DNA from: a virus
Virus record (IMG/VR): IMGVR_UViG_3300021091_000239
Coordinates: 1 to 33,064 of that record
Direction: 5' to 3' (one strand)
DNA length: 33,064 nt
The notes beneath the pieces are model-generated. The model did not search any database. It had not been told where the DNA came from and saw nothing but the letters and a program-made list of their open reading frames with translations. Shown one piece after another: positions 1 through 33,064 of this stretch (its first letter is position 1; each line of letters begins with the position of its first letter). The translations under genes and the position numbers were made by a program.

Positions 1-982
1 CACCGCCACCGCCGCCCCAGTAGTAGAGGATTCCCAGGTAGTCATTTGTAACCCCAGCACCGCCAGCAGTTCCATTCGTACCGCCGGAGTTGCCCGTTAC
101 CGACGCACCAGCACCACCGCCGCCGCCACCCGGGTAGTTCGGACTCTCGTTCGTACCACCAGTTGCTTCTTGACCCCCACGTTTTCCTCCGTATCTTGTC
201 ACCCCTAAACCAACCGACGACCCCAACGTGCCAAAGTATCCGGCGGACCTGGAACTTCCGCCACCGCCATTGGCAACGCGAGTATCTGTTCCATTGTCTG
301 GCGGAATCCCGCTTGACACTGGTGAGGTTGCATTCCTGTCGTCAGATGATTTTCCGCCGCCGCCAGGTTTTGCTGTTTCTCCGAGGAAGCTCGATGAAAA
401 TCCGTGTCTGGTATCTGCCCAAGAACCCGCACCTGTCCCACCGCCACCGCCACCAATAACGACTGGATACGTCCCAGGAGCAAGAGACCTGGAAATGGTG
501 AGCACTTCTGCGCCGCCACCACCGCCAGAGTAGCTGCCTGCGCCTCCGCCACCCCCGACCACTAAAGCCTCGACCGACAGTACGTCGGAATGGGTTGTCC
601 CCAGGGACCATGCCGAGCCGAGCCAAATTTTCATCGTGTTGGTATTCGTCTCGAAAATTACCTGTCCAGTGAATGGTGAACCTGGTCTAGTGGAAGACGT
701 ACAGATGGTTGTTCCGCTCAATGTTGCTGCAAGTTTTGCCTGCGTGATTGAACCATCCGCTGGCGTAAGGGAAATGTCGTTGCCGAGTTTCGCCGCGGTT
801 ACCGCACCTGCGGCAATCTTTGCTGTCGTCACCGCACTATCAGCCAACTCACTCGTAGAGATGCTTGCGACACCAAGCGTTGCCGCCTGCATTGACCATA
901 TGCTTCCGTCCCACGTCCAGGTACGAGTTCCTACCGTGTAGGTCTGTCCTACTGTCGGATTGGCGGGGAAGGAAAGGGGCAC
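1..982 (-). CDS. Glycine-rich tail fibre / tail-tip protein (3' end outside window)
   Basis: The frame is open without a stop from the GTG at 982 to base 1, giving at least 327 residues; the C-terminus is outside the window. The N-terminal part has a phage fibre repeat of the type 'RPGSPFTGQVIFET' followed by 'TMKIWLGSAW', and an 'SELADSAVTTAKIAAGAV' trimeric-fibre motif. From about residue 145 it is dominated by glycine runs (VVGGGGGAG, VVIGGGGGGTG), typical of glycine-rich fibre tips that bind a receptor. I chose GTG 982 because it is the first possible start after the TAG at 986-988, which lies in the same frame; GGGGG about 8 bases upstream is a weak ribosome site. Being last in the tail operon fits an adhesin. 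The in-frame TAG just upstream raises the possibility of readthrough from the preceding gene. Fibre assignment is by composition and motifs; the receptor is unknown. Confidence 0.75.
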   Translation of the reverse strand, partial: MPLSFPANPTVGQTYTVGTRTWTWDGSIWSMQAATLGVASISTSELADSAVTTAKIAAGAVTAAKLGNDISLTPADGSITQAKLAATLSGTTICTSSTRPGSPFTGQVIFETNTNTMKIWLGSAWSLGTTHSDVLSVEALVVGGGGGAGSYSGGGGGAEVLTISRSLAPGTYPVVIGGGGGGTGAGSWADTRHGFSSSFLGETAKPGGGGKSSDDRNATSPVSSGIPPDNGTDTRVANGGGGSSRSAGYFGTLGSSVGLGVTRYGGKRGGQEATGGTNESPNYPGGGGGGAGASVTGNSGGTNGTAGGAGVTNDYLGILYYWGGGGG

Positions 983-985
983 GGA

Positions 986-1354
986 CTACGCCCCCATTGG
1001 TGAGAATTCGTCCCACTCTTGAGTTTCTTCGTTCCAAACCCACATGCCTTCTTCGGGTCGCTCGACTGGCGCTTCCCAATCGGCGGTCTCTTCGTTCAGC
1101 GTCCAGGACGGGTACGGCTTGGGGGCGATGAATGCATCGAGTTCCTCGTTGAACGCATACCCGATTCCCGCGTAGCGCTTGCGGAAGTTGTTGTTGTACG
1201 AGGTCTGCTTCCACGTGCCACCCAACAGGTTGGTGCAGAATGCAGCGCCAACTGCGTCGCTTGCGGGGTAATCCCCGCCACCGCAGTCGTCGTTGGACAC
1301 GACGATCACCTGGGTGACCACGTTATCTGAGTTGATTTGGGCAAAATGTGCCAT
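986..1354 (-). CDS. Small virion-associated protein ('MAHFAQIN' family)
   Basis: This 122-residue protein begins MAHFAQINSDNVVTQVIVVS and contains 'GGTWKQTSYNNNFRKRYAGI' and 'AFIAPKPYPSWTLNEE'. I recognise this layout from structural or accessory proteins encoded beside tail fibres in many aquatic phages; the function is not established. The C-terminus has two tryptophan motifs, 'WTLNEETADWEAP' and 'WVWNEETQEWDEF', that look like a short duplicated beta unit. An AGGAG ribosome site lies about nine bases before the ATG, and a TATAAT promoter-like element sits just upstream at 1400-1405. The stop is TAG; the next fibre frame starts in the same frame six bases later. It probably belongs to the adhesion module. 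Confidence 0.7.
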   Translation of the reverse strand: MAHFAQINSDNVVTQVIVVSNDDCGGGDYPASDAVGAAFCTNLLGGTWKQTSYNNNFRKRYAGIGYAFNEELDAFIAPKPYPSWTLNEETADWEAPVERPEEGMWVWNEETQEWDEFSPMGA

Positions 1355-1392
1355 TTGATTATACTCCTATCATAGTTGTTTTACTGACAGTT

Positions 1393-1427
1393 GGTTTATA
1401 TTATAGTACATAGTACCTAGAACGTAA
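1393..1427 (-). promoter_or_regulatory. Putative sigma-70-type promoter before the terminal fibre genes
   Basis: On the minus strand a perfect TATAAT lies at 1400-1405 in a 107-base non-coding gap, between the stop of the discoidin-like protein and the start at 1354. The -35 region (TTACGT, 1422-1427, 16-base spacing) is weak. The -10 box overlaps a tandem heptamer, GTACTAT twice (1403-1416), which could be an operator. No activity is shown; the call rests on the consensus and position. Confidence 0.45.
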
Positions 1428-1461
1428 TTGAGCCTGAAGCAGCAAATGTTTGGACCGCACA

Positions 1462-1950
1462 CTATACCTTGGTGCCAGTAATTAAGCCGCATTGACTATT
1501 CGCTGCCATCACTCCAGAAAATTGGGTAATCCAAGTAGAATTGTCATTACTAGCCTGAACCGTGTAATTTGCGGAACGAAGACCTCCACTGAATGATGAA
1601 TATACCTTTGCAAAAGTAACCTCTTTCAACTGTCCGACGCCTGCGTCATAGGTGATATTCGTCGCCCCCCACCCAGGACCATCAACAGCGCCCGAATCGG
1701 CGCAGTTATCGCTCACAGCAGTTGAAATGGTGACATCTATGCCATCTAGCGTCAAAACATAACGAGCCACTCGAGGGTGGTGCCCAGAGATTGCGCCACC
1801 AATCTGATATCTAAAATATCTATACGTGTTTGGTCTTGGCCAGTTTAAATTTGCTCGCTCTTGTTGCTGCGTAGTCAAATCCCAAAATCCAGAAGCAGAG
1901 GTTGTTGACACCGTTTGCCTAGGACCGATACGTCCACCACGCTTACGCAT
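1462..1950 (-). CDS. Tail-tip protein with discoidin-like (F5/8 type C) fold
   Basis: The protein has 162 residues. It opens with 'MRKRGGRIGPRQTVSTTSAS', a start I associate with phage fibre-tip proteins, followed by 'GFWDLTTQQQERANLNWP'. The remainder resembles a galactose-binding or discoidin sandwich: 'YRYFRYQIGGAISGHHPRVA' and, near the end, 'ANYTVQASNDNSTWITQF', the classic 'sYtvegSnDGtnWt' element of F5/8 type C domains. A carbohydrate-binding role at the tail tip is therefore likely. Its ATG overlaps the stop of the upstream cupredoxin-like gene by one base. Base composition is unlike the neighbours: three 60-base lines I counted are about 35-43% GC, while adjacent fibre genes exceed 60%, suggesting recent acquisition or exchange. 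Confidence 0.65.
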   Translation of the reverse strand: MRKRGGRIGPRQTVSTTSASGFWDLTTQQQERANLNWPRPNTYRYFRYQIGGAISGHHPRVARYVLTLDGIDVTISTAVSDNCADSGAVDGPGWGATNITYDAGVGQLKEVTFAKVYSSFSGGLRSANYTVQASNDNSTWITQFSGVMAANSQCGLITGTKV

Positions 1951-2627
1951 TAACTAATCTCCTCGTACGAGCAGACCGCCTCCAGGTCGCCGTTCACAAG
2001 AGTAGTAAGGCGAAGTTGGTCGCCCTCCTCAAGATAAACAGACTTAGAGATAATGTCCAACGTTGCGTCGGCTGGAACGGCAATCGTCGAGGCGAGCCTG
2101 TACGAAGTTCCCGACCTGACGATGTCCACTGTCACGTCCGCGGAGTTTACTCCGTCTACGTTGGAGACGTACAGCGCGTTGACCTTCAGCACCTTGTTGG
2201 AGTTGCTCGCAGTACCAGTCACGTTTATTGTGCCCCCCATCGCCGAATGGTTTTGGCAGACGTAATACAGGGTGTTCGGTGCGTCGGCGGGAATTTGATA
2301 AGTGATGTAACCAAGTTCCGTGCCATTGTTTCTAATACCAGATGTAACTACATTCGCTGCGTTGTACGCACCAGATGAACTTTGAATCCAAAACGGATGA
2401 CCGACTGCATTCACCTGAAATGTATAGGTTGCGCCACGTGTAAGGTTCAAGGTTGCATTATTTGAACCACCAACAACATAAGCGGATGCACCGCTGTTTG
2501 TGACCACGATGGTCGTTCCAGCGCTGCTACCCTCATTCTTCAGTATGGGCGTCGGGGTCGTCGTGACGGCAAGGAACGCCGTCTGTCCCTTTATCGTCGT
2601 AACTCCCACGATGTTTGGTGCCGTCAT
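1950..2627 (-). CDS. Virion protein with cupredoxin-like domain and C-terminal structural domain
   Basis: This 225-residue protein has two parts. Residues about 35-137 look like a cupredoxin: 'ATYTFQVNAVGHPFWI' then 'NTLYYVCQNHSAMGGTINV'. H77, C124, H127 and M130 match the four type-1 copper ligands, with C-x2-H-x2-M spacing as in amicyanin. Similar 'YYxCxNHSxMGG' segments occur in structural proteins of aquatic phages. Residues about 145-225 ('KVLKVNALYVSNVDGVNSAD' onward, ending 'DLEAVCSYEEIS') resemble a short beta-rich domain found at phage tail tips. The gene lies between the repeat-rich fibre gene and the discoidin-like gene, so it is probably part of the fibre complex. Copper binding is inferred from the ligands only. 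Confidence 0.7.
   Translation of the reverse strand: MTAPNIVGVTTIKGQTAFLAVTTTPTPILKNEGSSAGTTIVVTNSGASAYVVGGSNNATLNLTRGATYTFQVNAVGHPFWIQSSSGAYNAANVVTSGIRNNGTELGYITYQIPADAPNTLYYVCQNHSAMGGTINVTGTASNSNKVLKVNALYVSNVDGVNSADVTVDIVRSGTSYRLASTIAVPADATLDIISKSVYLEEGDQLRLTTLVNGDLEAVCSYEEIS
2217..2450 (-). other. Cupredoxin-like copper-binding domain
   Basis: This segment encodes about residues 60-137 of the 225-residue virion protein. All four expected type-1 copper ligands are present (H77, C124, H127, M130). The fold call rests on this ligand pattern and the strand-like segments around it. Confidence 0.6.
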
Positions 2628-2630
2628 AAT

Positions 2631-4169
2631 TTATCCTCCGAACACGATGGACATAGCGATTGCCTTGCCCGTCGTTGTCGCTGTTGATGAATTTGCTGGC
2701 GTGTATCCCAGCGCCGTATTGATGGCGGCGCTCGTCAATGGTGGCGCTGGCGTGTACCCCAGCGCCGTGGTGATGGCGGCGCTCGTCAGTTGTGGAACTG
2801 CGCCGACTTCAATCCACACATTAGAGTAGTACACGTACACGCCGCCGGTGTCCGAGTTGAGCCATATCTGACCGGAGATCGGGCTGACCGGTGCGTTCGC
2901 CGAGACGGTCGCCGCCATCGCCGAGGCCCCGATCTCCACCCACTGCGAGTCGTAGTACACGAAGGTTTGTGCGGTGTCGGAGTCGAACCACATCCTGCCC
3001 TCCAGCGGCGACCCAGGCGCGGAAGAACTGACCTGCATGACCGCCCCGCCAGTGGAGCCTCCGACCTCGACCCACTGCGAGTCGTAGTAGATGAAGGTCT
3101 GCGCGGTGTCGGAGTCGAACCACAGGTCTCCTTCCGACGGGGACGCGGGGGCAGTCGGGGACACCGAGATGCTCGACGAGCCAGCGCCGTCGCCCCCTCC
3201 CGCGCCGCCGATTTCGAGCCACTGGGAGTCGTAGTAGATGAACGTCTGCGCCGTGTCGGAATCGAACCAGAGGTTCCCCGCCGACGGCGAGGCCGGGGGG
3301 TTGGAGGACATGGTGATGCTCGACGATCCGCCCCCTCCAACGCCGCCCACCTCGACCCACTGCGAGTCGTAGTAGATGAAGGTTTTGGCCGTGTTGGAGT
3401 TGAACCACAGGTTCCCTTCCGACGGGGATGCTGGTGGGTTCGGGGACACCGAGATGCTCGACGAGGAGGCGATCGCCTCACCGATCCAGCTGGTTCCGTT
3501 GTACTTGAGGAACTGCCCGTTGACCGGGTTCTCGACGGAGACGTCCGCAAGGTCGTTCAGGTCCTCGACCGCCGGCTCCTCGCCGGTTATCTGCAACCAG
3601 TTGTCGTCGTAGTAGACGTACGTGTCCGCATTGACCGAGTCAAACCAAAGTTGTCCCACGGTCGGCGAGGCGGGGGCGGCATGTGAAACCGTTACCGCTG
3701 CCGGTCCACCGCCAGCTACAACCCACGAATTCCCCTCACGGACATACAGCTTTTCGTCATCGGTGTCGAACCACAGCGCACCCTCGATGGGGCTGTCCGG
3801 CGCATTCGCCGAAACCGTTGCCCCGCCCTGTACGACGCGCCACGTCGAATCGGACCTGAAATAGAAGCGGTCGTTGGTCGTGTCGACCGCCAATGCGCCA
3901 TCCGGTAGGGCCGCCGTTGGCGCGCCGGCGGTGACGAGCGTGATTATTCCCGATGCGGCCTCAAATGTGTCATCGGTTATGAGGGCGTTGTTTCCGTCGC
4001 GATAGAGGTTCACGTCGCCCGTGGCGGCACCGGAAGACCAGGTGAGGCGACCGCCGGCGTCTATGCGCAGCCGCGCGTGCGGGTCGTTGACCACCCGAAG
4101 CGAGAGTGCCTCGTCGCCCGGGTTGACGAACTCGACCCCGCGTAACGGGGTGCCTACGAATCTTGCCAT
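2631..4169 (-). CDS. Repeat-built tail fibre protein
   Basis: The 512-residue protein begins 'MARFVGTPLRGVEFVNPGDE', a short attachment-type N-terminus. It is then made of eight or nine repeats of 40-49 residues with the pattern 'PASPSEGxLWFDSDTAxTFI' followed by 'YYDSQWVEVGG', separated by glycine or serine linkers. One variant unit reads 'LNDLADVSVENPVNGQFLKY'. The C-terminus has two 17-residue repeats with the core 'ALGYTPA', a motif familiar from phage fibre C-termini and trimerisation regions. The layout fits an elongated trimeric fibre. The four central copies are nearly identical in DNA as well as protein, so the number of units may vary between relatives. A receptor-binding tip is probably supplied by the downstream genes. 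Confidence 0.75.
   Translation of the reverse strand: MARFVGTPLRGVEFVNPGDEALSLRVVNDPHARLRIDAGGRLTWSSGAATGDVNLYRDGNNALITDDTFEAASGIITLVTAGAPTAALPDGALAVDTTNDRFYFRSDSTWRVVQGGATVSANAPDSPIEGALWFDTDDEKLYVREGNSWVVAGGGPAAVTVSHAAPASPTVGQLWFDSVNADTYVYYDDNWLQITGEEPAVEDLNDLADVSVENPVNGQFLKYNGTSWIGEAIASSSSISVSPNPPASPSEGNLWFNSNTAKTFIYYDSQWVEVGGVGGGGSSSITMSSNPPASPSAGNLWFDSDTAQTFIYYDSQWLEIGGAGGGDGAGSSSISVSPTAPASPSEGDLWFDSDTAQTFIYYDSQWVEVGGSTGGAVMQVSSSAPGSPLEGRMWFDSDTAQTFVYYDSQWVEIGASAMAATVSANAPVSPISGQIWLNSDTGGVYVYYSNVWIEVGAVPQLTSAAITTALGYTPAPPLTSAAINTALGYTPANSSTATTTGKAIAMSIVFGG
2695..2788 (-). repeat. Two-copy 51-base direct repeat encoding 'ALGYTPA' units
   Basis: Bases 2695-2737 and 2746-2788 are nearly identical (only a few mismatches), with 51-base periodicity, or 17 codons. 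They encode the two C-terminal ALGYTPA repeats of the fibre. Confidence 0.8.
2888..3460 (-). repeat. Tandem in-frame repeat array in fibre gene (four close copies)
   Basis: The segment 'gagtcgtagta' (plus-strand reading) recurs at 2947, 3079, 3226 and 3364. The spacings are 132, 147 and 138 bases, all multiples of three. Each unit encodes a PASPSEG...YYDSQWVEVGG block. More diverged units continue to about 3950. Confidence 0.85.
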
Positions 4170-4203
4170 CGGTACAGCCTCGACTGCCTTCTAATCGTTG
4201 AAA

Positions 4204-4219
4204 GTGCCCCTCAAGGCAC
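4204..4219 (-). terminator. Weak hairpin between two fibre genes
   Basis: In the 60-base gap between the 486- and 512-residue fibre genes, GTGCC and GGCAC can pair around a 6-base loop, followed by TTTC on the minus strand. The stem is only five base pairs and the T-run is poor, so it may be incidental. Confidence 0.2.
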
Positions 4220-4229
4220 CAACACCATA

Positions 4230-5690
4230 TTAGCCAGTGACGACGACCGTGAACGCACCGCTCGACGGCGCGTTGCTGAACGCCACCGTCACCGTGTTGA
4301 CGTCGGTTCGGACGACGTCGGCTATGACCGTGTCGTAGGTGCTCGAGTCGAAGACCTGCGCCACGACGGCCCGGGTGTTGAAGTTGTGGACTATCGCGTA
4401 GCTCGTGTTGGCGCCGTCGCCGATGACCTTGCTGGTCACCCTCGCCAAGACGGGGGTGCTGCCGGTGAAACCGACCGGGGTGGAGGCGAGGTTGAGGCGG
4501 GCGTTCGCCTCGGTGGTGGCGCTGGTGCCGCCCTGATCGACCGGGAGTGTTCCCGTCGTGTCGTCGGAACCCTGGTCGAGGTCGATTACGTTCCTGCTGA
4601 GGATTCCCGCCGTGTAGGTGAGTCCGTCGCCCGCGATGTTGGACTTGATTTTTAGACCATCGGCCGTCGTTTGAAGACCGGCTATTCCTGAATCGAGTTT
4701 TATACCGACGTTGTCCGAGGTGATTTCGAGACCGGTCGTCGGCCCCACGTTTACGGAGAGGACGCCGGCGCTGTACCCGAGTCCGTCGCCGGCGGCATCC
4801 GACTTGATGCGGAGGGCATCCGAGACGATCTCGATGCCCGTGCCGACGTTGACGTTTAGGACGTCGCCGGTCTTGGAGAGCCCGTCACCGGCGAGAATGT
4901 TGCCGGCGACCGAGAAGAGGGAGAATTCGAGCGACGTGGATCCGACGGTTATCGGAGCATCGGTGATGAGCACCCAGCCGGAGTCTGCGTTCAGCGTGCC
5001 CTGCTCGACGAAGGTGAAGAGACCAGGCGTAACCTCCGCGGGGGAGTCCGCATCGTCGGCGCGGCTCGGTGCCCCGGACGCGGCAACCACGTAGATGCCG
5101 TTCTCCGACGCCGTGTCCTGGTTCTTGACGAGGACGCGGTCGCCGGCGACGAGCGTGTAGCCGTCGATCACGTCGCCGGCTTCGAGGCCGGTCGAGAGGG
5201 TGATGGGGCCGGTCGTGGCGACCTTTACGGATGCCTTTACGTCCAGACCGGTGCGGGCGGAGTCGACGTATGACTTGTTGGCAGCGTCGAGGCCGCTCAC
5301 CGGGGTCGCGACTTGGAAGCGACCGGCGGCGTTGCGTATGACGAGCGTGTTTACGCTGTCGGCGTCCGTGGACGCGTCGAGCTTGGCCTTGTCCGCGGCC
5401 GACATGACGCCGTCGTTGGCGCCGGTCGCAAGGTTCGGGGTGATGGTGACCGTGCCGTCGGAGTTGTTGGTGATGGTGAGGGCCTCCGAGGCGTCACCGG
5501 CAGACGAGACACCGACGACGAGCCTCTGCCAGGCCGCCCCGTCGTAGTACTTGAGGGTCTTCTCGGTGGTGTTGTAGATGACCCAACCGGTGAAAGTATC
5601 GTTAGCCGGGTCGGTCGCAACTGCCTGGAAACGACCCTTGAGTATCTGATTCTGTACTAGATCAAGGTTGGTTACGAATCTTGTTGCCAT
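4230..5690 (-). CDS. Tail fibre / baseplate-attached structural protein
   Basis: This is a 486-residue protein. The N-terminus 'MATRFVTNLDLVQNQILKGR' followed by 'GWVIYNTTEKTLKYYDGAAW' is a fibre-attachment pattern. Residues about 150-265 carry a domain common in phage fibres: 'YTLVAGDRVLVKNQDTASEN' followed by 'GIYVVAASG' and a 'GWVLITDAPITVGSTSLEFS' segment. Residues about 270-380 are a series of beta repeats (GIEIVSDALRIKSDAAGDGL, GLKIKSNIAGDGLTYTAGIL) that suggest a triple beta-helix shaft. The C-terminus, 'YAIVHNFNTRAVVAQVFD' to 'SGAFTVVVTG', resembles the C-terminal half of the neighbouring 101-residue protein. It is the first long fibre gene after the holin. Fibre function is well supported; the receptor is unknown. 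Confidence 0.75.
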   Translation of the reverse strand: MATRFVTNLDLVQNQILKGRFQAVATDPANDTFTGWVIYNTTEKTLKYYDGAAWQRLVVGVSSAGDASEALTITNNSDGTVTITPNLATGANDGVMSAADKAKLDASTDADSVNTLVIRNAAGRFQVATPVSGLDAANKSYVDSARTGLDVKASVKVATTGPITLSTGLEAGDVIDGYTLVAGDRVLVKNQDTASENGIYVVAASGAPSRADDADSPAEVTPGLFTFVEQGTLNADSGWVLITDAPITVGSTSLEFSLFSVAGNILAGDGLSKTGDVLNVNVGTGIEIVSDALRIKSDAAGDGLGYSAGVLSVNVGPTTGLEITSDNVGIKLDSGIAGLQTTADGLKIKSNIAGDGLTYTAGILSRNVIDLDQGSDDTTGTLPVDQGGTSATTEANARLNLASTPVGFTGSTPVLARVTSKVIGDGANTSYAIVHNFNTRAVVAQVFDSSTYDTVIADVVRTDVNTVTVAFSNAPSSGAFTVVVTG

Positions 5691-5700
5691 TAGTCCTGCC

Positions 5701-6006
5701 TCATGTCAGATAGGCGTGCCCAGAGAACGCTGCAGAAAAGTCTACTACAACTTGGGTGGTGCTATTGTAGGTGATTTCCCCGATGACCACGTTTTTTGCC
5801 GTATCCACCACCGTGACGGACGGGAACCCGCCGAGGGTGTGGTTTATCGTCCACTGGCTGGACACCGCGGACTGATCGTGCACGTGGCGCCTCGTGTTGG
5901 CGGTGGCCCCGCCGAGCCTGACCACCACCTGGTTCGGGGCGTCCTGGTCGACTATGACCTGGTTCTGGCTGTCCTCGCTGATTATGACGTTGTTTGGCAC
6001 GGTCAT
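5701..6006 (-). CDS. Small structural protein sharing a domain with the adjacent fibre
   Basis: The protein has 101 residues. The N-terminal half repeats 'VIISEDSQNQVIVDQDAPNQ' and looks like beta strands. The C-terminal half ('SSQWTINHTLGGFPSVTVVD' to 'VVDFSAAFSGHAYLT') has the same H-N/T-L, V-x-V, V-D-F, S-G order as the end of the 486-residue fibre protein, suggesting a shared small beta domain. Its ATG overlaps the stop of the 129-residue gene upstream by four bases, so the two are probably translationally coupled. Likely a virion or fibre-associated protein; exact role unknown. Confidence 0.65.
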   Translation of the reverse strand: MTVPNNVIISEDSQNQVIVDQDAPNQVVVRLGGATANTRRHVHDQSAVSSQWTINHTLGGFPSVTVVDTAKNVVIGEITYNSTTQVVVDFSAAFSGHAYLT

Positions 6007-6392
6007 CGCGTCACCTCTGGGCTGAGGTTGAACTGGCCCTGGATCACGCGGGCGACCTCGCCGATCGAGTTGATTATCTCCAGGTCGTACACGCCGCTGT
6101 CCGTTATCGTCGCGGTCAGTTGCGCGGTCATGTATATCCTCAGGGCGTTCTCCACGGCCTGGGGTTGCATGACGATGCCGTTGCCGCCGGCGTCTACGGT
6201 GCTGGTGAGGCTGACCATCGGCGTGGCGTTCTCCAGCGTCCTCCTGATCTGCATCCTCGCCGTGTGGCCGGCGAGGGTGTAGGGGACGAAGGTCGCCCCC
6301 GTCGGGTCCGACGGGTCGGGTCGCTCTATCTCGAGGTTGCGCACGAACGTGGAGCCTTGTTCACATGTCATGTGGTAGACGCCAGCGAGCAT
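6003..6392 (-). CDS. Virion structural protein, beta-rich
   Basis: This 129-residue protein begins 'MLAGVYHMTCEQGSTFVRNL'. It has a layout typical of small phage baseplate-upper or fibre-adaptor proteins: a 'CEQGSTFVRNLEIERPDPSD' strand, a 'YTLAGHTARMQIRRTLENAT' strand (the 'GytarMqvR' element), and 'SGVYDLEIINSIGEVARVIQ' near the end. I do not recognise a named family with certainty. A strong ribosome site (GGAGGT, seven bases before the ATG) and a promoter-like pair at 6424-6452 precede it. It is the first gene after the holin and probably begins the fibre transcription block. Confidence 0.65.
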   Translation of the reverse strand: MLAGVYHMTCEQGSTFVRNLEIERPDPSDPTGATFVPYTLAGHTARMQIRRTLENATPMVSLTSTVDAGGNGIVMQPQAVENALRIYMTAQLTATITDSGVYDLEIINSIGEVARVIQGQFNLSPEVTR

Positions 6393-6423
6393 TCAGGGAA
6401 CCTCCGGTAGGGAAACTCCCTCC

Positions 6424-6452
6424 ATTGTAAATCACGCCGACCGTTCTGGCAG
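6424..6452 (-). promoter_or_regulatory. Putative sigma-70-type promoter before the fibre block
   Basis: On the minus strand, CTGCCA (6447-6452, 4 of 6 matches to TTGACA) and TACAAT (6424-6429, 5 of 6 matches to TATAAT) are separated by exactly 17 bases. They sit in the 68-base gap between the holin stop and the ATG at 6392. Start of transcription would fall near 6417. Sequence match only. Confidence 0.45.
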
Positions 6453-6460
6453 GCAGTAAA

Positions 6461-6676
6461 TCAGACGACGCTCGCCGAATTCTTGTTCGGGCCGACCTTC
6501 TTCAGTCCGAGCGCCATGGCCACGGAGAGGGCAACCGCCGACACGCCGATTTTCAGGCTGTCCGCCTTGAGGAGGTCGTCCGGGTTTGCCCCCGTGGCGA
6601 TCCATGCGCCGAGGTAGGCCTGTAGGAAGGTGCGACCCGCCCTCTCTGCTGTGTCCTTGAGGAATTTCGTTGACAT
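6461..6676 (-). CDS. Holin, r1t-like
   Basis: The 71-residue protein has an N-terminal amphipathic segment (KFLKDTAERAGRTFLQAYLG) leading into a first hydrophobic stretch (AYLGAWIATG). A second hydrophobic segment runs about residues 41-60 (SLKIGVSAVALSVAMALGLK), and the end is short and polar (KKVGPNKNSASVV). The 'RTFLQAYLGAW' start and 'GPNKxSxSVV' end match the r1t-like holin family as I know it from phages of Gram-positive bacteria. Holins open the inner membrane to time lysis. An AAAGGAA ribosome site precedes the ATG and an extended -10 element lies at 6709-6717, so it may have its own promoter. No endolysin is visible in this window. Confidence 0.75.
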   Translation of the reverse strand: MSTKFLKDTAERAGRTFLQAYLGAWIATGANPDDLLKADSLKIGVSAVALSVAMALGLKKVGPNKNSASVV

Positions 6677-6708
6677 GGTGGTTTCCTTTCGGTTGTGTAC
6701 CGATGACT

Positions 6709-6717
6709 ATTTTAGCA
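6709..6717 (-). promoter_or_regulatory. Extended -10 promoter element before holin
   Basis: The minus strand reads TGC followed by TAAAAT (hexamer at 6709-6714), directly after the TAG stop of the gpI-like gene and about 32 bases before the holin ATG. The TGN extension can replace a -35 box, which is not evident here. The same GTGNTAAAATA string occurs before the connector block at 24595-24603. Confidence 0.5.
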
Positions 6718-6718
6718 C

Positions 6719-7933
6719 CTATTCAATGGCGCTCAGATCGAACACCCCGAAGTCGGTGTCGTCGAGCACGAAGGGGATGCTGTCGACTGTTTCGTGGACG
6801 AACGTGAAGCCTGCGGGCCTCGCCGGCTCGGCGGCTGCCAGCACCTCGGAACTCGAATCCCCGGCAACCTGTGCCGTCGGAGTCTCGTCGGTCAGAGTCT
6901 TGATCCCGATCGTGAACGCGTTGCCGTTGAGGTTCGGGGTGACCAGCACCGCCTTCCTGTCGGACAGCACCGTCTTCACGGCTTCCTTGACCGCGCCCCT
7001 CGATCCGCTTTTGTGGCCGTACGCCTTGGTGCGCAGTTGCCACCGCGCGAAGTCGAATGTTTCGGTGTCGTGGATGCCGTCCGCCCCATCGTAGATGTTG
7101 TCTTTAACCCTGGTGCCGACGAACATTCCGGCGTAGTCGATGTACTCGGGAAGCATGTTGTCGACCGAGAAGAGCGTTCCAGCGGAGAGGGTCTTGTATG
7201 GGTTTGTTTCCTCCAGGACTCCGGCATGCCCTACCTCGGCTGCGCTGAGCGGCTGCATGTCGAGGTACATCTCGATGAGCCTTGACATGTCGGCGCTCAT
7301 TGAGTGGAACATCTTTGCAAACGGCCTCGTCGGGTTGCTGCTCTCGGAGTCGGCGTCGCGAATTACGTCCGGGAGGAATTGCCTCGCATTCAGCGTTATC
7401 TGGTTGAAATTCTCTGGTCTGGACAGGGTAAGACATGGGGTGGTCAACCAGACGACCTTGCTCTGTGTCGCCCCGATGACCAGAGTGATGGATACATCCG
7501 TGGCGGCAGTGGTAACTTGTCCGAACTCGTTCTCGTTTGAGTAGACGGCGTTCCACGAGCCGGCCACCAACTCCTGCGTGTTCGGGGTCACCGATGTGTA
7601 CGGGGCGTACTCGTTGTGCAGGTAGCAGGATACGGTCGTCGCATTATCTGAGTACACCATCGCCGAGAAAACCAGCGGCTGACCCGCGTAAGGTTGGGGT
7701 ACGTCCTCTTCGGTCAGCCTTACGATTGTCGGCTGGGGGGTGACGTTCGTTATTTTTAGGGAGTACTTGTCGTACCTCCAGAATTTGGTCTCGTCTACTG
7801 TCGCCGTCGATGGCGATTCGACAACCCACTTCTGCTCGATACTCAGCGCACTCACGTCCGCCCCCGAATCGTCCATGCGCCGCATGGCGGAGGTCGCCAG
7901 AAGCAGGTTGCGCTGCGGTAACTTCAGGCTCAC
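6719..7933 (-). CDS. Baseplate wedge protein, gpI-like (tail protein I)
   Basis: This 404-residue protein follows the gpJ-like gene, the conserved P2-type gpJ-gpI order. The central and C-terminal part fits tail protein I: 'FLPDVIRDADSESSNPTRPF' and 'MFHSMSADMSRLIEMYLDMQ', then a long region on a tilted baseplate arm ('FARWQLRTKAYGHKSGSRGA' followed by 'VKEAVKTVLSDRKAV'). Residues about 45-165 look like an inserted beta-sandwich of carbohydrate-binding type ('YDKYSLKITNVTPQPTIVRL', 'GQPLVFSAMVYSDN', 'WNAVYSNENEF'). The GTG start overlaps the gpJ stop by four bases (GTGA), so translation is probably coupled. It is expected to connect baseplate wedges to fibres. The insertion is unusual for a minimal gpI. 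Confidence 0.65.
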   Translation of the reverse strand: MSLKLPQRNLLLATSAMRRMDDSGADVSALSIEQKWVVESPSTATVDETKFWRYDKYSLKITNVTPQPTIVRLTEEDVPQPYAGQPLVFSAMVYSDNATTVSCYLHNEYAPYTSVTPNTQELVAGSWNAVYSNENEFGQVTTAATDVSITLVIGATQSKVVWLTTPCLTLSRPENFNQITLNARQFLPDVIRDADSESSNPTRPFAKMFHSMSADMSRLIEMYLDMQPLSAAEVGHAGVLEETNPYKTLSAGTLFSVDNMLPEYIDYAGMFVGTRVKDNIYDGADGIHDTETFDFARWQLRTKAYGHKSGSRGAVKEAVKTVLSDRKAVLVTPNLNGNAFTIGIKTLTDETPTAQVAGDSSSEVLAAAEPARPAGFTFVHETVDSIPFVLDDTDFGVFDLSAIE

Positions 7934-9141
7934 AGGAGGTTCGCCGTCACGGTTATGTTGTCAATGCTGAGTTCCGGGAGGCAACCCTTCTGGCCGAACA
8001 GCAAGTCACCCGCCGCGTTGGACGTCGTTTCGGCACACGTCATGGTCATTGCCTCGACGTAAAGAACCAAAGGAACCGAGGTCACTTGGGCGAGCAGGGC
8101 CGTCTTGCGAATGGCTGGGTCGTTGAGTGGGTAGGCCGATGGGTTCAGGGTCGTGGCGAGCTTCGTCTTGACTGCTTCGCTGACGGAGACTATGTCGGCG
8201 AACTCGGATACCCTGACGGTAATCTCTGCAGTGACGGAAAGGACTTTCATGTCCTCGACCACAAGGGTCAACCCAGCGAGCATCCTTTCCCTAACATCGT
8301 TGTAAATACTCATCCTCTCAAATTCGGACAGGGCGCGGCCGTTGCCGTACACGTACAACGTCACGAAGCCGGGGACGTCCGCCGCCCCGAAATTGCGATT
8401 CGACAACCCGTTCGTCAGGTCGTACGCCTTGGCCCTGCCGACGAATGAGAAATTCGCCAGGACGTATGCCTCCACCTGCTTTGATGTCGCCGAGGTCGAG
8501 GTCATTGATTGGAGGAAGGTGCCGAACCTTGCGAGAAACGACGAATCATCCTCTTCTTCGCCCCCTTGTATAAAGCCATCAAGGGCAACACCAGAATCGC
8601 TTACGCTCTGGGCATTCAATATGAGAAGTTCATCCCCGGCCACTACCGCCCTTCTGAGACCTGGTCCGATCGCCGTGGCAATTACATCGATGTAGGGGAG
8701 CGGTGTCGGCGGGTTGGCGCCCAGCACTGGTTCCACTGGTTCGATCGTTGTGCTGGACGGCAGTTCGTAGTACTCCTTGACCTCTTTTCCGACACCATCC
8801 GTGTATCTGTGCTCCAGCGTCGTCTCCGCATCGAGCGTCCCGCCTGCGTAATCAAGAGCCGTCACCCTGACTGGGACGGATGCGAACGAACTGGAAATTC
8901 TCTCTACCCCCATGAAGGTGGCGAGGGCCTCGGCCAGCCTGTCGGGCATCGCGTTCATGTGGTTTATGGCGATCGTGGTGAGGAACGAGAATGCCTGAAT
9001 CATTCCGTCCTCTATGGTCCCCGGCCTGATGCTCAACTGGGGCACGTTCATCTGCATGAGTTCGACGGCCGACAGGTAGAGCTCCATCGGGTCCTTGTCG
9101 TATATGCGAAGGTTGACGTACGGGCTGAAATCTATTGACAT
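7930..9141 (-). CDS. Baseplate assembly protein J (gp6/gpJ-like)
   Basis: The 403-residue protein has a classic baseplate_J pattern. An N-terminal helical part carries 'GTIEDGMIQAFSFLTTIAIN' and 'RLAEALATFMGVER'. A beta region reads 'VPVRVTALDYAGGTLDAETT', then 'GPGLRRAVVAGDELLILNAQ' and 'EEDDSSFLARF'. A C-terminal part carries 'GFVTLYVYGNGRALSEFERM' and 'LTLVVEDMKVLSVTAEITVR'. It builds the baseplate wedge ring with the gp25-like and gpI-like proteins that flank it. A strong GGAGGAAG ribosome site precedes the ATG. Length is normal for the family. Confidence 0.85.
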   Translation of the reverse strand: MSIDFSPYVNLRIYDKDPMELYLSAVELMQMNVPQLSIRPGTIEDGMIQAFSFLTTIAINHMNAMPDRLAEALATFMGVERISSSFASVPVRVTALDYAGGTLDAETTLEHRYTDGVGKEVKEYYELPSSTTIEPVEPVLGANPPTPLPYIDVIATAIGPGLRRAVVAGDELLILNAQSVSDSGVALDGFIQGGEEEDDSSFLARFGTFLQSMTSTSATSKQVEAYVLANFSFVGRAKAYDLTNGLSNRNFGAADVPGFVTLYVYGNGRALSEFERMSIYNDVRERMLAGLTLVVEDMKVLSVTAEITVRVSEFADIVSVSEAVKTKLATTLNPSAYPLNDPAIRKTALLAQVTSVPLVLYVEAMTMTCAETTSNAAGDLLFGQKGCLPELSIDNITVTANLL

Positions 9142-9142
9142 T

Positions 9143-9442
9143 TCACTTCCTCCTAAACTTGACTTTCAGCACGATCTGGCCGGTGGTCTCGTTCTGCTCA
9201 CCCTCGGCCTCCACTATCTCCACCTCTGGCACGAACCTGTTCGCGTGAATCATGAATTGCCCCCTGCTAACGCTCCTGAAGGAAGGGTCGAGTATCCCGA
9301 ACGATGGCGAGTACGGGTGCGTGCCGGGTTCCGTCAGCGCGGCCATGCTGAGCAACTGGGCGTAGAAGGCGTCTTGGTCTTCATCCAGCGTGGCGAGGGA
9401 ACCGTCGCTGTTGAATGCTATCGGGAATTTGAGGGTCGTCAT
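9143..9442 (-). CDS. Baseplate wedge protein, gp25/gpW-like
   Basis: The protein has 99 residues, with 'DEDQDAFYAQLLSMAALTEP' and 'GTHPYSPSFGILDPSFRSVS'. This fits the 'pGE...p.fGigl' region of the gp25-like wedge family; the C-terminal strand 'TTGQIVLKVKFRRK' matches the usual ending. It sits between the spike and gpJ genes, the conserved place for this wedge subunit, and its stop is only one base from the gpJ start. I see no good ribosome site before the ATG, so translation may be coupled to the gene upstream. The catalytic activity historically ascribed to gp25 is doubtful and not implied here. Confidence 0.75.
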   Translation of the reverse strand: MTTLKFPIAFNSDGSLATLDEDQDAFYAQLLSMAALTEPGTHPYSPSFGILDPSFRSVSRGQFMIHANRFVPEVEIVEAEGEQNETTGQIVLKVKFRRK

Positions 9443-9482
9443 AAGTCTATTTTGCCATTCTTGTCGCTGGTGCCGTTGTTGG

Positions 9483-9890
9483 TCATGCCGGCGGCGGGTG
9501 GGCCACGTGGGAGTTGTACCTGTTCGTCAGGGCCGTCAGGGCGGCGCTTAGCGCGGTTATCTGCGCCTGGAGCTGGGTGACCTGCGCCGCCAATTCGACC
9601 TTTGTGGCGAAAACATCGGGCACGACGTTGCTCCTGCCGAACACGATCAACTGCTGGTTGTCGTTCTCGAGGAACCCGCATATCACGGAATCCCCCGCCG
9701 CCAGCCTCTTCGCCTCCGTGATGTCAAGCGCGGAAACATTGGCCACGTGCACCCCGAGCCCGGGTATGCGTATGCGCACGGTGTTGCCGTTTCCGGCGGA
9801 GGTGACCTTCGCCTGGTAGATGCCGCCGCCCCGGAACGGGAGCGGGGCCCCGCCACTCTTCCTGACGACGTCTGGGTGGGACTTCTTCAT
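9483..9890 (-). CDS. Baseplate spike / OB-fold protein (gpV- or gp5-N-like)
   Basis: This 135-residue protein has an OB-like barrel in the first ~85 residues: 'GGGIYQAKVTSAGNGNTVRI' and 'RIPGLGVHVANVSALD', then 'LAAGDSVICGFLENDNQQLI' and 'VFGRSN'. This is the usual 'GdrVlvgFleGd...pvVLG' signature of spike OB domains. A C-terminal coiled coil follows (VELAAQVTQLQAQITALSAA), probably trimeric, and then a short 'NSHVAHPPPA' end with histidines and prolines. There is no lysozyme domain and no long beta-helix needle, so this is a minimal spike base. Its ATG overlaps the hub stop by four bases. Confidence 0.7.
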   Translation of the reverse strand: MKKSHPDVVRKSGGAPLPFRGGGIYQAKVTSAGNGNTVRIRIPGLGVHVANVSALDITEAKRLAAGDSVICGFLENDNQQLIVFGRSNVVPDVFATKVELAAQVTQLQAQITALSAALTALTNRYNSHVAHPPPA

Positions 9891-11107
9891 GGCGTGGGGG
9901 GTTTCCCACCCGTCGTCTTGACGGCGCCGGTTTGTCTCCTAATTTGGTACGGTATGAGGACGTCCGGCCCGATCGGGTCGCCGGTCTGGTCGTACATCGG
10001 CCCGACCGGGAGGTAAATCTTCTTCTCCTTCGGTTTCCGTTCTGGCGTGCTGAACTGGATTCCGACCGGGTTCGGCGAGCGCTCCTCGTAGTCCACGGCC
10101 GTCACGAGGTAGTAGCCGACGAAGGTCGGTATGCCACCGACGAACACCGTCATGCCGGGGCGTATGCCGACGCCGTTCGTCCTGTCTATCGTCGCCGACC
10201 CCTTGCCCTCCATGACGTCGTTGTCCGACCTGTTCATCGAGGGCATCTTCTGCGTCTGGTAATCGGCCCCCATCTCGCCCGGCATCAGGGGTATGTAGCG
10301 TCGCGTCACCACCTTGTCCTCCAGCCTGCCCGTCTTCTCGTTCTTGACCTGGGCGACGTAGGTGATCGCGTCCGGCCCCCACTTGTGCATGAGCCACTTC
10401 ATGGACGCGAAGTAGAGGGTGCCGTCGCACTCGAACATCTTGAATTTGGCCTGCTGCGCCAGGTTTCCCAGCACGTCCCACGTCGAGTCGCCCTCGTTGT
10501 CCCCGCTCGCCTTGGTGATCTTCTTCTTCTTGTCCGTGTTCTCGGCGACGCACTTTATGCCGTACTTGGCGCACGCCGCCCTGACGTAATCGGCGCCGTC
10601 GCCTTCTATCACCTCGGGCTTCCTGTCGCGCTTCATCTGTTGCACCGCCTTCGGCCTGCACTTGACCGTCCAAATCGGCGAGACGCTCTGCTCCTGGTCG
10701 ACGGATATGTCCGCCACCTCCATCAGCACCGGCTGGAACGTGATCGCCGCCCGCTTTGTATCGTCGTTGAACTCGGATTTGGCTATCTGCCTCGACATGT
10801 ACGTGACGTCCCTGCCGATGTTGAAGTAGTTGCCCTCGGCGAACGAATTGGGGGCGTAGCCTCCCGTGTCGCTCAATTTCCTCTTTGCGCCCGGCGGGTT
10901 GAAGTCCCTGTCTATGATTTTCAGGGTTATCTCCGTCGCCATGTCCATGCTGTAGTTGACGGTGCAGGACAGTATTGAGTCGTTCATTTTCTCCTTGATC
11001 ATCGTCGGTATGTCGCCGAAGGACACGTTGAACACCTCCGCCCCGCGCGAGGGGAGCGAGTCGGGCTTGTAGGAGGAAATCGCCCTGTATCCGGAGTAAC
11101 TTGGCAT
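9887..11107 (-). CDS. Baseplate hub protein (gp27/gpD/XkdQ-like)
   Basis: The 406-residue protein begins 'MPSYSGYRAISSYKPDSLPS'. The core has hub-type features: 'ILSCTVNYSMDMATEITLKI' and 'IDRDF' in the first tube-like domain, 'VRAACAKYGIKCVAENTDKK' and 'STWDVLGNLAQQAKFKMFEC' in the second (the 'w.vi..LA...G...f.dg..Lyf' pattern), and 'GIRPGMTVFVGGIPTFVGYY' followed by 'LVTAVDYEE' near the end. The hub sits at the centre of the baseplate and holds the spike, encoded next. The start overlaps the stop of the 1086-residue gene (TAATG). Confidence 0.75.
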   Translation of the reverse strand: MPSYSGYRAISSYKPDSLPSRGAEVFNVSFGDIPTMIKEKMNDSILSCTVNYSMDMATEITLKIIDRDFNPPGAKRKLSDTGGYAPNSFAEGNYFNIGRDVTYMSRQIAKSEFNDDTKRAAITFQPVLMEVADISVDQEQSVSPIWTVKCRPKAVQQMKRDRKPEVIEGDGADYVRAACAKYGIKCVAENTDKKKKITKASGDNEGDSTWDVLGNLAQQAKFKMFECDGTLYFASMKWLMHKWGPDAITYVAQVKNEKTGRLEDKVVTRRYIPLMPGEMGADYQTQKMPSMNRSDNDVMEGKGSATIDRTNGVGIRPGMTVFVGGIPTFVGYYLVTAVDYEERSPNPVGIQFSTPERKPKEKKIYLPVGPMYDQTGDPIGPDVLIPYQIRRQTGAVKTTGGKPPTP

Positions 11108-14100
11108 TAGCGACTCACCCCCGTGTCAAGTTTCAGGTACTCCTTGAATTTTTCCTTCGTGATCGTCTTGTCGCTGCAGTCGTAGGTCTTTTTCCCGTTC
11201 GGAAGGATCTTGAAGCACGGCTTTATTCTCGGCATCTGGACGATGTTCACGTTCTCAATCGGTATCTCCTGCAACGTCATGCTGCAGGTAGCGCGCGATA
11301 TGCGGTTCGCCACCGCGCCAGTGGCGCGTAGCCCGTCGACGGGCGTCCTCTGCACGGCGGTGACGTTGAACTCGGCTATCACGAACTCGATCCCCCTTCC
11401 TTCGGTCAGGGTGGGCCAGCGCACCTCGTTCTCCATGAACCTGTCCATGTTGAGGAAGGTGACCGGGTACGGGGCCTGCGCCATCTGACGCAGCGTCTCT
11501 ATGTCCTTCTCGCAATCGTGCAGGAAGCCGAACCCAGTCGCCGGACCGCGGGAAGCGTTCCCCGCGTACGTGCCGTTCACCAGATCGAAATTGAAACTGA
11601 TCTTCAGGAGCTGGAACCCCTGCCAGTCGACTATCGGGTAGTTCCCGGTTCGCTCTATTTCCGTCCACTTCGTGCCGATGCCCGTGTAGTTGACCTCGCG
11701 GGGCGTCAGGGGGAACACGAACCTCCTCGCTTCGGTGGGCTCTATGAGTTCCCCGTCCTTGCCGAATGCCTCGTAGACCTGCACCAATTCCGGTTTCTCC
11801 GCGATGGTCGAGACCCTGTTCCCCTCGATGTATCCGGGCAGCCCGCGAACGACCTGTATTCTTATGGTCTGTTCCTTCTTCGATTCGTTCGGGGTGCTGG
11901 AGCCGCTGTTCGTCCCGCCGGTGGGGCCGGCGAAATCCTTCTTCTTGATCTTGTCGATTTCGCCGACGAGGGCGAGGTAGACGGGGTCGTTCTTGACCTT
12001 CTGCTTTGCGGCCTTTCGGCTGATGCCCTCCGTGTTCATGAGGGAGACAATCCTCGCTTCGAGCAGGTTCTCGAGGAAGAGTTCTTTGACCAGCGGCAGC
12101 GGAGCCCCAATCTTTACCTGCCTGCCGATGAATTTGACAAGTTCGACACCGGTGAGGGTAATCACTGTCGATGGCGTCACCAATTTTTCGAGGGAGTCGG
12201 AAATTGTTTTGCGCCAATCTCTCGGGGTCCCCGTGTAGCCGCCCCCAGAACCTGGCACACCGGGATCATCGGAGTCGTTCGGGTCGTTTGCCCCCGCCCC
12301 CGGAGTCGAGTATCCCGTTCTCCCCAACGAACCCGAGTTGCCTATGAATGTGCCCATCCGCCCCGACGAGTTGTACGACAATCCTTCTATGTTCGCCAAA
12401 GACACCTCAAACGAGTCCACGACCGACAGGTTGGTTTGCCTATACCTGCCGCTCACTCTCAATGTGTAGGCAACGGCCTTGGCATCCTGCAGGCGCGCCT
12501 GCACCCTGTTCGAGGCCTCAATGCTGAGGTTGGACACCCACTCACTCAGATGGGCACTGGTGGGGTAGCCGGTCGGAATCGTGGCAATCCCAAGGGGCAT
12601 CTGCGAGTTTTTCGTCCGCTTGCTGCCGGGTTGGTTGGGGTCGTCCTCTATGTCGGCCGCGAGGAATGCGGGAGTGTTGTCGTAGGCGAGGATTTCCTTT
12701 TTCAGGAACTTGCCCCAGTGGAGCCCCTTTGCGCCAGCGTGTGCCCCCGAACCGAAAGCGGCATTTATGACCGCAGAATCACTGTCAAAAACGGTTCCGT
12801 TCGGCGTAAAGACGTTTGCGATTGTCTTTGTGTCCCTTGCCTGCGTGGGCAGCACGTACCAGTAGGCCCTCCTGGCGGCATCAAAGTGGGCATTTGTCGG
12901 ATTGGGGCCGGGTTGGTACGGAGGTATCCAGGTTTCGTAATTTATGGTGAGGATTTCTCCGATGCTTGAGCCGTCAATGACCCGGGTGGGCAGGAAATCT
13001 TTTGATCCCGTAACCGGCACTGGGCGCCAGCCGACCTGCCTTCCATTCACTAGTTTCCCGGGATCCGCATCTGGATGGAACTCGTACGACGGCTTTACGT
13101 AGTTCGCTGTTTCTCCCGTGGCGATGATTTTGATGCCGCCGCTCCCGGTTAGGTTTGATGGGGTCTCGGCAGACTTTGTTCTGAATCGTGCGATCATTTC
13201 GTTGATGTTGTTAGCGGCTTCCTGATTGAAGAACAATGGGACCCAGCCGCCATTGAACCCAACTCGCGCCCACAAATTCGCGTAGAACAGTTGGACTTTG
13301 GTCTGCCCGTGTTGGATGCTGAGACCGTTCGCTGATGCTGAATCTATCAAGCTTTTGGATGTCGGGTCAGTTCTGTATTGCCCATCCACCATTTCCTCCA
13401 ACCTGACGTCCTTGTTGTTCGCCGACGTGCCGAGTATCGTGCGCGGTCGTTCGACAATCGACAATGCTTTGTCCCCGTACGGTTTGATGCTGCTGGTCGA
13501 GGTTTTCGGCTTTGCATCGGCGCCGAAGACATCGGCGAGATAGTACGTCTTGCCCGAAAACTCTTCGCCCGTGATTATGCCCAGAGGAAGGCCGTTGGAT
13601 CCCCACGTCATGAGTCCGGTCGCGGACCAATCTTTCCCGGCGCTGGTGCCGCCAGTGACGCCTCCCTTGCTTGTCAGGCCGCCCAACCCGCTTTTGGGGG
13701 TGACATCGGTGGGCGGCAGCACCTGAGATTCGTTCCATTCCTTTGAGCTCGGCTGAAAGAAATCAAACATCGCCCCTCGTTGTGTTCCGTTCTGCATGGT
13801 GAAGAAAACCCAGCACATTTGTACCGGCCCGGTCGGGTAGGGCGTCCAACTTGGAAACTTTGCGTCGACAGCGCGGGCGGATCCGTTGCCGAAATTGTTG
13901 TCAACCCCGTTGGGAAAAATTTCTGTTCCAACGAAGGGTAGATGCCAGGCCGACTTGGTCTTGTCCACCTTTTCCAATCCAAGCCCGAGGGCTTCCGAGG
14001 CCGCGTACAGGTAGCCACTTTGGGTGCTCGGGTAATATATTTCCCTGTAGACGCGAAGCCAGGTCGTGACCGAGAACGTGAGCGCGCTCCCCGACAATTC

Positions 14101-14367
14101 TCTGAGTTCGACCTTTTTGGCGTAGTTGGTGGCCTGCAGGCAGATGCGCTTCTCGGCAATGAAGTATTTGGATTTGAAATCTTCAATGGTGTTGTCGTAC
14201 CCGTAGGCGAAACCCTGTTTTGTTAAGTCGGCCTGTTTCCCCACCATGTTTGCCGACACCGGGACATTGATGATTTGGCCAGGGGCCAATTGTTTGGCGG
14301 GGTCGCCAAGCCAAATGTTTAGGAGTCTTTCGGCGTAATCGTCGCCCGATCCCCATCTCCCGCTCAT
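11107..14367 (-). CDS. Very large baseplate/tail protein with XkdP-like C-terminal domain
   Basis: The protein has 1086 residues. Residues about 881-1055 resemble the conserved part of XkdP/gp53-type baseplate proteins: 'RRFVFPLTPREVNYTGIGTK', 'WTEIERTGNYPIVDWQGFQL' followed by 'LKISFNFDL', and 'TLRQMAQAPYPVTFLNMDRF'. The first ~35 residues end 'APGQIINVPVS', which recalls the end of a LysM repeat. Residues about 40-700 are unrecognised and rich in W, Y, G, N and P, with secondary-structure variety suggesting several beta domains. Residues about 700-880 contain a helical segment (KAAKQKVKNDPVYLALVGEI) and a Gly/Ser linker. The unrecognised part is less GC-rich (about 52% in a line I counted) than the C-terminal part (about 63%). 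ATG overlaps the tape measure stop. Relatives usually have about 200-250 residues. Confidence 0.6.
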   Translation of the reverse strand: MSGRWGSGDDYAERLLNIWLGDPAKQLAPGQIINVPVSANMVGKQADLTKQGFAYGYDNTIEDFKSKYFIAEKRICLQATNYAKKVELRELSGSALTFSVTTWLRVYREIYYPSTQSGYLYAASEALGLGLEKVDKTKSAWHLPFVGTEIFPNGVDNNFGNGSARAVDAKFPSWTPYPTGPVQMCWVFFTMQNGTQRGAMFDFFQPSSKEWNESQVLPPTDVTPKSGLGGLTSKGGVTGGTSAGKDWSATGLMTWGSNGLPLGIITGEEFSGKTYYLADVFGADAKPKTSTSSIKPYGDKALSIVERPRTILGTSANNKDVRLEEMVDGQYRTDPTSKSLIDSASANGLSIQHGQTKVQLFYANLWARVGFNGGWVPLFFNQEAANNINEMIARFRTKSAETPSNLTGSGGIKIIATGETANYVKPSYEFHPDADPGKLVNGRQVGWRPVPVTGSKDFLPTRVIDGSSIGEILTINYETWIPPYQPGPNPTNAHFDAARRAYWYVLPTQARDTKTIANVFTPNGTVFDSDSAVINAAFGSGAHAGAKGLHWGKFLKKEILAYDNTPAFLAADIEDDPNQPGSKRTKNSQMPLGIATIPTGYPTSAHLSEWVSNLSIEASNRVQARLQDAKAVAYTLRVSGRYRQTNLSVVDSFEVSLANIEGLSYNSSGRMGTFIGNSGSLGRTGYSTPGAGANDPNDSDDPGVPGSGGGYTGTPRDWRKTISDSLEKLVTPSTVITLTGVELVKFIGRQVKIGAPLPLVKELFLENLLEARIVSLMNTEGISRKAAKQKVKNDPVYLALVGEIDKIKKKDFAGPTGGTNSGSSTPNESKKEQTIRIQVVRGLPGYIEGNRVSTIAEKPELVQVYEAFGKDGELIEPTEARRFVFPLTPREVNYTGIGTKWTEIERTGNYPIVDWQGFQLLKISFNFDLVNGTYAGNASRGPATGFGFLHDCEKDIETLRQMAQAPYPVTFLNMDRFMENEVRWPTLTEGRGIEFVIAEFNVTAVQRTPVDGLRATGAVANRISRATCSMTLQEIPIENVNIVQMPRIKPCFKILPNGKKTYDCSDKTITKEKFKEYLKLDTGVSR

Positions 14368-17300
14368 GACCTCTGCCTCTCATTCTCGAGCACCAGTCTC
14401 ATCTGGCGTATCGCCGCGTCTGCCGTCGCCTTCGGGTCGCTCGTGCCCGTCACGTTCATGTTGATCGTGATGCCCCCGCTTTCGTTGGATGATGCACCGG
14501 GGCGCGAGCGATAGAGCATCGACCCCATCGGCGATGCCGCGTCGCCGTAGCGTCCGGGGCCCGGTACGACGTGCAGGTGCCTGCCGCCGTTGATCCCGTG
14601 GAACTCAGCGAACCCGCCGTTTGCGCGGACGAGCCTCTGGTATGCGCCGAGGTTCTGGCCGGTGAGGTCGTACGCCCTGCCCATGACATGGTCGGAGTTG
14701 ATCGACCCGAGGCCGAAGTCCCTGTACGCCGAGGTGACGGTCCTCGTGCCGGTCAGCATCCCGTTCATCGCCGCGTGCCTGCCCATCGTCTGCGCGAGGC
14801 GCGAGGACGTCGTGTCGCCGATGCCCTTGCCCCTCGGGGTGCTGGTGTCATTGTTCTCGGCGACGAACTTGATGAACTTATCGGTCATCCACTCCGGCTT
14901 GTCTTCGCGCTTGTCGAAGAACGCGCCGAACATCTCTATGATTGCGCCGTAGGTGTCCCTGAGTTGCTCCGGCATCTTGTCGAGGGCGATGTTCAGACCG
15001 TCCTGTCCCTCCACGTCCCTAAGACCGAGTTGGAATGCCGAGAACCCGAATTTTTCCCGCATCATCGTCGCAAACTCCACCTTGGTCATTTTGTTGATGT
15101 CGATGTCGGAGAACAGCGTCCCTTGCTCGAGTTCCTGCGCGAATGATCTGGCCAAATCTATGGGCATGCTCTGCAGTGCCTTGGCGAAAGTTGGCGCATC
15201 CGTTATGAACCTGTTCTGCGCTTCCGATTGGAACAGGAGGGCGTTGAGCTGTCCGGCGGCATTCCTAGATTGCTCGGCGAGGGTGGTGTTCATGTAACCC
15301 TGCAGGGCAATGCCTCCGGGCCCCTCCGTGAACGTCTTCTCCATCCCGAAGAACGGGCTCGTGATCGGATTCCCATCCGCGTCTTTCTCCGTCAGGGACT
15401 TTCTCGTGAATTCGGTGCCTCCGACGCCGATCATGCTCTTCAGTCGGAGCATGCCGGCGAAACCCCCGCCAGCGAAATCGAGGAAGTCGGGGACGAAACT
15501 GTTGATGAATTCGCCGAACTCCTTGTCGGTCACCGAGCCGGCGGAATCAAAGAGGTCGCGGAACGACCGCGCCTTCTCGCTGATTATCTCCGGGTCTAGC
15601 GCGTCGACTATTTTGGTCTTGAATTGGTCGAGCCCCTTGATCGCGACGTCCATCTGCATGCCTTTGAGCTGTTCCCTGGTCTTTACGACGCTCACCCCGA
15701 GCTTCTGGATCACCTCGTTGAAGTCGACGGTCGAGTCGTACAGATCCACCCCCAATTCCATCGCCAGCAACTCGACCTGTTGCTCGGACTTGCCCGTCAT
15801 GGTCGACAGCGCACTCAGGCGCTTCTCGTATATCGAGGTCAGGTGGTTCATGGCTTTTTGTTTTTCCGATGTCTTTTGTAATGCCTTTGTCGTCTCCTCG
15901 GGTCGTTTGCGCATTTCGTTTATTTGTTTCTCATCCAGCCCGAACTTGCCCCTGTTCGCCGCGAAGTATTCAACTATCTCCTCGTTGGATTTGCCTCCTG
16001 AGAACATGTCCAGAACTGTCTGTAGTTCCCTGTCCAGCCTTCCGCCCTTTCTGCCGGCCTTGGCTATCTCTGACTTGCCGAAGCCGCCAGACTCCATCAT
16101 TTTTCGTTGGATGTTCACCATCTCGTTGGAGAAAATATTGTCGAACGCGGACTCAAATGCCTCGCGCGCCTTCTTCTTTTCATCTTTGACCTTGTTGAGC
16201 CCGCCCATCAAGCCACCAACCGCGGCGCCGAGAATCGCGCCCGCCGCCGTTCCGAAGCCGGGGGCGATCATCGTTCCGATGGCGGCGCCAGCGGCGGCAC
16301 CGCTCACGGCTCCGCCTCCGACGGTCTTCGCCGTCAGTGCCGTGCCGCCGAGGCCGACCGCCAGACCGGCGAGCGGGTTGACCATGCCGATCATCGCGCC
16401 GGCCGACAGGAACTTCTGCGCCTCCTCGGACACCTTACCGCTCTGCGCGAGCATGCCCATCCCCATCATCACGCCCATGCCGCCCATGGCCGATTGCTGG
16501 AAGCCCTTCCTATGTTCGTTACCGAAGACCATGCCGCCGAGCCTGCTTATCCTCGCGTCTCGTGAGGCAAGCCTTACGTTCTGTATGGCCGAACCTATCT
16601 TGCCCCGTTGTATTGGGCCGTCCTTCTCGATCCCCGACGTCGGCGACATGAAGTTGTTGTAGAATTTGCTGTTGAAGTACCTCATCTTGAGCCTGCCACG
16701 CCTGGTGCTCGTATCGATGGCCCCAGGGCCGTACAGCCTGTTCGTGCTCAGCACCCACCCTCTGTGTTGCGGCGTTCCCGGTGGGTAGGGTTGGCCCGTT
16801 GCTGGGTCGACCGGCGGAGGGGGAGGGGGAGGAAGGGGAGGACCGCCACCACCCACGGGACCGAGGTAATCGCTCTTGCGAATCAGCCTGTCCCTGTACC
16901 TGTCGGCGGCGCGCCCGATGAACCCGCTGGCTCCCGTGTTTCTGCCGCCGCCGAGGAACCTGTCCATGAAGGTTTTGCGCCTTCCGTCCTTCACGTAGCC
17001 GGTCGAACCGGCGCGCTGCCCCTCCCCTATCGCTCTGGCGATTCGCTCGCGTCTTGTGATTATCCTTCCCGTCGAGTCGACGATTTTGTGCCCCCTGAGC
17101 GTCCTGTGTTCCTCGAGCGTTACGACTCCGCTTCGGAAACCCTGTCCGATGCGCCCTGATGAGTTGTTGACCGGACCGGTTCCGCGACCCCCGTAGGCGT
17201 ACGGAATGTCCACCCCTCGCACCCTCTGCGTCAGCACCTCCATGCCCTTGTATTTGCCGGAAGTTATCACCGGTCCGCCGTTCGGTCCCAGACCCGCCTG

Positions 17301-19334
17301 CGCTCTTCCGAACGGGGTGGAAACGAATTGTCCCCTGCGCGGCCCTCCGCCGGCGCCCGTTCCGCCGGCGCCACCCGCGCCGCGAGAAGCAAAACCGGCG
17401 CCACCGCCGCGCGCTCCCCCCGCCGGAACCGTGAATGGACCCGTGTGCGGTCCCACGCTACGGCCCGCTCCGGGCGCTGGCCCCGAGCCGGGTCGGATCG
17501 GTACGGTTTGGATTGTGTTTGACCCCGCAACGAGGCCGCTGCTGCCGCCGGCCCCCCTCACTCCGTACTGCGCCACGGGTTTGCCGTTGATGTAGACGGT
17601 GCCGGCATTGACTTTCATGTCCGCAACCTCGCGTATGCCTGACCGGCTTTGCGCATGCGTGAAGTAGCCCTTCGTGTTCTTCATGCCCTTGGCTAGGCCG
17701 ATGAGCATCATCAGCGAGCCGACCCCGCCCAGCCCGCCTATGCCACCCTTGCCGTCCTTGCCCCCCGTGATTTGCGTGAACATGCCGAGGAAGCTGGTGA
17801 ACAGCTCTATGAGTTGCGTGAAGCCGCCGATCACCTTGTTGATGAAGGGCAGGGCCTGGAAGAATAGTTTTCTTGCCTCCGCGAAATACTCCATCACCTT
17901 CGCCAGCAACTGGCCTATGTTCGTTCCGAAATCCCTGAGCGGCCCCTCGTTCTCCTGCAGCTGGTCGTTGAAGGTGTACATGTTCTCCTTGATTTGCTCC
18001 CACACCGGCAACCACGCCTGTTTGAGAATTCCCTCCACGACCTTCGCGCCTTTGATAAACGGCTCGAGCGCCGACCTCATCCTCTCCCAGCCTTCGGTGA
18101 ACCTTTCCCACCAGTCGCCGATCCGCTCGAAAATCCCGACGGCGCCGGGGAGGTAGTCGCGCATCACGCGGACGACCCAATTGCTGATCTTCTCGACGAT
18201 CACAGAAATCTTGTCGATGAAGCCGGACTTCCCGAAGTCCGCCACCTGCCCGCTCATCCTCTTGAGGGCCGTGCTGATGACATCGAAAACTTCCCTCGCC
18301 TCCTTCTTCATCGGGGCGAGGAACTGCTGGCCGAAGTCCGCGAACTGCCCGCGGAGCAGGTTGAACTGCCCCTTCAGCGTGCTGATGAGCGTCCCCGACA
18401 CGCCCGCGAATTGCCCCTCAACTCCGCCGAGCTTGGCGAGCTCGCCCGACCTTATCGCCTTGGTCAGGGCCTCCTTGGTCTTGCCCTCCTTGCCCGCCGA
18501 CTTCTCGTATTCCTCGAGCGCCTTCTTCATCTGCGGGCTGAATTTCTTGCCGGCCGAGACGACCTCCGCGTACGACTTCTTGGCGTCCTGCAGGGTGGCG
18601 ATGAGCGAACCCGCCTGCTTGGTGCCCTCCTTGAGATCCATTCCGGCGCTGGCGAAGTCCATGAGCCCCTTGAGCGTCGATTTCGACCCCGTGGTGAAAC
18701 GCCCGCCCTGCGTCTTGGCGACCTCCGCGTATGCGGCGACCAGGTTCTCGACCCCCACGGACGCGAGGTCGGCGTCCATGGTGAGGGCGCGCATCTGCAC
18801 GCGCGTCTGGTTGAGGGCCGAGCCGAATTCCGTCGCCTGTCCCCTGCCGCTGAATGCGTACATGGCCGCCTGCTGTTCGCGCAATGCGGCGGCCATCGTC
18901 CCGGCCGCTATCGCGACGCCCGCCATGCCGGCCGCGACCATCTTCATCATGCCGTGATACGCCTTCATGATGAGCCTGCCGGCCGCAAATCCGACATGGA
19001 TCGCCATCATCGCGACGCCCATGGCCGCCATCTCGAGCGCGACCGCCTTGGCGCTGAGGGCGAGGAACTTCATCAGCCCGCCGCCCGTCATTTTTATCAT
19101 CTTGTCGAAGGAGTCGAAGCTCTTCTTGTACTTGCGGCTCACCCTGTTGAATTGGTTTCCCGTTTCATTCGCCAGCCGGCGCTCGGCGCGCGAGGCGAGG
19201 CCACGATCCCTGTCGGCCCTCCGCCTGTCCCTGTCCCTGGCCCCGGAGAGGCGCTCGAGCCTGCGCCTCGTGCGGTCGATTTCCCGGTCGTCGGATCTGA
19301 CCTCGATTTGTATTACAACGCGCTCGTCGGGCAT
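14364..19334 (-). CDS. Tape measure protein with C-terminal M15-type peptidase domain
   Basis: At 1656 residues, this is the longest gene. A basic, coiled N-terminus (DREIDRTRRRLERLSGARDR) is followed by hydrophobic helices (about 85-150), long helices typical of tape measures to about residue 590, a Gly/Pro-rich linker with a run of prolines (GGGGPPLPPPPPPPVDP) near the middle, a glycine-zipper region (AGAAIGTMIAPGFGTAAGAI) and more helices. Residues about 1535-1590 contain 'SDHVMGRAYD', an exact SxHxxGxAxD motif, then 'FAEFHGINGGRHLHV', so H1549, D1556 and H1588 may bind zinc as in M15 D,D-peptidases. It sets tail length and probably enters the host with the DNA. GGAGAAGG precedes the ATG. 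The chaperones are encoded just upstream, as usual. Confidence 0.85.
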   Translation of the reverse strand: MPDERVVIQIEVRSDDREIDRTRRRLERLSGARDRDRRRADRDRGLASRAERRLANETGNQFNRVSRKYKKSFDSFDKMIKMTGGGLMKFLALSAKAVALEMAAMGVAMMAIHVGFAAGRLIMKAYHGMMKMVAAGMAGVAIAAGTMAAALREQQAAMYAFSGRGQATEFGSALNQTRVQMRALTMDADLASVGVENLVAAYAEVAKTQGGRFTTGSKSTLKGLMDFASAGMDLKEGTKQAGSLIATLQDAKKSYAEVVSAGKKFSPQMKKALEEYEKSAGKEGKTKEALTKAIRSGELAKLGGVEGQFAGVSGTLISTLKGQFNLLRGQFADFGQQFLAPMKKEAREVFDVISTALKRMSGQVADFGKSGFIDKISVIVEKISNWVVRVMRDYLPGAVGIFERIGDWWERFTEGWERMRSALEPFIKGAKVVEGILKQAWLPVWEQIKENMYTFNDQLQENEGPLRDFGTNIGQLLAKVMEYFAEARKLFFQALPFINKVIGGFTQLIELFTSFLGMFTQITGGKDGKGGIGGLGGVGSLMMLIGLAKGMKNTKGYFTHAQSRSGIREVADMKVNAGTVYINGKPVAQYGVRGAGGSSGLVAGSNTIQTVPIRPGSGPAPGAGRSVGPHTGPFTVPAGGARGGGAGFASRGAGGAGGTGAGGGPRRGQFVSTPFGRAQAGLGPNGGPVITSGKYKGMEVLTQRVRGVDIPYAYGGRGTGPVNNSSGRIGQGFRSGVVTLEEHRTLRGHKIVDSTGRIITRRERIARAIGEGQRAGSTGYVKDGRRKTFMDRFLGGGRNTGASGFIGRAADRYRDRLIRKSDYLGPVGGGGPPLPPPPPPPVDPATGQPYPPGTPQHRGWVLSTNRLYGPGAIDTSTRRGRLKMRYFNSKFYNNFMSPTSGIEKDGPIQRGKIGSAIQNVRLASRDARISRLGGMVFGNEHRKGFQQSAMGGMGVMMGMGMLAQSGKVSEEAQKFLSAGAMIGMVNPLAGLAVGLGGTALTAKTVGGGAVSGAAAGAAIGTMIAPGFGTAAGAILGAAVGGLMGGLNKVKDEKKKAREAFESAFDNIFSNEMVNIQRKMMESGGFGKSEIAKAGRKGGRLDRELQTVLDMFSGGKSNEEIVEYFAANRGKFGLDEKQINEMRKRPEETTKALQKTSEKQKAMNHLTSIYEKRLSALSTMTGKSEQQVELLAMELGVDLYDSTVDFNEVIQKLGVSVVKTREQLKGMQMDVAIKGLDQFKTKIVDALDPEIISEKARSFRDLFDSAGSVTDKEFGEFINSFVPDFLDFAGGGFAGMLRLKSMIGVGGTEFTRKSLTEKDADGNPITSPFFGMEKTFTEGPGGIALQGYMNTTLAEQSRNAAGQLNALLFQSEAQNRFITDAPTFAKALQSMPIDLARSFAQELEQGTLFSDIDINKMTKVEFATMMREKFGFSAFQLGLRDVEGQDGLNIALDKMPEQLRDTYGAIIEMFGAFFDKREDKPEWMTDKFIKFVAENNDTSTPRGKGIGDTTSSRLAQTMGRHAAMNGMLTGTRTVTSAYRDFGLGSINSDHVMGRAYDLTGQNLGAYQRLVRANGGFAEFHGINGGRHLHVVPGPGRYGDAASPMGSMLYRSRPGASSNESGGITINMNVTGTSDPKATADAAIRQMRLVLENERQRS
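14565..14735 (-). other. M15-like zinc peptidase segment of the tape measure
   Basis: This part encodes about residues 1535-1590, with SxHxxGxAxD and a downstream H-L-H. The family cleaves peptidoglycan cross-links or the peptide stem. The activity is inferred from the motif only. Confidence 0.6.
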
Positions 19335-19369
19335 GCCTTCTCCGGTGTCTGATTACGGTGACCGGCCGC

Positions 19370-20085
19370 TCAAATGCCAGCGTTCTTCTCGGCCGCGGCG
19401 CGATCCTGCTCTATTACTTTAGCACAAGCCATGCGTATGACCCACTCGACATCGGTGCAATCGAGCAGGCGTATGGGGTCGGTTCCCCACAATTCCCCCA
19501 GCCTCGCCGCCGACTTTATCGTCGGCTCTTCGACTAATTCGTCGAAGATTTCGTCGTAGGGTCCTCGGCAGGCTCGATGGTGTCGCCGAACCCAGCGGCA
19601 TCAAGGATCGCCAATGCCGCCGCCTCCACGTGCGGGTCTAGTCCGAAGAACGCTCGGACGGCGTCCGGTACTGGCCGCGTCGTCTTGGTCATTGCGAGTA
19701 TCTGGTCGTGGGCGAAGTTGAGCGGGAATCCGTTCTCGTCGTGCACTTCCTCGTCCCCGAAGAGGACGCCCTCGGTGGTGTTCCCGATCACGAACGTGGC
19801 GAACTTGGTCGCGTCCATGCCGTTCTTCGTCTCCTCGCCGGCCTCCTTGCGCCACTTGCGCACCTGGCTCTGCGTTATGTTCGGGCTGATCCGCAGCGCA
19901 ACGCGCGGGCGCTCCGGGACGTTTATGAACACGTCCTTCCTGCGCACCTTCTCGCCGATCGCCGTCGTGAGCTTGTCCAGCAGGGTCTCCTGCTTCTCCG
20001 GCTGCTTCGGCGCCTTCTTGCTGTCGGCGTTCTTTGGCTGTGGCTGTTCCTCGGAGGCTTCGGAGGAGTAGAGTGCATTTGACAT
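19370..20085 (-). CDS. Long tail assembly chaperone made by -1 frameshift
   Basis: The -1 frame relative to the 183-residue chaperone is open from 19600 down to a TGA at 19370. Its last 63 codons after the zero-frame region encode a plausible globular end with 'YDEIFDELVEEPTIKSAARL' and 'RLLDCTDVEWVIRMACAKVI'. Together they would make a G/GT-type pair directly before the tape measure, the conserved arrangement in long-tailed phages. The shift must happen between 19534 (zero-frame TAG) and 19600. I see no canonical slippery heptamer; GAC CCT (reading CCC after a shift) near 19559-19565 is the best candidate. The -1 frame has no good independent start codon with a ribosome site. Confidence 0.65.
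19534..19600 (-). other. Window in which the -1 ribosomal frameshift must occur
   Basis: The lower bound is the zero-frame TAG (19534-19536); the upper bound is the TGA in the -1 frame (19601-19603). No X-XXY-YYZ heptamer is seen inside. Confidence 0.5.
19534..20085 (-). CDS. Tail assembly chaperone, short form
   Basis: The protein has 183 residues. The ATG at 20085 is chosen because GAAGGGA lies five bases upstream; a longer frame to 20151 has no such support. After a charged, disordered start (EASEEQPQPKNADSKKAPKQ) comes 'INVPERPRVALRISPNITQS', 'QVRKWRKEAGEETKNGMDAT', 'FATFVIGNTTEGVLF' and 'PVPDAVRAFFGLDPHVEAAA'. This fits tail assembly chaperones of long-tailed actinobacterial-type phages as I recall them, and position between tail tube and tape measure is diagnostic. 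It is expected to coat the tape measure during tail assembly. The C-terminus is continued in another frame by a likely -1 frameshift. Confidence 0.75.
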   Translation of the reverse strand: MSNALYSSEASEEQPQPKNADSKKAPKQPEKQETLLDKLTTAIGEKVRRKDVFINVPERPRVALRISPNITQSQVRKWRKEAGEETKNGMDATKFATFVIGNTTEGVLFGDEEVHDENGFPLNFAHDQILAMTKTTRPVPDAVRAFFGLDPHVEAAALAILDAAGFGDTIEPAEDPTTKSSTN

Positions 20086-20186
20086 ATTATTCCCTTCGGT
20101 GAATTGGGGTGACGGCAATAACCTAGCAACAACAAGGTCCGTCCGCTGCAACTAATCCGAGGGGCCGCTAGGCCGTCGTCGGTGGC

Positions 20187-20702
20187 TTATGAACTGGTGG
20201 TTGCCGCCGCCGGGGCTGTTGCGGGGACGTCGATGTCGCTTATCGAGAAGGTCAGGGCGAAGGTCGTCGGGGCACCGGACGACGAGTCGCCATCCGGCTC
20301 GGTCAGCCCGACAAGCAGCGCCGACTTGTACAGGCGGTCGTGCGCGGACGAGGTGATGCCGCAGTTGTAGTTCTGAATCGTCACGTCGTAGAAGCCGACC
20401 CCGACGAACTGCCGCAGGGCCTTGATCACGGTGGCGATTCCGCCGGACGCGGTGTCATCGTCGTAGTGCGCGGTGAGGGTGATGTCGCCTATCTCCGCCG
20501 GGGCGCAGAGAACGGTCGGTCGGAACTTCCCGCCCTCGTAGATCTTCTCCACGGACGCGGTTATCTCGCCGCCAGAGACCTGGGCGAACTTGAAGCCGCT
20601 CGGGAAAGTCGGGGGCTTAATGTTGGTCGGCCCAAGGGTGGTCTGGCCCGACGTGCTCGGTACGATCGATGCGAGAACTTGCCTCTGTGCTACCTTTGCC
20701 AT
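20187..20702 (-). CDS. Tail tube protein
   Basis: This 171-residue protein begins 'MAKVAQRQVLASIVPSTSGQ'. Middle segments read 'GFKFAQVSGGEITASVEKIY' and 'EGGKFRPTVLCAPAEIGDIT' followed by 'LTAHYDDD', then a paired-strand end, 'FALTFSISDIDVPATA'. The pattern of Gly-Glu strands and the 'G.i....e....G' layout match phage tail tube proteins. Position directly after the sheath gene and before the chaperones supports this. It polymerises into the inner tube around the tape measure. The 101 bases between its stop and the chaperone start contain only a small GGCC hairpin. Confidence 0.8.
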   Translation of the reverse strand: MAKVAQRQVLASIVPSTSGQTTLGPTNIKPPTFPSGFKFAQVSGGEITASVEKIYEGGKFRPTVLCAPAEIGDITLTAHYDDDTASGGIATVIKALRQFVGVGFYDVTIQNYNCGITSSAHDRLYKSALLVGLTEPDGDSSSGAPTTFALTFSISDIDVPATAPAAATTSS

Positions 20703-20712
20703 TTTTCCTCCG

Positions 20713-22182
20713 TTACGCGGTGACCGATGCGGTCAGGCTGGACTTGACTATCTCGACCTCGATGCGATCGCCGACGCCGGACACTCTGACGCCGACCTTG
20801 GCCCTAATTCTGCCATTCGCCAATTCTGACGTTGGATTTAGTTTAGCATCACATTTGACCGTGTAGCCGTAATCAATCCTCTGGCCGTTCGTGCCGAACG
20901 CCTCGAACAGGGCACCGGCGATGCGGAATCCCTCGAGGACCGATATCAGGCGCGACTCGATGTTCGCGAACACCGTGCCGCGGCCGTCTATCGCCGAGAA
21001 CACCACCGGCTCCAGCGCCCTGTAGGCGAGGGTGACCACTCCGTTGATCGTGTCCTGTGACGTTATGTACCTGAAGTTCGTCGTGTCCTGGGACAGCGAC
21101 CTCGCTCCGTACACGCGGATCGTGTTGTTGATTACGCGAATCGCGTTGACGCACTCTTCGTCGAGGGCGTTGCCGTTCGTCCTGTCAATGTCCGTGACCA
21201 CGCCGACGATGAACGCCGCCTCCGAGACCGCGCCAGCGAAGGGGACGTGCGACCCGGTACCGTTCACGGTTTTTGACCTCGCCGCGGCGACGTACCCGTC
21301 CGGCGGTATCAGCCTGTTCACTCCGTTTACCGCCGTCGGTGCGTACACCCACGGGTAGTAGAGGGCGCCGTGCTCGAGGTTGGTCTCGTTGGCTATGATC
21401 GTCTGCGCGAACGACTTTATGTTCGCGATCGTCGCATTCGATGCTCCGTGCAGAATCGCAATCCTGTTGTAGGCATTCGCGTGCGCGAGGAGGCCGGAGT
21501 ACACGGTCGCCGAGCCCGACTCCGGGCATGAGACCGAGCCGGAACCGAGCGCGTCGTTGAACAGGGCGAGAGCGGTGACGTAATTTGCGTCCACGACGGC
21601 TGCTCTGTCATCGTTTCCGGCGGAGAGGGCGACAGCGGCTGGCATCGCGACGGGGGCGCTGGTGTCCGCCCCGAGCGAGGCGACCAAGTACTTGCTCGCC
21701 GTGGCGTGCAGGTTGATCTTTCCGACTGCCTGTTCGCGCAGGAAGCAGTTGCCGGTCGTGGCAATCTGCGTCCCCGAAAGGAAAATCTTGACCGCAAATG
21801 AACCGGACACTGTCCCCGATACCACCTGGGCGGACAGGTTCGAGCTCCATGAGCCGGCTCCGTTGGCCGTGAGAACTATCGTCGCGTTGCCGTCGGCATC
21901 GTCGAGATCCAAGGAGCCCTTTTGCGCGGCCGGGCCGACGACCCTGGCGATGTAGCACTGGGTTCCGCCTTCCTCGAAGAAGGTTTCGACGGTCGGGTGG
22001 AGGAGAGAGTAGGCCTGGTAGCCACCGTACACATTTTCGAATTGCTCAAGGCTCGTGCAGAGGCCGGCGCTATCTGACGGACCGCGCTCGGATAGGCCGA
22101 CGAAGAACGCCTGCGATGCCTCGTTGAGAAGTGCGACCGATGGTCCTGTGCGGACCGAAGTGTTGATGACTACGCCTGGCAT
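20713..22182 (-). CDS. Contractile tail sheath protein
   Basis: The protein has 489 residues. It begins 'MPGVVINTSVRTGPSVALLN', the usual 'PGVyi.e...g' start of sheath proteins, then 'AFFVGLSERGPSDSAGLCTS' and 'YGGYQAYSLLHPTVETFFEE' followed by 'GGTQCYIARVVG', which is diagnostic. The C-terminal sheath domain includes 'YYPWVYAPTAVNGVNRLIPP' then 'DGYVAAARSKTVNGTGSHVP' and 'IRVINNTIRVYGARSLSQDT'. Length is typical of simple myophages. GAGGT precedes the ATG. This gene is the clearest proof that the tail is contractile. Confidence 0.92.
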   Translation of the reverse strand: MPGVVINTSVRTGPSVALLNEASQAFFVGLSERGPSDSAGLCTSLEQFENVYGGYQAYSLLHPTVETFFEEGGTQCYIARVVGPAAQKGSLDLDDADGNATIVLTANGAGSWSSNLSAQVVSGTVSGSFAVKIFLSGTQIATTGNCFLREQAVGKINLHATASKYLVASLGADTSAPVAMPAAVALSAGNDDRAAVVDANYVTALALFNDALGSGSVSCPESGSATVYSGLLAHANAYNRIAILHGASNATIANIKSFAQTIIANETNLEHGALYYPWVYAPTAVNGVNRLIPPDGYVAAARSKTVNGTGSHVPFAGAVSEAAFIVGVVTDIDRTNGNALDEECVNAIRVINNTIRVYGARSLSQDTTNFRYITSQDTINGVVTLAYRALEPVVFSAIDGRGTVFANIESRLISVLEGFRIAGALFEAFGTNGQRIDYGYTVKCDAKLNPTSELANGRIRAKVGVRVSGVGDRIEVEIVKSSLTASVTA

Positions 22183-22191
22183 GATACCTCG

Positions 22192-22587
22192 CTAAATTTC
22201 GTCCGTCGTCGGAAGCCCGACTATGCTCTCGTTAGATGATACCCAATTTTCTGGTTCGGGTTCGGCAACTAAATTAGCAACTTCTGGTTCCTCTGCCACC
22301 GGATGCGATTCCGTCGACGGGGCGTCGTCCCCCCTGCGCTTGCGCTTCGTCTTCTGCGGCTGGGCGGGCGCCTGGGCCACCCCAGAGAGGGTCAGCAGGC
22401 CATCGTCTATGAGTTGGGGTATCAGTCGCGACAACGAGGCCGACAATTTGTCCATGGCCGCGTGGCTGTGCGGGGGAATCGTCATGCCGTCATCCGTCAC
22501 CTCGAGCCAGTGTTGCGACTTGTTCGTGAGCAGCACCGCGTCGGGGAACCCCGGATCCTCGGCACGGCTGGACAGACGCTTGAACAT
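22192..22587 (-). CDS. Unknown small neck/tail protein
   Basis: The 131-residue protein starts at ATG 22587; the frame upstream of it only shadows the neighbouring gene. Residues 1-72 look folded (AVLLTNKSQHWLEVTDDGMT, a helix AAMDKLSASLSRLIPQLIDD), while the rest is a charged, proline-rich tail with a KTKRKRRGDD patch and an acidic end. It does not match a family I know. It lies between the tail terminator and sheath genes, so a neck or sheath-accessory role is possible. The end of the gene is less GC-rich than its neighbours. Confidence 0.6.
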   Translation of the reverse strand: MFKRLSSRAEDPGFPDAVLLTNKSQHWLEVTDDGMTIPPHSHAAMDKLSASLSRLIPQLIDDGLLTLSGVAQAPAQPQKTKRKRRGDDAPSTESHPVAEEPEVANLVAEPEPENWVSSNESIVGLPTTDEI

Positions 22588-22601
22588 ACTACAATAATAG
22601 A

Positions 22602-23234
22602 CTAATTGACGACGATTTGGTTGGTGTAGCCGTCGTCTGGGAACGACTGGCCCGGCCCCTTGGACTGGTACTCGATCTTTATCTCTGAGACGTCCGCTAT
22701 GTCCTCCCTGTGGAGGATTTCGTCTATGTTGAGGTTGTAGGAGACGTAGGCGCCGGCGAGCATCCTGTCGCCCTTGAGGAGGGTGACGTCGGAGAATTCC
22801 TCGCGCATGCTCGTCTGATCTATCTGCACCCTGAACGACTGCCTCGGGTCGGCGGCATCGAGGCACGGGGTGTCGAGAAGCGCCGACCTGACGACGACCG
22901 TCAGCCTGTCCCTCATCACGGTCGTCTGCTCAGACCCCTCGGTGCGAGCCCAGGCGTAGGTCCTCATCGAGTACTGGACCCGGTAGAGCGGGTGCATCTC
23001 GTCCCACCCGATTTGCTCGAACGAGTTCGTGGATATGGCGACAGTTATGAGCGTCGGCCAACGGTCGAGGGCTATCGGTTCGTAGGCGAGGTACTCGTCG
23101 GGATCCGGCAGGTCCGCGTTGCTGATGCCCCAGCCGTTCCTGTACTTGACCAGCCGCTTCGGCATCTCCACCTTGAGGTACTCGTTCACGTACTGCTTGG
23201 CGAACTGAGGCCCGTGCATCGGGTACATCGTCAC
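22602..23234 (-). CDS. Tail terminator-type protein
   Basis: This 210-residue protein begins with a GTG that overlaps the upstream stop (GTGA); an ATG two codons on is an alternative. It contains 'ALDRWPTLITVAISTNSFEQ', 'LYRVQYSMRTYAWARTEGSE' and 'VMRDRLTVVVRSALLDTPCL', then a strand-rich C-terminal half. The 'yp.i.v.......r..y.l.v......' pattern and the place between the tail completion protein and sheath suggest a tail terminator or head-tail joining protein. The family is not certain. It probably caps the tube and sheath at the head-proximal end. Confidence 0.6.
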   Translation of the reverse strand: MTMYPMHGPQFAKQYVNEYLKVEMPKRLVKYRNGWGISNADLPDPDEYLAYEPIALDRWPTLITVAISTNSFEQIGWDEMHPLYRVQYSMRTYAWARTEGSEQTTVMRDRLTVVVRSALLDTPCLDAADPRQSFRVQIDQTSMREEFSDVTLLKGDRMLAGAYVSYNLNIDEILHREDIADVSEIKIEYQSKGPGQSFPDDGYTNQIVVN

Positions 23235-23710
23235 AGCATTGACTCCCTGACGGATCGTATCTCACCGTGGCATATGTAGGTGGCTGCTGTCTCGCCGAAC
23301 TTCTTCGCGAACCCGACCGGCTCGTAGACGACCTTGCGCTTCGGCATCCTCGTCGTTCCGTACTGGTGGAATTTCGCGTACTCGACGCGGGTTCCGAACG
23401 TCGCGTCCATCAGATCGATTTTGTTCGGCGGGCCGTTGAGCGACGAGAGGCTCCTGAACAGCCTGCCCGTGCGGATCATTATGTCCCCGCCCTGTCCGCT
23501 CGTTCTCTTCCATGCGGCGTACTGCGGGTCGAGCGGTGACCACCCGCCGGATGGCAGGCCGCCCTGCCTGAAATTTTCCTGGTTGGCGAACCTGAGCCAG
23601 ACCCTCGCGCGACGGAATATCGGGCGCATGTCGTTCGCCCGCTTCTTCATCATCACCATGCGGAGAATCGCCTTCTTCGCGTCGACCTTTATGACCAGTT
23701 TGTCAGCCAT
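23231..23710 (-). CDS. Tail completion protein, phage virion morphogenesis family (Mu gpG / P2 gpS-like)
   Basis: The protein has 159 residues. 'ARVWLRFANQENFRQGGLPS' followed by 'GGWSPLDPQYAAWKRTSGQG' and 'DIMIRTGRLFRSLSSLNGPP' is the hallmark 'f...G.pggW.pL...ya..K.....iL..tG.L..Sl' of this family; 'GTRVEYAKFHQYGTT' and 'RMPKRKVVYEP' complete it ('vpyA..hqfG.....ipaRpfl'). It acts at the head-tail junction. It overlaps the connector gene by one base (TGATG). Confidence 0.8.
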   Translation of the reverse strand: MADKLVIKVDAKKAILRMVMMKKRANDMRPIFRRARVWLRFANQENFRQGGLPSGGWSPLDPQYAAWKRTSGQGGDIMIRTGRLFRSLSSLNGPPNKIDLMDATFGTRVEYAKFHQYGTTRMPKRKVVYEPVGFAKKFGETAATYICHGEIRSVRESML

Positions 23711-24354
23711 CAGCCGTACCGATTCTTGCGATACCTCTTCAGAGACATCAGCTCCGTCTCGAGAAAGCCGGTCTGCATCGGAGCGACGTTGCGCGGCTCC
23801 AGATCCTTCACGCCGACCACGTCGTCGTGCATGTTCTGCATTTCCCTCGTCGCGGCGCGGAGGATGAGCAACTTGATCGCGGGTATCGCCGACCCGTTGA
23901 GGCCGCCCGTGTAGGTGACGGTGACCAGGTCATCCGCGTACGCCCCGAACACGTCAATGCCGAACCCGCGCACGACGTAGTCCTGCTCCGCCACCAGCGT
24001 CCTCTCCGTCCCCCTCAGTCGCTTCAGTTTGACCACGGACGCGCTGACCACGGGCGTGTTCAGTAGGTACACGGTCGTCGGCGGTTCGAGGAAGGTGGTG
24101 TTGTCGACCGTGCTCCCGAAGAGGGAATCGCCGGTCGGACTCGAGTTCACGAAAAAGGAGCTCATCGGAATCCCCGTGTGCTCGCTGGGGATGCGGTGCT
24201 GCTCCGTCGCCGAGACGACCTCGACGGGCCTGCGGAGGTAGAGCTCCATCTCGCTCTGGAGTCCGGCGAGCACCATCTCGGCTGCGTCCACCTGCCTGTT
24301 CGTCAGGCTTATGTCCATGTACGTCTTTAGGTCGGCGACTGTTGCTACCGGCAT
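23710..24354 (-). CDS. Head-tail connector (gp6/gp15-like adaptor)
   Basis: The 214-residue protein starts 'MPVATVADLKTYMDISLTNR' then 'QVDAAEMVLAGLQSEMELYL' and 'RRPVEVVSATE'. This helical start ('....lk.yl.i...d.......l..a...ve.yl.R') is typical of connector adaptors that bind the portal. The rest includes 'TVYLLNTPVVSASVVKLKRL' and 'DLVTVTYTGGLNGSAIPAIK' followed by helices. Order connector, completion protein, terminator is conserved. The portal itself is on the opposite strand at the far right of the window. Confidence 0.75.
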   Translation of the reverse strand: MPVATVADLKTYMDISLTNRQVDAAEMVLAGLQSEMELYLRRPVEVVSATEQHRIPSEHTGIPMSSFFVNSSPTGDSLFGSTVDNTTFLEPPTTVYLLNTPVVSASVVKLKRLRGTERTLVAEQDYVVRGFGIDVFGAYADDLVTVTYTGGLNGSAIPAIKLLILRAATREMQNMHDDVVGVKDLEPRNVAPMQTGFLETELMSLKRYRKNRYG

Positions 24355-24358
24355 GGGG

Positions 24359-24562
24359 TTACCTGCCGAGAGCGGCCGCCCTGCGAGCGCGCGCCCTTCT
24401 TCTCTCGTTGAGTTCCTCGCGCGTCTGCCTGCGCGCGTACTCGAGCACCCTCGCCGGGCTGCGCTCTCTGTTGCGGCCGAACGCGAATCCGAGGACCCTA
24501 CCGATTCTCCTCGGAATGCTGATGTCTTCGTCGCCTGCTTCGGGTACGAGTGCTTGCGGCAT
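24359..24562 (-). CDS. Small basic protein heading the connector/tail block
   Basis: This 67-residue protein is arginine-rich: 'GRNRERSPARVLEYARRQTR' and 'EELNERRRARARRAAALGR'. It is probably mostly helical after residue 25. It has a strong GGAGG ribosome site, a promoter-like extended -10 about 32 bases upstream of the ATG (24595-24603), and ends four bases before the connector start, so I treat it as real. No family recognised. Strong positive charge would suit binding to DNA, RNA or an acidic capsid surface; that is inference. Confidence 0.6.
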   Translation of the reverse strand: MPQALVPEAGDEDISIPRRIGRVLGFAFGRNRERSPARVLEYARRQTREELNERRRARARRAAALGR

Positions 24563-24569
24563 GCTTCCT

Positions 24570-24589
24570 CCGTCTGATGAATCCGACGG
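24570..24589 (-). other. Hairpin in the leader of the connector block
   Basis: CCGTC and GACGG can pair around a 10-base loop, ending one or two bases before the GGAGG ribosome site of the 67-residue gene. It could affect translation of that gene. The stem is only five base pairs. Confidence 0.3.
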
Positions 24590-24594
24590 TTGTT

Positions 24595-24603
24595 ATTTTA
24601 TCA
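24595..24603 (-). promoter_or_regulatory. Extended -10 promoter element before the connector/tail block
   Basis: The minus strand reads TGA followed by TAAAAT (hexamer at 24595-24600), in the 49-base gap after the first ParB-like gene. No -35 match is visible at the right distance. It shares GTGNTAAAATA with the element before the holin. It would separate tail expression from the ParB/PAPS module. Confidence 0.5.
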
Positions 24604-24611
24604 CTAGCCCG

Positions 24612-25157
24612 CTATCTGTCGTCGTTCGGCGGTGCCTCTATGGCCGGCTCGTCCACCTTCGCAGACGACTCGATCGGCACCCACGCGCGGGAGTAGAGGT
24701 GGTCCTTTATCGCCCGGTGCTTGATTATCGTCCCATCCACCAGCAGGTCGAATTCGTCGGCCGAGAGGTTGAGGGCCAGCATGAGATCGTTCTCGTTCGC
24801 CGAGCCGGACGAAGTGAGGCGCCTTATCGCCGAGGAGAGCTTCTTTGACACGACCGATCCCCTGCCCCTGTTCATCTGGACGTGGAGGATTATCGCCTCG
24901 GCCTCGGTGCAATCCACCAACGAAACCGGCACGGTCGCCCCGACGGCCTCCCTGACCTGCTGGTTGTTCATCGACAGAAGGCATCGTTCGTGTCCGTCGA
25001 TAATCGTCAGCCCTTGCCTTCTCGCCACTATCGGGGAGAGGATTCCGTGCCTGCACATCGAGCGCGCCAGCACCGCCAGGTCGGGGGAGAGCGTGTAGGT
25101 CGTTCGCCACGGTGCAAGCGCGAGATCGCCCGGATTCATCTGGGTTGATTCAGCCAT
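24612..25157 (-). CDS. ParB-like nuclease-fold protein A (short)
   Basis: The 181-residue protein has a compact ParB/sulfiredoxin-like N-terminal half: 'DLAVLARSMCRHGILSPIVA', 'GLTIIDGHERCLLSM' (GHER at 55-58, the equivalent of the ParB G-x-R-R box), then 'VPVSLVDCTEAEAIILHVQM' followed by 'NRGRG', with the unusual NRGRG in place of the ADNR found in the sister gene. Residues about 120-150 could form a helix-turn-helix (NENDLMLALNLSADEFDLLV). The end is acidic and disordered. It overlaps the PAPS-reductase-like gene by eight bases and is the third gene of the cassette. ParB-fold members bind nucleotides (CTP/ATP) or act as nucleases; which applies is not known. Confidence 0.7.
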   Translation of the reverse strand: MAESTQMNPGDLALAPWRTTYTLSPDLAVLARSMCRHGILSPIVARRQGLTIIDGHERCLLSMNNQQVREAVGATVPVSLVDCTEAEAIILHVQMNRGRGSVVSKKLSSAIRRLTSSGSANENDLMLALNLSADEFDLLVDGTIIKHRAIKDHLYSRAWVPIESSAKVDEPAIEAPPNDDR

Positions 25158-26274
25158 TCGTTTCCCCCTGGTTCTTTATCATTCTGCCAGCCTTCGTCCC
25201 CGGGCCAGCCGGGTTCGCCGAGGTGACGTGTATCGAGTTGAGCAACAGCGTCCTCACCAGCCAGTGGATCGGATACGAGGCGGGGTCGTGAACCATCTTC
25301 TTCTTGAATGTCGAGACGTATCGTCTGGCCGCCGTCTGCATCGTCTTGCCAATCATGAAATCGGAAATGAATTGGCTGACCCCGTCCAGCCCGTCCTGCG
25401 AGTAGGCCCCGACCACCTTGTCGGCGTCGAAGTCCTTGCCGAGCCGCCTCTGCGCATCTATGCGCGGGAACACCCTCACGAGCTGGTCGTAGAACTCGGG
25501 CTCGGTGGCGATGACGTCGCCGAGTCTGCGTATGGCTATCGAGTGCAGCGGTATGCCGACTCTCGTGTTGGAACCCGTCATCTCTGCCGCATCGTAGTAC
25601 TCCGAGTATTCGCCGCCTGATTCGTGGATGAACCTGAACACGTCGCTCGTCTGCCAGTCGTAGATGACCTTGGCGAATTTGAGCGGGAGGCCGCGCTTCA
25701 CGCCGAAGGGTGTGACTATGTAGTTCTCGTGGAGTTTCTGGACGCACGACCTGTACCTGATCATTGACTCGTTCGCGCGCACTCCCGTGATGAACGCCGT
25801 CCTTCCCTTCTTGCCCTGCATCGTGTAGTAGTCGATCGTCTCCCTGAGTGGCTCGTCGTGCGACAGGCCGAAATTCCTCGCGCTGATGGCGAACTCCGGC
25901 ATGGGCCTGACCAACCTCCCCTCGCGCTCCCGCTTCCCGCTCCACAGCAACGCCGTCTCGCGCCTGCCGAGTATCCATATCTCCGCGCCGTACGGCAGGC
26001 AGTACCACTCCATGTCGACCCACGGATAATCGCGCACCCTCATCACGTAGTCGACGACCATGGGGCTGACCATTTCCTCGTCGCGAAATATCACCTTGAC
26101 CGGCCCGAGCCCCCGCTCCTCGTGTACTTCCCTCGCCAAGTGGAGTATCGCCGTCGAGTCCTTGCCCCCGGAGAACTGCACGCACACGGTGTCGAAGGTG
26201 TCGTACACGTGCCGCATCCTGGCGCGCGCCGCGTCCACGCAGGAGGCATCAAGGAACAGCCGTTGCCGCGGCAT
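25150..26274 (-). CDS. PAPS reductase-like PP-loop protein (IbrA-like)
   Basis: The protein has 374 residues from the ATG at 26274, which overlaps the upstream stop (TAATG); a frame to 26376 lacks a start signal. Residues 35-41 are SGGKDST, the PP-loop that binds ATP and forms an adenylate. Further family elements are 'VKVIFRDEEMVSPMVVDYVM', 'FITGVRANESMIRYRSC' (the G-x-R-x-x-E-S motif) and 'VIYDWQTSDVFRFI' (the 'Pi.dW...DVw.yi' motif). The rest is a helical C-terminal region with many R and K. There are four cysteines (12, 31, 92, 177) but no CxxC pair, unlike the iron-sulfur DndC of phosphorothioation. Length and ParB partner resemble IbrA/IbrB of E. coli. Substrate unknown. Confidence 0.8.
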   Translation of the reverse strand: MPRQRLFLDASCVDAARARMRHVYDTFDTVCVQFSGGKDSTAILHLAREVHEERGLGPVKVIFRDEEMVSPMVVDYVMRVRDYPWVDMEWYCLPYGAEIWILGRRETALLWSGKREREGRLVRPMPEFAISARNFGLSHDEPLRETIDYYTMQGKKGRTAFITGVRANESMIRYRSCVQKLHENYIVTPFGVKRGLPLKFAKVIYDWQTSDVFRFIHESGGEYSEYYDAAEMTGSNTRVGIPLHSIAIRRLGDVIATEPEFYDQLVRVFPRIDAQRRLGKDFDADKVVGAYSQDGLDGVSQFISDFMIGKTMQTAARRYVSTFKKKMVHDPASYPIHWLVRTLLLNSIHVTSANPAGPGTKAGRMIKNQGETNG

Positions 26275-27002
26275 TAGAAGTCGCAGTGCGCTTCTAGGTA
26301 ATTGAGGAGCCTCTCGGCTGTTGTGTTTCCGTCCGTCTCGGCGTCCGACCTGAGCCACTTGACGAAGTCGTACCACCTGCTCTGTTGCTCCACGCTGTCG
26401 AAGACGATCGTGTACTGCACGATGGCGGTCGGCTTCTTTATCCCCGGTATGGATGTGCTCCCGAGGGCGGCGACGTTCAATTCCTCGCCCTTCGGAACGA
26501 CCGGCACCGCGTCCTGCTGTTCGACGATCACTGGCGGGACAAACTCGCTCGAAGTGAGTATCTCGCTCTCGGCGTTCGACACCGTTTCCTCTATCGATGC
26601 CATGTCGAACTCGTCTATGCCGAGGCCGTTCATCAGTTCCGAGTATTCCGACCCGATCTGGCCGATCATCTGCATCAGCAGGTCCTCGTCGTAGCCGCCG
26701 AGGTCGGACGTCCTGTTGTCCGCGTAGGCGAACGCCATCGCCTTCTTCTCGTCGGCGTCAAGCACCGTGCACGCGATCGAGTCCCATCCGAGTCGCTTCG
26801 CCGCCTGGTACTGGTGGTTGCCCGCGATGATGACGTAGCGTCCGTCCCCGTTCTCGGCGACGACGATCGGCTTTATCTGCCCGAACTCCTTGTACGAGGA
26901 TGCGATGGCATCGACGTCGCCGCGCCTGGGGTTGTCCTTGAGCGGAACGAGGCTGCCGAGCGGCATCGCCAGGGAGGCGAGCGACTCGTGTATCCCGTTC
27001 AC
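26274..27002 (-). CDS. ParB-like nuclease-fold protein B (IbrB-like)
   Basis: This 242-residue protein has a clear ParB/sulfiredoxin domain (about 12-115): 'MPLGSLVPLKDNPRRGD' with NPR at 24-26, 'SYKEFGQIKPIVVAENGDGR', 'YVIIAGNHQYQAAKRLGW' (GNHQ where ParB has GxRR/GHxR) and 'AMAFAYADNRTSDLGGYDED' with ADNR at 94-97. The GNHQ-ADNR combination is typical of ParB-like proteins found next to DNA-modifying enzymes and PAPS reductase-like genes in phages and islands. Residues about 190-242 are a second small domain (VQYTIVFDSVEQQSRWYDFV). Its stop overlaps the PAPS-reductase-like start by one base, so the pair is probably co-translated. Function is inferred from association only. Confidence 0.8.
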   Translation of the reverse strand: MNGIHESLASLAMPLGSLVPLKDNPRRGDVDAIASSYKEFGQIKPIVVAENGDGRYVIIAGNHQYQAAKRLGWDSIACTVLDADEKKAMAFAYADNRTSDLGGYDEDLLMQMIGQIGSEYSELMNGLGIDEFDMASIEETVSNAESEILTSSEFVPPVIVEQQDAVPVVPKGEELNVAALGSTSIPGIKKPTAIVQYTIVFDSVEQQSRWYDFVKWLRSDAETDGNTTAERLLNYLEAHCDF

Positions 27003-27352
27003 ACCTGCACTCGCACGTTTGCGTTGAGCGTCCTGAGAGCGTCAACCTCGGTGCGCAGGGTCAGCAACTTCTCTCGCTTCGCCTTGACCAGGGCCTCGGC
27101 GCACTTGTAGTCGAAGTCCATGTCGGCAAGCTTGTAGTCCGCCCATGCCTCGCGCTCGCGAATCGAGCCCTTCGCCGAGAGGTATTCCTTCGCCCACTCG
27201 CCCTTCAGCCTCGATTCCTTCTTCGCGCTGTCCTCGGCGAGGGATTCGAACGCCTCCGTGTGGTACTCGAGTTCGTCGAGGAGCCTGAGTATCCGCTCCT
27301 CTATTTCCACCTGGCTTATCGGTGAGGTTCTCATGCTGTTGGCGACCGTCAT
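26999..27352 (-). CDS. Conserved coiled-coil phage protein of unknown function
   Basis: The protein has 117 residues from the ATG at 27352, which overlaps the RuvC-like stop (ATGA); the longer frame upstream is a shadow of that gene. It is nearly all helix: 'VEIEERILRLLDELEYHTEA', 'KKESRLKGEWAKEYLSAKGS', 'IREREAWADYKLADMDFDYK' and 'VKAKREKLLTLRTEVDALRT'. I recall similar proteins beside recombination genes of actinobacterial phages, without a known role. Its stop overlaps the start of the ParB-like gene by four bases (ATGA). It may be a structural partner or regulator in the recombination or ParB/PAPS module. Confidence 0.6.
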   Translation of the reverse strand: MTVANSMRTSPISQVEIEERILRLLDELEYHTEAFESLAEDSAKKESRLKGEWAKEYLSAKGSIREREAWADYKLADMDFDYKCAEALVKAKREKLLTLRTEVDALRTLNANVRVQV

Positions 27353-27897
27353 TTCGCCCGTCCTTTCGCAATTCGATCTAGTGGGGACCAATCTACCTTT
27401 TCCAGGCCCTCGGCGTGGGATTTCGGCCACTCGATCGCCGATTGGCCGAGCTTGCACCTGAGCATTTCCTCGATCACCCAAGCGTCGCACCTGTCCGGTC
27501 CGTCGCCGCCGTTCCACACGATTCCCGTGCGCGCCGATATGGCCGACACGACCTCGGCCTTGCCCGCATTCCCCTTGCCAGTGGCGAACTTCGCCCTGCA
27601 CGTCGGCGGTATCTCAACGGTCGGTATGCCGGCCTCGTGGAGCGCCACCCTGAGCACACCGCCGAGCTCGCCGATCGAGTGCGCCTGCGAGTTGCGCGAG
27701 GCGTACGAGTAGTGCTCGATTGCCACGCAATCGACGCCGTGCTCGGCGACGAGGAGCATCACCTCATCCCGTATCTCGACGAGCCTCTGCGGGCCGGACG
27801 AGTCGCGCCGGATGCTCGACGTCTGCCCCGACACCGACACGCCGGTCGACGTGAGGGACGGGTCTATCCCGAGCGTGACTACGACGCCCTTCCTCAC
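27349..27897 (-). CDS. RuvC-like Holliday junction resolvase
   Basis: The 182-residue protein starts at GTG 27897, overlapping the HNH stop (GTGA). It has the RuvC ribonuclease H fold with all acidic residues: D12 in 'LGIDPSLTSTG', E61 in 'VDCVAIEHYSYASRN', and D135/D138 in 'GGDGPDRCDAWVIEEML'. 'VVSAISARTGIVWNGG' and 'IPPTCRAKFATGKGNAGKAE' are further family features. Length is normal for phage RuvC. It resolves branched DNA formed during recombination or before packaging, and fits with the Rad52-like and Cas4-like genes upstream. Confidence 0.85.
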   Translation of the reverse strand: MRKGVVVTLGIDPSLTSTGVSVSGQTSSIRRDSSGPQRLVEIRDEVMLLVAEHGVDCVAIEHYSYASRNSQAHSIGELGGVLRVALHEAGIPTVEIPPTCRAKFATGKGNAGKAEVVSAISARTGIVWNGGDGPDRCDAWVIEEMLRCKLGQSAIEWPKSHAEGLEKVDWSPLDRIAKGRAK

Positions 27898-28232
27898 TTT
27901 TCCCACCCGTGCCTTGCCAGACCGAGGTCGAACGCCAGCGCCGGCTCCCTCCCGATCCTGTCGTGGCACTTCCTGCACACCGCTATCACGTTCGCCTCGT
28001 CGAGTATCGAGCCGCCCTGCGACCGGCGGACGAGTTCGTGGACGTCCTTTGACGCGAGGCGGTGGTAAGTCCTCAGCCCGTCGTGCGCCGCGAACTTCGG
28101 GCACGCCTCGCAGTACGGGCGCTCGGAGAGGACCTTCGCCACGAGCACCCTCCTGTCGGCGTACTTCGCCTCCATCTTCTTGCTTCGCTGCCGCAACCGT
28201 CCTGAGCGCTTGAGCGGCTTCCGCTTCTTCAC
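27894..28232 (-). CDS. HNH endonuclease
   Basis: This 112-residue protein starts at GTG 28232, overlapping the upstream stop (GTGA). A basic start (KKRKPLKRSGRLRQRSKKME) is followed by an HNH core: 'SERPYCEACPKFAAHDGLRT', 'DVHELVRRSQGGSILDEANV' and 'IAVCRKCHDRIGREP'. C-x2-C pairs at both ends would bind zinc. HNH proteins of this size assist packaging by terminase in many phages or act as recombination nucleases. Here it lies in the terminase operon, though four genes away from TerL. Confidence 0.8.
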   Translation of the reverse strand: MKKRKPLKRSGRLRQRSKKMEAKYADRRVLVAKVLSERPYCEACPKFAAHDGLRTYHRLASKDVHELVRRSQGGSILDEANVIAVCRKCHDRIGREPALAFDLGLARHGWEK

Positions 28233-28735
28233 AGGACATCCGATACCCGTATGTCGTCGAAATCCCACCTGTCGTCCAGCAGGGACCACAGAGCCCTGTC
28301 GAGCACCGTCTCCTCGAACTCGTACTCGCGCATGAGCGATTTGTGCCTCGCTATGCCGCGGCGCAGGAACTCCGCGTTCGACCAGCCGTTGCTCTCGAGC
28401 ACCTCGCCGGTTTCGATCATCGTCGCCACCTCGTTGAGCCGCCTCTCGACGTGGAACCTGAAGCGGGAGATTTTCTTGATGCGCGAGTCGTACGAGGAGT
28501 TCGCGCTCTCGAGCAGCACGAGTCCCTCGTTGCCGAAGGACTGGTACCTCTCGGTGTCGTCTTGCCTGGCCTTCTCGGTCTTGGATATCTGGGAATCGAG
28601 GTTGTCTATGAGCGCCTCGAGGTTCTGCCTCCACCTCTCCCAATTTTCTTTTTCCAGCAGGATTTTGCGCTGGCTGGGCGACAGCTTGTTCTTGACCTCC
28701 TCGGCCACCATCTTCGCGAAAGTTTGGTTGTCCAT
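28229..28735 (-). CDS. Helical phage protein of unknown function
   Basis: The protein has 168 residues. 'MDNQTFAKMVAEEVKNKLSP' and 'KENWERWRQNLEALIDNLDS' are amphipathic helices; a later part reads 'RFRFHVERRLNEVATMIETG' and 'RRGIARHKSLMREYEFEETV'. It is mostly helical and charged, without a catalytic motif I can identify. It begins three bases after the Cas4-like gene ends and overlaps the HNH gene, so it is in the same operon. A role with the flanking nucleases is plausible but unproven. Confidence 0.55.
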   Translation of the reverse strand: MDNQTFAKMVAEEVKNKLSPSQRKILLEKENWERWRQNLEALIDNLDSQISKTEKARQDDTERYQSFGNEGLVLLESANSSYDSRIKKISRFRFHVERRLNEVATMIETGEVLESNGWSNAEFLRRGIARHKSLMREYEFEETVLDRALWSLLDDRWDFDDIRVSDVL

Positions 28736-28738
28736 TCC

Positions 28739-29548
28739 CTAACGACTCCTTCGGTTCGCCCAAGCTGGGCAAATCCTCTTGTAGTGGCACCAGTCGCACA
28801 GGCGCGAAACCTTCGTCGGAAAAGAGCCGGTGCCGATCGCCTCCGCTACCTCGCCGTGGACCTTCACGACGCGGGCGAGGGTCTGCTCGTCGTCGCCGTC
28901 CTTCATCTTCCTGCTTATGCTCTTACCGTCCTTCAGGTAGATGAGTTCCACCTCGTCAACCGATTTACCGGTCGTCATCAGGGTCGGCGAACGCTCGACA
29001 ATGATTTTGTACAGCATCAACTGGAACCACTTCTGGTCCATGTACGCAGGCTTCGGGAACTTTCCCGTCTTGTAGTCGGTGACTTTCAGGCCGTCCCCCG
29101 CCTCGGCGACGCGATCCACGAACCCGCGCACCACCACGCCGGGCGAGACCTCGACCTTGTACTCGGATTCGAGCCCCAACGGCGACACCTTCGCCGGGTT
29201 CTCCACGGCCCAGAGGTTCTCCACGCACCACCATGATTTCCACCTGAATTCTCGCATTTGTTGCTCGTCCAACCCGATTGCGGCCAGCCGGCTTTCCCAG
29301 CCCTTGGCCCAGACGAAGCGAGACACCTGTTGCGCGTTGCCGATGGTGCGCTCCTCGCTGGGCAGCGCGTACAGGTTCTCCAGCACCTCGTGGACGAACG
29401 TGCCCATCACCTGGCTCTCCGTCTCCGGCTCGGGGATGCCGTCGATGCGGCTGTACTTGTACCTCTGCGGGCACTGCTCCCAAGTGGATATGGACGATGC
29501 CGAAAGGTAATCGGGCATGCGCAATTCCTGCGGCTGTTCAGTGGTCAC
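28739..29548 (-). CDS. Cas4/RecB-like PD-(D/E)XK nuclease with iron-sulfur cysteines
   Basis: The 269-residue protein has the full PD-(D/E)XK set of the RecB/Cas4 type: 'SASSISTWEQCPQRYKYSRI', H53 in 'GTFVHEVLE', D145 in 'GFVDRV', D158 and K160 in 'TDYKTGKFP', and Q176/Y180 in 'WFQLMLYK'. C26 with C251, C254 and C260 ('CDWCHYKRICPAW') would hold a 4Fe-4S cluster as in Cas4 and AddB. Such proteins resect DNA ends. It lies right after the Rad52-like annealing protein, the normal exonuclease-annealing pair of phage recombination. No CRISPR array is present. Confidence 0.85.
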   Translation of the reverse strand: MTTEQPQELRMPDYLSASSISTWEQCPQRYKYSRIDGIPEPETESQVMGTFVHEVLENLYALPSEERTIGNAQQVSRFVWAKGWESRLAAIGLDEQQMREFRWKSWWCVENLWAVENPAKVSPLGLESEYKVEVSPGVVVRGFVDRVAEAGDGLKVTDYKTGKFPKPAYMDQKWFQLMLYKIIVERSPTLMTTGKSVDEVELIYLKDGKSISRKMKDGDDEQTLARVVKVHGEVAEAIGTGSFPTKVSRLCDWCHYKRICPAWANRRSR

Positions 29549-29560
29549 CGAACAACCTTA

Positions 29561-30202
29561 CTACTTCTGGAAGCTGAGCCTTACCGCCTCCGCCTGCAGT
29601 TCGTTGAGCTGGGCGAGTGTCGCATCGCTCGGCTTGCGCGGCTTGGGCGCGTTGTTGGACATCTTCGCCCACAATTCGTTCAACTGCGCGCGCTTTGACT
29701 CGTCGAGCCCCTTGCTCAGGCCGACGAAGTTCTCCCAGATCTGAACCGACTCGTCGACTGGGGCGTCCATGGCCTGCTCGATCTCGATTGCCTCGTCGCT
29801 GCGGGCGAGGTACAGGCCGACGCCCATCGTCTGCGCCGCCTTCTTGAGGGCGTCGGAGATGGCTCCCTTGAACTCGTCGCCGAGGTCGACTATCGACCCC
29901 TGCTTGGTGCGCTTGATTTTCTGCCCGCCGATGCCGTCGCGCGAAATCACGCCGGACTCGCTGGTCTTGTAATCGATTCGGACGTGGGCGACGACGAAGT
30001 CGGGGTCGATCGCGTCTCGCTCGCACTTCACGACGATGAACGACCAGCTGTCGGCGCCGAGCACCTTGTTGAGCCGGTTGATGACCTCGCTGACCGGGAT
30101 GTAGGTCAGGTTCGTCCCGCCCTTGTTGAGCGTCCGCTCCATCTCCTGCGGGAATGGCTCCGAGAGCAGCCCGTATACGTCCTTCTTGGTTGTTTCACTC
30201 AT
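29561..30202 (-). CDS. Rad52/22-like single-strand annealing protein
   Basis: This 213-residue protein contains 'GTNLTYIPVSEVINRLNKVL' followed by 'GADSWSFIV', 'AHVRIDYKTSES', 'SIVDLGDEFKGAISDALKKA' and 'AQTMGVGLYLARS'. The 'yipg..vi..LN.vfG...Ws..v' start and the 'a...AlKrAA..lGvglyla' end are the signature of Rad52/Rad22-type annealing proteins. A flexible C-terminus follows ('LNELWAKMSNNAPKPRKPSD'), probably for partner binding. GGAGGAAC precedes the ATG, which overlaps the previous gene by eight bases. Together with the Cas4-like nuclease it would repair broken phage DNA by annealing. Confidence 0.85.
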   Translation of the reverse strand: MSETTKKDVYGLLSEPFPQEMERTLNKGGTNLTYIPVSEVINRLNKVLGADSWSFIVVKCERDAIDPDFVVAHVRIDYKTSESGVISRDGIGGQKIKRTKQGSIVDLGDEFKGAISDALKKAAQTMGVGLYLARSDEAIEIEQAMDAPVDESVQIWENFVGLSKGLDESKRAQLNELWAKMSNNAPKPRKPSDATLAQLNELQAEAVRLSFQK

Positions 30203-30719
30203 CGCTTGTTCCTCCGTGTGGTTGTCTTACTATTACACTCATGCGCGAATCGCCGGATTCGCAGTAGTTGTCGGCGTTTATGCCGAGCTTCTCCAGTTGC
30301 GTGATCTTCCAGTACGACGGCTGGACGTAATTCAGCATCGACTTGGCCATCTCCTCTGGGTCTACCTTCACCTCGCCCGTGTCCATGTCGATGGACATCT
30401 TGTGGAGTTTCTGCGCCACGGCGCTCGCCAAATCCTTGTGCTGCCACTTGGTCCTCTTGTTGGAGAAGTTTCGCTCCACCTCGCCGCCGCCGGCGAGAAG
30501 CACCTTGTCGTCGGTCATCGTCGATCCGACCCTGAGGGCGAAGGAGTCGTAGACGAATTTGAGATCCGCCTTTGCCTTGTTGAATGCCGAGAGAACCTCG
30601 CAGGCTTCCTCCTGCGGCGGGGAACCGGCGAGGTAATCGTTGAGCCGACCCTCTAGGTCGGAGAGCCGCTGCGAGAAGTCGCCGAGCAGCAGGTCGGCAA
30701 TAGTAGGCGTGGTATCCAT
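30195..30719 (-). CDS. Conserved phage protein of unknown function next to Rad52
   Basis: The protein has 174 residues. The first third is helical (FSQRLSDLEGRLNDYLAGSP), the middle has 'AFNKAKADLKFVYDSFALRV' and 'KRTKWQHKDLASAVAQKLHK', and the end is 'VQPSYWKITQLEKLGINADN'. The pattern W-K-I-T-x-L recalls small proteins encoded beside annealing proteins and terminases in actinobacterial phages, but the role is not known to me. A GAGGAAC site precedes the ATG. A 33-base gap separates it from terminase; no clear promoter is seen there. Confidence 0.6.
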   Translation of the reverse strand: MDTTPTIADLLLGDFSQRLSDLEGRLNDYLAGSPPQEEACEVLSAFNKAKADLKFVYDSFALRVGSTMTDDKVLLAGGGEVERNFSNKRTKWQHKDLASAVAQKLHKMSIDMDTGEVKVDPEEMAKSMLNYVQPSYWKITQLEKLGINADNYCESGDSRMSVIVRQPHGGTSDE

Positions 30720-30752
30720 GTTCCTCTTCGTTCGTGTCGTAATAGAACTTGC

Positions 30753-32057
30753 CTAGACGATGATAGCAGCCCTCTTGCGCTGCGGCAACCCGAGCCCTGT
30801 CAGGAAGCCGAAGGCCCCGGTGGCCGAGTCGACCTGGTCGTCGTGGCTGGCGGCCTCGGGGAACGTGGACAATTCGTCCAACCACTCCGTCAGCCAGGGG
30901 CCTCGCAGGACCCTGATGTTGCCGTTGGCCGCCGCCGCCGCAAAGGGCCTGGCCCTGGTGATCTTGTCCCCCGTTGACCGAATCCCGACGAAGTCGTATC
31001 CGGGCACCACGTACCTCGCGTACTGGTCGACGAGCGCCTTGCCCGAGGATCCGGGTTCCTGCTCCATTCTTATGCCCACGCTCGGCCCGTCCTCCAGCGC
31101 CGTCTGCCTGACCATTTGCTCGACCTTCTCGCCCTTGACCCTGGCCCTCTTGACGTCGAGTATGTAGGCGATTCCCTTGTCGAACAGCATGAGGGTGCCC
31201 ACCGTCCAGTCCGGGTCGGGGTTGGACTGGGATGGCTCCGTGGCCGCGAGGTCCCAGAACCTGACCGCCCTGGCGGAACTGGTCACCACGGGTATCTCGT
31301 GCTGGTCGACGACGACGAAGGACGTCCTGTCGAACATCGAGCCGAGGGTCGTGGCCCACCAGTCGCCCTCCTCCAGCCTGCGCCGTTCCAGCGGGTCGAG
31401 GGCCTGGAGCGAGCGCCGGTAGGAGGTTGCATCTATTCCGGGGTTGTCCGTAAGGCGGGAGGGGACGAATATCCGTTTCTCCTGCTTGCCCTCAACGATG
31501 AACCTCTGCCTCACCCAGTTCGGTGCCGGGTTGGATGCCGCCCTCATCCTCAGGGGGACCTCGGACAGGGGGCCGGTCACCGGGCGGCGAAGTCGGGAGA
31601 ACAGGTAGCGGTAGTCCGACTCCCTGATCTCGGTCACCTCGTCCATGCCTATGAACTGGAATTCCGAGCCTTTGTACCGCAGGTAGTCGCCGGCGTTGTT
31701 GAGGTAGCCGAACGAGATCCTCGCCCCCGAAGGGAAGGTGGCTATGAAACTGTTATTATTCCAATGAATTTCATCGTGCGGGGCTATCCACGTCTTGAAG
31801 CGGTCCATCAGGGCGCCGGGCAGGGACAGGTCGGCGAATGTGCGCCTGAACAGGATTGCCGAGTAGTTCGGGATGTCCACGTACTGCAGCGCGGCCATCA
31901 GCAGCGCCGATGATTTGCCCCCGCCAGCCGCGCCGCCGAACAGCGCCTCGAGCGAGTAGCACCTGAGGAACACCCTCTGCGTGAGCGACGCTTCTTCCGG
32001 GCAGAAGATGGGAGGCTTCGGCTCGAGGTAATCAATTATCGACTGCCAGTTGGCCAT
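30753..32057 (-). CDS. terL: Terminase large subunit
   Basis: The protein has 434 residues from the ATG at 32057, chosen for AGGAAG five bases upstream; a TTG six codons earlier is a weaker option. Walker A is 'FGGAAGGGKSSAL' (41-50), Walker B 'FIGMDE' (135-140), with 'LFRRTFADLSLPGALMDRFK' between. The nuclease domain has D269 in 'RFWDLAATEPSQ', E332 in 'IRMEQEPGSSGK' and D407/D410 in 'HDDQVDSATGAF'. It is the motor that cuts and packages DNA. No small subunit is visible nearby. It points away from the portal gene, which is unusual. Confidence 0.93.
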   Translation of the reverse strand: MANWQSIIDYLEPKPPIFCPEEASLTQRVFLRCYSLEALFGGAAGGGKSSALLMAALQYVDIPNYSAILFRRTFADLSLPGALMDRFKTWIAPHDEIHWNNNSFIATFPSGARISFGYLNNAGDYLRYKGSEFQFIGMDEVTEIRESDYRYLFSRLRRPVTGPLSEVPLRMRAASNPAPNWVRQRFIVEGKQEKRIFVPSRLTDNPGIDATSYRRSLQALDPLERRRLEEGDWWATTLGSMFDRTSFVVVDQHEIPVVTSSARAVRFWDLAATEPSQSNPDPDWTVGTLMLFDKGIAYILDVKRARVKGEKVEQMVRQTALEDGPSVGIRMEQEPGSSGKALVDQYARYVVPGYDFVGIRSTGDKITRARPFAAAAANGNIRVLRGPWLTEWLDELSTFPEAASHDDQVDSATGAFGFLTGLGLPQRKRAAIIV

Positions 32058-32123
32058 CCGAACTTCCTGTCTCAACTATGCTTGCCCGTATCGTAAAATG
32101 TACAAGGACAAACGGGGGTGAAC
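32058..32123. promoter_or_regulatory. Divergent intergenic region between terminase and head genes
   Basis: This 66-base gap must hold the starts of both transcription units unless promoters lie inside genes. On the plus strand a TAAAAT hexamer (32094-32099) lies about 25 bases before the small membrane gene; it lacks the TGN extension and a clear -35. On the minus strand TACGAT or CATAGT are weak -10 candidates. Confidence 0.45.
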
Positions 32124-32294
32124 ATGAACAGAGTAAAGGTGTTCCTTTCCAGCCGTTCAAATGTTGCTAACATTCTAATGGTTTCATTCGTGGTCCTGAC
32201 CGCAGTAGGAACTGCCCTCATTTTTCCTCCCGCTGGATTAATCGTCGCAGGCCTGTGCTGTGGGATCCTTGGATTCTTGCTAGGACTCGAGTAA
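32124..32294 (+). CDS. Small membrane protein (two helices) before portal
   Basis: This 56-residue protein starts 'MNRVKVFLSSRSNVANILMV'. Residues about 13-32 ('ANILMVSFVVLTAVGTALIF') and 35-53 ('GLIVAGLCCGILGFLLGL') are hydrophobic helices joined by a short 'PPAG' turn; the basic start suggests an N-in topology. GGGGGTGA lies just upstream as a ribosome site. It ends three bases before the portal ATG. Similar two-helix proteins occur beside portal genes in several phages of GC-rich bacteria as I recall; function is unknown. Holin, superinfection exclusion or membrane anchoring of assembly are possibilities. GC content is lower than in the flanking genes. Confidence 0.65.
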   Translation: MNRVKVFLSSRSNVANILMVSFVVLTAVGTALIFPPAGLIVAGLCCGILGFLLGLE

Positions 32295-32297
32295 TAG

Positions 32298-33064
32298 ATG
32301 GCTTGGAACTCACCAACTAACAAATCCCTCGGCGGCGGATCCTCAAAGTCCGCGGTGGGACCCGGCGCCCCGGTGGCCCATACGATGGGCATGACGGGCA
32401 AGGCGTACAGGGATTCCTGGGACATAGAGCGCGCGTACCGCGAGGGGATGCAGCGGGTCACCTGGGTCGCCAGGTGCATCGACGTCATAGCCGGCAACCA
32501 GGCCAGGCTCCCAATCATCCTCAGGAAGGACAATTCCCCCGACGGGGAGATACTTTCCGACAAGAAGATGGCCAAGTCCCCGCTCCTCGAGGTTCTCAAC
32601 ACGAAATCGAACATCGGCGAGAACTCGTTCATCTTCAGGTACAGGCTCTCGGCGCAACTTCTGCTCGGAACGCGCGGGGCCTTCGTGGAGAAGATCCGGG
32701 GACGCGACGGCGGGATAGTCGGGCTGAACCTGCTGCCGCCCCAGTCGACTGCGCCGATACCCGACCCGAAGAAGTTCGTGTCCGGGTACGAGGTCACGCT
32801 GCCGCACGGCAAAACGACGATCCTGAAACCGGAAGACGTCATGTGGCTGAGGCGGCCTCACCCCCTTGACCCATATCTGTCTCTCACCCCGATGGAGTCC
32901 GCGGGCATAGCGATCGAGATAGAGAACTTCGCAAAACTCTACAACAGGAACTTCCTCATCAACGACGGAAGGCCGGGTGGAATCCTCGTCGTGCGCGGGA
33001 TGATGGACGAGGAGGACAAGGAGGAACTGAAGAACAGGTTCAGGGGGAACCTGTCGAGGGCCGG
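32298..33064 (+). CDS. Portal protein, HK97 type (cut by window edge)
   Basis: At least 255 residues from ATG 32298; the C-terminus is outside the window. The start 'MAWNSPTNKSLGGGSSKSAV' is flexible. Core elements are 'AYREGMQRVTWVARCIDVIA', 'PLLEVLNTKSNIGENSFIFR', 'AQLLLGTRGAFVEKIRGRDG', 'LNLLPPQSTAPIPDPKKFVS' and 'SLTPMESAGIAIEIENFAKL' followed by 'YNRNFLINDGRPGGILVVRG'. These match HK97-type portals: 'v..ci..ia...a..P..l', 'N.....s...f', 'G.ay....r...G....L..l.p..v', 'L.p......ai......' and 'ng..p.gil.'. It forms the dodecameric DNA gate and docks terminase. It is transcribed opposite to terminase and the tail genes. Confidence 0.88.
   Translation, partial: MAWNSPTNKSLGGGSSKSAVGPGAPVAHTMGMTGKAYRDSWDIERAYREGMQRVTWVARCIDVIAGNQARLPIILRKDNSPDGEILSDKKMAKSPLLEVLNTKSNIGENSFIFRYRLSAQLLLGTRGAFVEKIRGRDGGIVGLNLLPPQSTAPIPDPKKFVSGYEVTLPHGKTTILKPEDVMWLRRPHPLDPYLSLTPMESAGIAIEIENFAKLYNRNFLINDGRPGGILVVRGMMDEEDKEELKNRFRGNLSRA

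Follow-up and report, generated by a model that had tools for sequence, protein, structure and literature searches.

In the families in which they are known, type-1 copper sites transfer electrons, and the exposed second histidine ligand of the known cupredoxins constitutes their docking face. Both the cupredoxin fold and the type-1 site are kinds already described, and the locus analyzed here has to be compared with them and with related viral proteins, among them the gp9 family of cyanophages (phrog_677, annotated as baseplate wedge tail fiber connector). The T4 counterpart, gp9, forms trimers, six of them from 18 copies, and its C-terminal domain is where the long tail fibre is coaxially attached (PMC3004832). 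Cyanophage gp9 is composed of an N-terminal domain that matches PF07880 (T4_gp9_10_N, E 9.8e-12) and of a module of ~110 residues that forms its end and that is the subject of this work. PHROGs and GenBank name the proteins that carry this module gp9 or tail fibre, with no mention of copper, and one stand-alone copy is named PetE. Among open-access papers, no report of a phage tail module of the cupredoxin type was found, and the open-access paper on the tail structure of A-1(L) mentions neither a metal nor a cupredoxin.

The DNA analyzed here, referred to as the window, is a viral stretch of 33,064 bases (60% G+C, coding mainly on the minus strand), whose genes include those for terminase, tail sheath, tail tube, baseplate wedge and fibres. 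The original prediction placed a complete type-1 copper site, formed by H77, C124, H127 and M130, in a 225-residue virion protein of the fibre block, regarded as a tail-tip protein, and proposed that the particle may bind copper, for stability, host-surface binding or redox-triggered ejection, or that the site may be a metal-linked stabiliser of the fold.

The gene and its neighbours

The four residues were found in the translated 225-residue reading frame as predicted (Table 1), with the spacing H-x46-C-x2-H-x2-M, and Cys124 is the only cysteine of the cupredoxin domain. The interval originally assigned to the site, 2217-2450, corresponds to residues 60-137 of the protein, and no second copy of the domain is present within the 33,064-base window. 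Full-length relatives, 73-97% identical, are encoded in IMG/VR contigs. The gene overlaps that of the 162-residue neighbour and lies directly upstream of it, in a block of fibre genes; this setting supports the earlier view of a fibre-block virion protein, and location of the protein in the virion is likely, judging from its neighbours, whereas its position at the tail tip is putative. The adjoining 512-residue fibre is made up of some six repeats, whose signature is (N/D)PPASPSEG(N/D)LWF(N/D)S(N/D)TAxTFIYYDSQWVE(V/I)GG. Elsewhere in the window, genes for a PAPS reductase (25150-26376), a ParB-like protein (24612-25157) and an exonuclease (28739-29548) separate the terminase from the head and tail genes. 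PADLOC gave no match.

Table 1. Position of the gene, its parts, the codons of the putative copper ligands and the neighbouring genes in the window.
Feature	Positions	Strand	Basis
Gene of the 225-residue protein, stop codon included	1950..2627	-	Open reading frame; full-length IMG/VR relatives
Scaffold, N-terminal arm (residues 1-33)	2529..2627	-	Aligns with the N-terminus of the insert-less ~117-residue relatives
Inserted cupredoxin domain (residues 34-139), predicted	2211..2528	-	hmmsearch against PDB; AlphaFold2/VIA match (34-137); absent from insert-less relatives
C-terminal scaffold domain (residues 140-225)	1953..2210	-	64-83% identity to insert-less ~117-residue relatives
His77 codon, putative first type-1 ligand	2397..2399	-	Pairs with the His of rusticyanin GH(S/D)FDI in the profile alignment
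Cys124 codon, putative type-1 ligand	2256..2258	-	Profile alignment; conservation in homologues
His127 codon, putative type-1 ligand	2247..2249	-	Profile alignment; conservation in homologues
Met130 codon, putative axial-type ligand	2238..2240	-	Profile alignment; conservation in homologues; retained also in the ligand-less clade
Neighbouring repetitive fibre protein, 512 residues	2631..4169	-	phrog_9729 tail fiber, E 3.2e-34; adjoins both gene forms
Neighbouring 162-residue protein	1462..1950	-	Weak F5/8 type C-like match, under cut-off
Neighbouring 122-residue protein	986..1354	-	phrog_7759; conserved within the fibre block

Assignment to the cupredoxins

No family of Pfam or NCBIfam matches the window protein above its cut-off (Copper-bind, PF00127, gives the domain 12.8 bits versus a cut-off of 21.2), and a phmmer search of the PDB with the single sequence gave no match. 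A profile built from 33 relatives was searched against the PDB with hmmsearch, and all or nearly all of its 40 best matches (E up to 10) were cupredoxins or relatives of CuA domains and laccase: copper nitrite reductases, rusticyanins, auracyanin, plastocyanins, amicyanins, azurins, pseudoazurin, CuA domains and a laccase, the best of them with an E of 4.5e-4. In the alignment with rusticyanin, HPFWI stands opposite GHDFDI (from the S86D mutant) and YVCQNHSSMAG opposite YYVCQIPGHAATGMFG, so that all four ligand positions correspond to those of rusticyanin. The spacing of the loop is identical in copper nitrite reductases (YICTLHPWMKG, YICSIHPYMKG), and it is shared by the YxCxxHxxM loop of NirK-fused cupredoxin domains and by an azurin that, according to the title of PDB entry 2xv2, carries a CAAHAAM loop. 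The amicyanin family of NCBIfam is matched weakly by 16 of the 33 family members (best E 8.6e-5).

The predicted structure of the full-length protein (AlphaFold2, pLDDT 78.9, with ~82-93 across most of the domain) contains the Greek-key beta-sandwich of the cupredoxins, and Foldseek ranks rusticyanins first among PDB entries (E 1.9e-5); with VIA-align, residues 34-137 match rusticyanin over 96 residues with Z 11.5, rmsd 2.3 and 27% identity. When the domain was modelled alone (pLDDT 83) the agreement with this fold was weaker: cupredoxins still head the list, with the same rusticyanins as best match (Z 5.8), and Foldseek finds nothing below E 0.001. The evidence for the fold is, therefore, mainly the full-length model together with the sequence profile, which indicate that residues ~34-139 are very likely a cupredoxin domain. 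The likeness to rusticyanin, auracyanin, amicyanin and plastocyanin comprises the predicted fold over residues 34-137, four aligned ligands and, for amicyanin, the C-x2-H-x2-M loop, whereas the window domain differs from the known cupredoxins in being embedded in a phage structural protein, in which no signal peptide was seen. A further difference lies next to the first histidine ligand, where plastocyanin and azurin carry an asparagine, a second-sphere residue, whereas a proline was found in all 53 aligned rows (the window protein and its IMG/VR relatives) and is invariant in this near family; multicopper oxidases have His-Pro at their type-1 histidine as well. The predicted type-1-like site, with an amicyanin-like loop in a cupredoxin fold, is thus supported by the profile search and the modelled structure, and also by the conservation of its ligands.

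A cupredoxin inserted into a small scaffold protein

Most relatives of the scaffold are proteins of ~117 residues in which the N-terminal arm passes straight into the C-terminal domain. A search seeded with the scaffold returned 42 distinct relatives without the insert and 12 with it, in addition to one truncated sequence. Counterparts of the neighbours at 2631, 1462 and 986 border both the short form (L037, L038 and L134) and the insert-bearing form (L001, L004 and L008), and the N-terminal part of the 162-residue neighbour comes after both. Short-form relatives were also found in isolates, namely the cyanophages Bellamy and S-SKS1, the pelagiphages HTVC033P and Mosig, and DSL-LC04. These insert-less proteins (L037 and L038, and the relatives in HTVC033P, Bellamy and S-SKS1) share with the window protein the same neighbours and a closely similar scaffold (identities in Table 1), but the cupredoxin domain is absent from them. 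By its sequence and predicted structure, the window protein is a small fibre-block phage protein with a cupredoxin domain inserted between its own two parts, an N-terminal arm and a C-terminal beta domain.

Conservation of the ligand set

All four ligands are present in 52 of the 53 aligned rows, the remaining one ending at a contig end. Because two of the seed peptides of this first IMG/VR search contained ligands, it was repeated with seeds that lack them. The first of these was the C-terminal scaffold only, with no cupredoxin residues, and the HCHM set was found in each of the 12 distinct insert-bearing proteins. The second comprised residues 1-290 of S-CAM22 gp9, a part without the domain. 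All 60 distinct full-length gp9 proteins found with it terminate in a domain with HPF...CxxHxxM, and a 61st is cut by a contig end. Distant tblastn matches in phage isolates also have the full set, except for one lineage (S-B43-type), and the residue after the first histidine is variable among them (HP, HA or HG). In three alignments or searches, His77 is present in every ligand-bearing homologue. Lack of conservation in homologues had been named as a way to refute the original prediction, and this refutation failed, also with searches seeded outside the ligands.

In total, 198 distinct domains were compared. The full set is present in 145 of them (142 that fit the pattern and three HPM variants) and 48 lack H, C and H; the other five are one truncated sequence and four weak matches, degenerate or second copies. 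No partial set exists among the confidently aligned domains. A few apparent partial sets arose from automatic column counts and were discarded on reading as misalignments, truncations or weak degenerate second copies. The cupredoxin part has a dN/dS of 0.03-0.08 (pairwise, where dS could be calculated), a stronger constraint than that of the scaffold part, and the ligand codons differ synonymously (CAT/CAC, TGC/TGT). Judged from these sequences, the four-ligand arrangement is not due to chance, and the putative metal site is very likely under selection.

A clade that lost the ligands

The exceptional lineage is represented by a tail-fibre domain of Synechococcus phage S-B43 (L093), in which F, A and V replace H, C and H, whereas the methionine is kept. 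The domain is matched by a profile that excludes it (E 6.7e-23). A search seeded with it gave 68 related stretches, corresponding to 49 distinct domains, of which 48 lack the three ligands (F for the first histidine, A or S for the cysteine, and V, T or I for the second histidine); the other one, L340, is complete. The 48 sequences form one clade with support 98 in a tree calculated with the ligand columns masked, where the loss corresponds to one change, and the all-or-none pattern of the ligands depends mainly on a single loss event. This tail-fibre clade, in which the domain and its methionine are retained, is represented by L276-L339 together with L093.

Persistence of the domain in this clade implies that the fold does not need a metal, that the basic role of the module is carried out there without copper and that elsewhere the ligands are retained as a set. 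This weakens the proposal that the metal merely stabilises the fold, and it also bears on an alternative according to which the module is an ordinary beta-sandwich spacer or adhesin whose ligands coordinate zinc or some other metal, or only form a structural cluster. A fold kept without H, C and H in 48 distinct sequences, although of one tail-fibre clade, is what such a spacer would give, and the identity of a metal cannot be read from a sequence. However, the ligand set and its spacing match those of type-1 copper sites, including the equally spaced azurin loop of 2xv2, and the combination of ligands that are dispensable for the fold with their strict joint retention elsewhere argues for a metal function, so that this alternative is rather unlikely.

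Other carriers of the module

Residues 33-137 of the window protein match positions 301-409 of the phrog_677 profile, that is, its last ~110 residues, with an E of 1.5e-22, and the ligands of cyanophage gp9 are identical to those of the window protein. Both differ in architecture: the T4 gp9/10 N-terminal domain is missing from the window protein (Pfam finds no PF07880 in it, whereas S-CAM22 gp9 has it), whose module is an internal insert. Among 50,697 phage records, 288 contain the N-terminal part of gp9 and 329-357 contain the cupredoxin module. According to the available sequences, the module terminates gp9, the socket protein of the long tail fibre, in nearly all sequenced marine T4-like cyanophages; this near-universality and the removability of the module are new with respect to the original prediction. 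Other carriers include baseplate proteins of the gp7 type, collagen-like fibres (with two copies in L043) and proteins with an S8 peptidase.

The copy named PetE belongs to Synechococcus phage S-SCSM2R (PQ898602.1, XQU50115.1; L082 2788-3294), where it adjoins FhaB and peptidase S8 genes. Its best match is the virion family phrog_677 (E 1.7e-39), and it is probably misannotated as an auxiliary metabolic gene, being by its sequence a virion-type cupredoxin module.

In genomes, the module was found mainly in contigs of metagenome-assembled genomes (MAGs), some clearly phage-like and others coding for actinobacterial or Bacteroidetes proteins with collagen stalks. Two actinobacterial MAG proteins (L104 3569-4297 and L107 1269-2138) have, besides a C-terminal cupredoxin of this family, a collagen-like stalk and a putative membrane segment, and could possibly be a cellular surface counterpart of the phage module. 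Together with L105 and L109 they share the ligand-bearing domain with the window protein, but they are apparently cellular, contain collagen repeats and, as read, do not lie among phage tail genes.

Possible roles

The reading that we consider fairly probable is that the window protein carries, exposed on the surface of the virion, a copper-loaded module that serves attachment or keeps the fibre joint stable, in the form of an inserted cupredoxin with a selected ligand set. Copper is likely the metal bound, as the ligand set suggests, whereas the role in docking or stability is a guess, favoured over its rivals. The virion would be assembled with the domain free of metal, and copper would be acquired after lysis or within the outer layers of the host. 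The metal would then fix the loop from C124 to M130 and the face around His127 as a rigid, exposed docking surface, which may serve as an attachment or joint module that contacts the host surface or a fibre partner and adds to the stability of the particle; electron transfer would be possible, but unnecessary. What favours a general role of this kind is the recurrence of the module in numerous unrelated places, collagen stalks that are not from phages among them. Since the T4 fibre joins the C-terminal domain of gp9, the module of cyanophages would be located close to the fibre joint or within it, provided that T4 and the cyanophages have this architecture in common. A more tentative extension, to which we give somewhat less than even credence, takes blue-copper domains as a general and mobile component of tails in aquatic phages, with copper at the long-tail-fibre sockets of marine T4-like cyanophages, where it would take part in host attachment or in the contraction switch.

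An alternative is a redox-active site, in which tail contraction or ejection would be triggered or gated by copper that, on meeting the host surface, alternates between its Cu(II) and Cu(I) states, or electrons would be exchanged with surface redox proteins. It would agree with the general function of type-1 sites, although to our knowledge T4 has no such module. The presence of the module on gp9 fits it too, as the T4 counterpart participates in the baseplate switch (PMC3004832). However, its occurrence also on fibres, S8 peptidase proteins and collagen-like proteins, far from known triggers, and the existence of the ligand-less clade make this alternative unlikely.

Very unlikely is a copper Trojan horse, in which the virion would offer copper to a host receptor for copper uptake, by analogy with the Ferrojan Horse proposed for iron. 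For iron, such a hypothesis has been published (Bonnain et al. 2016, as cited in PMC10892097), and the module is widespread among phages of marine picocyanobacteria, but the sole test of the iron version cited in PMC10892097 was negative in its host, and phages and MAGs of several host phyla contain the module. Capture of a host plastocyanin, a relic of an auxiliary metabolic gene joined to a structural gene, is hardly credible despite the remote homology detected in the profile search and the PetE annotation of one cyanophage member, because that member was rejected as a plastocyanin on its best match and its neighbours, the family is also present in phages and MAGs linked to non-photosynthetic hosts, and the plastocyanin match in Pfam never rises above the cut-off.

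With the copper-loaded attachment or joint module as the favoured reading, copper may be present in the particles of many aquatic phages. Should it be bound, a metal site capable of redox chemistry would be present at the tail-fibre joint in virions of marine viruses that are among the most abundant, trace-metal chemistry would be linked to phage adsorption and stability, and tail design would gain a transition-metal module. Some viral plastocyanin (PetE) annotations would designate tail proteins rather than photosynthesis genes. The natural relatives that lack the ligands or the insert allow a direct test of the copper question.

Structural relatives in other viruses

Models in BFVD that resemble the model of the window protein include cyanophage tail proteins and some beta-sandwich proteins of giant viruses. 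Among the latter, A0A481YVH3, A0A481Z6J5 and A0A481Z7Q7 are short beta-sandwich proteins from relatives of Marseillevirus and Pithovirus.
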